64,000 bases of DNA from Stygiobacter sp. RIFOXYC2_FULL_38_25 (GTDB lineage Bacteria > Bacteroidota > Ignavibacteria > Ignavibacteriales > Melioribacteraceae), in the NCBI GenBank assembly GCA_001803165.1, contig MHAZ01000009.1, forward strand, positions 62,001 to 126,000. The letters are read 5' to 3'. Position numbers and translations under genes: made by a program. This document shows, piece after piece, positions 1 through 64,000 of this stretch. Position 1 is the first letter of the stretch, and every line of letters begins with the position of its first letter. The notes under the pieces were generated by a model. That model worked only from the letters and a program-made list of their open reading frames with translations. It ran no database searches and was not told where the DNA came from.

Positions 1-2151
1 GTAAATGCTGGATATAATCCATTCCCTTATGATAGAATGAGAATTATTTTGCCTATCGGTGGCTCGACAGGAAATGGTGCGGGCGATTATTATTTCAAGT
101 TTAGTTCTGCTTCCGGCAATACTAGATTTAACGGCTACCTTTACAATATTTACACGGAAACAAATGCAAAGGGTTGGCAAAGTCTAGACGATACAACTGA
201 GGTGGAGCCAAATGGGGGTGGTGATTGCTCTCAAGGGAATAATAATATCTCCTTAGGCAGAAATTTTAACGCAACTATAGAAAATGGCACTTCGTGTGGA
301 ACCGACGAGTTTCATCTAAATTTAGCATCTTCGGATTATAATTCTGCGGGCGATACAATTTTTATTTATATAAGCAAAAGAGGTTCAAGCGATTATTCGG
401 ATGTGAGACCATATGGAATTTGGGCGGGTGCTAGAGGCGCAGATATTGCCAGTGAATTGCAATATCAAACTTATACCAATTTTAATAGTTTACCTAGCGG
501 ACAAGGAGGAATGAACTTTGAAAATTTCAAACCGAACAACACAAATACAACTAAACTAGATGGCGATTGGGACTGGCTCTGGTTTTTTTATGATTACGAT
601 CAGAGCATTGCTAGTACAAAAACCGCATTGTTTGATTGGACACGTTGGCTCTGGAATGATGTTGGCATTAGGGGCTTAAGAATGGATGCCGTAAAACATT
701 TCCCGTACGAATTTGTTGGAGACTTGCTTGATAATCTACATGATAATTCAATTGATCCGGGAATGGTTGTTGGTGAGTTTTATGACAGCGGCGTCAACAA
801 TCTAAAGTATTGGATTCAGCAAGTTTATACTTACATGAATGCCGGAACTTCCTCCGCAATACAAGTCCGGCTTTTTGATTTTGCCTTGAGGCAAGCACTT
901 AAAGACGCGTGTGATTCTTACGGTAATGATGTCCGCAATGTCTTTAGCTCAGGGTTGGTAGATGGCGGTTCTATGAGCGGATCGAACGCGGTTACATTTC
1001 TAAATAATCATGATTTTAGAGATGAGGGGCAGGCAATTCAGAATGATCCGATATTGGCTTATGCTTACATTTTAACAAATAATCAAATTGGTATTCCGTG
1101 CGTGTTCTATCCGGATTATTATAATGTTACAAGTTTTTCGAATACAAATCTTCACACAAAAATTGATAAACTTATAGAAGTTCACAAAAATTATATATAT
1201 GGGGCAAGTTCAAGAGATTATTTAACAAGTACTTCAACTTCCTATAATCCGGTTTTTACCACCGGTGGTGCAACAACTTCATTAATTTATCAGTTGCGGG
1301 GAGCGAACTCCGGTAAGGATGTAATAGTTGCAATTAATTTTGCCGGAACAGCACTTGATTGCTGGATTGGTGTTAATACATCATCCTTACCTGAAAGCGC
1401 TACTTTAGGAGATCAAATTGGAAACGCGACTCTATCAACATTAACTGTGTCTGGTGGTAGAGTAAATATTAAAATTCCATCAAGAAGCTACGCTGTATGG
1501 GTTGAGGATGTTACGGCACTTCCAGTTGAGCTTACTGAGTTTAATATTTCAAGAGATGGGAATGTAATTAAGCTGAATTGGGAAACTGCAACAGAAGTAA
1601 ACAATTACGGTTTTGAAATAGAGCGATTAGCAATTAGCTCGTCTCGCCTTCGACGAGTCGAAGCGGGCAATCAGCCTTCAGTTGAGAGCCAAAATCTGAA
1701 CGCTGAAAGCTGGGCGAAGCTCGGCTTCGTTCAAGGGCACGGCAACAGCAATTCGCCTAAGGATTATTCATTCGTGGATAATATTTATCAAAACAGTATT
1801 TACTCATACAGACTAAAGCAAATAGATTTTGATGGTAAGTATGAATATAGCGATGTTAAAAACGTTGAAATAAATGACCTCGATGAAAAATTAGTTCTTG
1901 AGCAGAATTACCCAAATCCATTTAATCCCAAAACGAAAATTAGTTTCATAGTGGATAGAGAAGGGATTGTTTCTTTGAGAATTTTTAACCAACTAGGACA
2001 ATTAATTTCGGAAGTGTTTAACGGATTAGCTCTACAGAATAAAAAATATGAAGTTGAATTAGATGGTTCAAAATTTAGTAGCGGCGTTTATTTCTACCAG
2101 CTTATTTCTGGCAATAAAAGGATTGTTAAACAGATGATGATTCTTAAATGA
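1..2151 (+). CDS. Secreted GH13 alpha-amylase-like protein with T9SS sorting domain (5' partial)
   Basis: The reading frame is open from the first base, so the gene starts upstream; the ATG at 37 is internal. Three GH13 signatures are visible: GLRMDAVKHF with the nucleophile Asp at 685-687, VVGEF with the acid/base Glu at 775-777, and NNHD with the third Asp at 1012-1014. A beta-sandwich-like segment ends near 1520. It is followed by a region typical of Bacteroidota surface proteins (LPVELTEF, then YNYPNPFNP-like QNYPNPFNPKTKISF) and a C-terminal type IX sorting domain. The product should cleave alpha-1,4-glucans outside the cell. The segment encoded around 1630-1710 looks like an in-frame insertion of a palindromic repeat. 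Family assignment is firm; exact substrate is not known. Confidence 0.88.
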   Translation, partial: VNAGYNPFPYDRMRIILPIGGSTGNGAGDYYFKFSSASGNTRFNGYLYNIYTETNAKGWQSLDDTTEVEPNGGGDCSQGNNNISLGRNFNATIENGTSCGTDEFHLNLASSDYNSAGDTIFIYISKRGSSDYSDVRPYGIWAGARGADIASELQYQTYTNFNSLPSGQGGMNFENFKPNNTNTTKLDGDWDWLWFFYDYDQSIASTKTALFDWTRWLWNDVGIRGLRMDAVKHFPYEFVGDLLDNLHDNSIDPGMVVGEFYDSGVNNLKYWIQQVYTYMNAGTSSAIQVRLFDFALRQALKDACDSYGNDVRNVFSSGLVDGGSMSGSNAVTFLNNHDFRDEGQAIQNDPILAYAYILTNNQIGIPCVFYPDYYNVTSFSNTNLHTKIDKLIEVHKNYIYGASSRDYLTSTSTSYNPVFTTGGATTSLIYQLRGANSGKDVIVAINFAGTALDCWIGVNTSSLPESATLGDQIGNATLSTLTVSGGRVNIKIPSRSYAVWVEDVTALPVELTEFNISRDGNVIKLNWETATEVNNYGFEIERLAISSSRLRRVEAGNQPSVESQNLNAESWAKLGFVQGHGNSNSPKDYSFVDNIYQNSIYSYRLKQIDFDGKYEYSDVKNVEINDLDEKLVLEQNYPNPFNPKTKISFIVDREGIVSLRIFNQLGQLISEVFNGLALQNKKYEVELDGSKFSSGVYFYQLISGNKRIVKQMMILK
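1630..1710 (+). repeat. Palindromic element inserted in frame in the GH13 gene
   Basis: A GC-richer stretch includes the palindrome CTTCGAC-GA-GTCGAAG at 1648-1663. It lies between the codons for FEIERLAIS and those for WAKLGFVQG, where related sorting-domain proteins usually have only a few residues. The order TCTCGCCT...GAAGCGGG...TCAGC recurs, reverse complemented, in the insertion at 40261-40291. Exact borders are estimated. Confidence 0.5.
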
Positions 2152-2158
2152 AAATCAA

Positions 2159-3445
2159 TTGTGGGTGACGAGTTTGGATGTAAAACAGAATACAAATTCT
2201 AACCGTGTTTTGTTTAAGAACATTACTGCTTTTTCATTTTTACAATTAATGAATTATGCTTTTCCACTTTTAACCATTCCATATGTTGTTCGTGTATTAG
2301 GAGTTGAAAAATTTGGGCTTGTCAGTTTTGTTGCCGCATTTGTTAATTACTTCACATTACTAACCGATTTCGGCTTTAACTTTTCTGCAACAAGATCAAT
2401 TTCCATTAATCGAGATAATCCAAACCGGATTACAGAAATTCTGTTCTCGGTCTATACAATTAAAGCTATATTATTTATCCTTTCAAGCATACTTTTCTTA
2501 CTCACAATATTATTTGTCCCGGTTTTAAATTCTGAAAAAGAATTATGCTTAGTTAGCTATTTATCAGTACTAGGCACTATGCTTCTACCTCAGTGGTACT
2601 TTCAAGGTGTAGGAAAAATGTCAGTAATCACTTGGGTTACTTTTTGTGTAAGGATAACCACAGTCATCTTGATTTTTGTGTTAGTTCACACTGTCACCGA
2701 TTATAAGGTTTATGCATTCCTTAATAGTGCTGGGGGAGTATTAATAGGATTTTTAACATTTCTATTTGTTATAAAGAATTTAAGGAAAAACCAACCTTTT
2801 AACGGAACTACTTTTTTTAGTGTTTTGAAGGAGGGAAGCGTAATGTTTATTTCCAATGCTTCTATCAACCTTTACACGTCTTCAAATACTTTTATTTTAG
2901 GATTATTTGCATCACCTACAATAGTTGGCTATTGGGCGGCTGCTGATAAAATTAGGATAGCAATACAAGGTATTCTATCCCCAATTACTCAAGGCTTCTA
3001 TCCTCATTTGGCTCATCTTTTTTCACAGTCGCGAGAGAAAGCAATAGAGTTTATTAAGAAGAGTTTTTTGCCAATTGGTATAATTGGCTTCATAGTTTCA
3101 CTTTCACTACTATTATTTGCTGAACCAATTTCGTTATTACTTCTTGGAAAAGAATTCGTTAATTCATTAATTCTCGTTAAGATAATTTCTTTCTTGCCAT
3201 TTGTTATATTATTAAGCAATTTTTTTGGAATACAAATTTTGCTAAATCTTAATGGAAGCAGAGAGTTTAGTTTTACTGTTTTTATAGCGGGAATATTCAA
3301 TTTAATATTATCATTCATTATGGTTCCAAAATTACTTGCGATTGGAACAGCAATCTCTGTTTTGATGACAGAAGTAATTGTAACCTTATTAATGATATAC
3401 TTCGCTCAAAGAAGATTAAGGATTGAAGGGAATAACGAAATTTGA
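2159..3445 (+). CDS. Oligosaccharide flippase (Wzx/MATE-like)
   Basis: A 428-residue, very hydrophobic protein with about 12 membrane segments and an N-terminal region (FSFLQLMNYAFPLLTIPYVV) typical of the polysaccharide biosynthesis/flippase family. It probably moves a lipid-linked glycan unit across the inner membrane. It lies 7 bases after the amylase gene and its stop overlaps the next gene by 4 bases, heading a run of glycan genes. No ATG is near the N-terminus; TTG at 2159 or GTG at 2165 are the best starts, so the first residues are uncertain. Confidence 0.85.
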   Translation: MWVTSLDVKQNTNSNRVLFKNITAFSFLQLMNYAFPLLTIPYVVRVLGVEKFGLVSFVAAFVNYFTLLTDFGFNFSATRSISINRDNPNRITEILFSVYTIKAILFILSSILFLLTILFVPVLNSEKELCLVSYLSVLGTMLLPQWYFQGVGKMSVITWVTFCVRITTVILIFVLVHTVTDYKVYAFLNSAGGVLIGFLTFLFVIKNLRKNQPFNGTTFFSVLKEGSVMFISNASINLYTSSNTFILGLFASPTIVGYWAAADKIRIAIQGILSPITQGFYPHLAHLFSQSREKAIEFIKKSFLPIGIIGFIVSLSLLLFAEPISLLLLGKEFVNSLILVKIISFLPFVILLSNFFGIQILLNLNGSREFSFTVFIAGIFNLILSFIMVPKLLAIGTAISVLMTEVIVTLLMIYFAQRRLRIEGNNEI

Positions 3446-4545
3446 AGTATGATTACTTCATAGTAGGAGCCGGGTTTGCCGGAGCTGTAATGGCTGAACG
3501 GATTGCTTCTCAGCTCAACAAGAAAGTTTTAGTTGTAGAAAAACGTAATCATATTGGCGGCAACGCTTATGATGAATATGATGAACATGGAATTCTAGTC
3601 CACCGCTACGGTCCGCATATTTTTCATACAAACAGTAAAGAAGTATTTGATTATTTATCTCAGTTTACCGAATGGCGGTTTTACGAGCACAAAGTATTGG
3701 CAAAGATTGGAAAGGAACTGTATCCGATTCCCATTAACCGACTAACATTAAATAAGTTATATAAATTAAATCTAACTAGCGAAAAGGAAGTAGCCGAGTA
3801 TTATGATAGTGTCCGCGAGAATCGCTATCCGGTAAAGAATTCGGAAGATATAATAGTTAACCAAGTAGGCGTTGATCTGTTTGAGAAGTTTTTTAAAAAT
3901 TATACAAAGAAACAGTGGAACTTAGAACCAAAGGAATTAGCACCGTCAGTTTGCGGTAGAATTCCGGTTCGTACGAATGATGATTGCCGGTATTTCACAG
4001 ATAAGTATCAGTTCATGCCGAAAGAAGGTTATACAAAAATGTTTGAGCTGATGTTGAAGCATAAAAACATTGAGATACTTTTGAATACTGATTACAAATC
4101 TGTTGTTGATGGAATAGAATATGATAAGATGATTTACTCCGGACCGATAGATTACTTTTTTGATTATAAGTATGGGAAATTGCCATATAGATCAATTAGA
4201 TTTGAGTGGGAAACATACAAGAGAGAGTATTATCACTTTGCTGCGGTAGTTAATCACGTAGATTTTGATATACCATTTACGAGAGTAACAGAGTACAAAT
4301 ATCTTACTGAGCAAAGTTCAGTTTATACCTCAATTTCGAAAGAATATCCGCAATTGGAAGGTGAACCGTATTATCCAGTACATACGGAAAAGAATAAAAA
4401 ATTATTTAATGCATATTATGAAGAAACTAAAATGTTAAAAAATGTATTGTTTTGTGGCAGACTAGGAGTATATAAATATTATAACATGGATCAAGTAGTT
4501 GCGAATTCGTTAAAAATATTTAAAACAATAATTCGAGTAGTATAG
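3442..4545 (+). CDS. glf: UDP-galactopyranose mutase
   Basis: Converts UDP-galactopyranose to UDP-galactofuranose using reduced FAD. The N-terminus has the dinucleotide-binding motif VGAGFAGAVMAE followed by VVEKRNHIGGNAYD. Family motifs YGPHIFHT, NRLTLNKLY, FFKNYTKKQWNL and PVRTNDDCRYF are present. Length (367 residues) is normal. It uses a TTG start that overlaps the flippase stop by 4 bases. It implies that the glycan made by the neighbouring transferases contains galactofuranose. Confidence 0.95.
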   Translation: MKYDYFIVGAGFAGAVMAERIASQLNKKVLVVEKRNHIGGNAYDEYDEHGILVHRYGPHIFHTNSKEVFDYLSQFTEWRFYEHKVLAKIGKELYPIPINRLTLNKLYKLNLTSEKEVAEYYDSVRENRYPVKNSEDIIVNQVGVDLFEKFFKNYTKKQWNLEPKELAPSVCGRIPVRTNDDCRYFTDKYQFMPKEGYTKMFELMLKHKNIEILLNTDYKSVVDGIEYDKMIYSGPIDYFFDYKYGKLPYRSIRFEWETYKREYYHFAAVVNHVDFDIPFTRVTEYKYLTEQSSVYTSISKEYPQLEGEPYYPVHTEKNKKLFNAYYEETKMLKNVLFCGRLGVYKYYNMDQVVANSLKIFKTIIRVV

Positions 4546-5513
4546 TGACAAGTCAGTCAAAGATTTGCGCTGTTGTAGTAACTTATAATAGAATTGAACT
4601 GTTAAAACTGTGCATTGAGTCTTTGAAGAAACAAACAAGATCTTTAGATGAGATACTAATAATTAATAATTCAAGCACAGACGGAACCGAAGAATGGTTA
4701 GAAAAACAGAAAGATTTAATCTTTATTACACAAGAGAATACTGGAGGAGCAGGAGGCTTTCATACTGGGATTAAAACAGCATACGAAAAAGGATTTGATT
4801 GGATTTGGTGTATGGATGATGATTCAATGCCGTTTCCCGCGACATTATACACCCTTTTGAAATATTCTAAGAAAAAATATGCTGCTGTTTGCCCACTTGT
4901 GATTGATTTAAAAAACAATATGATTGCAGATCAAAGAGGATATTTAAATAAAGGATTTATAAAACTTTATTCATTACAAAGTGCCATAAACATTAACGAT
5001 ATATTATATAAGGCAGAAATAGATATTGATTTGACTTCATTTGTAGGACCACTTATTAATACAGCTGCCGTAAAAAGTATCGGTTTACCAAAAAACGAAT
5101 ATTTTATTCATAATGACGATATGGAATATTCACTAAGACTTAGGCAGTTCGGAAATATTATGTTAATTCCTTCTGCTAAGATTATCCACAAGGCTGAGGG
5201 AGATAGTGAAATTATAAGTATACATTTTATGGGAAAAACGCTTTATCGTAAATCATTTCAACAATATTGGATCAAGTATTACACCTTAAGAAATTTTTTT
5301 GCTACTCTAAAGCTACATTATCCAAATGAGATCTCAGCTTATTTATCGATAGTATTAACAACGCTAAAAGAACTAATACAAATAATACTGTTCGATAGTT
5401 ATAAGTTGAAAAGGATAAGAATTGTACTAGTCGCAATGTATGATGGTATAACGAATCGATTCGATCGGAAATTAAACATAGTTAAAGAGATTATGTACTC
5501 AAAACAAAAATGA
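4545..5513 (+). CDS. GT2 glycosyltransferase, probable galactofuranosyltransferase
   Basis: A GT-A fold family 2 transferase of 322 residues. The start AVVVTYNRIELLKLCIESL, the nucleotide-sugar segment ENTGGAGGF and the DXD-type metal site WCMDDDS near residue 92 are clear. The NTGGAGGF form is common in galactofuranosyl and rhamnosyl transferases, and the gene directly follows glf, with the GTG start sharing one base with the glf stop. Transfer of galactofuranose is therefore inferred, not shown. A hydrophobic stretch near the C-terminus may attach it to the membrane. Confidence 0.85.
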   Translation: MTSQSKICAVVVTYNRIELLKLCIESLKKQTRSLDEILIINNSSTDGTEEWLEKQKDLIFITQENTGGAGGFHTGIKTAYEKGFDWIWCMDDDSMPFPATLYTLLKYSKKKYAAVCPLVIDLKNNMIADQRGYLNKGFIKLYSLQSAININDILYKAEIDIDLTSFVGPLINTAAVKSIGLPKNEYFIHNDDMEYSLRLRQFGNIMLIPSAKIIHKAEGDSEIISIHFMGKTLYRKSFQQYWIKYYTLRNFFATLKLHYPNEISAYLSIVLTTLKELIQIILFDSYKLKRIRIVLVAMYDGITNRFDRKLNIVKEIMYSKQK

Positions 5514-6442
5514 AAGTAATAAATAAACCGAAAATATCGATCATTTTAACTACTTATAATGGTCAACGATTTATTAAAGACACGATAGATAGCATATTAA
5601 AACAAACTCTTTCAGATTTCCAATTTATAATAGTAAATGACGGCTCTGTTGACGAAACTGAAAAAATAATTTTATCGATTAATGATGATCGGATAGAGTA
5701 CTACTTGATAGATCATGTAGGGCATGCAAACGCATTGAATTATGGATTATCAAAATGTAAAGCTGAACTTACATCAATAATCGACCATGACGATATCGCT
5801 TCCTCGGAGAAATTTCAAATGCAGTTTGACTTATTCAATAAAAATAATAATGTTGGAGTCATAGGAACCGTATACTCAGTGATTAATGAAAAAGGGAAAG
5901 TACTGAATAGAATTAATGTTCCCTTGGTGAATATTGAAATCAAAGAAAAGCTTCTTTATAGAGATGTTATTTGTCATTCGGGTGTTATGTATAAAACAAA
6001 ACTAATAAAAGATGCGGGTGGCTATAATCAAAAATATGATGTTGCTTCTGATTACGAACTATGGCTACGTATTGTGAATAAAACCGAATTTTTTAATATA
6101 GGAGAATGTTTAATGAGAATTAGAAGGCATAAATTATCGCAAACTAGTCCATTAAAAAGTTTTAAGAACAATAATAAATGCGCGCTTTTAGTTTTGAACG
6201 ATCATTCTTGTTTAGTCCCGATAGAAAAAATGTATGTTAAAGCAATTTGGGAAATAATATATGGAGATGTAAAAGTTGGCAGAAACAGATTGTTAAGTGA
6301 AATATGTAAATCCATTACTCCATTTGGTACCAAATTTAAATATCTTATTCTATCTTTATTGAATAGAAGGGCTATTAATTTCTATTTTTATTTTAACCCA
6401 CTAAGAAGAATTAATGCTTTAGTAAAAAGAACTAACCAATGA
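5510..6442 (+). CDS. GT2 glycosyltransferase
   Basis: A second family 2 transferase, 310 residues, with KISIILTTYNGQRFIKDTI at the N-terminus, VNDGSVDETE, and the metal-binding DHDD near residue 94. The acceptor-side motif SDYELWLRI is also typical. The ATG overlaps the previous stop by 4 bases (ATGA), so translation is probably coupled. Donor sugar and linkage cannot be read from the sequence. Confidence 0.88.
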   Translation: MKVINKPKISIILTTYNGQRFIKDTIDSILKQTLSDFQFIIVNDGSVDETEKIILSINDDRIEYYLIDHVGHANALNYGLSKCKAELTSIIDHDDIASSEKFQMQFDLFNKNNNVGVIGTVYSVINEKGKVLNRINVPLVNIEIKEKLLYRDVICHSGVMYKTKLIKDAGGYNQKYDVASDYELWLRIVNKTEFFNIGECLMRIRRHKLSQTSPLKSFKNNNKCALLVLNDHSCLVPIEKMYVKAIWEIIYGDVKVGRNRLLSEICKSITPFGTKFKYLILSLLNRRAINFYFYFNPLRRINALVKRTNQ

Positions 6443-7173
6443 TTGACTTGATCGTTAAAAATATAAATATAAATACAATACAAAATATCTTAACAAATAA
6501 TCAGTTTTATGCTGAACCTATTCAATATTTAGATTTCAATGTTGCAAATTACTTTTATGAGGAAAGTTTGGACAAAAATATGCTAAAGGATATTATACTT
6601 TATCCAGATTCAACAGCGGTATATATATACCTAAAATATTTTAAAGGATTTACAAATAGTAAAATCACAAGTACAGATTTACAAAATGACATTTTACATG
6701 AATTAAATAATAGATCTAAATCGATATTCCTCTTTGGTGATAAAGATAGTGTACTACTAAAAATTGTTAAAGCAATCAACATAATATACCCAAACATAAC
6801 TGTTAATGGAGTACATAATGGATATATTTATGACAATAAAGATGTCATAATAAAAATCAATAAGTCTAATTCAGACGTATTATTAGTAGGATTAGGTGCT
6901 GGGAGGCAAGAAAAATGGATTTTAGAAAATCGACATTCGATAAATACAAAAGTAGTAATGAATGTAGGAGGTTGGTTTAGATATCTGTCCGGTGAGAAGA
7001 CTCGTGCACCATTATTCATAAGAAAAATTAACCTTGAGTGGTTATTCAAATTAATTGTAGAGTTTCCCCGGGTTTGGCGAAGGTATTTTTGGGGGATCCC
7101 CAAATTTTATTATCGCGTCCTAACTAAGAAAATTATTTTGGATTACAAGTGCAATGAGAATTCTATTCTTTAA
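6439..7173 (+). CDS. WecG/TagA/CpsF family glycosyltransferase (GT26)
   Basis: The C-terminal half has the GT26 hallmarks: LLVGLGAGRQEKWILEN, the Gly-rich MNVGGWFRYLSGEKTRAP and the basic tail LEWLFKLIVEFPRVWRRYF. Members add N-acetylmannosamine or a related sugar to a lipid-linked acceptor early in wall or capsule glycan assembly. The N-terminal half is more divergent than usual, but 244 residues is a normal length. The start overlaps the previous gene by 4 bases, and its 3' end overlaps the next by 20 bases. Confidence 0.85.
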   Translation: MIDLIVKNININTIQNILTNNQFYAEPIQYLDFNVANYFYEESLDKNMLKDIILYPDSTAVYIYLKYFKGFTNSKITSTDLQNDILHELNNRSKSIFLFGDKDSVLLKIVKAINIIYPNITVNGVHNGYIYDNKDVIIKINKSNSDVLLVGLGAGRQEKWILENRHSINTKVVMNVGGWFRYLSGEKTRAPLFIRKINLEWLFKLIVEFPRVWRRYFWGIPKFYYRVLTKKIILDYKCNENSIL

Positions 7174-8302
7174 TGAATCAACTGTGACAAAAGGCGGAAT
7201 TGATACTGTAATTAACTCTGAGATAAATGCTCTAGGAGCTAAGGGAATTGAAACTCGACTTCTGGAGATCAGCCACAAGGAACTGCTTAATAAATCATAT
7301 TTTGATAAAACTAATCTTTTTTTAAATAGAAAAAAGAAAATAGAAATAATCAGAAAGCAGTTAGAGTCCTTTAAGCCTAATATCATTCACATACATAATT
7401 CGTATCCGTTTTTCAGAGAAAATATCTGGTCGGATTCAGCTTTCGACAATGTTAAAAAAGTTTTTCATCTTCATAATTTTTATCCAATTTGCCCAAACTC
7501 TTTTTTCTACACTTCGGGTGCAATATGCAGCGATTGTTTAACAAACAATGGTTATTCTAAAGCAATAAAATATGCTTGTTATGATAACTCCAAACTTAAG
7601 ACTTGGCTTACAACTATAAATAGAACAAAGCCTAGAGAATGGTTGGAAAATTCCTTAAAAATTGATCGTTATATTGCCGTTAGTAAATTCTTGTTTGACA
7701 AGTATTTGGAGTTTGGGCTTGATCGGTCGAAAATTACTGAAATACCAAACGGGTTAGAATTTGATAAAAGTGTTATTTATGACCCTAACGGAAGTTACGT
7801 TTTATTTCTAGGTAATATCGTTTTGTCGAAAGGCATTGAAATAGTATTTCAACTCGCTGTGATGAATCCTGAAATGAAGTTTGTTATTGCGGGAGTAGGT
7901 AGAGATTTAGAATTTATTAAAATAAAATACAGAGGCTTGAGTAATGTTGAATATGTTGGCTTCGTCGAAAATGAAGTTAAAGTTAGGCTAATTAAGAATT
8001 CCAAACTGTTATTATTTCCTGTACAAAGCTGGGAAGCTTTTGGATTAGCGGCGCTCGAATCTTTAATTTGTGGAAAGCCTGTAGTGACTTCAGGGCTCGG
8101 AGCAACATCTGAACTGATAGTGGATGGGGAAAACGGAATTATTGTAAAATCAAATAAGATAGAAGAATATGACAGAGCGATTAAAAAGATATGGAATGTT
8201 GTGATGCATTATTCAAATGATACGTGGCAAATACATTTGGAAAAATATACACTTGCAAAACACGTAAATAGTTTGGTTGATTTATACCATAATGTATTAT
8301 AG
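7154..8302 (+). CDS. GT4 glycosyltransferase
   Basis: A GT-B fold family 4 transferase of 382 residues. The acceptor domain begins MRILFFNESTVTKGGIDTV. The donor domain has LFLGNIVLSKGIE and the nucleotide-sugar motif SWEAFGLAALESLICGKPVV with its E-x7-E pattern. A Cys cluster in the middle (PICPNSFFYTSGAICSDC) is seen in some GT4 relatives. It is the last gene of the overlapping glycan set; a 13-base gap separates it from the C25 protease gene. Confidence 0.88.
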   Translation: MRILFFNESTVTKGGIDTVINSEINALGAKGIETRLLEISHKELLNKSYFDKTNLFLNRKKKIEIIRKQLESFKPNIIHIHNSYPFFRENIWSDSAFDNVKKVFHLHNFYPICPNSFFYTSGAICSDCLTNNGYSKAIKYACYDNSKLKTWLTTINRTKPREWLENSLKIDRYIAVSKFLFDKYLEFGLDRSKITEIPNGLEFDKSVIYDPNGSYVLFLGNIVLSKGIEIVFQLAVMNPEMKFVIAGVGRDLEFIKIKYRGLSNVEYVGFVENEVKVRLIKNSKLLLFPVQSWEAFGLAALESLICGKPVVTSGLGATSELIVDGENGIIVKSNKIEEYDRAIKKIWNVVMHYSNDTWQIHLEKYTLAKHVNSLVDLYHNVL

Positions 8303-8315
8303 ATCGAGTTAGAAA

Positions 8316-11300
8316 ATGAAAAAAGCCCTCATCCTCATAATATTTTTTCCTATAATATTTTATTCCCAATATAGACTAGTATCGTACGAGAAGACTGTTA
8401 ATGAAATTCTACTTCGCATAAAACTTGATGATGTAGATTTGATTTCAAAAGAGAATAAGAAGGGGTTCTGGGATGAAAGTATACCTGGAGCTTTTGCTTT
8501 ACCGTCCAAATCTATTATAGTCGGGTTACCGTTCAGTCAAAACCACAAAATTGAATCTAGAATCATCGAAGAGAGATTAAAAGACTATTATTTAGGAATG
8601 AACCCTGTAGTAATTACAAATGATAAATATGAAATGATCTATAACTTTGATCCTGAATATCTAGTAGAAAGCAAAAAACCAAATCCAGTGGTGATAGACG
8701 GTCTCTTTTGGTACAAAGATGTATACTGCATGAAACTCACGATTAACCAATATAGTTATGATGAAATCAAAAAAACGTTATCAGTAATTAAAGAAATTGA
8801 ATTAAAAATAAGTTTTGACAGAAAAGAAGGAGTGGCTAATAAAATATTAAGTAAGGATGTAAAAGAAGACGTTAGTCCCATCATAAATTTTTCATTTATC
8901 AGTAATGCTCAATCGGGAATGTCCCAAAACGCTTTAAACGATACTACCGGAAACTGGATAAACTATTCCTTAAAATATCTCAAAATGAGTGTGGCTGAAG
9001 ATGGCGTATATCGAATTACTTACGATGATTTAGTTAGATACGGTATTTATCCAAGTTCAATATCACCAAAAGGTCTCAGGTTATATTCAAAAGGTAAAGA
9101 AATACCAATATATATTTATGGAGAATCTGATAACTCCTTTGATCAGGGTGATTATGTGGAGTTTATAGGACTTAGAAACATGGGCGGTAAGCACCGTGAA
9201 TTAGGCAAATATGGAGAGCCATACAACGAATACTTGGGAAGATATACTGATTCAACGTCTTACTGGCTTGCCTTTAGCAGTTCTCAAGGTAAAAGAGTAA
9301 ATGTTTCCAGAACAAATCTGACTAATGTAAAAGATACTCTGAAATATTATAGAGAGATTATTCATTCCGAGAAAAATTCATGGTTAGATTTTTCTTGCGA
9401 TTCTCAGATTAGAAGGGAACTACCTACTTGGAGTGAGAACAAAACTTGGAACGAAGGGAATTTAAATGTTGGAACTGTAGAAAAGAGTTTCTCGGTTAGT
9501 GAAGTATTTCCAAATAAAAACTTTTCTATTTATGTGAAGGTTCAAGACTATGTTTCAGATATTAACTCAAAGGCTCATTTGCTTTCATTGAGCCTAAACT
9601 CAGGTAGTAAAAATTATGATTCGTCTTACATTGATAAATATCAAAAAGCAGTGCTATTTGTTGAACTAAATTCCAATATGCTTCTTGACGAGAATAACGT
9701 ATTAAAAATTAATTCTCATCAGACAAAGTCGACTATTAATACATGTTTGTTCGATTGGTTTGAAGTAGAATACCCGAGATATATAAAAGCAGTAAATAAC
9801 AGACTTAATTTTTCTTTTCAGTATCTGACTAATATTGCTCCAAGAATTTTTATTATACAGAATATTGCTCAAGCTAATTATTCATTTTGGAGATATGGAG
9901 AAACTTTTGAGAAATATGAACTTGGCAAAGTCGGCAGTACAATCGTTGTAGCAGATACTATTTCATCAACTGATAAATTTATTTTAGTAAGTGACATTAA
10001 AACCCCAACAATTAATTATCTAAAAACTTTCAAAAAGTTGAGAAATTCAACTACTCAAGCAGATTACATAGCCATCACTCACAGTAAATTCCAACAGAAT
10101 GTTGTCGAATATGTTAATGACATTAAAGATTTTTACAAGATCAATCCAACTGTTATTAATATTCAAGATATATATGATGAATATTCATATGGACTATTTG
10201 ACCCTGAAGCTATAAAAAAATTTCTGATATCAACACACGCTTATTGGAAATTCCCAAAACCAAAGTATGTTGCATTAATAGGAGATGCCACTTACGATTA
10301 TTATGGAAATAAATTTAAAAGCGGGCTTGTAAAATATAGAGCTATAAATTATGTACCTTCTTACGGGTTCCCGGTAAGTGATAATTGGTTTGTGGTTTGG
10401 GATACTACAGGAGCTAATATTCCACAGATGAATATTGGTAGAATACCTGTAACTACAAATGAAGAACTCGAATGGTATATGCAGAAACATGTCAGTCACA
10501 TTAGTCAGAAATATGATTCTTGGAATAAAAGGTATCTATTCTTTTCAAGCGGAAATTCCACTAATATTTCAGAACTCAATTCTTTGAAGGAATCAAATCA
10601 GTTTGTTATAGATAATTATGTTAATAAAATTCCTATAGGCGGTGCATATAATCATTTTTACAAAACTGTTTCTCCGCAATCTAACTTTGGACCTTATAGC
10701 AACGAACATTTCCAAAAAGCTATTGATGATGGCGCTATTTTTATCTCATACTTAGGACACAGTGGAACGCAAATTTGGGACAATTCAATTATTAGCCCTT
10801 TACAATTAGTCAACAAAGTCAATAAATATCCAGTGATATCAGATTTTGGTTGTTCGACTGGTAAATATGCTGAACCTGATATTGATTCTTTTTCTGAACT
10901 ATTTACTGTAAGGACTGAAGGGCAAGCAATATCATATATTGGAAATTCTTCATTGGGTTTTTTATCTACTTCCTTGTTGATGCCAAAAATGTTCTACAAA
11001 AAAATTCTTAGTGATTCTGTATATAATGTATCAGAAGCATTAAAACTTGCTAAAGTAGAAATGATGCAAACTTATGGGGCAACTGGAGTGTATGAATTAT
11101 TTTCGTTGACTAACACCTTAATTGGAGATCCATTAGTAACTCTTCCAATACCTCCTAAACTTAATTACGTAATAAATGGTGACCAAATCAATCCGAATTC
11201 AACTGCACTAACTGATTTCGTAGATAGTGTTGAAGTAAAAATTAAGTACAATAACCTAGGCATAGTAAAAAGAGATTCTTTAGAAATAAAAATCGTGCAT

Positions 11301-13598
11301 AACTATAATAATGAAATCAGTACAATGATCAGGCGAAGGATAATTCCATTTTTCGTAGATTCATTAAAAATTAAATTTTCAATTAAAAATAAACCTGGTA
11401 GACATAGTATCACGGTACTTTTAGACCCAGAGAATAAGTATGAAGAGATTTCCGAGAGTGATAATTCAGCACTATTAGAAATGAATGTAGCCAGTTCTTC
11501 AATCAGACCAGTATTAAGTAATCTAGTAAACAATGGTGTTATAGAGGTCATTAGTTTCATAAATCCAGTAACAAAACCGGTGAACAATAGTTTTGTTTTT
11601 CAACTTTCAAAAGATAGAGCATTCTCCAGTTCAATAAACACAGAAACTCAATTCTCTACTTTTTTAACTAAGTATAAATTTTCTAGTTTAATTGAAAATA
11701 CAAGGTATTGGGGAAGAACAAAAGTAAGAGGAGAAATAGAATACTCACTACCATTTTCATTCGCAAAATCTGAGGTGAACTATTTCCTTTTTGACAGTCT
11801 AAGTTATCAAACAAGCGCAATGACAAATCTTAGATATAAAAGTGATGGATGCGTTTTGGATTCTGTTAAGTATCCGTTTTATCTTTTCTCAGCTGGTTTC
11901 ATAGATGGACAGGCTGCAATCATTTCGAAAGGAGATGTTAACTACGTACCCACTCCGTTAGTAGGGCACCATATAGTGCTATTCGAAGATAAACCGCCTT
12001 ATAATTATGTGGCATATAAATACTTCAATACTCTTGCTGGTGGAGAAAATATTACTAACTATATAAATTTCCTTGATACGCTTAGCAATAAGTATTTAGT
12101 TGCTATTGCTATTTCAGATGAAGGTACGCCGCGTAATACCAGCCTTATTAATCAGATTAAATCCTTAGGTAGTAAATACATTGATCAAGTGGGCTGGAGG
12201 AGCTCATGGGCTATTTTGGGTAAAAAGGGAGCCAGAATTGGATCAGTTCCAGAAAAAATTACTAGCTCTGGGACTGGACCAGTAGAAATTGATTCAACAA
12301 TTCATTCAGTCTATGAAAAGGGAAAATTAATTACATCCGAAATTGGACCAGTTTCTAAATGGGAAAAAATAATTATTAATTATTCTGCAACGTCAAATTC
12401 AAGCATCTCAGTAATTCCTATAGGGATAAAGAAAGACGGTTCTACAATTCCACTTACTCCACTTAGTGTAAATGATTTACCTGTAGATATTAAGAATATT
12501 GATGCAAAGTTATATGAAAAAGTCAGGTTACAAGTTGATCTAAACTTAAATGACGCAAAGAATTCCCCAATAATTAAAACAATAGGAGTTCATTATATCA
12601 GCGTCCCAGAACTCGGCACCAACTACCAAGTCGTCTCTCTTTCCAAAGATTCTCTCGATCAGGGCGAAACCACAAATCTTGACTTTTCTGTTTATAACGT
12701 TGGCGAATCTACCGCATCAAATTTCAAAGTTAGGATTGATCTTGTTAAGAAAGATAATTCAAAAGAAAAGTTATTTGAGCAAGTAGTTGATTCAATTCAG
12801 ACTGAAAAGAAGAAAGATTTTAGTGTTACTTATACGACGGATAAACTAACCGGCAGCAACCAATTCCAAATTACTATAGACCCGGATAATTCAGTTACTG
12901 AGCTTTATAAAGACAACAATTTTTACTCTGTGCCATTTTATGTTAAGCCAAATAATAAGCCGGCTACGCTAAGGCTTACAATTGATGGCAGCGATATCAT
13001 AAATGGTGATTTCATTTCTTCTAAACCAAATTTTAAAATTGAACTGAGTGATGAATCTTTAATACCAATTACAGATACAACTAAAATTCTTCTTTATCTA
13101 AATAACAAGAGACTTTACTTCGCATCTAATAACAATATAATTAATTACAACTATTCTTCATCAAATCCTAAAATGGTAGTGAACTACGCTCCGACTTTGG
13201 CTGATGGTGATTACACTTTCAAAGTAGTGGGTAAAAACGCAACAGATCAGATAATTGATTCTACCGGGACTGTTAGAAAATTTACTGTAAGAAATGAATT
13301 GCAGTTATTGAACGCATACAACTATCCCAATCCATTCAAAGATGATACTTACTTTACTTTTAAGCTTACTCAAATCCCGGATGAACTTAAGATTATCATC
13401 TACACAATAGCAGGCAGAAAGATTAAAGAAATAAAACTATCTGCTGCCGAACTTAAATTCGACTTCAACAGAATTTTCTGGGATGGGCGTGACCAAGATG
13501 GTGACTTAGCTGCCAACGGTGTTTATCTTTATAAAATAATTTCGCAAAAGGGAAGTGAGAAAACGGAGTTAACTCAAAAGTTGTCTGTTCTTAGATAG
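8316..13598 (+). CDS. Gingipain-like C25 cysteine peptidase with CARDB, ILEI-like and T9SS sorting domains
   Basis: 1760 residues with an N-terminal signal peptide (residues 1-18). The C25 peptidase lies at about 580-930, with GDATYDYYGN, the catalytic His815 in LGHSG and Cys846 in DFGCSTGKY. Then come a CARDB-like beta domain near 960-1070, an ILEI/FAM3-like segment near 1255-1320 (FLDTLSNKYLVAIAISDEGT, then VGWRSSWAILGKKGA), a second CARDB-like domain near 1450-1560 and a C-terminal sorting domain from about 1668 (YNYPNPF, NGVYLYKI). It is probably exported by the type IX system. PorU, the C25 sortase of that system, is an alternative, but PorU is usually shorter and lacks the CARDB/ILEI region. 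The start follows the GT4 gene by 13 bases. Confidence 0.85.
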   Translation: MKKALILIIFFPIIFYSQYRLVSYEKTVNEILLRIKLDDVDLISKENKKGFWDESIPGAFALPSKSIIVGLPFSQNHKIESRIIEERLKDYYLGMNPVVITNDKYEMIYNFDPEYLVESKKPNPVVIDGLFWYKDVYCMKLTINQYSYDEIKKTLSVIKEIELKISFDRKEGVANKILSKDVKEDVSPIINFSFISNAQSGMSQNALNDTTGNWINYSLKYLKMSVAEDGVYRITYDDLVRYGIYPSSISPKGLRLYSKGKEIPIYIYGESDNSFDQGDYVEFIGLRNMGGKHRELGKYGEPYNEYLGRYTDSTSYWLAFSSSQGKRVNVSRTNLTNVKDTLKYYREIIHSEKNSWLDFSCDSQIRRELPTWSENKTWNEGNLNVGTVEKSFSVSEVFPNKNFSIYVKVQDYVSDINSKAHLLSLSLNSGSKNYDSSYIDKYQKAVLFVELNSNMLLDENNVLKINSHQTKSTINTCLFDWFEVEYPRYIKAVNNRLNFSFQYLTNIAPRIFIIQNIAQANYSFWRYGETFEKYELGKVGSTIVVADTISSTDKFILVSDIKTPTINYLKTFKKLRNSTTQADYIAITHSKFQQNVVEYVNDIKDFYKINPTVINIQDIYDEYSYGLFDPEAIKKFLISTHAYWKFPKPKYVALIGDATYDYYGNKFKSGLVKYRAINYVPSYGFPVSDNWFVVWDTTGANIPQMNIGRIPVTTNEELEWYMQKHVSHISQKYDSWNKRYLFFSSGNSTNISELNSLKESNQFVIDNYVNKIPIGGAYNHFYKTVSPQSNFGPYSNEHFQKAIDDGAIFISYLGHSGTQIWDNSIISPLQLVNKVNKYPVISDFGCSTGKYAEPDIDSFSELFTVRTEGQAISYIGNSSLGFLSTSLLMPKMFYKKILSDSVYNVSEALKLAKVEMMQTYGATGVYELFSLTNTLIGDPLVTLPIPPKLNYVINGDQINPNSTALTDFVDSVEVKIKYNNLGIVKRDSLEIKIVHNYNNEISTMIRRRIIPFFVDSLKIKFSIKNKPGRHSITVLLDPENKYEEISESDNSALLEMNVASSSIRPVLSNLVNNGVIEVISFINPVTKPVNNSFVFQLSKDRAFSSSINTETQFSTFLTKYKFSSLIENTRYWGRTKVRGEIEYSLPFSFAKSEVNYFLFDSLSYQTSAMTNLRYKSDGCVLDSVKYPFYLFSAGFIDGQAAIISKGDVNYVPTPLVGHHIVLFEDKPPYNYVAYKYFNTLAGGENITNYINFLDTLSNKYLVAIAISDEGTPRNTSLINQIKSLGSKYIDQVGWRSSWAILGKKGARIGSVPEKITSSGTGPVEIDSTIHSVYEKGKLITSEIGPVSKWEKIIINYSATSNSSISVIPIGIKKDGSTIPLTPLSVNDLPVDIKNIDAKLYEKVRLQVDLNLNDAKNSPIIKTIGVHYISVPELGTNYQVVSLSKDSLDQGETTNLDFSVYNVGESTASNFKVRIDLVKKDNSKEKLFEQVVDSIQTEKKKDFSVTYTTDKLTGSNQFQITIDPDNSVTELYKDNNFYSVPFYVKPNNKPATLRLTIDGSDIINGDFISSKPNFKIELSDESLIPITDTTKILLYLNNKRLYFASNNNIINYNYSSSNPKMVVNYAPTLADGDYTFKVVGKNATDQIIDSTGTVRKFTVRNELQLLNAYNYPNPFKDDTYFTFKLTQIPDELKIIIYTIAGRKIKEIKLSAAELKFDFNRIFWDGRDQDGDLAANGVYLYKIISQKGSEKTELTQKLSVLR

Positions 13599-13682
13599 TA
13601 AAAAAAACTGAGAGCATTCTTCTTTTGTACGCTATGTTGAGCTGAGTCTCTACTGATAAAATCTGTGTATTTCAGTTTTACT

Positions 13683-13830
13683 TATTAATAGTGACCTCTG
13701 AAATATTAAGACTAAGTCATGGTGAGCTTGTCGAACCATGACTGTACAAACTAAATTGTCACACTTCGATCCGTCAGCCGACGGACTTCAGTGTGACACT
13801 AAATTAATTATTCAGAGGTCTCTAATATTT
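13683..13830. repeat. Nested palindrome block 1
   Basis: The 345-base gap after the protease gene holds no gene. Its outer arms are inverted repeats centred on GACCTCTGAA (13693-13702) and TTCAGAGGTC (13811-13820), with looser pairing to about 26 bases. Inside are two hairpins: GTCATGGT/ACCATGAC around GAGCTTGTCGA (13716-13742), and GTCACACT/AGTGTGAC around a 24-base loop containing CCGTC-AGCC-GACGG (13758-13797). Confidence 0.75.
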
Positions 13831-13943
13831 ATGAAGCAATATCAAAAAAGAAAAATTAAGACAATAAATCCCAAATGAATTATTTCAACTTGTATTGAAT
13901 TACCCTTCTAAATATATTCGCAAGGCATATATGAGGACGGGGT

Positions 13944-14162
13944 ATGTTAGCTATAAAGGAGAAGGGCTTAGTTAATCCTAATAATTTAATAAAAGGTATT
14001 AGGGTAGGGAATAAATCTGTAAAGGTTTATGAGCATGACGGCTCCAAATATTTTGTTCTTACACGAAAATACTTTTGCGGTATTTGCATCTCTACAGAAA
14101 CAATGATTGTTGATGATTACTCAATTGCTGAAGATTGTCTAAGAAACCTTAAAGCAAAATAA
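13944..14162 (+). CDS. Small hypothetical protein (72 aa)
   Basis: No family recognised. The predicted product is mixed charge, without a signal peptide or membrane segment, and has two close cysteines in KYFCGICIS. A G-rich GGACGGGG just upstream of the ATG may act as ribosome binding site. It sits alone between a repeat block and a bidirectional terminator, convergent with the nfnAB pair. It could be real or a chance frame. Confidence 0.45.
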   Translation: MLAIKEKGLVNPNNLIKGIRVGNKSVKVYEHDGSKYFVLTRKYFCGICISTETMIVDDYSIAEDCLRNLKAK

Positions 14163-14166
14163 ATAA

Positions 14167-14193
14167 GGAAAAGACGCTCGGCGGCGTCTTTCC
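14167..14193. terminator. Bidirectional rho-independent terminator
   Basis: GGAAAAGACGC, a 6-base loop, and GCGTCTTTCC form a GC-rich stem with one bulged A. On the minus strand the stem is followed by a T-rich tract, so it best terminates the nfnAB transcript ending at 14207. It can also end the small gene at 13944. Confidence 0.7.
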
Positions 14194-14206
14194 AAAACTT
14201 AATTCA

Positions 14207-15721
14207 TTACTGCTTTCTCTCTCTCTCAATTTCTTCAGCTAACATTTTATTGATTGCTGCTGCTGCGCGTCTGCCTTCGCCCATAGCTAATATTACTGTT
14301 GCAGCTCCAAGAACAATATCGCCGCCGGCAAAAACTCTATCCATCGAAGTTTTCTGATTTTCATCTACTGTAATGTTTCCCCATTTGTTAAGATTTATTC
14401 CCGGAGTGGACTGAGTGAGCAAAGGATTGCTTCCATTTCCAATTGCAACGATTACAGTATCAACATCAAGCATAAACTCGCTATTTGGAACTTGAATAGG
14501 GCGTCTTCTGCCGGAAGCATCGGGCTCGCCAAGTTCAAAGCGTACACATTCCATCGCATTTACTCTTCCGTCTTCAGAGCCAAGAATTCTTTTCGCGTTC
14601 TGCAAAAACAAAAACTCAATTCCTTCTTCTTTAGCATGTTCAACTTCTTCTTTACGCGCCGGCATTTCTACTTCGGTTCTACGGTAAACTACATAAACAT
14701 TTTCAGCACCAAGACGCTTTGCCATTCTTGCTGAATCCATTGCAACGTTCCCGCCGCCAAGTACTGCAACTTTTCTTGATTGATAAATTGGAGTATCCGC
14801 ATGACCTTTATCAAAGGCTCTCATAAGATTGGCGCGTGTTAAATATTCGTTAGCTGAAAAAACTCCAACTAAGTTTTCTCCTTCAATTCCCATAAAGATT
14901 GGTAATCCGGCTCCAACACCTATGAATACAGCATCATAACCATCTTTTTCCATAAGGTCTTTTAGTTTGCGTGTTTTGCCAACAACAAAATTTGTTTTGA
15001 ACTCAACTCCCATTGCGGAAAGTGTTTGAATTTCTTTATCAATTATATCATTTGGTAAACGGAATTCCGGGATGCCGTAACGTAAAACTCCGCCAAGTTT
15101 ATGGAAAGCTTCAAAGATTGTTACATGATGTCCTTCGCGGCGGCAATCTGCCGCAACAACTAATCCAGCAGGACCGCTTCCAACAACTGCTACTTTTTTT
15201 CCGGTAGCCGATTTTACTTCCGGGACAGAAATTTTTCCGGTTTTGCGTTCCCAATCGGCAACAAATCTTTCGAGGCGTCCAATCGCAACGGACTTTTCAA
15301 CATCTTTCAACGCTTTGCCGACTGCACAATTTTGCTGACACTGAGTTTCTTGCGGACAAACTCTGCCGCAAATTGCCGGAAGGAGAGATGCTTCTTTTAT
15401 TACTCCGGCTGCTTGATCTAAATTTCCATGAGCGATATGATTTACAAAACCGGGAATGTCAATCCGTACAGGACAATCTTCCACACAAGTTTTCTTCACA
15501 CACTGTAAACAGCGGATTGCTTCAACTTGAGCTTGTTCAAATGTATATCCGAGCGCAACTTCATCGAGATTGTGAACGCGAACCTCGGGATCTTGAGCCG
15601 GCATATCTTGACTTGGAATTTTTGTTCTTTCTTTGGGTTTTAAGTCATCAACTTTTGAAACATATTCTGCAACTAATTGTCTGGCTTTTTCCTGGAGTTG
15701 TTCTGGAGTATCGTGATGCAT
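14207..15721 (-). CDS. nfnB: NfnB/GltD-like NAD(P)H- and FAD-binding subunit
   Basis: 504 residues. The N-terminus carries the paired [4Fe-4S] Cys motifs of the glutamate synthase small subunit family (CLQCVKKTCVEDCP and CGRVCPQETQCQQNC). Next are an FAD-binding motif (VAVVGSGPAGLVVAADC), GGVLRYGIPEFRLP, and a second nucleotide-binding motif (VAVLGGGNVAMDSARMA). With the adjacent ferredoxin-NADP reductase-like gene it forms the NfnAB arrangement. That enzyme couples NADH and reduced ferredoxin to NADP+ reduction by flavin-based bifurcation. Sulfide dehydrogenase SudA is a close alternative name. The start overlaps the nfnA stop by one base. Confidence 0.85.
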   Translation of the reverse strand: MHHDTPEQLQEKARQLVAEYVSKVDDLKPKERTKIPSQDMPAQDPEVRVHNLDEVALGYTFEQAQVEAIRCLQCVKKTCVEDCPVRIDIPGFVNHIAHGNLDQAAGVIKEASLLPAICGRVCPQETQCQQNCAVGKALKDVEKSVAIGRLERFVADWERKTGKISVPEVKSATGKKVAVVGSGPAGLVVAADCRREGHHVTIFEAFHKLGGVLRYGIPEFRLPNDIIDKEIQTLSAMGVEFKTNFVVGKTRKLKDLMEKDGYDAVFIGVGAGLPIFMGIEGENLVGVFSANEYLTRANLMRAFDKGHADTPIYQSRKVAVLGGGNVAMDSARMAKRLGAENVYVVYRRTEVEMPARKEEVEHAKEEGIEFLFLQNAKRILGSEDGRVNAMECVRFELGEPDASGRRRPIQVPNSEFMLDVDTVIVAIGNGSNPLLTQSTPGINLNKWGNITVDENQKTSMDRVFAGGDIVLGAATVILAMGEGRRAAAAINKMLAEEIERERKQ

Positions 15722-16572
15722 TATTTCATCTCCTTCGCTTCAATTTCACTTTGAAGGTAACAGTTGTGAGATTCACGTTCGATAGATTTATATGAGTTTA
15801 GCCTCGTCATCATATTATCAAAATCAACTTTGTGCCCGTCGAATTCGGGACCATCAACACAAACAAATTTTACTTCTTTGCCAACATTCACACGGCATCC
15901 GCCGCACATTCCGGTTCCATCAACCATTATTGTATTTAATGATACTTGAGTAAAGACATCGTAAGGACGAGTGGTTTCCGAACAGAACTTCATCATAATT
16001 GGGGGACCAATTGCGATAACCATATTGGGTTTAGGATCGCGCTCGCAAATTTCCTTCAATGGCTGGGTCACCAAAGCCTTCCGTCCGTAACTTCCGTCAT
16101 CAGTACAAATAATAAGTTCATCGGCAATCGCTTTCATTTCTTCTTCAAGAATGATTAAATCTTTATTCCGTGCGCCGATTATTATAATAACTTTATTCCC
16201 GGCAGCTTTTAATGCTTGCGCTATTGGATGCATAGGAGCGACTCCAATTCCACCACCAACACAAACAACAGTTCCAAAATTTTCAACGTGTGTTGGTCTT
16301 CCGAGTGGACCAACGAGAGCCGGAACATCATCGCCTTCATTCATCTTTGAAAGTTGGAGTGTACTTTTGCCAACAACTTGAAAAATGATTGTTATGCTTC
16401 CATCTGTGGTATTTGCGTCGGCAATAGTAAGAGGAATTCTTTCGCCGTAATCTTCATCAACTTGAAGGATAATAAATTGCCCGGCTGATCTTTCCTCTGC
16501 TATTAATGGTGCGTGAAGATTCATCATGAAAACATCTTTGGAGAGCTGCTTCTTCAAGAGAATTTTTGCCAT
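15721..16572 (-). CDS. nfnA: NfnA-like ferredoxin-NADP reductase subunit
   Basis: 283 residues of the dihydroorotate dehydrogenase electron-transfer/NfnA family. The flavin motif ERIPLTIAD replaces the RxYS type. The NAD site CVGGGIGVAPMHPIAQAL and a C-terminal [2Fe-2S] site (TGMCGGCRVNV, then FVCVDGPEFDGH) are present; the nearby Asp of the DGPEFDGH segment is a ligand candidate in the family. It is followed by nfnB with a one-base overlap. The ATG at 16572 has a good AGAGGAA ribosome site. Confidence 0.85.
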   Translation of the reverse strand: MAKILLKKQLSKDVFMMNLHAPLIAEERSAGQFIILQVDEDYGERIPLTIADANTTDGSITIIFQVVGKSTLQLSKMNEGDDVPALVGPLGRPTHVENFGTVVCVGGGIGVAPMHPIAQALKAAGNKVIIIIGARNKDLIILEEEMKAIADELIICTDDGSYGRKALVTQPLKEICERDPKPNMVIAIGPPIMMKFCSETTRPYDVFTQVSLNTIMVDGTGMCGGCRVNVGKEVKFVCVDGPEFDGHKVDFDNMMTRLNSYKSIERESHNCYLQSEIEAKEMK

Positions 16573-16790
16573 CTGTTCCTCTGAAACAATTTTAGAGTTG
16601 GTTTCCGGGTGAATCAGAAGATTGCCGGAAGATTTTAGTGCAACATATCAAATATTTCTTTTACAAAAAAAAAGAAATTCTTTTTCCAATTCATTATCGA
16701 ACATCATGTCCGAAAAGTAAAGTTGTAAAAATAGTTTGCAGTAACTATCGTCTTGCAAAATAAGAAGTTAACATTTATGCGTAAAATTTA

Positions 16791-16820
16791 TTGACACCAA
16801 CAACATTCACAATGTTAAAA
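16791..16820 (+). promoter_or_regulatory. Candidate promoter with operator-like palindrome
   Basis: The 334-base divergent gap between nfnA and the regulator gene contains TTGACA at 16791-16796 and a T/A-rich -10-like stretch around 16815-16820. A perfect inverted repeat AACATT-CAC-AATGTT (16802-16816) lies in the spacer, where a repressor would block transcription. No other structure stands out in this gap. The assignment rests on motif shape only. Confidence 0.35.
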
Positions 16821-16906
16821 TTGTTTGTATCAAACCGAATAAACACATCTTTTGTTTGGCACCTTACTTGATTAACAACAGTTAGTAAAATCATTTGGAG
16901 ATTGAA

Positions 16907-17902
16907 ATGCAAAAGAGAATAATGTTAATTGATGACGAATCATCCTTGAGAAGATCGCTATCGCTTGGATTGAACCAGCTTGGCTTTGATGTTGAACCTT
17001 GCGATTGCGGCTTTACAGCGTTGAACAAATTAGAACTTTACAAAAAAAATCATGTATTGCTGGATACAATTCTTGTTGATATTGACTTGCCGGACATTGA
17101 CGGAAGAAAACTCGGGAAAATTATTAAAGCAAAATATCCCAACACAAAGATGCTTTATATAACCGGTTACGCCGATAAATTGGACGTTGCTGAATTGGAT
17201 GAGCTTCAAGCAGACGGATTGATTGAAAAACCTTTTACAGCCGATGACATTCTTGAAGAAGTAAACAAAATTTTAGCTAAAGCTCCAAAAACTCCAGCTC
17301 ATAAGGTTGATGAGAAAAAAGAAGCGAAAACCGTTGCTACTTATGTCTTGATTAAAGTGAAAGACAATATTGATTTCTTCAAACTCTACAAAGAATTGTA
17401 TTTCATGGATGGAGTTTTGTACTGCGATTCTACCAAAGGCGATATTGATATTTTCTTGCTCATTCAAGCCGATTCGTTAGAAGGCTGCAAAGAAATATTT
17501 GAAAAGAAAATCCAAACGCTTGAAGGAATTAAAGAAGCTGATTTCTTGCCGGTAAGCGTTCCTATGTTAAACGATAACATAAAAGAGATTATTAACGCTG
17601 CGGGTATTTCGATGTTTGATGACATGCCCGGAATGAGCAAGGAGAGGGATTCTAAGAAGTCAGTTTACTCGTATGTTTTGCTTTCTGTTGATAGAGAAAA
17701 ACTTGAGCAGCTTTATCCAATACTCCGCTTAACTGAAAATGTTTTGTACTGCGATTATATCACCGGACAATACAATTTAGTTTTGATGGTTTATGGAACG
17801 CAGTTCAGCGAAATTGATAAAGTAATTGAGAACAAGATTATTAGTCTTGATGGTGTGTTAAAAGTAAAAGAATATCCAATCATTAATATTTTTGAAATGT
17901 AG
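16907..17902 (+). CDS. Response regulator receiver fused to two Lrp/AsnC-type ligand-binding-like domains
   Basis: I use the ATG at 16907 rather than an upstream TTG, because GGAG at 16897-16900 is well spaced. Residues 1-120 are a receiver: Asp9/Asp10, phospho-acceptor Asp58 in ILVDIDLPD, Thr in YITGYAD and Lys in IEKPF. Two similar segments follow (about 148-225 and 250-331), each beginning with a pattern like YVLIKV or YVLLSV and containing GVLYCDSTKGDID or NVLYCDYITGQYN. They resemble the ligand-binding (RAM) domain of Lrp/AsnC proteins. No DNA-binding domain is visible. It may sense a small molecule or act by protein contact. It lies between nfnAB and the Nuo-like operon. Confidence 0.7.
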   Translation: MQKRIMLIDDESSLRRSLSLGLNQLGFDVEPCDCGFTALNKLELYKKNHVLLDTILVDIDLPDIDGRKLGKIIKAKYPNTKMLYITGYADKLDVAELDELQADGLIEKPFTADDILEEVNKILAKAPKTPAHKVDEKKEAKTVATYVLIKVKDNIDFFKLYKELYFMDGVLYCDSTKGDIDIFLLIQADSLEGCKEIFEKKIQTLEGIKEADFLPVSVPMLNDNIKEIINAAGISMFDDMPGMSKERDSKKSVYSYVLLSVDREKLEQLYPILRLTENVLYCDYITGQYNLVLMVYGTQFSEIDKVIENKIISLDGVLKVKEYPIINIFEM

Positions 17903-17947
17903 AAACAATAAATCTTACGGAATTTTCTGTGATTTACCTTTTGAGAC

Positions 17948-18000
17948 AAAGTGCCAAACACAAAATGAGTTTGCTTATAGCAAAGTGTGTGGCACTTTTT
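17948..18000 (+). terminator. Rho-independent terminator after the regulator gene
   Basis: AAAGTGCCA and TGGCACTTT pair, extended inward by AACAC/GTGTG, and are followed by a T-rich run (TTTTTACTTTTT). It lies between the receiver-Lrp gene and the NuoE-like gene, so the latter probably has its own promoter or relies on read-through. Confidence 0.7.
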
Positions 18001-18030
18001 ACTTTTTAAAACCGAAAACGAGGAACGGTT

Positions 18031-18549
18031 ATGTTCGAAGTTAAAATTAATGATGAGAAAAAAGAGATCTTAAACTTTAAGATTGATCTGATTAACAAAC
18101 GGCATCAAAGCGGATCGTTGATTGGGTTGCTGCAATCCGCACAAGATTCCTATGGCTACATACCCGAAAAAGTGATTGAATACATTAGTGAGTTGGTGAA
18201 GATTCCCGCCGCAGATATATACGGCGTGATAACATTTTATTCTCAGTTCAGATTAAAGCCGCTTGGCAAAAACATTATTCGCATTTGTGAAGGAACTGCT
18301 TGCCACGTTAATGGCGCCAAAACTGTACTACAAGTATTGCAAGACGAACTTGGGATTACAGTAGGGGAGACTTCTGAAGACGATAATTTCACTTTGCTCT
18401 CCGTTGCTTGTTTAGGCTGCTGCTCATTAGCTCCGGTAATGATGGTGAACGATGAAACGTTTGGAAATCTAACTACAGACAAAATTAAAAAGACGTTGAA
18501 AAATTTCCGCAGCAAACACATTACGGAGGCGGTGCATGAAAAAAATTAA
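18031..18549 (+). CDS. NuoE/HydC-like thioredoxin-fold [2Fe-2S] subunit
   Basis: 172 residues of the 24 kDa NADH dehydrogenase subunit family. The N-terminal helical part (LIGLLQSAQDSYGYIPE) and the four-Cys cluster ligands are present in CEGTACHVNG and ACLGCCSLAPVMMV. Such subunits pair with NuoF in complex I, bifurcating hydrogenases, formate dehydrogenases and Stn transhydrogenase. GAGGAACGG precedes the ATG. The last 14 bases overlap the NuoF-like gene, indicating one operon. Confidence 0.9.
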   Translation: MFEVKINDEKKEILNFKIDLINKRHQSGSLIGLLQSAQDSYGYIPEKVIEYISELVKIPAADIYGVITFYSQFRLKPLGKNIIRICEGTACHVNGAKTVLQVLQDELGITVGETSEDDNFTLLSVACLGCCSLAPVMMVNDETFGNLTTDKIKKTLKNFRSKHITEAVHEKN

Positions 18550-20299
18550 AGTTGGACTTGGAACTTGTGGTATTTCCGCCGGCGGAGAATTGGTATTCAA
18601 CCGTTTCAAAGATGAATTGCTGAAACAGAACATTGATGCGGAGTTAAGTGAAACCGGCTGCAACGGAATGTGTTACGAAGAAGCTTTGGTTGAAATTGAA
18701 GATGACCATAAAAGTTATCTCTACTCAAAAGTTACTGTTGATAGAGTTGGAAAAATTATTAATGAACATATTCTAAACAACAATCCGGTTAGTGATTGGA
18801 TAATAAAGAGCGAAAATATTTCTAAAGAAGCCGACTTCTTGAAGAATCAAACTCGCATTGTTCTCAGAAATTGCGGCGAGATTAATCCAACTTCGATTGA
18901 TGAATACATTGCGAAAAATGGTTACGATGCAATTCAGCAAGTATTGAATAAATCAACTCGCGAAGAAGTGATTGAGAATATCATCAAATCCGGTTTGCGC
19001 GGCAGAGGCGGCGGCGGATTTTCGACCGGAATGAAATGGAAGTTCGCCTACAATTCCAATTCGGAAAAGAAATATGTAATCTGCAACGCTGATGAAGGCG
19101 ATCCGGGCGCATTTATGGATCGAAGTGTTCTCGAAGGTGATCCGCATTCTGTACTTGAAGGAATGATGATTGCCGCTTATGCGATTGGCGCAAGTGAAGG
19201 TTACATTTACGCGCGTGCAGAATATCCGCTGGCTATTAAGCGATTAAAGATTGCTCTCGGTCAATGTTATAAAAAAGGATTCCTTGGAAAAAATATTTTC
19301 GGCTCCCGATTCAGTTTAGATATTAAAATTAAAGAAGGCGCCGGCGCTTTTGTTTGCGGTGAAGAAACAGCGCTAATGGCTTCGATAGAAGGCAAGCGTG
19401 GCGTGCCGAGATTGCGTCCGCCATTCCCGGCAGTTTCCGGTTTGTGGGGAAAGCCGACAAACATTAACAATGTTGAAACATTTGCAAACGTTCCTTGGAT
19501 TATTCTAAACGGCTGGGAAAAATATGCCGCGCTCGGAACTGAAAAAAGTAAAGGAACTAAAGTTTTTGCGCTTGCCGGTAAAATTAAAAAGAGCGGCTTG
19601 GTTGAAGTTCCGATGGGAATGACAATCAACGAAATCATTTTTAAAGTTGGCGGCGGAATTAAAGGCGACAAAAAATTCAAAGCTGTGCAGATGGGCGGAC
19701 CTTCCGGCGGATGCATACCGGCAAGTATGGGCGATCTAAAAATTGATTACGATGAAATAACGCGCACCGGCGCGATCATGGGCTCCGGCGGATTGATTGT
19801 TCTTGATGAAACAACTTGTATGGTTGATCTCGCAAAATATTTCTTGAACTTCACACAAAATGAATCTTGCGGTAAGTGTACTTTCTGCCGTCTTGGCACG
19901 AAACGAATGTTGGAAATCTTGGAACGTATTACCGATGGCAAAGGAAAAGAAAGCGATATCGGAATACTTGAAGACTTATCAACCAAAATTAAATCTGCAA
20001 GTCTTTGCGGCTTAGGACAAACAGCGCCGAATCCGGTTTTAACAACGCTGAAATATTTCCGCGAAGAATACGAAGCTCACATTTACGATAAAAAATGTCC
20101 GGCACATAGCTGCCCATCGTTAATTACTTACTCTATTAGCGAAGAGTATTGCAAAGGCTGCGGAGTTTGTATTAAGTCTTGCCCAACCGGCGCAATCACC
20201 GGAAAGAAAAAAGAAGTTCACTTGTTGGATAACGGATTGTGCATCAAGTGCGGTAAATGTTTTGATGCATGCAACCTTGATGCAGTAATTAAAAATTGA
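18536..20299 (+). CDS. NuoF/HydB-like FMN and NADH-binding subunit with extra ferredoxin domains
   Basis: 587 residues. An N-terminal thioredoxin-like segment has Cys residues in GTCGISAGG and GCNGMCYEEA. The NuoF core holds the FMN/NADH motifs GRGGGGFSTGMKW and ADEGDPGAFMDRS, and the [4Fe-4S] ligands in SCGKCTFCRLG plus a later Cys. A C-terminal two-cluster ferredoxin follows (CKGCGVCIKSCPTGA and CIKCGKCFDAC). This longer layout is that of bifurcating hydrogenase HydB, HndC and Stn subunits rather than complex I NuoF. It should exchange electrons between NAD(H) and the clusters of the large partner. GGAGG precedes the ATG. Confidence 0.9.
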   Translation: MKKIKVGLGTCGISAGGELVFNRFKDELLKQNIDAELSETGCNGMCYEEALVEIEDDHKSYLYSKVTVDRVGKIINEHILNNNPVSDWIIKSENISKEADFLKNQTRIVLRNCGEINPTSIDEYIAKNGYDAIQQVLNKSTREEVIENIIKSGLRGRGGGGFSTGMKWKFAYNSNSEKKYVICNADEGDPGAFMDRSVLEGDPHSVLEGMMIAAYAIGASEGYIYARAEYPLAIKRLKIALGQCYKKGFLGKNIFGSRFSLDIKIKEGAGAFVCGEETALMASIEGKRGVPRLRPPFPAVSGLWGKPTNINNVETFANVPWIILNGWEKYAALGTEKSKGTKVFALAGKIKKSGLVEVPMGMTINEIIFKVGGGIKGDKKFKAVQMGGPSGGCIPASMGDLKIDYDEITRTGAIMGSGGLIVLDETTCMVDLAKYFLNFTQNESCGKCTFCRLGTKRMLEILERITDGKGKESDIGILEDLSTKIKSASLCGLGQTAPNPVLTTLKYFREEYEAHIYDKKCPAHSCPSLITYSISEEYCKGCGVCIKSCPTGAITGKKKEVHLLDNGLCIKCGKCFDACNLDAVIKN

Positions 20300-20310
20300 G
20301 GACTTCAGAA

Positions 20311-23300
20311 ATGGAAAATATAATTGTAACTATAAACGGAAAAGAAATATCAGCATCGCCGGATAAAACGATTCTTCAAGTCGTGCATGAAAACAAACTT
20401 GATACAATTCCGACTTTATGTCATGATCAACGCTTAGAGCATTTCACTTCTTGCTTCATGTGTGTTGTAGAAATTGAAGGATTGAACAAACTTGTCCCAT
20501 CATGCGCAACAAAGATTTCCAACGGAATGAAAATTCAAACAAGAAACCAAAAAGTAGTTGATACAAGAAAGACTGCGCTGGAACTAATCATGTCTAACCA
20601 TTACGCAGATTGCATTGGTCCGTGCAAGAATAACTGTCCGGCTGGTGTTGATGCGCAATCATACATCGCTTTAATCTCGATGGGACAATATGAAGAAGCG
20701 CTAAAGTTGATTAAAGAAAGCAATCCGCTTCCTCTTTCTATTGGAAGAGTTTGCGTGCGCGATTGCGAAAACGCTTGCCGCAGAAGTTATGTTGATGAAG
20801 CAGTGGCGGTAAACGCAATGAAAAGATTTGTTGCTGATTTTGATGCGTATGATAAATGGATTCCCAAACTCAAAGAAAAGAAAAACAAACGTGTGGCAGT
20901 AATTGGCGGCGGACCGGCTGGTTTAACTTGCGCTTACTATTTAACAATCGAAGGTTACTCTGTAACAATTTTTGAAAAACTTCCTAAGCTTGGCGGAATG
21001 CTTCGCTACGGAATTCCGGAATACCGTTTGCCGAAGAAAATTTTAGATTCTGAAATCAGCTGGATTCTTGATCTCGGCGTTGAGGCAAAAACAAATGTTG
21101 AACTTGGAACAGACTTTAGTGTTAAAGATTTGATGCACAGCGGATATGAATCAGTTTTTATTTCTGTTGGTGCGCATAAAGCAAGCCGCCTCGGTTTAGA
21201 TGGCGAAGACAATGTAAAAGGCATTTACCGTGGAATTGATTTCTTGCGTGAAGTAATGCTGAACAAAATTCCGGAATTGAATGGAACTGTAGTTGTTGTT
21301 GGCGGCGGAAACACAGCAATTGATGCCGCAAGAACTGCAATGCGCTGCGGTGCCGACTCGGTGAAAATTGTTTACAGAAGAAGCATCAAAGAAATGCCGG
21401 CTCATCACGAAGAAATTGAAGCGGCGCAAAAAGAAGGTGTGGAAATTCTTTTCCTCACGAATCCGAAATCGCTTGTTTCTGAAAATGGAGTGCTGAAAGG
21501 AATTGAATGTTTGAAGATGGGATTGGAAGAAGGTAAACCGGGCGAAAGACCAAAACCGGTTCCGATCCTCGGCTCCGAATATATTGTTGAGTGTGATCAT
21601 TTAATCAGTGCGATTGGACAAGCGGTAGATACTTCATTCATTAATTATGATAACGACTTTATGCTTGAGAAATGGGGAACTGTGATTGTAAATAAAGACA
21701 CGCTTGAAACAACAATAGCCGGTGTATTTGCCGGCGGCGATGTTGTAACCGGTCCGCTTACAGCAATTACTTCAATCGCTCAAGGAAGAAAAGCAGCTAA
21801 CGCAATAATGAGCTACTTAACAATCGGCGAAGCGAAAAAAGCTCCACAGAAATTCTACAGCTTCAAGCATAAGCTGGCAACTTTACATGAGAGAGAGTTC
21901 GACCACGTAAAGAAATTAGCGAGAGAAAAATTAAAAGAGCTTGAAATAATAGACCGCGTACATAGCTTCAAAGAAGTTGATCAAACATTCTCCGATGCTC
22001 AATGCGAAAGTGAAGTTGGAAGATGTTTGGAATGCGGCTGCTCTGAATATTCCGATTGCAAACTGCGCCAGTATTGTGATGAATACCAGATAGACATTAA
22101 AGACTTTGTCGGTGAAGTGAAAAAATATACTGTTGATAACCGCCATCCATTTATTTCGCTCGATGCCAACAAATGTATTAATTGCGGAAAGTGTGTTAGA
22201 ACTTGCGCTGAAGTGTTAAAAGTTTCCGCTCTAGGATTTGTTTACCGCGGGTTTAAGTCTGTTGTAAAGCCGGCAATGGAAAAAGCGCTTGCTTCAACAA
22301 ATTGTATTGCTTGTGGAAACTGTATTGATGTCTGTCCAACCGGCGCGATATCGGAAAAGTTTCCTTTCAAAGTTCTCGGTACTCTGGAAAAAGAGAATTA
22401 CGAAACGGTTTGCAATTTCTGTTCTGTTGGCTGCAAAGTAAACTTCAAAAAAATTAATGATGATATTTTCTATGTCTCAAACTCAACTGATGAAATTAAG
22501 AACACGCACAACAACGGATTTTTGTGTACAAAGGGAAGATTTGGTCACCGATACTTATTCGAAAAAAATAGAATTCTTGATCCGATAGTAAGAAGGAATG
22601 GAATTACGCAAAACATGAAAGTCGACGAAGCGATTTCTTTTGTTGAAAAGAAATTGAAATCCATCATAAACGAATATGGAAATGATTCAGTTGCGGTTTT
22701 TGCTTCGCCCAAACTTTCTAACGAGGAGCTTTATCTTCTCCAAAAATTTGCCCGCGTTGGTTTGAAGAACAACAATATCGCCAGCATGAATAATCTCTTC
22801 TTCGGACTTGAACAAAATAGTCTAGATGATATGATCGGCTTTACAACTTCTACTGCTAAAATGGATGACCTCCGGAATGCCGATGTAATTGTGGTAATGA
22901 ATTCAAATCTCTCCGAAGAGAATTTGGTGATGGAATTAAAGATTAAAGCCGCTCAGAAAAAGGGAGCTAAGCTTGTTCTTATTAATTCCTCCGAAATAAA
23001 ACTTACCAAGTATGCCGACTTGTGGATTGATTCTAAGAAAGGAACAAACACATTGCTCATGAATCAAATGCTGAAACGCTTGATTGAAACCAATGCGCTT
23101 GATGAGAACTTTGTAAAAGAGAGAATTACCAACTACGATTTGTTGAAGAATGAATTTATAAAAGATAGCGACTTACTTGCCGAAGCTTACTCCGGTGTTG
23201 GCAAAGAAAGAATAGATAGATTATTTGAACTCCTCAAGAATTCCGGCTCGAACATTGTTTTTGTTTACAATGTTGATTCTACTTCCGATAAATCTATAAA

Positions 23301-24069
23301 TGATTTGAAAACTATCGGCAACTTTATGCTGCTGACCGGAAGACATGGAAAGCAAAATAATGGAATAATTGTTCTGCGCGAGTTTAATAACTCTACCGGA
23401 CTTCTTGAGATGGGAGTTTCGCCGGAATATTTGCCGGGTTATGTTCATACAAAAGAAGAGACAGAAGTAAACAAAATTGGCGAAGTATGGAAAACCGATT
23501 TGGAACAAATATTTAAGCCGGTTGATTTAGCTCTGAAAATGAAAAGAGGAGAGATTAAAGCTGCGCTAATCTTTGGAGAAGATCCACTATCGAACAAAAA
23601 CAGCGAAAAGTATTTTAATAATGTTGAGTTCACAATTGTTTGCGACGCTTTCCAAACTTCAACTACAACTGATGCAGATGTTGTACTCCCGGCGGCAACA
23701 TACATTGAACAAAGCGGAACATACATTCGCTGCGACAATACTACTCAGCGCTCAACCAAAATTGTAAATGGCTTGCACGATTTTGAAAACTGGCAGCTGA
23801 TTGCTAAACTGGCTCATCATTTTGCATCCGGATTTGAATTTGAGTCATCTGCAGACATACTTAAAGAAATTAAATCTGTAGATAGATTTATGGCGCACGC
23901 AGAGCTTAATTCGTCTTGGTTAGATGGATATTTCTCGAACGGATTCAGCAAAGAAAAGTTTTCTTTGGCGGAATGTGAAGTAGATCTTTCTACATTTGAT
24001 CCGGTAAAAGAAACCATTCATTTTCAAGAGAATTATTATCTTAACACTATCAAAAAGAAGCTTATGTAA
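20311..24069 (+). CDS. Giant fusion: NuoG-like ferredoxin, NfnB/GltD-like flavoprotein, ferredoxin and FdhA-like domain
   Basis: I choose the ATG at 20311 (GAGGA at 20298-20302); an upstream TTG at 20296 is less likely. The product has 1252 residues. Residues 1-75 are a [2Fe-2S] domain (Cys37, 48, 51, 65). About 95-180 is a GltD-type [4Fe-4S] region (DCIGPCKNNCPAG, GRVCVRDCENAC). FAD (VAVIGGGPAGLTCAYYL, near 193) and NAD(P) (VVVVGGGNTAIDAARTA, near 326) sites follow. A two-cluster ferredoxin (CINCGKCVRTC, CIACGNCIDVC) lies near 620-680. From about 699 a molybdopterin-oxidoreductase-like part begins (CNFCSVGC, FLCTKGRFGHRYL). The usual catalytic Cys/Sec segment is replaced by ASMNNLFFGLEQN, so that part may be structural. 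Probably the core of an electron-bifurcating transhydrogenase with the two preceding gene products. Confidence 0.8.
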   Translation: MENIIVTINGKEISASPDKTILQVVHENKLDTIPTLCHDQRLEHFTSCFMCVVEIEGLNKLVPSCATKISNGMKIQTRNQKVVDTRKTALELIMSNHYADCIGPCKNNCPAGVDAQSYIALISMGQYEEALKLIKESNPLPLSIGRVCVRDCENACRRSYVDEAVAVNAMKRFVADFDAYDKWIPKLKEKKNKRVAVIGGGPAGLTCAYYLTIEGYSVTIFEKLPKLGGMLRYGIPEYRLPKKILDSEISWILDLGVEAKTNVELGTDFSVKDLMHSGYESVFISVGAHKASRLGLDGEDNVKGIYRGIDFLREVMLNKIPELNGTVVVVGGGNTAIDAARTAMRCGADSVKIVYRRSIKEMPAHHEEIEAAQKEGVEILFLTNPKSLVSENGVLKGIECLKMGLEEGKPGERPKPVPILGSEYIVECDHLISAIGQAVDTSFINYDNDFMLEKWGTVIVNKDTLETTIAGVFAGGDVVTGPLTAITSIAQGRKAANAIMSYLTIGEAKKAPQKFYSFKHKLATLHEREFDHVKKLAREKLKELEIIDRVHSFKEVDQTFSDAQCESEVGRCLECGCSEYSDCKLRQYCDEYQIDIKDFVGEVKKYTVDNRHPFISLDANKCINCGKCVRTCAEVLKVSALGFVYRGFKSVVKPAMEKALASTNCIACGNCIDVCPTGAISEKFPFKVLGTLEKENYETVCNFCSVGCKVNFKKINDDIFYVSNSTDEIKNTHNNGFLCTKGRFGHRYLFEKNRILDPIVRRNGITQNMKVDEAISFVEKKLKSIINEYGNDSVAVFASPKLSNEELYLLQKFARVGLKNNNIASMNNLFFGLEQNSLDDMIGFTTSTAKMDDLRNADVIVVMNSNLSEENLVMELKIKAAQKKGAKLVLINSSEIKLTKYADLWIDSKKGTNTLLMNQMLKRLIETNALDENFVKERITNYDLLKNEFIKDSDLLAEAYSGVGKERIDRLFELLKNSGSNIVFVYNVDSTSDKSINDLKTIGNFMLLTGRHGKQNNGIIVLREFNNSTGLLEMGVSPEYLPGYVHTKEETEVNKIGEVWKTDLEQIFKPVDLALKMKRGEIKAALIFGEDPLSNKNSEKYFNNVEFTIVCDAFQTSTTTDADVVLPAATYIEQSGTYIRCDNTTQRSTKIVNGLHDFENWQLIAKLAHHFASGFEFESSADILKEIKSVDRFMAHAELNSSWLDGYFSNGFSKEKFSLAECEVDLSTFDPVKETIHFQENYYLNTIKKKLM

Positions 24070-24072
24070 AGG

Positions 24073-25935
24073 ATGATCTCATTTAATGATTTCCGGCTAG
24101 TGATGGACTTATATGAAAACGTTGCCATCATCGGAAAAGATTTGAAACTGATTTATGTAGGAAAATCACTAGCTGAATTATTAAAGCAAAATGAAATCGA
24201 ACTCGATAACCTTTCACCAAACAACAATTCAAGTAAAAACCTTTCCTTAATAACCGGCGTAATTCCAAAACTGCTCAGTACCAAAGAACCGCAGTTTATA
24301 AAACTTTCACCCACATTAGAACTAATTACCTTTTTGGCAAACGATGGTGAGTCTATTTTCATCGGACTCAAAGAAAAAGTTATTCGTATTCAAACGATTG
24401 CTCACCAGCTTAAAGAGAGAGTGAAAGAGCTTGAATGCCTTTATGGCGTCAGCAAAGAAATGGATTCTCCAAAGAGAAGCATTGATGAAATTCTTTACAA
24501 CTGTACAAAGCTAATCGAAAAATCTTTTCAATATCCCGACGATACAGCTGTTAATATTGAGATTGGCAAGAAAATCTATGGTGAGATTAAGTATGATTCA
24601 CAGCAGATTAAAGATGTACTTGCTTCGGATATTTATTTGGGTGACCTGAAGAAGGGTGAAGTAAAAGCGTTTTTGAAAAACGATCTTGGCTTTCTCGATG
24701 AAGAAAAAAAACTGTTAGATGAAATTGCGTTAAAGATTGAGAGCTTGATTGAGCGGCAAGAAAAAACAGTTAATTACGAAAAGCAGCAAAAGATTCTTTC
24801 CGCGAAAAATGAAGCTCTAATTAGGATGACGGAAGAATGCTACCAGAAGAGAGAAAAGCTTAACACTTTCATTAAAGCCATATCGGAAATAATTGTTGTT
24901 GTAGATACAGAATTCAACATAGTAATGTCGAACAAAGATGAAATTGGTGATGACGGGAAATGCTACAACAAGATTTTCGGCTTGAACGAAAGATGCACTG
25001 ATTGTCCGGCAATTATCACTTTTAATTCCGCGCAGGATGCGGCTTCAGAGCGTATTCACGAAGAAAAAAATATTTTGCTCGATACTCATCCAATCCGCAG
25101 CAGCGATGGTAAAGTTGATAGGGTGCTGGAAGTATGCCGGGATGTTACTAATCAGAAACTATTGGAATCGCAGTTAATACAATCTTACAAACTTGCTTCG
25201 CTTGGTAAACTTGTAGCCGGTGTTGCTCACGAAATCAATAATCCCAATACATTTATACTTGGTAATCTGAAAATCATTAATGAATCGTTCGATGATATTT
25301 TCCCGATACTGGATGATTATTTCAAATCGCACGATGATCTGAGAATCGCGCGGCTGAATTATAACGTTTTCAAAGAAAATATTTCTGTGCTGGTTAACGA
25401 TATGATTAACGGGGCTAACCGCACAAAGAAAATTGTTTCCGACTTGAGAAACTTTGCTAAGAAAGATGACGGCGCGCTGACTGATGATGTTGATATTAAT
25501 TATATCATCAAGAATAATCTAACACTTACCAGGAAACATATTAAGAAGTACGCCGGACTCGAAGTTAATCTGAATGAAGATATCCCGACGTTTAAAGGAA
25601 GCTTTAATAAAATAGAACAAGTGCTGCTCAATCTTGCCATCAATGGTTCCGAAGCGATTGAACATGATCATGGCATGGTTACAATATCAACTAACTACGA
25701 TGCGAAGAGTAATGAAGTGGTTTTGATTGTTAGCGATAACGGTTCCGGTATGAGTGAAGCTACTATCAAAAATATTTTCGATCCTTTCTTTACAACCAAA
25801 CGTGATAAAGGCGGTACGGGATTAGGGCTATCTATTACATACGGTATCATTAGAGAAATCAACGGAAAAATAGAGGTGACTTCTAAAGTTGGTGTAGGTA
25901 CAACGTTCACAATTCGAATTCCCGCAACAAGGTAA
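24073..25935 (+). CDS. PAS-containing sensor histidine kinase
   Basis: 620 residues, no membrane segment, so it is cytosolic. A PAS-like domain lies at about 270-365, with a CxxC pair (Cys308, Cys311 in RCTDCPA) that could sense redox state or bind a metal. The HisKA box has His386 in VAHEINNPNTF. The ATPase domain shows NLAINGSEAI, SDNGSGMSE and GGTGLGLSIT. It begins 3 bases after the giant fusion gene stop, and the response regulator follows after 3 bases, so all are probably co-transcribed. The natural reading is that it senses the redox state this complex affects; that is inference. Confidence 0.88.
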   Translation: MISFNDFRLVMDLYENVAIIGKDLKLIYVGKSLAELLKQNEIELDNLSPNNNSSKNLSLITGVIPKLLSTKEPQFIKLSPTLELITFLANDGESIFIGLKEKVIRIQTIAHQLKERVKELECLYGVSKEMDSPKRSIDEILYNCTKLIEKSFQYPDDTAVNIEIGKKIYGEIKYDSQQIKDVLASDIYLGDLKKGEVKAFLKNDLGFLDEEKKLLDEIALKIESLIERQEKTVNYEKQQKILSAKNEALIRMTEECYQKREKLNTFIKAISEIIVVVDTEFNIVMSNKDEIGDDGKCYNKIFGLNERCTDCPAIITFNSAQDAASERIHEEKNILLDTHPIRSSDGKVDRVLEVCRDVTNQKLLESQLIQSYKLASLGKLVAGVAHEINNPNTFILGNLKIINESFDDIFPILDDYFKSHDDLRIARLNYNVFKENISVLVNDMINGANRTKKIVSDLRNFAKKDDGALTDDVDINYIIKNNLTLTRKHIKKYAGLEVNLNEDIPTFKGSFNKIEQVLLNLAINGSEAIEHDHGMVTISTNYDAKSNEVVLIVSDNGSGMSEATIKNIFDPFFTTKRDKGGTGLGLSITYGIIREINGKIEVTSKVGVGTTFTIRIPATR

Positions 25936-25938
25936 GCT

Positions 25939-27321
25939 ATGACAAAAATTCTTCTTATTGATGATAACCAGGCTGTATTAAATTTTCTCAGAATTCTTCT
26001 TCTTCAAAAAGATCAGTATGAAGTTGAGACTCTTCAAGACAGTACAAAAGCTTACGATTTAATTGAGCAAGGCAGATTTGATGTTTTAATTCTTGATATG
26101 GATATGCCGAATGTTTCCGGTTTAGATATTCTGAAGTACATCCAAAAAAATAAAATTGTTCTTAAGACTATTGTTCTTACAGGTGTGGAAGATATTGATC
26201 TAGCGATTTCCGCAATGAAACTTGGAACTTACGATTACATGCTGAAGCCTGTTGACGAGGTTCAGTTATTCAAGGCAATTGAAACTGTTGTTCATGAAAA
26301 AGAGCTTCTTAAGAAGGGTGAAATCCCTCATAAGCTTTCTTTGGATTCCCTCAAGTACAAAGAAGTTTTTCAAAATGTGATTACTCAAGATGAAAACATG
26401 ATTAAGATTTTTCATGTTGTGGAAAAATTTGCCGAGACTGATAACAGCGTTTTGATTTGGGGAGAAAGCGGCAGCGGGAAAGAATTGATTGCGCAGGCGA
26501 TTCATCAGATAAGCAACCGCCGTGACAAAAACTTTGTTGCTGTAAACGCGGGCGCTTTTGCTCATGAGTTGTTTTCATCGGAATTCTTTGGACATGAAAA
26601 AGGTGCATTTACCGGCGCTTCGCGCGATAAGATTGGCTTTATTGAAGAAGCCGACGGCGGAACTCTTTTTCTTGATGAGATTGGTGAGCTTTCTTTGCCG
26701 ATTCAAGTAAAACTTTTGCGCGTTCTGCAAGAGGAAGAATTCTACCGGCTCGGCTCAACAAAAAATATTAAAGCCGATGTACGCATTATAGCCGCGACAA
26801 ACAAAAATCTCTTTGATGAAATTCGAAAAGGAAGTTTTAGAAAAGATTTGTTCTTCCGGCTTAATATCAACTCTATAAACCTTCCGGCGCTTCGCGATAG
26901 GAAAGGGGATATCGAACTGCTCGCTAATTATTTTTTGGAAAAATTTAACAGCAAGTATAAACGCAATATCAAAAGGATTTCCGATTCATTGCTGGCGTGT
27001 CTAAAATCTTATTCCTTTCCGGGCAATGTGCGCGAGCTGATGAACTTGATTAACAGCGCTATCATTGTTGAAACCGGAGACGAGCTTAAAAAGAAATCTT
27101 TGCCCAATTATTTTTTAGAAAACAATAACAGTTACGGATTGGTGGATCGCGAATCGGCTATCTGTTCTTTGGCGGAAATGGAAAAAGAACACATCGGAAA
27201 GATTTTGAGGTTCGCGAATAACAACCGCACAAAAGCAGCGGAAATTCTTGGTATCTCCCGCGTTAATCTCATTGCTAAAATCAAAAAGTATAGTTTGGAT
27301 AAAGCAGCAGAAGGGGAATAA
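25939..27321 (+). CDS. NtrC-family sigma-54-dependent response regulator
   Basis: 460 residues. The receiver has Asp53 in LILDMDMPN and Lys in MLKPVD. The AAA+ domain has Walker [15 protein letters not shown] near residue 175, the sigma-54 contact loop GAFTGAS near 223, and [11 protein letters not shown] Fis-type helix-turn-helix is at the C-terminus ([16 protein letters not shown]). It activates transcription from -24/-12 promoters when phosphorylated, presumably by the adjacent kinase. Its targets are unknown. Confidence 0.93.
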
Positions 27322-27500
27322 AGAGTTAGGCTACAAAATTCCTCAAGACATAATTCAGTTCTCTAATAGCTCAACGGAAAATTTTACCATTTCTCTCCGA
27401 TAAAAATTACTCCAATTAGAAAATGAATTGGTTAGCTGCTACAATTACCTAATAAGTTTTTGGTCTGATAGTTGCATTGTCTCAGCAATTCATTAAAAAA

Positions 27501-28511
27501 ATGCCATTTATGCTCTCATCTGTCCTGGTAACATTCGAAGAATCCGAAGAACTTTACGTCCGTACTGTTTTGCGCGAGATTAGGCAAAACTTATCTACGG
27601 AGGTAAAAAGAATTGCTATTGGTCAACTGTTTGATAAGAAGGCGGCAAGTATTTTCTTACCGGAAAACCAGCTTCAAAATGTTTTTGATAAACTAATTGC
27701 AAACGAGCTGAATATTTTCCCTTTCAACGATGAGTATAAAGAAAAAATCAAGCAGACTAAAGAAAAGGTAAAGGGGTCTAACTTATTTCAGCAGGACAAA
27801 ATTAGAGCCCAGTATTTTCAAAAAAGAAGAAAAGAGATTTTAAGCGAACGTGCGGTTAGCTCTGCAAAAAATTCCGGTGTAAGAAAAAGTCAGCCGCCGG
27901 TAACGCCCAAAGAACTACCGGCAGAAATTAAAACCGCGCTAAAGAGTATAGATAAAAACAATCCCGCCGGTGAATCTGTTGACATCCACGTGAAAGAGGG
28001 AAATTATGTTCTGCTCAGAAATATGATTAAGAATAATCCTCTTCATAACGAACACATAAAAGAGAAATACATTCCGGCAATAAAGAACTCTATAAAAATT
28101 CATTTGGAAAAAGGCACAAGAAACAGTTCTTATGTGGATACTGCAATTGCTAAGTTGAAAGAAATTATTTGCGACGTTGAAATAAAGGCTATCAAAACGG
28201 AAGATATAGTTGATTTAGCCGGCAATGCGCTGATATCGCTCTGCACGCAAACCGACCCGGAAAAACTGGTTGAGTTTATTAATCTGCCTAATGTCGGACA
28301 AAGAATAAATGTTATGTCGGCAGTTAAACTTTCGGAATTAATCCATGAAAAGGAAGGTACTGTTGATACTGCATTGCTGGAATACGCTGCCGGAAAAATT
28401 AATAAACGGTTTCTCCTTACCGCTTACGATGTAATGGAGCCGGTCATTTCCGAAATTAACCGGGCAAGATTCAATTTGCTGATGAACAGCATTGAAGAAT
28501 TTTCTACATAG
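27501..28511 (+). CDS. Uncharacterised alpha-helical protein
   Basis: No family recognised. About 336 residues from the ATG at 27501; a TTG at 27477 would add 8. No signal peptide or membrane segment. The central part (about residues 85-140) is basic and low in complexity, with KEKIKQTKEKVKG and SGVRKSQPPVTPKELPAE, and may be a linker. The C-terminal 200 residues look like helical repeats. The 155-base gap from the sigma-54 regulator shows nothing clear. A second-site regulator or stress factor are only guesses. Confidence 0.6.
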   Translation: MPFMLSSVLVTFEESEELYVRTVLREIRQNLSTEVKRIAIGQLFDKKAASIFLPENQLQNVFDKLIANELNIFPFNDEYKEKIKQTKEKVKGSNLFQQDKIRAQYFQKRRKEILSERAVSSAKNSGVRKSQPPVTPKELPAEIKTALKSIDKNNPAGESVDIHVKEGNYVLLRNMIKNNPLHNEHIKEKYIPAIKNSIKIHLEKGTRNSSYVDTAIAKLKEIICDVEIKAIKTEDIVDLAGNALISLCTQTDPEKLVEFINLPNVGQRINVMSAVKLSELIHEKEGTVDTALLEYAAGKINKRFLLTAYDVMEPVISEINRARFNLLMNSIEEFST

Positions 28512-28556
28512 TTTTTTGGGGACAGCAATCAGGTTAAGAGATATTCTTTTTATAGC

Positions 28557-28614
28557 GCTGACCTTTAGGTCAGCTAACAAATTAAAAGTATTAGCGGCTT
28601 TAGCCACAAATAAT
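28557..28614. repeat. CTTTAG-loop hairpin pair (copy 1)
   Basis: GCTGACC-TTTA-GGTCAGC (28557-28574) and GGCTTTAGCC (28596-28605), joined by an A-rich linker. The second half, from ACAAATTAAAA to GCCACAAATAAT, recurs in reverse complement at about 31875-31910 with few differences. Confidence 0.75.
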
Positions 28615-28619
28615 TTGAC

Positions 28620-28664
28620 TGGATCCTCCGAAGGAATCCTTCGGATCTTCAGGAAAGCCCATTT
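28620..28664. repeat. CCGAAGGA-type palindrome (copy 1)
   Basis: Centre CCGAAGGAATCCTTCGG, then GGAAAGCCCA. Read in reverse, it matches the order GGGCTTTCC...GAAGG...TCCTT seen at 63916-63949 and, shorter, at 28849-28879. Confidence 0.6.
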
Positions 28665-28723
28665 ACTTTTTTTCTTACAATAACCCCGCGCCTAAGTCCC
28701 AGCGTTAATATTTAAATTTTTCT

Positions 28724-28786
28724 GGTAGCCGCAAGCTTCAGCTTGCGTTTCTTTAATAAAACCGCAACTTGAAAGTTGCGCCTACC
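28724..28786. repeat. Two-hairpin repeat with GGTAGSC ends (copy 1)
   Basis: GGTAGCC and GCCTACC form the ends. Between them are the hairpins GCAAGCTTCAGCTTGC (28731-28746) and GCAACTTGAAAGTTGC (28764-28779). The same 63-base unit, inverted, is at 40212-40305, where one hairpin carries an insertion. Confidence 0.8.
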
Positions 28787-28848
28787 AACTTTTTTATCGT
28801 CTCAATACACCCACTTAAAAGCGGCGTAATAAGTACATGATTTCTATT

Positions 28849-28879
28849 GGACTTTCCATAGGAATCCTTCGGATGGTCC
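28849..28879. repeat. CCGAAGGA-type palindrome (copy 2)
   Basis: GGAC and GTCC end a 31-base unit with TTTCC, AGGAATCCTT and CGGAT inside, related to the copies at 28620 and 63916. Confidence 0.55.
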
Positions 28880-29263
28880 TAAGTCTTAAGTTCTTACCAT
28901 GACATCTTTTGGGTTGAGGAGAAATCATAATTGCGCCGGAACGCGAATTAGTCCGTAAACTATTTTTGTTAAATCTCTTCTTGATAATTCAAACATCAAT
29001 CAGTAAGTTGCAAATGCAACGGAGGGTTCCAATCAAACAACTTCAGGGGGAACCGAAAAAGACTCAAGTACAAATTACTAAGTAACTCCATATAGATTTT
29101 CTTTAATAAAAATAGATAAGAATAATTGTTCGCCGTTTCTTAGAGGAAGACCACGCAAGTGTGTGTGATTTTTTTAAGAAACTAAATAAAGGCTGTTGAT
29201 ATGTGTACGCAAGAGCTGAAGTTTAGAGGATGATTAATAGTTATAAAGCAAAGGGAGAAGAGT

Positions 29264-29836
29264 ATGACGTGGAAAAGTATCTCATCAATTTTAATATTTA
29301 TTCTTTCTTTTATTGGGGGAAAGTTGGCTTATAGTGCATTATTTAGCGAATCTGAAACAGCATCATTTGAATCATCAGATTGGAAAAAGCAATTTGATTT
29401 AGGTATTACATATGAAGCCCCATTCGAATTATCTGTAAAGGAAATTGCGCTACCCGCAAACATAAAACCTTTCGTGAAAAATCTTTCCACCTATATGTAT
29501 GATAGCAAAGCAATCAGTTTTATGCTGAGTAAAGCAGAATATAATGATGACATACAAACCGATCTAAATGGTGCTGTTCAAGGCGCAATTCAAAATATTA
29601 GTGTTTCTGAAGGAGTCTCTGAATTTAAATATCAAACTAAAAATTGCAGTAGAAATGGTTTATTGGGTAAAAAAATCGAAGCAACATTAAAGATAAAGGG
29701 GAAAGAAGCAGAAATGGTTGCAGAGCTTTATGCCGCTGGAAACAGGCTTATTCAAGTAATGTTTACAAATTTATCATATACCGAAAATCGTGAAATAAGA
29801 AATAAAATATTTAATTCATTAAGAGTGACCTTATAA
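29264..29836 (+). CDS. Hypothetical membrane-anchored or secreted protein
   Basis: 190 residues, family not recognised. An N-terminal hydrophobic segment (SILIFILSFIGGKLAYSALF) is a signal anchor or signal peptide; the rest is soluble and mixed alpha/beta. GGGAGAAG precedes the ATG. It is followed at once by a cassette-boundary-like repeat, so it may be an accessory gene carried with the TIR pair. Confidence 0.6.
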   Translation: MTWKSISSILIFILSFIGGKLAYSALFSESETASFESSDWKKQFDLGITYEAPFELSVKEIALPANIKPFVKNLSTYMYDSKAISFMLSKAEYNDDIQTDLNGAVQGAIQNISVSEGVSEFKYQTKNCSRNGLLGKKIEATLKIKGKEAEMVAELYAAGNRLIQVMFTNLSYTENREIRNKIFNSLRVTL

Positions 29837-29841
29837 GTAGT

Positions 29842-29878
29842 CGCACAACACGGACAGCGTTTTTCAGTACGGCGTTTG
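29842..29878 (+). repeat. Cassette-boundary-like repeat (copy 1)
   Basis: CGCACAACACGGACAGCG, then TTTTTCAGTACGGCGTTTG, just after a stop codon. A close copy follows the stop at 30971. The intergenic stretch ends at 29988-30017 with CTGCCGGTTAGCGGCAACG followed by TCGTTATG, which recalls the right end of integron attC sites. No integrase is in the window. Confidence 0.5.
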
Positions 29879-30043
29879 AGTAATAATAAAGTTGTGTTTG
29901 CAAAAGTTAGTTGCTCTTTTAGGTAGGTTGTTCTAAGAAATATTTTTAATCAATAAAAATTGCTGCAACTATTCGGCATACTTGTTATGGGCTGCCGGTT
30001 AGCGGCAACGTCGTTATGTTTTGAAAAATCTATAGGAGTCAAA

Positions 30044-30433
30044 ATGGCAAAGGTTAGAGTATTTATAAGTTTCGATTTCGACTATGATTCTGGTATTAAG
30101 GCTTTATTAGTCGGACAAGCAAAAAATGAAGATTCTCCATTTGAGATTTCAGATTGGTCAGTAAAAGAAGAATTAAGTGGAGATTGGAAGGAAAAAGTTC
30201 GTGCAAGAATAAAGAAAGTTGATCAAGTGATTATTCTTTGTGGAGAACATACTGATACAACAAGTGGTGTGAACGCAGAACTGAAACTAACTCAAGAAGA
30301 AAAGAAACCATATTTCCTACTTTGGGGCTATTCGGATAAAACCTGTAAAAAGCCAAGAGCAGCTTTGGATTCAGATAAAATATATAAATGGACTTGGGAT
30401 AATCTAAAAAGTCTCCTTAATGGATCAAGGTAA
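30044..30433 (+). CDS. TIR-like (MTH538/ThsB-type) domain protein
   Basis: 129 residues from the ATG at 30044, which has TAGGAG upstream; the frame is open further 5' but that part overlaps the repeat. The start AKVRVFISFDFDYDSGIK, the segment ISDWSVKEELSGDWKEKV and IILCGEHTDTTSGVNAEL followed by KKPYFLLWGY are the pattern of the MTH538 TIR-like family, which includes ThsB of Thoeris. Related proteins make NAD-derived signals on phage infection. The stop overlaps the next gene by 14 bases, so the two act together. Defence is inferred. Confidence 0.8.
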   Translation: MAKVRVFISFDFDYDSGIKALLVGQAKNEDSPFEISDWSVKEELSGDWKEKVRARIKKVDQVIILCGEHTDTTSGVNAELKLTQEEKKPYFLLWGYSDKTCKKPRAALDSDKIYKWTWDNLKSLLNGSR

Positions 30434-30971
30434 TAAATTGAAAAGTCATAATAGCAATTTAGAATCTTTAGTCAGCGTCACGAAAGATAAATATGACGCT
30501 ACAAAGTATAATGATCATATTCTTGACCAATATAAATTGTATGTAGAAATGGCTGATAGAATTAGTTCAAGAAGACTTACAGCGAATTCGTTTTTCCTTT
30601 CGCTCAATTCAATCTTAATCGCATTTCTAAGTTATGTCAATTTTGTCGGTCAGAAAAAAATCGAATTGAATTTCAATTGGCTTGTAGCATTAGCTGGGCT
30701 TGTATTATGTTATATGTGGTATAGAGTTATAAGATCCTATCGTGATTTGAACACAGCTAAATTCAACGTAATACATCAAATAGAAAAAATGTTACCAATA
30801 AGTCCATATGATGCTGAATGGGAAAGCGTTGGTCGTGGAAAAAATTCAAAATTATATTTACCTTTTTCACACATTGAATTGTTTATCCCTTGGTTGTTCT
30901 TAATAATTCACTTGTTTGTTTTTATATCGTCATCATTACCAGAGCTATTAAAATTAATATACAAAACCTAA
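30420..30971 (+). CDS. RipA/SLATT-like small membrane protein
   Basis: 183 residues. A soluble N-terminus (about 1-50) leads to membrane segments near 54-74 (FFLSLNSILIAFLSYV), 82-100 (WLVALAGLVLCYMWY) and 155-178 (FIPWLFLIIHLFVFI). A charged cytosolic loop, RSYRDLNTAKFNVIHQIE, lies between. This layout fits the RipA-family octameric membrane proteins and is also like SLATT effectors of nucleotide-signalling systems. The 14-base overlap with the TIR gene suggests it is the membrane effector responding to a TIR signal. Family naming is from memory of the pattern. Confidence 0.65.
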   Translation: MDQGNKLKSHNSNLESLVSVTKDKYDATKYNDHILDQYKLYVEMADRISSRRLTANSFFLSLNSILIAFLSYVNFVGQKKIELNFNWLVALAGLVLCYMWYRVIRSYRDLNTAKFNVIHQIEKMLPISPYDAEWESVGRGKNSKLYLPFSHIELFIPWLFLIIHLFVFISSSLPELLKLIYKT

Positions 30972-30976
30972 CAAGC

Positions 30977-31013
30977 CGCTCAACACGGGCAGCGTTTTTC
31001 AGTATGGCATTTG
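30977..31013 (+). repeat. Cassette-boundary-like repeat (copy 2)
   Basis: CGCTCAACACGGGCAGCG, then TTTTTCAGTATGGCATTTG, six bases after the stop of the membrane protein gene. It matches the copy at 29842-29878. About 40 bases on, CCGCTAAACGG and AAGTTATT could form the right half of an attC-like site before the lipoprotein gene. Confidence 0.5.
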
Positions 31014-31072
31014 TACAATTATAAAGTCGTTTTTACTATCCGCTAAACGGATAAGTTATTCATGGAATAAAC

Positions 31073-31756
31073 ATGAAAGGATTAAAAAACTTAACTATTC
31101 TAATCTGTTTTGCTTTGTTCATCTTTAGTTGTTCTCAGCCAAATGAAATAGACAAGCCGGTTGAAAAAGCGAAGCCAAAATATGCTATACCGGATTCGAT
31201 AATTTATAAATCAAATATGGTTATCATATCTAAAGTGGGGCTGGCATTTTTCAATTCATATATTAAGCTCGATTCCAACAGCTCAAAGTTTTCTCTACCG
31301 GATTCCTTTTGCATAAAAAATCCTTCCAGCTGCGCTGAGTATTTAGCTAGACCATACTATCACATGGCTTATAAGTTTACTCCAGCCGGATGCGAAGATT
31401 ACAAGAACTTTATAGAAATAGTTGTTGATACAAATGGTGTTGTTGTCCCAAGCCGTCCGGTTTTTGGAATACCGGATTGTCCAAACAATAATTGCTGGGG
31501 CAGCTTCCAAATAATTGAGAAAGAAAAAGCAGTAGAGATAGCCCGGCAAAATGGTCTGGAAGAAGGAATAAAAGAATGGAGGGTAAGTTTCCATTTCTAT
31601 GCCGGAACTTTTAATAATTATGTTTGGGAAATTAACAATACTCTTATGGAAGACAAATCTGTCCCGGGTCAGTATATGGCGAAGGGCAAAACATTCCTTG
31701 TTAACGCGATGGATGGCTCAATATTCAAAATTAGCAATTGGACTATGGTTACTTAA
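31073..31756 (+). CDS. Putative lipoprotein, function unknown
   Basis: 227 residues. The lipobox FIFSCSQ follows a hydrophobic signal, so the mature protein is lipid-anchored at Cys20. Six further cysteines (CIKNPSSC, AGCEDY, DCPNNNCW) suggest disulfides outside the cytoplasm. The C-terminus (TFLVNAMDGSIFKI) resembles a PepSY-like end. No family is assigned. It follows the second cassette-like repeat and may be another accessory gene. Confidence 0.65.
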   Translation: MKGLKNLTILICFALFIFSCSQPNEIDKPVEKAKPKYAIPDSIIYKSNMVIISKVGLAFFNSYIKLDSNSSKFSLPDSFCIKNPSSCAEYLARPYYHMAYKFTPAGCEDYKNFIEIVVDTNGVVVPSRPVFGIPDCPNNNCWGSFQIIEKEKAVEIARQNGLEEGIKEWRVSFHFYAGTFNNYVWEINNTLMEDKSVPGQYMAKGKTFLVNAMDGSIFKISNWTMVT

Positions 31757-31820
31757 GAATTGCTGAAAGTAAATTTCAAAGAGTGTGCGACAAGGTAATG
31801 CTGTTATGATAAGCAAATTG

Positions 31821-31909
31821 CAACGAGCTTTAGCTCGTTGTGAAGTTAAAAAGATTTTCGACTTTAGTCGCATTATATGTGGCTAAAGCCGCTAATGTTT
31901 TTAATTTGT
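31821..31909. repeat. CTTTAG-loop hairpin cluster (copy 2)
   Basis: Three hairpins share a CTTTAG centre: CAACGAGCTTTAGCTCGTTG (31821-31840), CGACTTTAGTCG (31859-31870) and, inverted, GGCTAAAGCC (31881-31890). The right part repeats 28577-28614 in inverted orientation. Confidence 0.75.
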
Positions 31910-31910
31910 T

Positions 31911-32029
31911 GAGGTTGTCTCAAAAGCCATTTCAGAGTCACACTGAGCGGAGTCGAAGTGTGAATTAAGCGAAAATTCTCATTTCTCGACTACGCTCGAA
32001 ATGACTTTTTTACCTTTTGAGACAGCCTC
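31911..32029. repeat. Nested palindrome block 2
   Basis: Outer arms GAGGTTGTCTCAAAAG (31911-31926) and CTTTTGAGACAGCCTC (32014-32029) pair at 15 of 16 positions. Inside are two hairpins with the same loop in opposite orientation: TCACACT/AGTGTGA around GAGCGGAGTCGA (31938-31963), and TCATTTC/GAAATGA around TCGACTACGCTC (31979-32004). Confidence 0.85.
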
Positions 32030-32158
32030 CTATAGAAAGAATATCTTTTAACCTGACAACACTGGGAATAAGTGGGTAACTACATGGCTATTGTCTGCGT
32101 GGGGAAAAATTGTAAGCCGATTGCCGCAGAAGCAACGCCTCTAAAAAAATAGTATATG

Positions 32159-32333
32159 AACCGGTTGTGTGAATTAGATTTAATAGAATGATTTGTTGGC
32201 GCTTTACCTAAAAAAACGGGCTTCATGAATGAAGCCCCTACACAAAAATTGTAGGGGTTTGATTAATCAAACCCGAAAAAATTATTCTTGTGAACCCTTT
32301 TGTACTTTTGAATTTTAATTCACACAACCGGTT
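32159..32333. repeat. Nested palindrome block 4 with REP pair
   Basis: Outer arms AACCGGTTGTGTGAATTA (32159-32176) and its exact reverse complement (32316-32333). Inside is a head-to-head REP pair at 32217-32275: GGGCTTCATGAATGAAGCCC-CTAC and GTAG-GGGTTTGATTAATCAAACCC. The REP units match those around the intact RAYT at 49948. Confidence 0.85.
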
Positions 32334-32394
32334 ATATGAGCCTTTCCTTAAACTTGTGCGTCTAATTCCGCAACTAACAACAAGACTATTGTAC

Positions 32395-33183
32395 ATGAAA
32401 ATTTATAAATCAATTCTCTTCATCATTATTGTCCCTTTTCTAATTGTATTAAAAGCGCAGCCGGAAACATGGAAGAGGGAAAAACATGATGGCTATAAAC
32501 TATTCTACACAACTCAGGACAGTGAAAGCAAAAGGGAATATCTCTTATACATCGAAAGGGGAATTGATTCCGTACGGAAATTCTTTGGCAGTGAATTCAA
32601 GAAAGAATTCGAGATTTATGTTCATCCTAACCGGAAATCCTTAGACGAGCAATGGCGCAAAGATTGGAATATGCCCGATTTCAAATCGGAGTGCTGGATG
32701 GTTGCCAGCGGTGTAGCCTCAAAACTTGATATGCTTTCTCCGCTGCAGTGGGCTAAAGAATCTTGCGAGCATGATTACGCCGATAAGCTCAAAACCCAAC
32801 AGATAATAGCTCACGAACTGGTTCACGTATTTCACGGGCAGTTAAACGTTAGCCCCGATTTTAGCGATGTAACCAACTTAGATTGGTTTGTTGAAGGACT
32901 TGCTACTTATGCTTCAGGACAGTTAGACAAAGTTAGAATTTCTGAAATAAGTGAAACTATCTCCGGGAACAAAGCCCCAAACTCACTTGATAATTTCTGG
33001 ACGGGAAAATTAAAGTATGGGTTCTCCGGCTCAATCGTAATGTATATAGAACAAAAATATGGCAGAAGGAAATTGATTGAGCTTCTGAAATTCAACAAGA
33101 AAGATGAAATTCTAAACTCCTTGAACACAACCGAAATGGATTTACTGAACGGATGGAAAAAATATTTTGTTAAGTCTAATTAA
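32395..33183 (+). CDS. Secreted gluzincin metallopeptidase (MA family)
   Basis: I use the ATG at 32395, because it starts a clear signal peptide (KSILFIIIVPFLIVLKAQP); the frame is open upstream only through the repeat. 262 residues. Zinc site His140-Glu141-x-x-His144 in IIAHELVHVFHG, and Glu167 in WFVEGLATY as third ligand, typical of gluzincins. The C-terminus is helical. It should be exported and cleave proteins outside the cytoplasm. No ribosome site is obvious. The 640 bases upstream hold only repeats. Confidence 0.8.
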   Translation: MKIYKSILFIIIVPFLIVLKAQPETWKREKHDGYKLFYTTQDSESKREYLLYIERGIDSVRKFFGSEFKKEFEIYVHPNRKSLDEQWRKDWNMPDFKSECWMVASGVASKLDMLSPLQWAKESCEHDYADKLKTQQIIAHELVHVFHGQLNVSPDFSDVTNLDWFVEGLATYASGQLDKVRISEISETISGNKAPNSLDNFWTGKLKYGFSGSIVMYIEQKYGRRKLIELLKFNKKDEILNSLNTTEMDLLNGWKKYFVKSN

Positions 33184-33272
33184 CAAGGTTATGTTGAATT
33201 CATTAATTTAGTATCGGAAGTCATCTCATATCTAAATAAATAAAAGACGCACAAATTTTGAAAGGATAAAGC

Positions 33273-34049
33273 ATGCCGGAACTACCAGATCTAACAGTAT
33301 TTGCCAGCAACTTAACCAGAAAATTAAAGGGGAGAAAAATAAAATCAGCCGAGTTCTTCTCAACTCAGCGGTTAAATGTAACTCCGGTAGAATTTCAAAA
33401 GTCTGTTTGTGATAATGCGATTGAAGAAGTTAACCGTGTAGGGAAGGAAACCGAGTTTGTCTTTTTTAATGGCGCAAAATTACATGTGCATCTTATGCTT
33501 ACGGGAATGTTCACAATTGGAAAGAGCGCTCAAAATGTTAGCTCCAAAATTCTAACATTAACTTTTTATGATGGAGACTCGCTGGTAATTAGTGATCCGA
33601 AAGGGTTAGTTACTTTGAAACTCAATCCTGTAGCGAGTCCTGTCCCGGATGCACTGGTTGCAACTAAAGATTATCTAAAAGGAAAAATATCCGCTAAACC
33701 GAAAACGTTGGTAAAAGTATTTCTGCTGGATCAGGGAATTATTCGCGGGATAGGCAACGCCTATGCAGATGAAATTTTATGGCTGGCTAAGATATCGCCA
33801 AAATCCAAAGTTGGAAAAATACCCGATGCTGTACTTGATGAATTGGTAAACGCATGCAGCGTTGTGCTTTTGGATGCGATAGAACAAATAAAGAAAATCA
33901 ATCCGGAAATAATTGCCGGCGAAATTCGCAATTTCTTAAAAGTGCACAACTCTGCACGTACGCACAGTCCAACCGGGCATAAAATTATTAAAGAGCAAAT
34001 TGCTTCGAAGACAACTTATTACACCGACGAACAAATTTTGTACGCATAA
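33273..34049 (+). CDS. Fpg/Nei-type DNA glycosylase lacking the zinc finger cysteines
   Basis: 258 residues starting MPELPD, with Pro2 as the family's catalytic nucleophile and Glu3 beside it. The hydrophobic LHVHLMLTGMF and the helix-two-turn-helix GIIRGIGNAYADEILW are typical. The C-terminal zinc finger (four Cys) is replaced by PTGHKIIKEQIASKTTYYTDEQ with no Cys, as in zinc-less Nei-like enzymes. It should excise oxidised bases. AAAGGA precedes the ATG. Confidence 0.85.
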   Translation: MPELPDLTVFASNLTRKLKGRKIKSAEFFSTQRLNVTPVEFQKSVCDNAIEEVNRVGKETEFVFFNGAKLHVHLMLTGMFTIGKSAQNVSSKILTLTFYDGDSLVISDPKGLVTLKLNPVASPVPDALVATKDYLKGKISAKPKTLVKVFLLDQGIIRGIGNAYADEILWLAKISPKSKVGKIPDAVLDELVNACSVVLLDAIEQIKKINPEIIAGEIRNFLKVHNSARTHSPTGHKIIKEQIASKTTYYTDEQILYA

Positions 34050-34077
34050 GAGTCTGGAAACGTTTCTTAGTTTGAGT

Positions 34078-34848
34078 CTAATTAAGCGGTATTACAATTG
34101 AGATTTGCTGCGGAGAAGAAATTTGTATCATCTCATTTTCTTCATGCCTGGAAGTAACCCAACTTCCGACACTGTAACCAATAACTCCGGCAAGGAAGAC
34201 ATCGGAAACCCAATGCTTATCTTGATAAACGCGTGAGACAGCAGTTAGAACAGCCGGAACGTAGCATAGGATTTTCACTAAATCGGATTTAGCGTTTTTA
34301 GCGAGTACTGTGGAAACCGAAAACGCTATTGTAACATGTCCGGAAGGAAGCGAATGAAAAGAATCATCGAACAGAGAAATTTTACCGAAAGATTTTGAGC
34401 CCTCATTAGTAAACGGACGGGCGCGTCCAAGTGCAAGTTTAAGAGCTGTGGTAATTGCACCGGCATAAATTGTTGTTTGGATTATTTCGTAACCAATCTT
34501 TTTTGTTGAGTTGTCTTTTGCGAGCAATCCATGCAAACCGAACGCGCCGGCAATAGCAATAGGAGTGTAAACTTCTCCCCACATTCTGCCGAACTCAATA
34601 GGAACACTTTTGTTGAAACTTCTATCCTTCATGAACTCATCGCGTACCGGCTGGTCTGCTTGCATAGCTAAAAATGTAGCCGCACCAACAAGTCCAAGTT
34701 TAAGCCAGTCATTGCTTTCCCATTTTGTAGGCTGTTTTACGAAATCGAGAGATTCATTTTTAAACTGCTGCAGATTGTAATTGTTCTGTGCAAAACTATT
34801 ACCGGCAAGAACTATAAGGATAACTATGGTACTCAGGAACTTAGTCAC
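34078..34848 (-). CDS. PAP2-family phosphatase with signal peptide
   Basis: 256 residues. An N-terminal signal peptide (IVILIVLAGNSFAQ) is followed by membrane-like helices. The three PAP2 motifs are KLALGRARPF, SLPSGHVT and SRVYQDKHWVSDVF, with the catalytic histidines in the last two. Members remove phosphate from lipid phosphates such as undecaprenyl pyrophosphate or phosphatidate. It ends 29 bases after the convergent glycosylase gene and leads the minus-strand set with DUF190 and crcB upstream. Confidence 0.88.
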   Translation of the reverse strand: MTKFLSTIVILIVLAGNSFAQNNYNLQQFKNESLDFVKQPTKWESNDWLKLGLVGAATFLAMQADQPVRDEFMKDRSFNKSVPIEFGRMWGEVYTPIAIAGAFGLHGLLAKDNSTKKIGYEIIQTTIYAGAITTALKLALGRARPFTNEGSKSFGKISLFDDSFHSLPSGHVTIAFSVSTVLAKNAKSDLVKILCYVPAVLTAVSRVYQDKHWVSDVFLAGVIGYSVGSWVTSRHEENEMIQISSPQQISIVIPLN

Positions 34849-34861
34849 TCAGGGACTCATC

Positions 34862-35209
34862 TTATTTGTTAGTAGTGTATTTAATAATTTCAGCTTTCTC
34901 CATTGTGATGAGTCCGCCGCAGTTAGCTTCTTCAAAAATTTGCTCTACAATTGGAATGAACTCTTCAATCTTTTTATGCTCGTCAACAATTTCAATTACC
35001 ATTGGCAAATCTTCCGAGAGGCGGAGAATCTTAGCCGAGTGAATGCGGCTGTTTCCGCCGAAACCCATAATTCCTTTGTAGGCTGTTGCGCCGGCAAGGT
35101 TATTCTTTCTTGCTTCATAAACAATTTTCTCGAACACCGGAACGTGAGCAAGCTTATCTGCCTCACCAACAAAGATTCTTAATAGTTTTGCTTCGCCTTC
35201 AATTTTCAT
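34862..35209 (-). CDS. DUF190 protein
   Basis: 115 residues of the DUF190 family, related in fold to PII-like proteins: EAKLLRIFVGEADKL, then ATAYKGIMGFG and DLPMVIEIVDEHKKIEEF. DUF190 genes are often beside crcB, as here (crcB at 35303, same strand). A role with the fluoride channel is inferred from that pairing only. Confidence 0.85.
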   Translation of the reverse strand: MKIEGEAKLLRIFVGEADKLAHVPVFEKIVYEARKNNLAGATAYKGIMGFGGNSRIHSAKILRLSEDLPMVIEIVDEHKKIEEFIPIVEQIFEEANCGGLITMEKAEIIKYTTNK

Positions 35210-35266
35210 AATTACCTCATCATTAATGTCATCTTACTAAAATGGAAAGATGACAAAACCGAAAAC

Positions 35267-35292
35267 TCATACCTCGACTCCGCTCGGTATGA
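35267..35292. repeat. Variable-stem, TCGACTCCGCTC-loop palindrome
   Basis: TCATACC/GGTATGA around TCGACTCCGCTC. The loop is that of the hairpins in blocks 1 and 2, but the stem sequence is different, and both arms have changed together. Confidence 0.75.
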
Positions 35293-35302
35293 CTGTGAAA
35301 AA

Positions 35303-35671
35303 TTATCTAGTTACCAAGTAAGCTAAATAGACACCAAGCAGAGAAACCAGAACGCTTGCCAAAATATTTATTCCCGCAAATAGAAATTCGGAATTCCGAA
35401 TGAGATTAAAAGTTTCTAAAGAGAAAGTGGAGAAAGTTGTAAATCCGCCGCAGAAGCCAATCCCAATAAATAATTTAACGGATGGGCTGATTAACTCTTT
35501 TTCATCTAAACCAAAAATCATGTAGCCAAGTATAAAGCTTCCTAAAATATTTATGATAAGCGTTCCGAGCGGGAAGAAGGGGGGAAAGTACTTGTGCACT
35601 AATGATGAAAGCCAGAAACGCAATCCGCCGCCAATACCGGAACCAACGAAAACAATTAAATACTTCAGCAT
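35303..35671 (-). CDS. crcB: CrcB/Fluc fluoride channel
   Basis: 122 residues with four membrane helices. Family motifs are GSGIGGGLRFWLSSLV, PLGTLIINILGSFILGY and the pore motif GGFTTFSTFSLE. The protein exports fluoride as a dimer. It lies upstream of the DUF190 gene on the same strand. I looked for a fluoride riboswitch upstream and did not find a convincing one. Confidence 0.93.
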   Translation of the reverse strand: MLKYLIVFVGSGIGGGLRFWLSSLVHKYFPPFFPLGTLIINILGSFILGYMIFGLDEKELISPSVKLFIGIGFCGGFTTFSTFSLETFNLIRNSEFLFAGINILASVLVSLLGVYLAYLVTR

Positions 35672-35792
35672 TACAGCTCAATTTGTTGAGCCCAATATAA
35701 AAAGAAAGAAGAAAAATTTTACCGGCTCTTGTAACAAAATGGGAGGCTGGCAAGTCTAAACAACCAGAAAACAAGAACAACTTGGAGTAGTA

Positions 35793-36707
35793 ATGAATAA
35801 TTACCAATTATTTAGCAAGCGGGCTTTAATGCTTCTCGGCACTTTGGCTTTTCTATCTTCCTTTGCTTATGCCGAAGATTTGAAAGTGTTAAAAGAGAAA
35901 ACGTTTCAGATGAAGGATTACCAGAATTTTTTTGTTGATGCATCGGGCGCGGACGTGAAAGTAGTAAGCTGGGATAAACAAGAAGTATATGTTAAAATTT
36001 CGGGAAACGATAAGGCGGCTTCCAAGTTAAAGTATGATGTTTTTCAAGATGGCGATGTTGTCCGTGTTATTATCAAAAGAAAAAGTTCGTTTTGGAATTG
36101 GTTCGGAAGCAACATCCGAATAAAAGTTGATGCTTTTGTTCCGGCAAAGTATAACGCTCACGTAGAAACCTCCGGCGGTGATATTTATGTTAAAGGAATT
36201 ACAGGCGGATTTAGGTTTGATACTTCCGGCGGCGATATTACTCTTGTTAAACTTAACGGCAAAGTAAACGCGGAAACCTCCGGTGGCGATATCCAGCTTA
36301 CAGAGCACTATGGAAATATGTTGTTGTCAACTTCCGGCGGCGATATTGTTTGCAGAGGTGTTGTTGGTGATGTAAAAGCAGAAACTTCCGGCGGTGATAT
36401 TCAGATTCAGCAAAAGGATGGAAGATTATTTGCAGAAACATCCGGCGGGGATATTGTGATTGAATACAGCGGTGTTAATAAAGGAATTGAAGCAGAAACA
36501 TCCGGCGGCGATATCAGCGCAAAATTGCCTGCTGATTTTAAAGCCAATGTACATTTGGAAACAACCGGCGGCAGCATTGACAGCAATTTCCCAAACTCCA
36601 AATCAACAAAAGTTAAACGCAGTGAATTGGTTGCTGAATTTAACGGCGGCGGTCCGGTTCTTCGGTTAGAAACCTCCGGCGGCGATGTTACTGTTGACCA
36701 GAAGTAA
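35793..36707 (+). CDS. DUF4097-type beta-repeat secreted protein
   Basis: 304 residues with an N-terminal signal peptide (LGTLAFLSSFAYAED). The rest is an adhesin-like repeat: TSGGD or a close variant occurs nine times, spaced about 17-24 residues. This forms a right-handed beta-helix in DUF4097 (DUF4098) proteins. Function unknown; probably periplasmic or outer-surface. GGAG precedes the ATG. Confidence 0.8.
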   Translation: MNNYQLFSKRALMLLGTLAFLSSFAYAEDLKVLKEKTFQMKDYQNFFVDASGADVKVVSWDKQEVYVKISGNDKAASKLKYDVFQDGDVVRVIIKRKSSFWNWFGSNIRIKVDAFVPAKYNAHVETSGGDIYVKGITGGFRFDTSGGDITLVKLNGKVNAETSGGDIQLTEHYGNMLLSTSGGDIVCRGVVGDVKAETSGGDIQIQQKDGRLFAETSGGDIVIEYSGVNKGIEAETSGGDISAKLPADFKANVHLETTGGSIDSNFPNSKSTKVKRSELVAEFNGGGPVLRLETSGGDVTVDQK

Positions 36708-36727
36708 TGGTTAAGCGAAGATTAAGT

Positions 36728-36769
36728 TTAAGAGCAAGATTAAGAAATAAACTTACTTCTTGCTCTTAA
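36728..36769. terminator. Possible terminator hairpin after the DUF4097 gene
   Basis: TTAAGAGCAAGA (36728-36739) and TCTTGCTCTTAA (36758-36769) are exact complements with an 18-base loop. There is no clear T-run, so it may be a simple inverted repeat. Confidence 0.4.
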
Positions 36770-36908
36770 TCATATTCTTGATCTACCAACATAGTACCGG
36801 CACAATTTTTTACCTCAAACACAAGCAATCCTTAATTGGATTAACACTTCATTTTTAGATACTTTTCGAATGCAATTACAATAAAATCCAACCGAAAGAG
36901 GCATTAAA

Positions 36909-37151
36909 ATGAAAATGGATTGGCAAAAGTATGTCGGCAAAACTTTAAACATCACAATGAATGAGAACTACGGTGTTGTTTACAGTACTCCTGGCAAGGG
37001 AGAACATCCGGTGTTTTACGAAATAGTTTTTAAAACCGGACTCTTAACAGAAGTTTACGAAGAAGGCTTGCTTCTTGAAGCCAAAAGAGAAGAGTTAACC
37101 TATAACATTTTTGTTCCATTCAATTCAATCAAATGTGTGGAGATTTATTAA
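36909..37151 (+). CDS. Small conserved-looking hypothetical protein (80 aa)
   Basis: No family recognised. Predicted soluble beta-rich, acidic, starting MKMDWQKYVGKTLNITMNE. AAAGAGG lies upstream of the ATG. Its stop shares one base with the next start (TAATG), suggesting co-translation with the plug protein gene. Confidence 0.55.
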   Translation: MKMDWQKYVGKTLNITMNENYGVVYSTPGKGEHPVFYEIVFKTGLLTEVYEEGLLLEAKREELTYNIFVPFNSIKCVEIY

Positions 37152-38500
37152 TGAAACCATTGGGGAATTTTCCGGAGCCTTTTCAACTTGCAAATAATTC
37201 ATCTCGCTTCAATAGCTTAAGTCGTGGCTACAAGTTTGTTGAAAAGAGAAGCGTTTTATTTCAGATGTTCTTATTTCTATTTTTTTTTGCTTTTCTCTTT
37301 CCCTCGTTAGTTTATCCTTTTAACGCAGAGTTTGAGATTAAAAGTCTGCGGGTTTACTCCGGCAGCGACGAAACATCATTCCCGGTAATTGATTATTCCT
37401 CCGAGGGTGAAAAATCCATTACAATTGATTTTGATGTTCAGGCAACTTTTTATCCCAATCTCATTATTCAATTCAAATATTGTGATGACAATTGGCAGCC
37501 GTACGAAAATCAGTTCTTACAAAATCCTTTGTATAACACCGAATACAATTTGTGGTTAGATAAAATTCCAAGTGGAGTGAGCGGTGCGCGATACCATTAC
37601 ACCGGAACATTTCCTAATAACAATGTTCAATTCCCGTTCTCGGGTAAGTGGAGGTTCTTCATAACGGACTCGCAAAACAAAAATTTAGTTTATGCCTCCG
37701 AAAAGTTTTTTGTTATTAATCCGGATGTAAAACTTAACGTGCAAGTTATGCGGGAAACAATGCAAGGCAGCTATGGCGATAAAGCAAATCTTGGAAGAAC
37801 TCTAGTTATAAAAACAAATTTTACTTTGCCGGATTCGCTTATTTCCGCTAACGTCCGCAAAATTGAAATTGTGAAGAACAGAATGATTTCGAACCCGATA
37901 GTTGTTGACAGGAACACCAACACCCAAGAAAGATATTACGAATGGGATGCCGGAAGAAAGTTTTCGTTTATTGCGAGAAATTTAAGACCGGGAAATGAAT
38001 ACCGGCAAATTGATACGCGTAATCTTTCCAATTATCCAACTTCTACAGTTGATGCAAAATTCGGCGAGTTTGATCAATCGGATTTGTTTACAAAACATCC
38101 TCGCGATTTTAACGGCTCATCACTTCTGCTTAATTTCAAAAACGCTAATGCCGATTACCAGAATGTTGTTTTCAAATTGAAAGCTCCGGAAAATGTTACA
38201 AAACCAATTTTCCTTACCGGTTCTTTCAACGATTGGAAACTACTCCCGGAATATGAAATGTACGACGACAAAGGAATGATGAATATTTCTATTCCGTTGA
38301 AGCGTGGAGTTCATGCTTATCAATATGTTGCGGCTGATATAAACGGCGACAAAATTTCAAATGCTGATTGGGAAATTCTCGAAGGAAATTTCTTCGAGAC
38401 TGAGAATGAATATTATATCTTTCTATATTATGAATCGCAAGAGAAAGGCGGTTACAATAAAATTATTGGATTCGCAAAAATTAGAACCGGAGCGTTATGA
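37151..38500 (+). CDS. Type IX secretion system plug protein (DUF5103)
   Basis: I use the ATG at 37151 with GGAG at 37139-37142; an upstream ATG at 37133 overlaps the preceding gene. 449 residues. A hydrophobic signal segment (MFLFLFFFAFLFPSLVYPFN, near 38-58) leads to the DUF5103 domain: SLRVYSGSDETSFPVIDY, QFKYCDDNWQPYENQF and SGARYHYTGTFPN. A C-terminal immunoglobulin-like/CBM48-like part (PIFLTGSFNDWKL) follows. In T9SS the Plug protein closes the SprA pore. Its stop overlaps the next gene by 4 bases. Confidence 0.82.
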   Translation: MKPLGNFPEPFQLANNSSRFNSLSRGYKFVEKRSVLFQMFLFLFFFAFLFPSLVYPFNAEFEIKSLRVYSGSDETSFPVIDYSSEGEKSITIDFDVQATFYPNLIIQFKYCDDNWQPYENQFLQNPLYNTEYNLWLDKIPSGVSGARYHYTGTFPNNNVQFPFSGKWRFFITDSQNKNLVYASEKFFVINPDVKLNVQVMRETMQGSYGDKANLGRTLVIKTNFTLPDSLISANVRKIEIVKNRMISNPIVVDRNTNTQERYYEWDAGRKFSFIARNLRPGNEYRQIDTRNLSNYPTSTVDAKFGEFDQSDLFTKHPRDFNGSSLLLNFKNANADYQNVVFKLKAPENVTKPIFLTGSFNDWKLLPEYEMYDDKGMMNISIPLKRGVHAYQYVAADINGDKISNADWEILEGNFFETENEYYIFLYYESQEKGGYNKIIGFAKIRTGAL

Positions 38501-39486
38501 AAAAGATTAAAGCCGGTGTTGTTGGGACCGGTCATTTGGGAAAAATTCACACCAAACTTTTTAGAGAAGTTGAGCACTGTGATTTTATAGGCATTTATGA
38601 TTTAGATTTTGAAAGAGCAAAGGAAGTAGCAACCGAGTTTGGTGTAAAAGCATTTAAGGAACTCGATGAATTGCTTGCCGAAGTTGAAGCGGTTGATATT
38701 GTTGCTACTACCAGCGCGCATTACAAGTTGGTAAAGCAATCTTTCGAAAAACACAAACATGTTTTTGTGGAGAAGCCAATTACAGCTCAAATTTGGGAAG
38801 CTGAAGAATTGGTTAAGGAAGCAGAAGAAAAGAAACTTGTTTTTCAAGTTGGGCATATTGAAAGATTTAATCCGGCGCTTCTTGCTTTGGAAAAGTATGA
38901 ATTGAATCCTTTGTTTGTTCAAACAGATAGGCTTGCGCAGTTTAATCCACGCGGGACTGATGTTGCTGTGGTTCTCGATTTAATGATTCACGATATTGAT
39001 ATAATTTTAAGCTTGATTGATAGCGAAGTGAAAAATGTTAGTGCCAGCGGCGTTGCTGTTGTTTCCGATCAAATTGATATTGCTAACGCACGCATTGAAT
39101 TTGAAAATGGTGCCGTTGCTAATGTAACCGCAAGTAGAATTTCGCAAAAGAAAATGCGCAAGATGAGAATGTTTCAGCGTGATGCTTATTTATCTCTCGA
39201 TTTCAATTCCGGCACTACAGAAGTGTACCGCTTGGTAAATCCGGAAAAGATGCCGCCAAATCCATTCATCAACTTTGGTGAAATGGGAATTGGCGAAAAG
39301 AAAAAATTAGTAGTTTATGAGCAGCCGGAAGTAAAAGAAATTAATGCGCTAAAGCTTGAGTTGGAATATTTCGTAAACTCAATACAGCATGATAAGAAAC
39401 CAATTGTAAGCGGAAAGGATGGTTTGAAAGCACTCCGCGTTGCTGAAATGATTATTAAGAAAATTGAGGAAACGAGAATCTCATGA
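38497..39486 (+). CDS. Gfo/Idh/MocA-family oxidoreductase
   Basis: 329 residues. Rossmann motif AGVVGTGHLGKIHTKLF at the N-terminus, the EKP motif VFVEKPITA and the DLMIHDIDIIL segment are clear. Such enzymes oxidise or reduce sugar hydroxyls with NAD(P). In related bacteria a copy lies with lipid A genes, and here the next genes include a lipoprotein and LptD, so a role in nucleotide-sugar or lipid A precursor chemistry is possible. It overlaps both neighbours by 4 bases. Confidence 0.88.
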   Translation: MKKIKAGVVGTGHLGKIHTKLFREVEHCDFIGIYDLDFERAKEVATEFGVKAFKELDELLAEVEAVDIVATTSAHYKLVKQSFEKHKHVFVEKPITAQIWEAEELVKEAEEKKLVFQVGHIERFNPALLALEKYELNPLFVQTDRLAQFNPRGTDVAVVLDLMIHDIDIILSLIDSEVKNVSASGVAVVSDQIDIANARIEFENGAVANVTASRISQKKMRKMRMFQRDAYLSLDFNSGTTEVYRLVNPEKMPPNPFINFGEMGIGEKKKLVVYEQPEVKEINALKLELEYFVNSIQHDKKPIVSGKDGLKALRVAEMIIKKIEETRIS

Positions 39487-40097
39487 AAAAGAGATTGAGC
39501 AAAAGTCTTTTCTTGGTTCTCTTGTCTGCACTCATTATCTCAGGCTGCAGTGTATTGCAGACGATTAGCAACATATCCCGATTGAAATACAAAATTGGCT
39601 CGGCAACAAATTATCAAATTGCCGGTATTGAAGTTAAGAACAAAAGATCAATCAAAGATTTTAACGCGATGGAAGTTCTTAAACTTTCCGGCGGATTGAT
39701 GAAGGGGAGCTTGCCATTAACTTTTACTTTGAATGTTGAAGCGAAAAATCCAAATGACGGAAGCGGCGGATATCCGGCAACAGATATTAGCATATCAAAC
39801 TTTCCGTGGCGTTTATTTGTGAATGATAAAGAAGTTGTTAGCGGGGGATTGGCGAATCCGGTTCTTGTTCCCGGAAAAGGTGAGACAACAATAATTCCGC
39901 TGCAAATTCAATTTGATCTTGCAAAATCGTTCAAAGAAAAAAGTTTGGATGATTTGCTCGGGTTAATTTTACAAGTTTCCGGTGCCGGCGGTTCAACTTC
40001 AAATCTAAAACTTAAAGCGCAGCCTTCGCTCGGGACACCGATTGGTAACATAAAGTATCCGGAAGAAATTACTATTGTTGATAAGACCTTTAATTGA
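39483..40097 (+). CDS. LEA14-like lipoprotein
   Basis: 204 residues with lipobox IISGCSVLQ. The body resembles the LEA-type (water stress and hypersensitive response) beta-sandwich: FTLNVEAKNPNDG, ISISNFPWRLFVNDKEV and VPGKGETTIIPLQIQFD. Such lipoproteins often face the periplasm near the outer membrane. It starts inside the previous gene's stop (ATGA). Confidence 0.78.
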   Translation: MKKRLSKSLFLVLLSALIISGCSVLQTISNISRLKYKIGSATNYQIAGIEVKNKRSIKDFNAMEVLKLSGGLMKGSLPLTFTLNVEAKNPNDGSGGYPATDISISNFPWRLFVNDKEVVSGGLANPVLVPGKGETTIIPLQIQFDLAKSFKEKSLDDLLGLILQVSGAGGSTSNLKLKAQPSLGTPIGNIKYPEEITIVDKTFN

Positions 40098-40169
40098 ATT
40101 AAGCCAAACTGAAAATGAAAACACATAAATGTACTTTACGCATAAATGTTGGCTAAACTTGAGTGTGCA

Positions 40170-40347
40170 AACCCCACGATAAAGGGGCTGTGTGAAAATG
40201 ACCGAAAAGTTGGTAGGCGCAACTTTTAAGTTGCGGTTTTATTCAGGATACGCAAGCTGACCCGCTTCGCCAAGCGGCTTAGCGAGGCGAGAGCTTACGG
40301 CTACCATAAATAATTTGATATTAGCACAGACTCCAAATCGTGGGGTT
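40170..40347. repeat. Nested palindrome block 3 (AACCCCACG arms around a GGTAGSC two-hairpin repeat)
   Basis: Arms AACCCCACGAT (40170-40180) and ATCGTGGGGTT (40337-40347). The same arms are joined without insertion at 63874-63897. Inside, 40212-40305 is the inverted copy of the repeat at 28724. Its GCAAGCT-GA hairpin loop carries a further 31 bases (about 40261-40291), with CGCTTCGCCAAGCGGCTTAG, so three levels are nested. Confidence 0.8.
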
Positions 40348-40366
40348 GAAGCATAAAACAAACACT

Positions 40367-42988
40367 ATGATGAACCAGATAAAAACATTTTCCATCATAA
40401 CAATTCTTTTTTCTACTTTGTTGTTCGCTCAGCAGAAGGAAAGTGTTACCCCAATTTCTAAGCCGGATACTATTAAAACTATTATTGCAGATTCGCTCGC
40501 AGTACCGGATTCCACCAAACCTAAAAAACAATTTGATGTAGATGCAGTAATCAACGCCGCAGCTTCGGATTCGCTCATCTTCCAAGTAAAAAAGAAAAAA
40601 ATGTACTTGTACGGTTCCGGCGAATTGAAGTACAAGAGTACAGACTTGAAGAGCGCAAAAATTTTCATTGATTACCAGAAGAACGAACTGGAAGCATTCG
40701 GAATTGAAGATACATCCGATACCGCAAAAGTTAAGATGAAAGGTAATCCGCATTTAACCGAAGGCGGCGAAACATTTGAGGGAAGTTATATTCGTCATAA
40801 TTTCAAAACGCAGCGCGGATATATTTCTCTTGCTAAAAACAAAGATAAAGAGCAGCGTTACGAAGGGGAGAAAGTAAAGAAAGTTGATAAGTCAACTTTC
40901 TTCATAGAAGATGGGATGTTTACTTCGTGCGAAAGCGATACACCGCATACTTATTTTGCTGCTCACGAAATGAAAGTAATGCAGAAAGATAAAATTATTG
41001 CAAAGTGGATTTTCATGTATATCGGCGGAGTTCCGCTTCCAATTCCAATTCCGTTTGCTGTAATACCAAATGAAAGCGGAAGACGTTCGGGAATTATTAT
41101 TCCCGGTTACGGACAAGACAGAGATCGTGGTCAGTATTTTTATAACTTCGGTTATTTTTGGGCAATGAGTGATTACATGGATTTGGCTTTAACCGGAGAT
41201 TACTACACTAAAGGAGGATGGGGTGCGCGCAGCCGTTACCGTTATGCTAAAAGGTATGATTTCAACGGTTCATTCAATGTAGGATTTTCAAGACTTGATA
41301 TTGGTGAGCCTAACGATCCGGTAAAGAATCAACGCGATGATTGGAATTTATCTTGGAATCATTCTCAACAATTTGATCCGACTTCTCAGTTCAGTGCCAA
41401 TTTACAATTCGTTTCCAGTAATTATTTGAGAGAGAATAGTATAGACTACAATACCATCCTAACTCAACAAATTGTCTCTGGCGCAAATTTTTCGAAAAAC
41501 TGGGAGAACTCAAATATATCATTGAACTACAGTAGAACACAGTCGTTAGATACCACGCTTGTGAGTGAGTCCTTTCCGAATATTAATTATTCGCAAAATG
41601 TTTTCTATCCTTTCAGAAGGGAAAATTCCTTTGCAGATGGAAAACAAAAATGGTACGAGTTAATAGGAATTTCATATTCCGGGCAATTCTCCAGAACTAA
41701 TCAGAAGGACGCTGTTAAATCCAAGTCAGATATGGGCGCTCAACACAATATAAATCTTAATTTTTCTCCAAAGGTTGGATACATAAATGTTTCTCCGACT
41801 TTTAGTTACCAAGAAAAATGGTACAACAAACGTTTGAAGTTGGAACCGGCTAGGTATGAACATTTTTACCCGAACGGTAAAAGCGAAATGCGCGATACAG
41901 TTCTTGATACTTCTGTTAAAGAATTGAACTTTGTACGCACATTCAGCATGGGAGTTTCAGCTTCAACAAAAATTTATGGAGTAATGAATCCGAATCTTCT
42001 TGGAGTAGAATCTTTCCGCCACACTTTAACGCCAAGTGTTTCATATAACTACCAGCCCGATTTCTCAGATGATAAATGGGGCTACTATGATTCCTATATT
42101 GACTCGACTGGCAAAAAAGTTAGATATGATAAATTTACTAGAGAGGTATTTCAAGGTGTAAATGGAGGAAGAAGTCAGAGCATAAATTTTTCTTTAGGAA
42201 ATGTTTTTGAAATTAAGATGGCAAAAACTCCCGGCGATACAACGAAGGAGCAGAAGAAAATTCAACTGCTGAATTTTGATGCAAGTGTAGGTTACAATTT
42301 TGCTGCCGATAGTATGAAACTTCGCGATCTTAGTTTGAGCTACAGAACTCAAATCGGTGATATTATAAATTTCTCCGGTTCTTCCTCTTACACTTTTTAC
42401 GATCAAATTGTAGAAACCAATCAATATGGTCAGGAAACTTACCGGTATGTAAATCAATATTTGGCATCGAATGGTAAAGGACTTTTTAGGCTAACGAACT
42501 TGAACTTTTCAATTTCTTCAACTTTAAGCGGCGAGAAACTAAAATCAAGCGAGGCTGAAAAACAAAAAAATCCGGAAGCAAATGAGGATCAAGTTGCGAT
42601 AAAGAAGAAGGACTTTATTGCTTTGTACGATGATTCACAAGCGCCCGATTTATCAATTCCGTGGAATTTGAGTCTGAGTTATAATTATAATTTTTCAAAA
42701 CCCAACCCAAAGGAATCTGATATCTTTTCCAATATTAGCGCAGATCTTGGTTTCAGCTTAACTAAGAATTGGAAGTTTACTGTGCGCGGCAGTTACGATT
42801 TTCAAGAGAAGAAAATATCTGCGCCGCAGATTACCGTTTACCGGGATTTGCATTGTTGGGAAATGAATTTCTCTTGGAATCCACTTGGTAGTTACAGCGG
42901 CTTCCGTTTCGAAATAAGAATGAAAGCGCCGGAACTGCAAGACATAAAAGTTACAAAGTCTGATGGTATGTACTCGGGGAGAAGATAA
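40367..42988 (+). CDS. LptD-like outer-membrane LPS assembly protein
   Basis: I use ATG 40367, which begins a signal peptide (TFSIITILFSTLLFAQ); a GTG at 40340 lies in the repeat arm. About 873 residues. The N-terminal part resembles OstA/LptA-like repeats (YLYGSGELKYKSTDLKS, IFIDYQKNELEA), followed by GGVPLPIPIPFAVIPN and a C-terminal beta-barrel of aromatic-rich strands. LptD inserts LPS into the outer leaflet. In Ignavibacteria-type cells the exact lipid cargo is not known from sequence. Assignment rests on the motif order and length. Confidence 0.8.
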   Translation: MMNQIKTFSIITILFSTLLFAQQKESVTPISKPDTIKTIIADSLAVPDSTKPKKQFDVDAVINAAASDSLIFQVKKKKMYLYGSGELKYKSTDLKSAKIFIDYQKNELEAFGIEDTSDTAKVKMKGNPHLTEGGETFEGSYIRHNFKTQRGYISLAKNKDKEQRYEGEKVKKVDKSTFFIEDGMFTSCESDTPHTYFAAHEMKVMQKDKIIAKWIFMYIGGVPLPIPIPFAVIPNESGRRSGIIIPGYGQDRDRGQYFYNFGYFWAMSDYMDLALTGDYYTKGGWGARSRYRYAKRYDFNGSFNVGFSRLDIGEPNDPVKNQRDDWNLSWNHSQQFDPTSQFSANLQFVSSNYLRENSIDYNTILTQQIVSGANFSKNWENSNISLNYSRTQSLDTTLVSESFPNINYSQNVFYPFRRENSFADGKQKWYELIGISYSGQFSRTNQKDAVKSKSDMGAQHNINLNFSPKVGYINVSPTFSYQEKWYNKRLKLEPARYEHFYPNGKSEMRDTVLDTSVKELNFVRTFSMGVSASTKIYGVMNPNLLGVESFRHTLTPSVSYNYQPDFSDDKWGYYDSYIDSTGKKVRYDKFTREVFQGVNGGRSQSINFSLGNVFEIKMAKTPGDTTKEQKKIQLLNFDASVGYNFAADSMKLRDLSLSYRTQIGDIINFSGSSSYTFYDQIVETNQYGQETYRYVNQYLASNGKGLFRLTNLNFSISSTLSGEKLKSSEAEKQKNPEANEDQVAIKKKDFIALYDDSQAPDLSIPWNLSLSYNYNFSKPNPKESDIFSNISADLGFSLTKNWKFTVRGSYDFQEKKISAPQITVYRDLHCWEMNFSWNPLGSYSGFRFEIRMKAPELQDIKVTKSDGMYSGRR

Positions 42989-43034
42989 CCTTAAGCATAG
43001 AATTGGGTTCTCACTTAAACTTCTTAATCTACTG

Positions 43035-43588
43035 ATGGAAAAGTTTAAAGATACTTTTAGAGTTGAAACAACCAGATTAAAAGAATGGGATTATTCGAAT
43101 CCTTGGTGGTATTATGTAACCATAAACACCAAAGACCATGTAGAACATTTTGGTAAAGTTGAGAATGAGAAAATGCTGCTAAACGAGATAGGTAAGATAG
43201 TCGATGAATATTGGAATCAGATTCCGAAGCATTTCAAGCTGACAGAATTAGATTCTTATGTAGTTATGCCAAATCATGTTCATGGAATAATTATTATTAA
43301 TGAGACACAGAATGTAGAGACATGCCATGGCATGTCTTTGCAAACCAATAAGAACGAATTCTCGAAACCAGTAAAGAATTCATTATCTGTAATTGTTAAT
43401 CAATTTAAAGGTGCTGTTAAACGCTATTGTAATAAATGCAATGCTGAAAAGTTCGAATGGCAAAGGGGATTCTACGATCGATAATCAGAAATGAAAAAGA
43501 ATTGTTTAACATTAGAAAATACATTGAACAGAATCCGCTTAGATGGGATTTAGAGAAAAACCAGCGTGAAAATATTTGTGAAGTATAA
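43035..43588 (+). pseudogene. RAYT (REP-associated tyrosine transposase), frameshifted
   Basis: Y1-transposase family: WWYYVTINTKDHVEHFG, the HUH-type MPNHVHGIIII and EWQRGFYDR. The frame meets TAA at 43482. If one base is restored near 43479-43480, the frame continues IIRNEKELFNIRKYIEQNP to a stop at 43588, the expected C-terminus. So a one-base deletion broke the gene or it is a sequencing error. At 43316-43339 the gene carries an in-frame copy of a palindrome (product NVETCHGMSLQTN). Confidence 0.8.
43316..43339. repeat. REP palindrome inside the RAYT gene
   Basis: AGAGACATGCCATGGCATGTCTTT, a 24-base palindrome with one mismatch, in frame between the HUH region and the C-terminal helix. 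Same family as 43606-43629. Confidence 0.8.
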
Positions 43589-43605
43589 TTGTGATCTATA
43601 AACTC

Positions 43606-43629
43606 AGAGACTTGCCATGGCAAGTCTCT
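43606..43629. repeat. REP palindrome after the RAYT gene
   Basis: AGAGACTTGCCATGGCAAGTCTCT is a perfect 24-base palindrome, followed by ACAAAA. It lies 18 bases after the restored RAYT stop. Confidence 0.85.
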
Positions 43630-43636
43630 ACAAAAA

Positions 43637-43951
43637 CTACTCAAACTCAATTATAAGCTGGTTTTTGGTAACCATTTCTCCGGCGGAAATTTTCACCTCT
43701 TTAATCTTTCCATCAATATGAGAAGTAACAGTATTCTTCATCTTCATAGCTTCAAGAGTAAGAAGTTTTTGTCCTTCTGTTACTGATTGTCCCGGTTTAA
43801 CAAGTATATCTCTAATGATTCCCGGAATGAACGCGTTCAAATGTTTTGGATTCGGCGCTTCATATTTTTTACGCAGACGAAACTTACGCGTAAGCTTCGT
43901 TTCATAAACGGTGTCATCAATTACGAGTTGGTTCTGTTTTAATTCTGCCAT
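43637..43951 (-). CDS. Biotin carboxyl carrier protein of an acyl-CoA carboxylase or decarboxylase
   Basis: 104 residues with a biotinyl domain. The biotin-accepting lysine is Lys70 in EAMKM, preceded by the lipoyl/biotinyl fold pattern AFIPGIIRDILVKPGQSV. It starts 3 bases after the carboxyltransferase stop, so the two genes are one transcript. It shuttles carboxyl groups between carboxylase and transferase. No biotin carboxylase gene is in the window. Confidence 0.9.
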   Translation of the reverse strand: MAELKQNQLVIDDTVYETKLTRKFRLRKKYEAPNPKHLNAFIPGIIRDILVKPGQSVTEGQKLLTLEAMKMKNTVTSHIDGKIKEVKISAGEMVTKNQLIIEFE

Positions 43952-43954
43952 AGT

Positions 43955-45499
43955 TTAAAAAGGTGGGATTCCATGTTTCTTAGCCGGACGAGATTCTTTC
44001 TTCTGTGCGGATAAGTTTAATGTATGAATTAAGATTCTTCTTGTTTCTTCCGGATTGATAACCGCATCAATATAACCGTTTGCAGCGGCAACATAAGGAT
44101 TAGCAAACTTCTCCGTGTATTCTTTTACTTTCTGCTGGCGCATAGCGTTCGGGTCAGCTGCAGTAGTAATTTCATTTTTGAAAATGATATTAGCTGCGCC
44201 TTCCGGTCCCATTACTGCAATTTCAGCAGTCGGCCAAGCGTAAACAAAGTCTGCACCGAGATGTCTTGAACACATTGCAATGTAACCGCCGCCGTAAGCC
44301 TTTCTCAAAATTACAGTCATTTTAAGAACTGTAGCTTCGCTGTATGAATAGAGCACTTTTGCACCGTGGCGGATAACACCCGCATGTTCTTGATCAACGC
44401 CCGGTAAGTAACCCGGAAGATCAACAAGTGTTAAGAGTGGAATATTGAAAGCATCGCAGAAACGGATGAAACGCGCAGCTTTGTTTGATGAATCTACATC
44501 CAAAACTCCGGCTAAAACTGCCGGCTGATTACCTATGATTCCAACCGACTGCCCGTTTAATCTGGCAAAGCCTATCACAATGTTTGCCGCCCAATACTGC
44601 TGAACTTCAAAGAAATCGGAATCATCAACAATAGAATAAATAACATCTCGAATGTCATACGGTTGTGTTGGATCGGAAGGAATAATTTTCTCAATAAAGT
44701 ATTCCGGCTTTGGTTTCTTAGGAGTATAAGGATCGGCTTTCTTTGCGTTATTCCAAGGAATATAAGAAAGCAGTTTTCTAATCTGCTCAAAACACTCATA
44801 TTCATCTCTGGCAAAAAAGTGTGCGTTTCCGGTCATCTCACTTTGGATTCTCGCACCGCCTAAATCTTCCATAGAAATTTCTTCGCCGAGAACAGTTTTA
44901 ATTACTTCCGGTCCTGTAATAAACATTTTGGAAATCTGATCAACAACGAACACAAAATCTGTTAGCGCAGGTGAATAAACAGCGCCGCCGGCACATGGTC
45001 CAAGTATTACAGAGATTTGAGGAATAACTCCGCTTGCTAAAGTATTGCGGTAGAAAATTTCGCCATAACCGGCTAAAGAGTTAACGCCTTCTTGTATTCT
45101 CGCACCACCGGAATCGTTAATACCAATCAGCGGAATTCCCATTTTGAGTGAATGATCCATAATCTTTGTGATTTTTCTGGCGTGAGCCAAACCTAATGAA
45201 CCGCCGGCAACAGTAAAATCCTGAGCGAAAATACACACCGGATGCCCGATAATTATGCCGGTTCCGGTTATAACGCCATCGGCGGCAAGCTCTTTCTTTT
45301 CCATTCCAAAATCTTTACCAGCATGTTTAACAAATAAATCGAATTCGAAGAAGGTACCGGGATCGAGCAGAGCATCAATACGTTCACGTGCAGTTAATTT
45401 ACCCGTGGCTTTTTGTTTTTGAATTGCTTTTTCTCCGCCGCCAACACTCATAGCTTCCTGGCGAAAGAGAAAATCTTTCAGCTTACTTAGAATAGACAT
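43955..45499 (-). CDS. Acyl-CoA carboxyltransferase (propionyl-CoA carboxylase beta / MmdA type)
   Basis: 514 residues of the biotin-dependent carboxyltransferase family. Motifs include GKLTARERIDALLDPGTF, the first oxyanion region GGARIQEGVNSLAGYG with ILGPCAGGAVYSPALTDF, and the second, RKAYGGGYIAMCSRHLGAD. Likely substrate is propionyl- or methylmalonyl-CoA. With the adjacent biotin protein it may form a carboxylase or, with membrane partners elsewhere, methylmalonyl-CoA decarboxylase. The 98 bases upstream show nothing clear. Confidence 0.9.
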   Translation of the reverse strand: MSILSKLKDFLFRQEAMSVGGGEKAIQKQKATGKLTARERIDALLDPGTFFEFDLFVKHAGKDFGMEKKELAADGVITGTGIIIGHPVCIFAQDFTVAGGSLGLAHARKITKIMDHSLKMGIPLIGINDSGGARIQEGVNSLAGYGEIFYRNTLASGVIPQISVILGPCAGGAVYSPALTDFVFVVDQISKMFITGPEVIKTVLGEEISMEDLGGARIQSEMTGNAHFFARDEYECFEQIRKLLSYIPWNNAKKADPYTPKKPKPEYFIEKIIPSDPTQPYDIRDVIYSIVDDSDFFEVQQYWAANIVIGFARLNGQSVGIIGNQPAVLAGVLDVDSSNKAARFIRFCDAFNIPLLTLVDLPGYLPGVDQEHAGVIRHGAKVLYSYSEATVLKMTVILRKAYGGGYIAMCSRHLGADFVYAWPTAEIAVMGPEGAANIIFKNEITTAADPNAMRQQKVKEYTEKFANPYVAAANGYIDAVINPEETRRILIHTLNLSAQKKESRPAKKHGIPPF

Positions 45500-45597
45500 T
45501 TTACCTCACACACACTGTGGATAGATTTGAAGAAATACAGTGCAAACTTACTGAAATTACGTCGAAGAAAGAATAGAGATGTCTTATTTAGGATTTC

Positions 45598-46359
45598 TTA
45601 TATCAACTTCATATCCTTTAGGAAGGGAAGCGATTTTCTGGTTTCGTTTACTTGGTTAATGTTTATTTCAACTGCAAAAATGCCTTCTTCGTTTTCCACT
45701 GAAAGCAGTTCCTTGCCAAGAGGATTGTAAACACCGCTGTAGCCATTGTAAATATGTTTTGGGTCAGTTCCGGTTCGGTTTACTCCAATCATAAAACATT
45801 GGTTCTCTATAGCTCTGGCTTTAAGAAGAGTTCTCCAATGTTCAATTCTAGGTGTAGGCCAGTTTGCAATATTGATTAGCACATCAATACCTTTCTTTGC
45901 GTAAAGGCGGTAGAGTTCGGGGAAGCGGAGATCGTAACAAATGGTTAAACCGATTTTTTTGTGATCAATTTCTGTAACAACCAATTCGTTTGAAGCGGTA
46001 TAGTTCTCATCTTCACCGGCAAAACTAAACGGATGAATCTTTCTGTATCGAGCCATCAGCAATCCGTTTTCATCAAAATGGACTAGCGAGTTATAAAAAT
46101 CATTGCCGTCCCGTTCAATCAGTCCGCAGAAAATATTTGTCTTGATTCGCTTGGCTAAATCCATGAAGAATTGCGTGCACGTTCCATCAATCTCTTCGGC
46201 AAAATGCTTGGAGTTCATCGTAAATCCGGTGAGGGAAAGCTCCGGAAAGATGAGCAGATCAAGTTTCTGATTGAGCTTAGAAACAAGTTCATTAACCTTT
46301 GCCATGTTTGCTGCCGGATTTTCCCATTCTATTGCAAGTTGAACCAAACCGATCTTCAT
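45598..46359 (-). CDS. Carbon-nitrogen hydrolase, omega-amidase (YafV/Nit2) type
   Basis: I use the ATG at 46359 with GGAG just upstream, giving 253 residues; an upstream ATG at 46377 is possible. The nitrilase triad is Glu40 (FPELSLTGF), Lys107 (RYRKIHPF) and Cys141 (ICYDLRFPELY). The short form and CYDLRFPEL are typical of omega-amidases, which hydrolyse 2-oxoglutaramate or 2-oxosuccinamate. A general repair or nitrogen-salvage role is assumed. Confidence 0.88.
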   Translation of the reverse strand: MKIGLVQLAIEWENPAANMAKVNELVSKLNQKLDLLIFPELSLTGFTMNSKHFAEEIDGTCTQFFMDLAKRIKTNIFCGLIERDGNDFYNSLVHFDENGLLMARYRKIHPFSFAGEDENYTASNELVVTEIDHKKIGLTICYDLRFPELYRLYAKKGIDVLINIANWPTPRIEHWRTLLKARAIENQCFMIGVNRTGTDPKHIYNGYSGVYNPLGKELLSVENEEGIFAVEININQVNETRKSLPFLKDMKLI

Positions 46360-46437
46360 TTTATTCTCCATTAACAATTCTCAATTCTAAATTAAATATT
46401 TCATGCCTTTTAGTCATAGAATTTTCTAATTTTATCC

Positions 46438-46632
46438 ATGCAAAAGGATGAAACAAATAAAGCTCCTTTGTTGAACAATCTGACAGCAGAACAGCGGTTG
46501 ATAGAATCGCTTAGGCTATATTTTCTAGCTCGCGAATTGAAAACTGCTGCGTTAAAAAAGCTGGAGCCAAATAAGAGCGAAGAAGAGATAGAGAAAAAAG
46601 TTAAGGAGTTCTTCATTTATGGAAATTCTTAA
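46438..46632 (+). CDS. Small charged protein paired with a nucleotidyltransferase
   Basis: 64 residues, helical and charged (NNLTAEQRLIESLRLYFLAR, KKLEPNKSEEEIEKKVKEF). No family named. It overlaps the next gene's start by 14 bases, so the two form a pair, like an antitoxin or partner with a nucleotidyltransferase. The 60-base gap before it is divergent from the omega-amidase gene. Confidence 0.6.
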   Translation: MQKDETNKAPLLNNLTAEQRLIESLRLYFLARELKTAALKKLEPNKSEEEIEKKVKEFFIYGNS

Positions 46633-47188
46633 TTTATTCTCACTATTTACTGAAAGATTAAGCGCTCATAAAATAGAATATATTGTTACCGGTTCTGTAG
46701 CTTCAATTGTTTATGGTGAACCAAGACTTACCCACGATATTGATTTAGTTCTTGTGTTAAAAGAAAATAAAGTTGAAGAATTAGTAAGCGCATTCCCCTT
46801 GGACTTGTTTTATTGCCCACCAAAAGAAATTATTATTAATGAACTCAAGCGTAGTTCGCGCGGTCATATCAATCTTATTCATCATGAAACCGGTTTCAAA
46901 GCCGATATTTATTTTGTTGGTCAAGATGATCTTCAAGCGTGGGCAATACGAAATAGGAAAACAATAGATTTACTAGGGAAAGAATTGTTTATAGCGCCGC
47001 CAGAGTATGTCATTGTAAAAAAAATGGAGTTCTTTAAGGAAGGGCATTCCCAAAAGCATTTGACTGACATAGCCGGTATGCTGAAACATTCCGGAGCTTT
47101 AATTAATCTTGATATTATTAATGATTTTGCTGCCAAGTTCAATTTGGAAGAAGTTTGGGAGCGCGCAAGAAAAATTTCAACAGATTAG
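46619..47188 (+). CDS. Nucleotidyltransferase-fold protein (MNT/AbiEii-like)
   Basis: 189 residues. A polymerase-beta-type core has GSVASIVYGEPRLTHDIDLV, with the Gly-Ser and the Asp-x-Asp metal site. The C-terminal half is helical (LFIAPPEYVIVKKMEFFKEG), as in AbiEii and related proteins. Members add nucleotides to proteins or tRNAs, often as toxins or antitoxins. The pairing with the 64-residue gene suggests a two-gene module. Substrate unknown. Confidence 0.75.
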   Translation: MEILNLFSLFTERLSAHKIEYIVTGSVASIVYGEPRLTHDIDLVLVLKENKVEELVSAFPLDLFYCPPKEIIINELKRSSRGHINLIHHETGFKADIYFVGQDDLQAWAIRNRKTIDLLGKELFIAPPEYVIVKKMEFFKEGHSQKHLTDIAGMLKHSGALINLDIINDFAAKFNLEEVWERARKISTD

Positions 47189-47330
47189 CCTCGTACCTTC
47201 ACGCATCGAAATTATTACCGCTTAGTTTTAATCCCCCTAATTATTTCCTCTGTTTCTGTAAATAGTTAAAAAACTATGCCTTTTTAATCCAAGAATTTTT
47301 AATTTGCAGAAACATCATTCAGAAGAAACT

Positions 47331-48932
47331 ATGCTAAATTACATCTGGTTAGGCTTACTTGCCCTAGGAATTTTCACAGCAGTTGCGTTGGATATTAACG
47401 ATTCAGCTTCCGACAAATTCCACAATAACAAACCTCTTTCAATCGTGCTTGAAACTACTTCTTCGGACTTGAAGGACAGGTCGGAAGCGACAATTCATGT
47501 AGAGCCGAAGAATTTTTCAACTTTCTACGGAAACAAATCTTCGGAAGTTTCTCAGAAAGCTACCCTAAACTACAACAATGCTGAGGGTTTCTACTCTGTG
47601 TATTTGGTTGTTAATTCATCATCACCAAAAGTTTGGAAAGATATGGCTTCGGCTTCAGGCAATGAGGAGGACCTTTCGGGCAAACTTTGGCTTGGCAAAC
47701 AAATTGAGCCGGGAAAATATTCTGCATGGATTGTTTTTGAATCTGTTTCTATGCTGAAAATGAAAGCTGTTACAAACGCGGCAATAGATTACGCCGGCAA
47801 AGCTGTAAACATAGCTCTCGGCTTGGTTGGCATTATGGCTTTGTGGCTCGGCATTATGAAAATTGCAGAACAAGCCGGACTAATTGCAATCATTGCTAAA
47901 TCAGTTCGTCCGTTAACAAGATTTCTATTCCCAGATGTACCGCAAGATCATCCGGCAATTGGTTCTATTGTGATGAATGTTTCGGCAAATATGCTTGGTC
48001 TTGGGAATGCAGCTACTCCGTTTGGTTTGAAGGCAATGGAAGAACTTGAAAGGTTAAATACTAAAAAGGGAACCGCAACAAATGCGATGATTACGTTCTT
48101 AGCAATCAATACTGCAGGACTAACATTAATCCCCGCAACCGCAATTGCCGTTCGCGCCGCATCCGGCAGCAGCGACCCGGCAATAATAATCGGCACTTCA
48201 ATTTTTGGTGCAACATGTGCAACAATAGCCGGCATCTCTGCAACAAAATTTTTAGAAAAATTTCCCATGAGTTTCTCTGACTTTCTTGGACTTCTCAAAT
48301 CTTCATGGAAAATGATTAGCTCACTAATAATTTTGATTGCAGCGGCAATATTTCTAATTACTAGTGGAGCGCTTTCTTCTATTGGTAGTGCCGATACAGT
48401 TAAAAGTATTATCCAAATAATTTCTGTTCTAGCAATTCCGGCAATTATTATTTCCTTCGTTACTTTCGGATTCGTTAAGAAAGTGAAAATTTATGAAGTG
48501 TTTATTGAAGGAGCCAAAGAAGGATTTAACGTTGCACTTAGAATCATTCCTTATTTGGTGGCCATGTTAGTTGCTATTGGAATTTTTAGAGCCGGCGGCG
48601 CAATGGATTTCTTAATAATGATTATTTCGCCAGTTACTTCTTTAATTGGATTTCCAGCCGAAGCTTTGCCAATGGCGCTTATGCGTCCGCTTAGCGGAAG
48701 CGGCGCAATCGGAATCATGACTGAGACAATTGCAGTTCATGGTGCAGATTCATTCCTTGGCATTTTAGTTTCAACATTAAACGGAAGTTCTGAAACAACT
48801 TTCTATGTCCTCGCATTATATTTTGGCTCAGTTGGGATTTCAAAAATGCGTCATGCAGTTACAGTTGGACTGATAGCAGATATCGCAGGAGCTATTGGCG
48901 CGCTTATAATTGTTAAACTTTTATTTGGTTGA
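47331..48932 (+). CDS. SpmA-SpmB fusion, nucleoside-recognition (Gate) domain membrane protein
   Basis: About 533 residues from the ATG at 47331 (a TTG at 47304 is less likely). The N-terminal part has a signal-like helix, a soluble beta insert (about 20-150), and Gate motifs NVSANMLGLGNAATPFGLKAM and GLTLIPATAIAVRA. The second half repeats the fold (ALPMALMRPLSGSGAIGIMTE). In Bacillus, SpmA and SpmB are separate spore-dehydration proteins; in non-spore formers the fusion is of unknown function, perhaps a transporter. The hydroxyacid dehydrogenase gene starts 3 bases after its stop. Confidence 0.85.
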   Translation: MLNYIWLGLLALGIFTAVALDINDSASDKFHNNKPLSIVLETTSSDLKDRSEATIHVEPKNFSTFYGNKSSEVSQKATLNYNNAEGFYSVYLVVNSSSPKVWKDMASASGNEEDLSGKLWLGKQIEPGKYSAWIVFESVSMLKMKAVTNAAIDYAGKAVNIALGLVGIMALWLGIMKIAEQAGLIAIIAKSVRPLTRFLFPDVPQDHPAIGSIVMNVSANMLGLGNAATPFGLKAMEELERLNTKKGTATNAMITFLAINTAGLTLIPATAIAVRAASGSSDPAIIIGTSIFGATCATIAGISATKFLEKFPMSFSDFLGLLKSSWKMISSLIILIAAAIFLITSGALSSIGSADTVKSIIQIISVLAIPAIIISFVTFGFVKKVKIYEVFIEGAKEGFNVALRIIPYLVAMLVAIGIFRAGGAMDFLIMIISPVTSLIGFPAEALPMALMRPLSGSGAIGIMTETIAVHGADSFLGILVSTLNGSSETTFYVLALYFGSVGISKMRHAVTVGLIADIAGAIGALIIVKLLFG

Positions 48933-48934
48933 TT

Positions 48935-49885
48935 ATGAAAGTCCTTATAACAAGGAAATTGCCAGGTGAACCGGAAAAATTATTGAAGAAAAACGGCTTC
49001 AAGGTTTCTGTTTATAAAGAAGACAAAGCAATTCCGAGGGGTGAGTTTCTTGAAAAGATAAAAGATGCTGATGCTGTTTTATCATTGTTAACGGAAAAAA
49101 TTGATAAAGAAGCGATTGATAATTTTAGCAAGTGTAAAATTGTTGCCAACTGTGCAGTCGGCTATAATAATATTGATATTGCCTATGCAAAAGAGAGAAA
49201 GCTAATTGTTACAAACACTCCTTACGTTTTAACAGATGCCACTGCGGATTTAACTGTTGCGTTAATTCTTGCTTGCGTTAGAAGATTGCGTGAAGGCGAG
49301 CAAATGATGCGCGAAAATAAGTTTGATGGCTGGAAGCCAAATATGCTGTTGGGCTTCGATTTGAAAGGGAAAACCGTTGGAATAATTGGTGCCGGAAGAA
49401 TCGGCAGAGCTACTGCAAGAAGATTGAAGGGGTTTGGAGTTAAAATCATTTACTTCGACAGAAAGAAACGGGATGAGTTTGAAACGGAGTTTTTATCAAC
49501 ACGTGTTAATCTAAAAGAGCTAATGAAACAGTCGGATATAATTTCAGTTCATTTACCACTTAGCAAAGAAACTCACCACATTATCAACAAAGAAAATCTT
49601 TCACTGATGAAGAAGTCTGCAATAATTGTTAACACATCGCGCGGAGATATCTTGGAAGAGAAAGCTTTGATTAGACTCTTAAAGCAGAAGAAAATATTTG
49701 CCGCCGGTTTTGATGTTTACGAAAATGAACCGAACATAAATCCGGATTTAAGAACGCTCGAAAATGTATTTCTTCTTCCTCACATTGGCAGCGCAACAGT
49801 AGAAACCAGAGCCGCTATGGCTTTGCTAGCTGCTAACAATATCATAAATGTTCTAAACGGAAAAGAGCCAATCACTCCGGTTTGA
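48935..49885 (+). CDS. D-2-hydroxyacid dehydrogenase (glyoxylate/hydroxypyruvate reductase type)
   Basis: 316 residues from the ATG at 48935. NAD(P) motif VGIIGAGRIGRATARRL, the catalytic Arg in NTSRGDIL, Glu in YENEPNIN and His in LLPHIGSATVETR are visible. The N-terminal KVLITRKLPGEPEKLL is typical of glycerate dehydrogenases. It reduces glyoxylate or hydroxypyruvate with NAD(P)H. Adjacent to the SpmA-SpmB gene with 2 bases between. Confidence 0.9.
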   Translation: MKVLITRKLPGEPEKLLKKNGFKVSVYKEDKAIPRGEFLEKIKDADAVLSLLTEKIDKEAIDNFSKCKIVANCAVGYNNIDIAYAKERKLIVTNTPYVLTDATADLTVALILACVRRLREGEQMMRENKFDGWKPNMLLGFDLKGKTVGIIGAGRIGRATARRLKGFGVKIIYFDRKKRDEFETEFLSTRVNLKELMKQSDIISVHLPLSKETHHIINKENLSLMKKSAIIVNTSRGDILEEKALIRLLKQKKIFAAGFDVYENEPNINPDLRTLENVFLLPHIGSATVETRAAMALLAANNIINVLNGKEPITPV

Positions 49886-49903
49886 TAAATGGGAATAATT
49901 TAA

Positions 49904-49928
49904 GTAGGGGTTTCATTTATGAAACCCG
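49904..49928. repeat. GTAGGGG-type REP
   Basis: GTAG followed by GGGTTTCATTTATGAAACCC and G, 20 bases upstream of the RAYT start. Confidence 0.8.
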
Positions 49929-49947
49929 AAAAAGGTTGTTTTGAATT

Positions 49948-50460
49948 ATGACTCATGCTACTAGACAATATTACACCCCAAAAAAACAAACATTGCTCAA
50001 AAGGAAATCACTTCGCTTGCCAGGATACGATTATTCAAAAGGAAATTGGTACTATATCACAATATGTGTTGATAAAATGCAAGTGTTTTTCGGTGAAATT
50101 CATAACGAAAAAATGATTCAAAATGATTGTGGGGAAATTCTTTCTAATAACTGGAGTTATCTATCTCAACATTTTACTACTGTCTTACTAGATGAATTTA
50201 TAATAATGCCAAACCATCTTCATGGAATAGTGATTATTAACGAAGAGGACAATATCACACTTGGACAAATAGTTAGATTTCTTAAAGCAAGGACAACTAA
50301 ACTAATTCATGATGCTGGACTCAGAGACTTTAAGTGGCAAAGAAACTATTTCGAACATGTTATTAGGAACGAGAGCGATCTATACAATATTAGAAATTAT
50401 ATTAAGCAGAATCCTTTAAGGTGGCATTTAGAGAAGAATGAACACGTAAGCAATTGGTAA
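49948..50460 (+). CDS. RAYT (REP-associated tyrosine transposase), intact
   Basis: 170 residues of the Y1-transposase (IS200-like) family. Motifs are NWYYITICVDKMQVFFGE, the HUH pair in IIMPNHLHGIVII and the Tyr-bearing FKWQRNYFEHVIRNE, followed by LYNIRNYIKQNPLRW. RAYTs cut and paste REP palindromes as single strands. REPs of one type lie on both sides, so this gene is a likely source of that family. Unlike the copy at 43035 it has no frameshift. Confidence 0.9.
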   Translation: MTHATRQYYTPKKQTLLKRKSLRLPGYDYSKGNWYYITICVDKMQVFFGEIHNEKMIQNDCGEILSNNWSYLSQHFTTVLLDEFIIMPNHLHGIVIINEEDNITLGQIVRFLKARTTKLIHDAGLRDFKWQRNYFEHVIRNESDLYNIRNYIKQNPLRWHLEKNEHVSNW

Positions 50461-50471
50461 AGCATTTCATT

Positions 50472-50544
50472 GTAGGGGCTTTTTCATAAAGCCCGCAAAA
50501 ATGCAACCGTTTTTTAATAAGGGTTTGATAAATCAAACCCCTAC
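50472..50544. repeat. Inverted REP pair (BIME) after the RAYT
   Basis: GTAG plus GGGCTTTTTCATAAAGCCC at 50472-50494, then GGGTTTGATAAATCAAACCC plus CTAC at 50521-50544, in opposite orientation. Same unit as in block 4 at 32217. Confidence 0.85.
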
Positions 50545-50659
50545 TCAAAGAATTTTATACTGTTTGAAAATATTCGATAACGTAGAAATAGCCCCTTTTA
50601 AATTGAATTCCGCATAGCCAATCCCTATTTTGCATAACAAAAAAAAGAGCAGTTTAACT

Positions 50660-51781
50660 ATGCGGATTGGAATATTAAAAGAACCACATAAGGATGAAAA
50701 AAGAATTTCAATTGTTCCCGCCGGTGCGCAGACACTTATAAATTCCGGGCATACGGTTTTTATTGAAACCGATGCTGGAGCCGCCAGCCATTTTTCCGAT
50801 GATGATTACCGTAATATTGGCGCAAATGTTGTCTATTCTGCCGAGGAGGTATTTCAGCGAAGTGAAATGGTAGTTCGCATCACACCATTTAATGAGCAAG
50901 AAGTAGATCAGCTCCAGGAAGACCAAATTCTTTTTTCTGCTCTTCATTTAGCAGTTGGTAAAAAGAATACCGTAGAAAAATTGATGAAGAAAAAAATCAC
51001 GGCCATAGCCATTGAATTGATTGAAAAAGACGATGACCTTCCGATTCAACAATCAATGAGTGAGATTGCCGGGCAGTTGGCTATTCAAGTTGGTGAAAGA
51101 TATTTAGGCGGAGATCATCCGAGAAGCAGAGGAATATTGCTTGGCGGAATTCCGGGTGTAGCACCGGCGGCAGTCGTTATTATTGGTGCCGGAGTTGTTG
51201 GTTTCAACGCTGCACTAACTGCATACTCACGCGGCGCGCATGTAATAGTTTTAGACAAAGACATCAGAAAACTTAGAAGAATCAGAAACGAAATTTCGAA
51301 GGATATTCCAACTGTTGCCGCTAACCAATACACAATTGCCCGCGGCGTAAAATTTGCGGATTTGCTAATTGGCGCAGTTCAAGATAAAGCCGGTAAGACT
51401 CCACACGTTATTACGGAAAGTATGGTAAAGACAATGAAACCCGGTTCTGTAATTGTTGATGTTTCTGTAGATCAAGGCGGTTGTGTTGAAACTTGCCGTC
51501 CAACTACAATCAGCGACCCGGTTTACGAAATGCATGGAATTATTCACTACTGTGTACCAAACATGCCGGCACTTGTTGCGAGAACTGCAAGCTTCGGTTT
51601 AACCAACGCATGTATTGAATATATTCACGAAATCGCCGATAATGGAATTGCAAATGCTCTTCTTGGCGATGCCGGGTTAGCTAAAGGTGTATGTACTTAT
51701 AACGGATATGTTTCCAACGAAAAAATAGCGGATGCGTTCAATCTTGAATTTAGAAGGTTGCACATCTTCTCAACTAATTGA
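50660..51781 (+). CDS. ald: Alanine dehydrogenase (Ald/PntA family)
   Basis: I use the ATG at 50660 (373 residues), which begins the family's MRIGILKEP. Motifs EKRISIVPAGAQTLINSGH, GILLGGIPGVAPAAVVIIGAGVVG (NAD site) and VDQGGCVETC follow. It interconverts alanine and pyruvate with NAD. The PntA alpha subunit of proton-pumping transhydrogenase is related, but the length and absence of membrane helices favour Ald. The next gene overlaps by 4 bases if its TTG is used; with the preferred ATG the gap is 11 bases. Confidence 0.85.
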   Translation: MRIGILKEPHKDEKRISIVPAGAQTLINSGHTVFIETDAGAASHFSDDDYRNIGANVVYSAEEVFQRSEMVVRITPFNEQEVDQLQEDQILFSALHLAVGKKNTVEKLMKKKITAIAIELIEKDDDLPIQQSMSEIAGQLAIQVGERYLGGDHPRSRGILLGGIPGVAPAAVVIIGAGVVGFNAALTAYSRGAHVIVLDKDIRKLRRIRNEISKDIPTVAANQYTIARGVKFADLLIGAVQDKAGKTPHVITESMVKTMKPGSVIVDVSVDQGGCVETCRPTTISDPVYEMHGIIHYCVPNMPALVARTASFGLTNACIEYIHEIADNGIANALLGDAGLAKGVCTYNGYVSNEKIADAFNLEFRRLHIFSTN

Positions 51782-51792
51782 AGAGAAAGGTG

Positions 51793-53145
51793 ATGACAAT
51801 AGAACAGATTAGACAAAATACTCAACAGACGGCTGCATGGATTAAGAGATACAACTCGCATTTAGTATCAGCAGAAGAAGCTGTAAAGGTGATTAAATCG
51901 GGTGATAAGATTGTTGTGCAGCCCGGATGTGCCGCTCCTCTAGAATTGATTAACGCGATGGTTGACAGGAGAGAAGAACTCGAAAATGTTGAACTTTATC
52001 ACATACTTGTTGTTGGCGATTTACCTTACACTAAACCTGGAATGGAAAAATATTTCCGGCACAAAGCATTTTTTATTGGAGCTAATGCGCGTCAGGCAGT
52101 AAATGAAGGAAGAGCGGATTTCATTCCGATTTTTCTTCACGAAGTTACTTTGCTTTTCAAACGCGGTGTAATTGTTCCCGATGTAGCTCTCATTCACGTT
52201 TCTCCGCCGGATGAACATGGCTTTTGCAGTTACGGCATTGATGTCGGTAATATTAAAACACCTGCCGAAAAAGCTAAATGTGTTATTGCGCAAGTAAATA
52301 AACAAATGCCAAGAGCTTTAGGTAATAGTTTTATTCATGTAAATAAACTTGATTACATTGTTGAAGTAGATGAACCGCTAAAAGAACTTCCGCAAATTGA
52401 TCCGGATGCTACTCCGGAAATGATTGAGATCTACGATAAGATTGGAAGCCACATTGCTGAGTTGATCGAAGATGGCTCTACTCTTCAAATGGGAATTGGC
52501 GCTATCCCGGATGCCGTATTAAAGTATCTGCATCATAAAAAAGATTTAGGTATTCATACAGAAATGTTCTCCGATGGATTGATTGATTTGATTGAAGAAG
52601 GCGTCGTTAACGGAGAAAAGAAAACCCTTCACGCCGGTAAGTTGATTGCCGGATTTGTTCTTGGCACTAGAAGAGCTTATAATTTTATTAATAACAATCC
52701 GATTTTCGAATTTCACCCGCAAGAATATGTTAATGATCCTTTTATAATTTCCAAGAATGATAAAATGGTTGCAATCAACTCTGCAATTGAAGTTGATCTA
52801 ACGGGTCAAGTTTGTTCCGATTCTATTGGGACAAGATTTTTTAGCGGTATTGGAGGACAAGTAGATTTCGTGCGAGGAGCTGCGCATAGCGAAGGCGGTA
52901 AGCCGATAATTGCTTTGCCGGCTGCAACAAAAGATTTGAAGTTTAGCAAGATTGTTTCAACGCTTAGACCAGGTGCCGGTGTAGTTACTTCTCGCGGCGA
53001 TGTTCACTACGTTGTAACAGAGTATGGTGTTGCAAATCTTTATGGAAAAACAATACAAGAAAGAGTTAGAGCCCTTATAAGTATTGCTCATCCAAATTTT
53101 AGAGAAGAACTAACTAATTACGCAAAAACTACTTTTAAGATATAA
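51793..53145 (+). CDS. Acetyl-CoA hydrolase/transferase family (4-hydroxybutyrate CoA-transferase-like)
   Basis: About 450 residues from the ATG at 51793 with AAAGG upstream; a TTG at 51778 is possible. The class I CoA-transferase segments HVSPPDEHGFCSYGIDVG, LQMGIGAIPDAVLKYL, GIHTEMFSDGLIDL (with the glutamate expected to carry CoA) and TEYGVANLYGKT are present. It transfers CoA between acetate and another acid. It follows ald closely, so the pair may act in fermentation of alanine to acetate; that is inference. Confidence 0.87.
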   Translation: MTIEQIRQNTQQTAAWIKRYNSHLVSAEEAVKVIKSGDKIVVQPGCAAPLELINAMVDRREELENVELYHILVVGDLPYTKPGMEKYFRHKAFFIGANARQAVNEGRADFIPIFLHEVTLLFKRGVIVPDVALIHVSPPDEHGFCSYGIDVGNIKTPAEKAKCVIAQVNKQMPRALGNSFIHVNKLDYIVEVDEPLKELPQIDPDATPEMIEIYDKIGSHIAELIEDGSTLQMGIGAIPDAVLKYLHHKKDLGIHTEMFSDGLIDLIEEGVVNGEKKTLHAGKLIAGFVLGTRRAYNFINNNPIFEFHPQEYVNDPFIISKNDKMVAINSAIEVDLTGQVCSDSIGTRFFSGIGGQVDFVRGAAHSEGGKPIIALPAATKDLKFSKIVSTLRPGAGVVTSRGDVHYVVTEYGVANLYGKTIQERVRALISIAHPNFREELTNYAKTTFKI

Positions 53146-53149
53146 TACT

Positions 53150-53845
53150 ATGATTGCAGTTATCGGGGATATTCACGGATGCTTCAACACTCTTGTTGAG
53201 CTTTATACTAAAATAGTTACCCGCTATCCTGGAATTCCGGTTTATACGGTGGGAGATATGGTTGATAGAGGTAATCTAAGCCGGGATGTTGTTAATTTCA
53301 TAATTGCCAACAACATTCAACTTACGCCTGGCAACCACGATTATATGTTTTTCCATTTCTTTAAGGATCCGTCAAGTGTTTTTGCCCGCTCATGGTTTTT
53401 TAACGGCAACGAAACAACTTTGGAATCTTACGAGAAGTATGAAACCGATATGTTCTTACATATTGATTTCATAAAAAACGCGCCGCTGTATTATAACTTA
53501 CCTGATTGTTTTATTTCTCATGCCGGAATTTCGCTGCAATATGAAAAATATCTTCCCGCAGATTATAAAAATAATCTCGATTTGCTCGAAAGCTTTATCC
53601 AGAATGATCTGCGAAGTGACCGCGGAGTACTTTGGACACGCGACCCATTGCTTAACCTTGGTAAACTACAGATTGTTGGGCATACCACCAAGCCTGATAT
53701 AACTCTGGTTGAAGATTCAAATTCGGTTTACATAGATACCGGTGTATTTCTCGGCAATAAGTTGAGCTGTGTTATTGTTCACGAAAACCTAATTGTAGAA
53801 ACTCTGGAAGAAAAAGCTCACATGGATGATATCATAAAGAGATGA
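53150..53845 (+). CDS. PP2A-like metallophosphoesterase (serine/threonine phosphatase type)
   Basis: 231 residues. Metal-binding motifs GDIHGCFN, GDMVDRG and GNHDYM are complete, then SHAGISLQYEKYLP and VGHTTKPD. It hydrolyses phosphoesters, with proteins or diadenosine polyphosphates as usual targets. It starts 4 bases after the CoA-transferase stop, so it is probably in the same operon. The gap to the HlyD-like gene (182 bases) shows nothing clear. Confidence 0.9.
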   Translation: MIAVIGDIHGCFNTLVELYTKIVTRYPGIPVYTVGDMVDRGNLSRDVVNFIIANNIQLTPGNHDYMFFHFFKDPSSVFARSWFFNGNETTLESYEKYETDMFLHIDFIKNAPLYYNLPDCFISHAGISLQYEKYLPADYKNNLDLLESFIQNDLRSDRGVLWTRDPLLNLGKLQIVGHTTKPDITLVEDSNSVYIDTGVFLGNKLSCVIVHENLIVETLEEKAHMDDIIKR

Positions 53846-54027
53846 ATACAGTTGGTTGTTCAATACTTTGTTGTACTTTTAGCCTGCTAAATTTGCTTCG
53901 AATGGTTAAAACAATCCAAAGAATCAAGTTGATGACTTATCGCAACGTATATTCGAAACATTAGCAAGTAAGTTTGTTAAAAATCGTCAAAAGGTTAGGT
54001 GTTATTTAATACCGGGAACAATTCTCC

Positions 54028-55098
54028 ATGCTTAAACGAAGTAACAAAAATATTTTATACGGGTTCGCCGGGGTTACTGCTCTTCTTTTTATGATCTTTG
54101 TTTTTGGAGAAGCTTTCAAAATTCCTAAGACTATTGATTCCTATGCGCAGATTTATCCTCACTCTAAATGGATTTTAAGTAAAGGTACCGCCGGTCAAAT
54201 TAACTCCAGCCTCGTAGATTTTACTCACGGGTTTGCATCATCATACCAAACCACGCAATTTGATAGAGGAGAGGACATTTCATTTCTGTTTGATAAATCT
54301 CTGAGCAACAAACACAATATTGAAGCCGGTGATACGATTATCCGCATAAAATCCAGCCAGATACAAGAGAGAATAATTCTGGCTCAGGGTGAACTGGCTA
54401 TGGCAAAAGCTAATCTGCTTGCTCAATCTACCGGCGACAAAACCGAACTTATTGATGAAGCTAAGAGTACTCTCGAATTTTCTAAAACTAAAGTTGTACA
54501 AAAGAAATCTTTGTTTGATAGAGCCGATCAGCTTTTCAAAAAAGGATTGATTTCTCAAGAAGAGTACGATACACAAAAGTGGGAGTTGAAACTTCTTGAG
54601 ATTGAAGTTGAAATTAACAAGGCAAAATTGGAAGCTCTTAAAACCGGCGTAAAGCTTGAACAAGTTCAAATAATAACGTCGCAAATTGAAGCTCTAAATT
54701 CACAATTGAAATTTTTATATGAACGAGCCGAGAGATTATATATTCTTTCACCTATTAGCGGCATAGTCAGCCAGTCATTTTCTCCGGACACATTGCTAAC
54801 TGTTTTGAAGATGGATGAAGTAATGCTGAATATACCTGTAAAGTTAAGTGATGTTGATAATTTCAAACGGGAAACAAATTCCAAGATAGAACTCGGACCA
54901 AATCGTGAATCTATAATCGGTAAAACCATTTCTATTTCAAACGAAGTACAGATTCTGGATGGCAATCAGGTTGTGTTTGCTAGAATGATTATCAAGAATC
55001 CGGATGAAAAATATTTGTCCGGTATGGTTCTGCCTTGTAGGGTTACTCTAGATAAAATTTCTCTGAAAGATTATTTATTTGATGTCTTGCTGAACTAA
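54028..55098 (+). CDS. HlyD-family membrane fusion protein
   Basis: 356 residues. One N-terminal membrane segment (LYGFAGVTALLFMIFVFGEAF). A long coiled-coil hairpin (about 110-235) is flanked by lipoyl-like halves (IEAGDTIIRIKSSQIQERI and LYILSPISGIVSQSFSPDTL), and a beta-barrel end follows. In transport systems such proteins bridge the inner membrane pump and an outer membrane channel; no pump is beside it. It is 2 bases from the VTC gene, so it likely works with that pair. Confidence 0.82.
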   Translation: MLKRSNKNILYGFAGVTALLFMIFVFGEAFKIPKTIDSYAQIYPHSKWILSKGTAGQINSSLVDFTHGFASSYQTTQFDRGEDISFLFDKSLSNKHNIEAGDTIIRIKSSQIQERIILAQGELAMAKANLLAQSTGDKTELIDEAKSTLEFSKTKVVQKKSLFDRADQLFKKGLISQEEYDTQKWELKLLEIEVEINKAKLEALKTGVKLEQVQIITSQIEALNSQLKFLYERAERLYILSPISGIVSQSFSPDTLLTVLKMDEVMLNIPVKLSDVDNFKRETNSKIELGPNRESIIGKTISISNEVQILDGNQVVFARMIIKNPDEKYLSGMVLPCRVTLDKISLKDYLFDVLLN

Positions 55099-55100
55099 AA

Positions 55101-55850
55101 ATGAGCCGTCTTGAGTATAAATATTTGGTATCGGAAAAACTTCTTGATGAGCTTAGAGAAAACATTCTTCCATTCTTAAATTACGATAAATATACTCTGC
55201 TGCGGGATGATAGGGAATACACTGTGCGGAGTTTATACTTTGATACTTCTACTTTGACCAGCTATCATGAAAAGCTTTCGGGACTGATGGATAGAAATAA
55301 ATTTCGAATTAGATCTTACAATGAGAGGACTGAAAGTTCACCGGCTTTTCTTGAAATCAAGCGCAAGAGTTCGGATTTTGTTTATAAGGATAGAGCCCAG
55401 TTATACTTTAATGATGTAATAGATTTCTTGAGGACAAAGGATTCTAAGCTTATTCAAAACAAGAGCGGAAGTGAAACTGAATTACCTCAAAACGCTAAAA
55501 ACTTTCTCTATCATTACGAAGCCAAAGGATTGCTGCCCATTGTTAACGTAGTTTACGATAGAGAAGCTTATGAATGTAAGTTTGGTTCAACTTTACGCAT
55601 TACTTTTGATAAACATGTCCGTAGCTCTGTAGCTACCTCCTTTGAGAATTTGTTTGAAGAAACTAACTTAAAGCCAAGTTTAAAAGGTTCTTTTGTGATG
55701 GAAATTAAATTCCATAAAGTTCTGCCTTACTGGATTCCTCAAATAATTAATAGATATCATCTAATTAGACAAGCAGTTTCCAAATACACAATATCAGTTG
55801 ACGCTAATAAAATAAATGATAAATTTTTCCAGCCTTATTCATTTTCATAG
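55101..55850 (+). CDS. VTC domain protein (polyphosphate polymerase type)
   Basis: 249 residues. VTC motifs are RLEYKYLVSEKLLDEL, VRSLYFDT, FRIRSYNE, FLEIKRKSSDFVYKDR and MEIKFHKVLPYW. In yeast this domain makes polyphosphate from ATP; the Arg/Lys residues lining the tunnel are present in these motifs. Bacterial VTC genes often sit beside DUF4956 genes, as here. Whether it makes polyphosphate in this organism is unknown. Confidence 0.85.
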   Translation: MSRLEYKYLVSEKLLDELRENILPFLNYDKYTLLRDDREYTVRSLYFDTSTLTSYHEKLSGLMDRNKFRIRSYNERTESSPAFLEIKRKSSDFVYKDRAQLYFNDVIDFLRTKDSKLIQNKSGSETELPQNAKNFLYHYEAKGLLPIVNVVYDREAYECKFGSTLRITFDKHVRSSVATSFENLFEETNLKPSLKGSFVMEIKFHKVLPYWIPQIINRYHLIRQAVSKYTISVDANKINDKFFQPYSFS

Positions 55851-55858
55851 GAATAACA

Positions 55859-56536
55859 ATGTTTCAAAACTTTCAGACTGTGGATTTATTTTCGCCGACT
55901 ATCTCAGAAATAATTATCAATATTGGACTCAGCTTAGTATGCAGTTTTTTCATTTCGATAGTTTACCGCGTTTCTTATCGCGGACCCGGTTACTCCGATA
56001 GCTTTGTAAATTCTCTTATCTATTTATCAACAATAACAGCGCTGGTTTTAATGGTAATTGGCAACAACCTTGCGCGTGCTTTTGGTTTAGTTGGCGCTTT
56101 ATCCATAATTAGGTTTCGTACTGCAATTAAGGATACGGTGGACATTGTTTACATCTTCTTGAGCCTTGCAATAGGCATGGCTGCCGGCGTTGGGTATCAT
56201 AAGCTTGCAATTGTTGGCTCTTTAATAATTGGCGCAATACTTTATGTTTTTTCTCACTCTAATTTCTCTTTTATGAAGTCTGCTCAGTATCTGCTGCAAT
56301 TTGTTTTTAATGGAGTTAAGCAAGATTCACAGAGCTATATGCAGATAATTCAAAAATATTGCGCACATCACGAAGCAGTTAATATCCGCTCTCTTAACGG
56401 GGATAAATCTCTTGAATACACATTCTATGTTAGGATGAAGAGAAAGAATTCTCCAAATACTTTAATTGAAGAACTAAACAAAGTTGAAGGCGTTGAGAAG
56501 ATAAATCTCTTCTTTGACCAGCAAAGCGGGTCGTAA
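55859..56536 (+). CDS. DUF4956 membrane protein
   Basis: 225 residues. Four predicted membrane helices lie near 15-38, 52-72, 85-110 and 118-133 (IINIGLSLVCSFFISIV, LGVVGALSIIRFRTAIK-like FGLVGALSIIRFRTAIK). A soluble C-terminus ends near VEKINLFFDQQS. The SIIRFRTAIKDTVD segment is typical of the family. It lies 8 bases after the VTC gene and probably is its membrane partner. The 100-base gap to sprA shows no clear terminator. Confidence 0.82.
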   Translation: MFQNFQTVDLFSPTISEIIINIGLSLVCSFFISIVYRVSYRGPGYSDSFVNSLIYLSTITALVLMVIGNNLARAFGLVGALSIIRFRTAIKDTVDIVYIFLSLAIGMAAGVGYHKLAIVGSLIIGAILYVFSHSNFSFMKSAQYLLQFVFNGVKQDSQSYMQIIQKYCAHHEAVNIRSLNGDKSLEYTFYVRMKRKNSPNTLIEELNKVEGVEKINLFFDQQSGS

Positions 56537-56639
56537 TGGTGTTGTTTTATAGTGATTGTGGCTTACAGTTCACACTAAAAAATTACCCGAAAAAATAATT
56601 GCCTTAGTAGTATATTTTGCTAAAATTTGAACAAGAAAA

Positions 56640-59600
56640 ATGAAGGAGGTTTATAGAAGCTTTATACGATTCTTAACTATTCGCGAGAATACCATTTCCT
56701 CAGAACGCAAAAATACCTTACTTACGGGAATCAAACTCTTATTGACTCCCTTTTTTATTGGTGCAATTATACTTTCGTTCGGTTTTACAAAGCACGAACA
56801 GAATATTAATTCTTCCTTCTTGATTGCATCTTTCTTACCCGGTCATTCAGACTTCAACAATGAATCTACTGTTAGGAATCTTAGCAGCTTCGGTGAGTTT
56901 TCTAATGGACAAAAGCCAGATTGGTTTGCTACTTTCATTCCAGATTCTTTGGAAGACGCAAAGAGGAAAGCCGATTCGCTTAAAGCCATTAGCGGGGTTC
57001 CGGATTCAACACTAAAGAAAGATTCTCTGAAGAGTTTTACTCAGTTGCCGGATTCAACCATTAAAAAAGATACGAGCAAGGCAGCCAAAGTTGATACTGT
57101 GAAAAAGGTTAAAACTCTTGAAGAAATGTTGTTTGAGGCTGAAACAAAAACTGCTAAAGACTCAACACAAACAGTTTTTAGCCGAAAAGATTCACTCAGA
57201 ATTCAAGCAAAAGCTGATTCGCTTCGCAGAGTTGAACTCGCTTCTAAAGATTCCACAGCCAGATTAAAATATGACCGCTTCGAACAAAAGGAAGAACCGC
57301 TAACAAGTTTTAGAGATTTGCACCGCTCACAACTTTTCTTACGGGCTACAAGCAATATAAACCGTCAAGTAAGCATGGATTCCACCGGAACTAAAGTGAT
57401 TGTTGAAGAAACAATAGCCGGACAGAAGGTGAAGCCCAAACTTGAAATTCCTTTGGATGAATACATAGAGCTCCGGCTTGATGCTATAAAGCGGGAGGCT
57501 TGGGAACAGAAAGGTTACGAATACATTCTCAAAGAATCGAAGAAAGATTTAAGTCAGTTAATAACTGATTTAACCAATATTGATATTCCGCTTCCGAGCA
57601 ACCCGATTCTAAGTATTTTTGGACCACCGAAAATTAGCCTAAGAATTAACGGACAAGTTGATATCCACGGCGCTTGGAGAAATGAATCCACAGAAGGAAT
57701 TACATCCTCGGCATTAGGCAACACACGTAACGAACCCGATTTTAAGCAGACTGTTCAGATAAACCTTAGCGGAACGATAGGCGATAAATTAAATCTTTCC
57801 GCTGACTGGAATACCGAGCGGCAATTTCAATATGAGAACCAATTAAAAATTAAGTACACCGGCTATGAAGATGAAATTGTTCAGAGTGTAGAAGGTGGAA
57901 ACGTATCACTCCAAACTTCTCCTCTTGTAGGGGGCAGCGAGGCTCTCTTTGGTATTAAAGCTCATTTTAAAATGGGACCATTTAGTTTAACGGCTTTAGC
58001 ATCTCAAAAGAAAAGTGAAGTGAAAGAAGTTTCTTATAGCGGTGGTTCCCAATCGAAGGAGATAACGATCCACGCATACGAATACTCTACTAACCATTAC
58101 TTCGTTGATTCCATCTATCAGAACAAAGAAGTGAATGTTTTTAATAAGTATTACGGGAATGCAACTCCCATTCCTACAAATTATTTACGTATTAAAGACA
58201 TTCAAGTTTGGAAGACTACAACCGGTTTATTTAATCCTACAGAGCGGAAAGCGAACGCTTACTTGCATCTTCCTAAAAGAGAAGGTGCATTATATCCCGA
58301 TAGTTTAAGGGACAGTACTAAAAATTCTATTCCCGGATTAACGGAAATAGACCGCCGTTTTGTCTTGCTGACAGAAGGTACCGACTATATAATCCATCCT
58401 GAAACAGGATTTATTTCGTTTAAAACTCAAGTCCAGGAGCAGGATGCTATTGCAGTTTCATACTATGTTGAAGGTTTTACTAACATTAAAGAAGATGATG
58501 TTTACTATGGTGAATTTACAAGAGAAGCAGTTAGTGGTTCTGCAAAGCGTTTGGTTTTGAAACTAATCCGTCCCTCGAGTCTTCAGCCACAATTTAAGGA
58601 TGCGTGGAAACTGCAATTGAAAAATATTTATCCTATGGGAGGAAGGAGAATCAAAGAAGAAGGATTCTCGATGGATATTAAAAAAATTGTTGAAGGTGGG
58701 GAACCACAGGATAACGTAAATGGAACCAAACTATTACAAGTCTTTGGCTTTGACCAGACTGATAAAAGTAAGACAAGTACAACTCCGGATGGTGCGTTCG
58801 ACTTCTTTGCCGACCGTACAATTATGACTGAGACAGGAGAAATAATTTTCCCGGTTCTGCAACCTTTTGGAAGAGATTTCCCATCTACCCTTCCTGCAGA
58901 TTTGAAATTCAAGGCTGTGTACGATACTACTAATACTTTTGCCCAGCAAGACCGCGCACATGATAAATTTATTATGGTGTGTAAGTACTCCGCCGATGTT
59001 TCAGCTAATATAAATATTGGCTTTAACGTTGTTGAAAACTCTGTTCGGGTTTTACTAAACGGCTCACCTCTTAAAGAGGGTGTTGATTACGAAGTTGATT
59101 ACAACTCAGGTCAAGTTTTGATTCGTAACGACAATGCGCTTGTGCCGGGTGCTGATTTGAAAATTACAAGTGAACAAAATGATTTGTTTACCCTTGCATC
59201 CAAGACGATGCTTGGTTTCCGCGGACTTTATGAATTTAACCGAGAGACTTCACTCGGTTTCTCTTTCTTAAATCTTAATCAGCAGACTTTGAGCGATAAA
59301 GTAAGAATTGGTGAAGAACCTCTTAACAACTCGATCTTTGGAGTGGACTTTAAGACTAATATTAATCTTCCTTTTATTACAAAGGCATTAGATAAATTAA
59401 TTTCTACAAGTGCTCCTTCTAGTCTTACTATTAATGCGGAAGCTGCATACATAGATCCGGATCCGAACACTAAGAAAAGTACAATCTCAAGCGACGGTGG
59501 CAGAAGCATAGCTTACGTTGATGATTTTGAAGGAGCTAAAAGGACTATTCCTTTAGTGGAAGCAGATGCATCTTGGCGTGACTTGAGTATTCCGAACAAT

Positions 59601-62600
59601 CTTCCTCAAATTGGGAACCTGCCTGAAACCGAGCAGATAAATTACAAAGCAAAAACTTTTTGGTTCAATGTAAGACCTTCAGACGTGCTTATTCAAGATA
59701 TTTATGGTGATAGAAAAAAAGCACCGCCAGAAGCACGACAAATAACTACATTAGATTTTGTTTATCAACCCGATAAGAGAGGTTTCTATAATTATACACC
59801 AAGTTTAACTGACAAAAGTAAAAATTGGGGTGGGATAATGAAGGGGCTTTCTTCAACAGCTAATAATCTTATTGAAGAAAACATAGAGTTTATTGAGTTT
59901 TGGATTAATGTGGTTGACGCGCCAGCCGGGGCTAAACTTCACATGGATTTAGGGCAGATTAGTGAAGATGTAATTCCGAATAGAAAACTTGATACTGAAG
60001 ACAAGAACGATAACGACTTGGTTGATGATGGTGAAGATATTGGTATTGATGCTACAAAGAACATAGAGGAACCGGATTACAATTCTGTTACTAATAGTGA
60101 TCCTGCAAACGACAATTTTTATTTCATCTATAAACCCAGTGGAATGATTGCTGATGACTATAGTAGTTACAATGGTAATGAAGGAAATGCTGTTTCGACT
60201 GAGATGGGAAGAATTCCCGATACGGAAGATTTAAACCGCAATAAAACACTGGATAGAACCAATAGTTATTTTCGTTACGAAGTTCCACTTGATACTACGG
60301 CTGCTAATCCTTTCCGTCAAGGCGCTGGAAGCAACAAAGGCTGGTTCTTGTTCAAAATTCCACTTAAGGATTGGGTTGCTAAAGTTGGCGATCCAAGCTT
60401 CTCAGTGGTTGAAACATTTAGAATTTGGATAAGTGGAGTTCAGCAGAGAATACACCTTCGTTTCGCAGAAATGAATTTGGTTGGGAGTCAATGGCAAAAA
60501 GTTTTAAACCCGCCAAAAGTTACAGCTGATGATTCAGTCTTAACGATTTCTACTGTGAGTATTGAAGATAATCTCGAATACGAAAAGCCCCCCGGCGTTG
60601 TTCGCGAAAGAGATAGAACTCAGCCAGACTATGAAATTGAAAAGAATGAGCAATCTTTAAGCTTGATTTTAAAAGAACTACAAGACGGCGACAAGAGAGA
60701 AGTAGTTCGTTATTTGGCAAGACCGCTTGATGTGTTCAACTACAAGCAAATGAAATTATTTTTACATGGCGATATGAACAATACCAACGGTTCGGTATCA
60801 TATTACAAGGATGCAAGCGATTATGCTTCCGAAATTTATTTAAGATTCGGCTCCGATACTGCAAACTATTATGAATACCGCCAACCGGTAAAAGAATGGT
60901 GGAACGAAGTTAGTATCAGATTTGACAGTCTTACAGCAATTAAACAATCGCGGAATGATTCATTAAAGACTGTTGAATATCTTGTTCCGATTGAAAATTT
61001 ACCTGGACGTTATTATGGCATCAAAGGAAATCCTTCCTTAACAAAAGTTTCTTTCTTTACAATTGGAATAGTAAACCCAAGCGATAAAGGAACACCCGAA
61101 CAGCCTGTAAGCGGTAGTGTTTGGGTAAATGAGTTGCGTGTTCTTGAAGCAGAGCAAACACCAGGCTGGGCTTATTCTGCAAATGCTTCACTTCAACTTG
61201 CGGATTTGATGCGTGTAAATGTTAACGCTAGCCAGACAAATCCCTATTTTCATAAAATCTCAGACCGGTTCGGTTCGCGAGAAGATAATCTGAACTGGGG
61301 AATGTCTGTTGATTTTGATGTTCTTAAACTTATTCCGGTTAATCTAAGCGGCAGCAACTTACGCGTTAATTACTCCAGAACAGAAAATGCTTCCAATCCA
61401 TTGTATTTGCCCGGCACAGATATTAAGATTTCGGAGGCACAAAATGCTGTAAGAAAAAAACTTACGGATTTGGGTTATAATGAATTAGAAATTCAATCTA
61501 AAGTTGACTCGATAAAGAACGTGACTCAAACTGTTGGTGTTACTGAAATGTGGAATGTCTCGAACATCCGCTTTAAGATTCCGACCGAAGTTTGGTACAT
61601 ACGCGATATTTTCAACAACATCAGCTTGAATTTTAATTACAACAAAACTTTTAATAGAAGTCCGATTACAAAAAACAGTTTGAGCTGGGTGTGGAATGCC
61701 GGCGCAAGTTACTCAGTAAACTTCAGCCGCGATTTATATTTCAAACCGGCTGATATTCCAATCATCAATTATATCTTTGATATTTTCGGCGATTACAAAG
61801 ACATGAAGGTTTACTTCACGCCGCAATCGTTTAATACTTCATTCACGTTGATGAGAAAGAGGAGCTATTCACAGTCACGCTCGAATGAAAACAATCCGGA
61901 TATCCAACGTGATTTTTCTGCAAACAGAGGAGCCGGAATTAACTGGACATTTACCGAAGGAGGTTTGTTAAACTTAGGCTTGGCGTACAACTTCGATGTT
62001 CAATCAACTTTGGCTTATTTACTTGTTGATAATGGAATTGAAAAACAAGAGGGACAAATTTGGCGTGAGATTTTTACCGGCGCTTTCTTTGGCAAAGACT
62101 TCAACTACAAGCAGTCGTTCGATTTGCGCTCCAATCCTCGAATTCCAACATGGTTTGGTCTTAACAATTTTATAAATCTTAACGCATCTTATTCTGCAAG
62201 CTATCAATGGCAAAATAATTTTCAGCAAAAAGAGTTGGGAAGAAGTGCCGGTTATTCGAACAGAATATCTGCCGGTATGACTATCCGTTTGAAATCACTC
62301 TTTGAACCATTGTTTGAATCGAAAGAGGAAGTAAAGGCGGCTCCGGTTATTCAGAAACAACCAGAAGGGGGCGGAACAACAGGTGGAAGAAGAAGTGGCG
62401 GCGGACGCGGCGCCGGTAGAAATATTGATCAGCCAGCTCGTATTGTTCAAAGTGACTCCCTTCAAAAACCTTTAGCTGCAGATTCTTTAGGTATTGTCGC
62501 TGTAAAAGATTCGATTATGAAAACCGATGTTGATTCATCACTTGTAAACGATACAATGATTGATACAATACCTAAGGGACCAAGCGTATTTGCAAGATCG

Positions 62601-63812
62601 TTACAGATTTTGAAACTCGGCATTAAGTACATTTTGTTCGATTACGATCAGATAAGCATTAACTTTTCTCAGAACAGTACTTATTCCGGCGGCGGGCTTT
62701 TAGGTGTTGGAACCGGTTTCAACAATTTCTTTGGCGTAAAATATAATGATGATAAGGGTCCGAGCAGAATGTTTATGCTCGGCTTTTCAAACGATATCGG
62801 CAAGCGTGCTCCATTGGGAAATCTGCAAGACAGCTATTCCCATAAGAATGATATTGATTTGAAAACTTCCAAACCATTGTGGGAAGGCGCCCAAGTTGAT
62901 ATACGCTGGAGAGTAGGATGGGGAATTAACAAGACCGTTACAATTCAAACCGATGAGAATGGTGTCCCGACTATTTCAAATCAAGTTTCAAGCGGATCAA
63001 TAGACCGTTCTTTCTTATCACTTCCTCTTCCATTTTTAGGTACAGGAATTAAGAAAGTACATAGCTTGTATGCAGATTCAAGTGAAAGTTTATCCGATGC
63101 TTTTATTTCTGGATTTGAGACTTTTTCAGTTATTGGAAAAGTGCCTTTCTTATCAACGGTTCTCAAATATATTCCAAGACCAAACTGGTCATTTACTTGG
63201 AATGGACTTGAGCAGTTATCAATTTTCAAATTTGCTAAACGTGTTTCATTGAATCATAGTTACGATTCAAACTATAGCGAAGGCTGGAGAATAAATCCGG
63301 CAGGTGATCAGGAAGTTCAAACGCAAAAAGTTGATTATGCATTTAACCCTCTGGTCGGCTTAACGTTCAACTTCGATGAGCTCTTTGGTGGAAATTTTCA
63401 GAGCACTGTCCGTTATTCAACAAAAACCGGTTACAGCTTGGGCGTAACAACTAAAAATATTACGCAATCGTTTTCTCAAGACATAAATGTTTCCGCAAGT
63501 TACAGTAAATCCGGTTTTTCACTTCCATTGTTCGGTATAGACTTAAAAAACGATATTGAAATTTCGCTTTCATATACAAGAGGAAAAACATCCAGTATCA
63601 TTTATGAGATGGATTCTTTCAAAGAAGCTGGAAAGCCGCAAGAAGGAAAGACCAATACTACTATTGAACCGAAAATACGTTACGTTATGAGTTCGCGTGT
63701 AACACTTTCGATTTTCTACAGACGAACAAGCATCGAGCCGGAAGGTGCATCTCGCATTCCGCCAACAACCACAAACGAAGCTGGTGTTGATGTTAGAATT
63801 GCAATTCAATAA
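56640..63812 (+). CDS. sprA: SprA/Sov type IX secretion outer-membrane translocon
   Basis: 2390 residues. An N-terminal hydrophobic segment (LLTPFFIGAIILSFGF) is the signal. Typical SprA sequence includes the plug-side EQKGYEYILKESKKDLSQL, ISLRINGQVDIHGAWRN, VQINLSGTIGDKLNLSADW and VSLQTSPLVGGSEALFGIKA. About 1900-1990 is a basic, Gly/Arg-rich insert (GGGTTGGRRSGGGRGAG). SprA is the giant beta-barrel that exports T9SS proteins across the outer membrane, and the DUF5103 plug gene is also in this window. GGAGG lies just inside the ATG rather than before it, so the exact start is uncertain. Confidence 0.93.
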   Translation: MKEVYRSFIRFLTIRENTISSERKNTLLTGIKLLLTPFFIGAIILSFGFTKHEQNINSSFLIASFLPGHSDFNNESTVRNLSSFGEFSNGQKPDWFATFIPDSLEDAKRKADSLKAISGVPDSTLKKDSLKSFTQLPDSTIKKDTSKAAKVDTVKKVKTLEEMLFEAETKTAKDSTQTVFSRKDSLRIQAKADSLRRVELASKDSTARLKYDRFEQKEEPLTSFRDLHRSQLFLRATSNINRQVSMDSTGTKVIVEETIAGQKVKPKLEIPLDEYIELRLDAIKREAWEQKGYEYILKESKKDLSQLITDLTNIDIPLPSNPILSIFGPPKISLRINGQVDIHGAWRNESTEGITSSALGNTRNEPDFKQTVQINLSGTIGDKLNLSADWNTERQFQYENQLKIKYTGYEDEIVQSVEGGNVSLQTSPLVGGSEALFGIKAHFKMGPFSLTALASQKKSEVKEVSYSGGSQSKEITIHAYEYSTNHYFVDSIYQNKEVNVFNKYYGNATPIPTNYLRIKDIQVWKTTTGLFNPTERKANAYLHLPKREGALYPDSLRDSTKNSIPGLTEIDRRFVLLTEGTDYIIHPETGFISFKTQVQEQDAIAVSYYVEGFTNIKEDDVYYGEFTREAVSGSAKRLVLKLIRPSSLQPQFKDAWKLQLKNIYPMGGRRIKEEGFSMDIKKIVEGGEPQDNVNGTKLLQVFGFDQTDKSKTSTTPDGAFDFFADRTIMTETGEIIFPVLQPFGRDFPSTLPADLKFKAVYDTTNTFAQQDRAHDKFIMVCKYSADVSANINIGFNVVENSVRVLLNGSPLKEGVDYEVDYNSGQVLIRNDNALVPGADLKITSEQNDLFTLASKTMLGFRGLYEFNRETSLGFSFLNLNQQTLSDKVRIGEEPLNNSIFGVDFKTNINLPFITKALDKLISTSAPSSLTINAEAAYIDPDPNTKKSTISSDGGRSIAYVDDFEGAKRTIPLVEADASWRDLSIPNNLPQIGNLPETEQINYKAKTFWFNVRPSDVLIQDIYGDRKKAPPEARQITTLDFVYQPDKRGFYNYTPSLTDKSKNWGGIMKGLSSTANNLIEENIEFIEFWINVVDAPAGAKLHMDLGQISEDVIPNRKLDTEDKNDNDLVDDGEDIGIDATKNIEEPDYNSVTNSDPANDNFYFIYKPSGMIADDYSSYNGNEGNAVSTEMGRIPDTEDLNRNKTLDRTNSYFRYEVPLDTTAANPFRQGAGSNKGWFLFKIPLKDWVAKVGDPSFSVVETFRIWISGVQQRIHLRFAEMNLVGSQWQKVLNPPKVTADDSVLTISTVSIEDNLEYEKPPGVVRERDRTQPDYEIEKNEQSLSLILKELQDGDKREVVRYLARPLDVFNYKQMKLFLHGDMNNTNGSVSYYKDASDYASEIYLRFGSDTANYYEYRQPVKEWWNEVSIRFDSLTAIKQSRNDSLKTVEYLVPIENLPGRYYGIKGNPSLTKVSFFTIGIVNPSDKGTPEQPVSGSVWVNELRVLEAEQTPGWAYSANASLQLADLMRVNVNASQTNPYFHKISDRFGSREDNLNWGMSVDFDVLKLIPVNLSGSNLRVNYSRTENASNPLYLPGTDIKISEAQNAVRKKLTDLGYNELEIQSKVDSIKNVTQTVGVTEMWNVSNIRFKIPTEVWYIRDIFNNISLNFNYNKTFNRSPITKNSLSWVWNAGASYSVNFSRDLYFKPADIPIINYIFDIFGDYKDMKVYFTPQSFNTSFTLMRKRSYSQSRSNENNPDIQRDFSANRGAGINWTFTEGGLLNLGLAYNFDVQSTLAYLLVDNGIEKQEGQIWREIFTGAFFGKDFNYKQSFDLRSNPRIPTWFGLNNFINLNASYSASYQWQNNFQQKELGRSAGYSNRISAGMTIRLKSLFEPLFESKEEVKAAPVIQKQPEGGGTTGGRRSGGGRGAGRNIDQPARIVQSDSLQKPLAADSLGIVAVKDSIMKTDVDSSLVNDTMIDTIPKGPSVFARSLQILKLGIKYILFDYDQISINFSQNSTYSGGGLLGVGTGFNNFFGVKYNDDKGPSRMFMLGFSNDIGKRAPLGNLQDSYSHKNDIDLKTSKPLWEGAQVDIRWRVGWGINKTVTIQTDENGVPTISNQVSSGSIDRSFLSLPLPFLGTGIKKVHSLYADSSESLSDAFISGFETFSVIGKVPFLSTVLKYIPRPNWSFTWNGLEQLSIFKFAKRVSLNHSYDSNYSEGWRINPAGDQEVQTQKVDYAFNPLVGLTFNFDELFGGNFQSTVRYSTKTGYSLGVTTKNITQSFSQDINVSASYSKSGFSLPLFGIDLKNDIEISLSYTRGKTSSIIYEMDSFKEAGKPQEGKTNTTIEPKIRYVMSSRVTLSIFYRRTSIEPEGASRIPPTTTNEAGVDVRIAIQ

Positions 63813-63873
63813 TATGTTACCTAATTCAAATGAGTATTTGGACTAAAGTCCGAAATAATTAAACGTATTTCTT

Positions 63874-63897
63874 AACCCCACGCTTAAGCGTGGGGTT
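63874..63897. repeat. Intact AACCCCACG palindrome
   Basis: AACCCCACGCTTAAGCGTGGGGTT is a perfect 24-base palindrome. Its arms are those of nested block 3, without an insertion. Confidence 0.85.
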
Positions 63898-63915
63898 ATT
63901 ACAATCCAGTCAAAG

Positions 63916-63949
63916 TGGGCTTTCCCGAAGGGATCCTTGGGATAGCCCA
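63916..63949. repeat. CCGAAGGA-type palindrome (copy 3)
   Basis: TGGGCT and AGCCCA end a 34-base unit with TTCCCGAAGGGATCCTTGGG inside, related to 28620 and 28849. Confidence 0.65.
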
Positions 63950-63982
63950 ACAACTCTGGAAAAAGTTACACTGAGAGAATTT

Positions 63983-64000
63983 ATGAAAAGAAATAGAATC
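63983..64000 (+). CDS. Start of a further gene (partial)
   Basis: An ATG preceded by GAGAGA begins MKRNRI and runs off the window. Only six codons are visible, so no product can be named; it may be a signal peptide start. Confidence 0.35.

Follow-up and report, generated by a model that had tools for sequence, protein, structure and literature searches.

How RAYTs (REP-associated tyrosine transposases) recognize their REPs is an open question, as is the reason why some of them harbour REPs within the gene itself. We analysed a RAYT locus in a 64,000-nucleotide stretch of Stygiobacter sp. RIFOXYC2_FULL_38_25 DNA (contig MHAZ01000009.1, positions 62,001 to 126,000; hereafter the window). The original prediction described a RAYT gene at 43035-43629 that contains in frame a 24-base palindrome of the same family as the REP at 43606 and that has been broken separately by a one-base frameshift near 43480, and took this for a snapshot of a REP hitting its own source gene. 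The descriptive part of this account proved correct. The open reading frame at 43035-43484 matches Pfam Y1_Tnp and carries RAYT motifs: MPNHVHG fits the HUH motif NH[IFV]H, and WQRGFYDR contains WQ. At the place of the Y motif YIxNNP the sequence reads YIEQNP, one residue off, and lies in another frame owing to the frameshift. Both palindromes were found at their expected coordinates (Table 1), the two matches in the window comparing with 0.00 expected from 100 dinucleotide shuffles, and the sequence lacks a base between the codons for FYDR and those for IIRN (43478-43481).

Against the RAYT model NF047646 the truncated protein encoded by this reading frame scored 36.5 bits, which is below the curated cut-off of 80, and the intact paralogues (58.6-75.2 bits) likewise stayed below it. 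The model seems to be narrower than the group, and we therefore classified the gene by subclass features instead. It has the variable insertion between HUH strand and helix αC and the in-frame REP that characterize TnpA-REP subclass 2.4 (Bertels RAYT group 4, PMC6006769) and also shares with it the NHVH and WQ motifs, a flanking REP and the occurrence in Bacteroidota and Cyanobacteria, whereas the frameshift and the NCBIfam score below cut-off set it apart from the subclass norm. The gene can thus be regarded as a decayed RAYT of the HUH endonuclease family close to subclass 2.4, and the locus is, apart from its decay, an ordinary representative of a class already described. REPs in frame inside tnpA-REP genes of subclass 2.4, between HUH and Y, as well as double-foot REPs flanking these genes, are reported in the main text of Quentin et al. 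2018 (PMC6006769), where the insert is regarded as peripheral; the in-gene REP is therefore a known phenomenon. The RAYT gene is flanked by convergent genes, a large LptA/OstA-like protein being encoded upstream (40340-42988, plus strand) and a biotin carrier and carboxyltransferase-like pair downstream (43637-45499, minus strand).

Beyond the missing base the RAYT C-terminus (..IIRNEKELFNIRKYIEQNPLRW..) resumes in the other frame, and the stop codon therefore removes the catalytic Tyr, so that the copy in the window is expected from its sequence to be inactive. The missing base may be an assembly error rather than a true frameshift. The syntenic allele of a sister species reads open through the frameshift point.

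Table 1. Features of the RAYT locus in the window
Feature	Position	Strand	Remarks
RAYT pseudogene	43035..43589	+	Reading frame closed by the stop at 43482-43484; C-terminus encoded in a different frame up to 43589
Turn before the HUH strand, codons (VDEYWNQIPKHFKLTELDSYVV)	43200..43265	+	Columns N-25, -21 and -18 covary with the innermost REP base
Segment of REP, linker and αC that is unalignable with the sister-species RAYT	43308..43480	+	3' edge approximate, as the frameshift gap ends the alignment there
In-frame REP	Palindrome AGAGACATGCCATGGCATGTCTTT 43316-43339; full element about 43313-43342	+	GTAG foot 43314-43317; encodes VETCHGMSLQ
Helix αC, codons (LSVIVNQFKGAVKRY), putative REP-reading helix	43383..43427	+	Covariation; position inferred from alignment and paralogue model
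One-base loss relative to relatives, followed by in-frame stop TAA	43478..43484	+	From translations and the open sister allele
Downstream REP (TTGCCATGGCAA), same core group	Palindrome AGAGACTTGCCATGGCAAGTCTCT 43606-43629; element 43604..43632	-	Foot on minus strand

The in-gene and the downstream REP are 86% identical over 29 nt. As the foot of the downstream REP lies on the minus strand, this element is inverted relative to the in-gene REP; its CTAC foot is found at one side only (43628-43631), flanking REPs of subclass 2.4 having GTAG plus CTAC. REPs inside other genes have been described (Di Nocera et al. 2013, PMC3733652), and rickettsial palindromic elements and other in-gene REPs resemble the present one in being palindromic repeats that are read in frame in protein genes. 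They occupy scattered sites in unrelated host genes, however, while the present repeat lies at a constant site within the gene of its cognate transposase.

The RAYT-like places in the 4.4 Mb genome number eight. Besides the gene at 43035, three of them (L004, L005 and L008) contain an in-frame palindrome in the interval from HUH to αC, each with a different sequence, and L009 and L010 are remnants. L006 (G000:C21, about 541499-541954), likewise a remnant, has lost the HUH region and its frame is open across two palindromes, perhaps as the result of a deletion between repeats. The general double-foot pattern yielded 49 strand matches in the genome and 0 in the reversed control, and the cores of these REPs fall into types, one of which, GAGGCATGCCTC, is the in-gene type of L004. 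The commonest core, GCCATATATGGC, occurs at about 16 sites on contigs C1, C4, C6, C7, C11, C17, C20 and C21; no RAYT could be assigned to it within its own genome.

The survey of relatives comprised 260 distinct RAYTs from about 20 phyla in which the HUH and the W motif were both present; they came from 80 named genomic loci and from genomes belonging to the same genus, order or phylum. In pairwise comparisons among 195 genes, covering every pair, the similarity between palindrome cores was set against that of each 7-column protein window, the palindrome-encoded residues being kept outside these protein windows. Helix αC was placed by the motif [IVLAM][VIMAL]xx[FYLIW]K, and columns were numbered from the Lys of this motif. 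The AUC peaked at αC-4 to αC+2, with values of 0.941 for all genes, 0.954 for the discovery set and 0.927 for the replicate set, and was 0.935 in pairs that are less than 45% identical in the N-terminal core. Protein windows clear of this peak gave AUC values of about 0.37-0.82 across four sets, the highest of them (replicate set) reaching from the HUH strand into the beginning of the αC block, and the best N-terminal protein windows overall reached 0.72 (N-27 to N-12). Permutation maxima were 0.58 for random and 0.742 for within-clade permutation as compared to the observed 0.941, and we rejected phylogeny alone as the cause of the covariation on this ground.

Taken singly, columns αC-2, +1 and +2 share most information with REP base 3 from the centre and αC-3 with base 5, and N-25, -21 and -18 share most with base 1. 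Helix types pair with characteristic cores, namely RSYKSA with CGTTGC, GSFKSA with GAGGC, GACGC or GGGGC, RGFKIG with CAAAA or GAAAA, and RWYKGR with CGCGATT, the NQFKG helix pairing with two REP groups, CTTGCC and CGCCCGA. The helix of the window gene is VNQFKGA, and its nearest counterparts elsewhere, INQFKGA and INQFKGS, pair with CTTGCC..GGCAAG, CGCGCC..GGCGCG, CTCGCC..GGCGAG and CGCCCGATCGGGCG. Both window cores, CATGCC..GGCATG in the gene and CTTGCC..GGCAAG downstream, belong to the first group, TGCC..GGCA, and the locus thus unites the NQFKGA helix type with two REPs of the group that accompanies it elsewhere. When the palindromes of the replicate set were predicted from the closest helix of a distant discovery gene, the mean palindrome similarity was 0.27, whereas the N-core, the C-core and random choice gave 0.04, -0.05 and -0.03, respectively. 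Only 14% of the replicate palindromes were predicted in this way at a similarity above 0.7, and the helix code for REP type is partial.

A confident structural model of the paralogue L004, derived from an alignment with 99 relatives (pLDDT 88.5), has as its best PDB match 4ER8, a RAYT bound to a REP hairpin (E 6.8e-7). In this model the REP-encoded residues lie in a low-confidence loop after strand 85-92 and before helix 111-128, which corresponds to αC. E. coli TnpA-REP (4ER8; subclass 2.2) shares with these proteins the fold, the catalytic motifs and the DNA-binding helix α3, the equivalent of αC, but it has no REP in its gene, its REPs are bulged and the sequence identity is about 20%. In a profile alignment with 4ER8, αC+1 coincides with K82 of the E. 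coli enzyme (hand-counted, with Y115 and N119 checked), which is reported to contact the REP (PMC8266576); on helix contacts outside the E. coli enzyme this 2021 study offers speculation only. Judging from the sequences, αC is likely to read the REP physically. We found no earlier description of the αC-REP covariation in article texts, which comprised few subscription papers and neither bioRxiv preprints nor supplements, so that this absence is not proof; neither the covariation nor a replaced sister segment appears in the main text of PMC6006769.

The syntenic allele of the sister species shows which parts of the gene differ between alleles. In G004, a genome of the same genus, the biotin-carrier neighbour is 97% identical and an intact RAYT lies beside it. 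The window aligns with G004 over 42002-43307 (79%) and 43481-44600 (87%), the centre being unaligned, and at the protein level the identity is 76% in the N-terminus, 32% in the turn before HUH, 100% in HUH, 24% in insert and linker, 24% in αC and 72% in the C-terminus. The divergence between the alleles thus falls on the two segments for which covariation with the REP was seen. The downstream REP also differs between the window and G004, and that of G004 does not match its own in-gene palindromes, from which it follows that turnover is not perfectly concerted. G002 and G005 align on the biotin-carrier side only.

Overall, we consider it probable that αC reads stem or central bases of the REP and that REP and recognition segments turn over together. 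In the proposed mechanism αC, aided by the turn just before the HUH strand, would recognize the bases at the centre of the REP hairpin, the gene carrying a copy of a cognate REP in frame in the loop immediately before αC. The REP-linker-αC segment and the REPs around the gene would turn over together, so that genes at one site could switch REP type while the catalytic ends are kept; in the window a later one-base loss would then have removed the catalytic tyrosine. Recurrence and position of the in-gene REP, the covariation (extragenic REPs included) and the replaced segment between sister alleles were observed, whereas physical reading as the basis of the covariation is inferred, as is movement of the segment through recombination or REP-directed exchange. 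Taken further, subclass-2.4 RAYTs would possess an exchangeable specificity cassette of in-frame REP, linker and helix, in which about four residues (αC-3, -2, +1 and +2) together with the pre-HUH turn specify the central REP bases, a proposal that in our estimation has an even chance of being correct. If it is, the target is changed by swapping the cassette and, since the gene holds reader and target copy, a single gene could give rise to a new REP family after entering another host. We also considered the frameshift as a scar of cassette exchange, as the gap sits at the 3' edge of the replaced segment, and set this aside, because the position of the BLAST boundary may simply result from the gap.

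Selection on the in-gene copy itself is a separate matter. Between HUH and W, a palindrome with a score of at least 8 was present in 78% of the RAYTs in the discovery set and in 77% of those in the replicate set (260 RAYTs in all), as compared to 3% in codon shuffles, and at score 10 the values were 67%, 70% and 0.13%, respectively. The site is constant, between HUH motif and helix αC, and most palindromes are perfect; in the upstream part of the same genes none was found at score 10 (0/72). On the question of whether homologues have the insert as native sequence the answer is divided: an insert is common at that place, but the REPs differ and some genes, such as L007 and L097, have none. Two frames are used for the REP foot, one in 115 genes and the other in 36, while in 51 genes no foot was recognized; the third possible frame would give TAG. 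As the two frames yield different peptides, conservation of the insert at the peptide level is ruled out. On a quick tree of the protein ends, where counts are approximate and changes were counted without direction, there were at least 39 changes in presence, 25 in frame and 71 in REP type (143 genes, 21 types). The in-gene REP is thus frequent, fixed in place and quickly turned over. With 10 forward, 3 reverse and 95 symmetric cases, asymmetric in-gene REPs are too few to be used for strand bias. In L022, L025, L046 and L060 the loop between HUH and W is lengthened by tandem REP part-copies, examples being SVGTGRDAASVGTGRDAA, STGATSTGAT and NVETRHMNVDTQYM.

A RAYT might repeatedly drop its own REP into a permissive loop in which the copy has no function, as Quentin et al. 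2018 read it. This is compatible with αC reading the REP and differs only on selection of the copy. The loop is of low confidence and outside the core in the L004 model, the insert is missing from some relatives, it stands in two frames with many changes on the tree and several genes have multiple half-copies, all of which would be expected of tolerated insertions, whereas a single place in about 78% of genes from about 20 phyla, occupied mostly by perfect palindromes with no REPs elsewhere in the same genes (0 of 72 at score 10), would not; we regard the odds as balanced. Alternatively, selection might maintain the palindrome as an mRNA hairpin that regulates the RAYT or as a binding site through which the enzyme restrains its own gene. 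That the palindrome but not the peptide is kept agrees with this, and hairpin control of IS200-type transposases is mentioned in PMC3733652, yet control of this kind would be unusual from the middle of a gene and about 22% of the genes lack the insert, and we consider this explanation unlikely.

In-gene palindromes also match the REPs beside their own genes, scoring on average 15.1 against their own flanks and 8.0 against the flanks of other loci (z 20.7), and the same core was found in and beside the gene in 45 of the 88 loci with a flanking REP, as compared to 2.6% between loci. The covariation with αC could arise from linkage only, i.e. palindrome and αC, which lie about 40-130 bases apart and are replaced as part of one segment in the sister allele, might be inherited as a block, the association then being silent on recognition. 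Several results argue against this. For REPs wholly outside the gene the AUC again peaked at αC (0.80, and 0.82 in distant pairs; best αC-free protein window 0.70). In 55 genes without in-gene palindrome the type predicted from αC fits the flanks with 0.734 versus 0.655 for random types, 11 of the 55 reaching rank p ≤ 0.05. They include L007, the second RAYT in the window (49948-50460, plus strand), which is intact, has a short HUH-W interval and lies between palindromes on both sides (about 49904-49927, 50472-50494 and 50516-50545); from its helix RFLKAR the type TTTGATTAATCAAA is predicted, and one of the flanking REPs has the sequence GGGTTTGATAAATCAAACCC. Among close pairs, with rows containing the fragment L092 left out, αC identity was 0.93 with the same and 0.51 with a different REP, the corresponding values for the C-terminal core being 0.79 and 0.70. 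Moreover, the HUH strand (N-15 to N-3), equally near on the other side of the palindrome, gave an AUC of only 0.54-0.56, although it is less informative as a control because it is more conserved, and the K82-aligned column is among the most informative ones. Linkage as the sole cause is therefore improbable. It contributes nonetheless, as the in-gene REP adjoins αC, and may add to the in-gene signal, since the extragenic and no-insert signals are weaker.

A single recent REP insertion caught inside its source gene, as originally envisaged, would suit the few differences between the in-gene and downstream REPs but has next to no chance of being true and is ruled out as a snapshot by the survey, about 78% of the 260 relatives having a palindrome at the same protein position, three more RAYT genes of the same genome also carrying one, and the class having been described in 2018.

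If the covariation of REP and αC is physical, the in-gene REPs constitute a ready table of reader helix versus target hairpin and might serve as a starting point for hairpin-specific single-strand nucleases. A hairpin that tracks one short helix suggests a readable code for DNA target choice.
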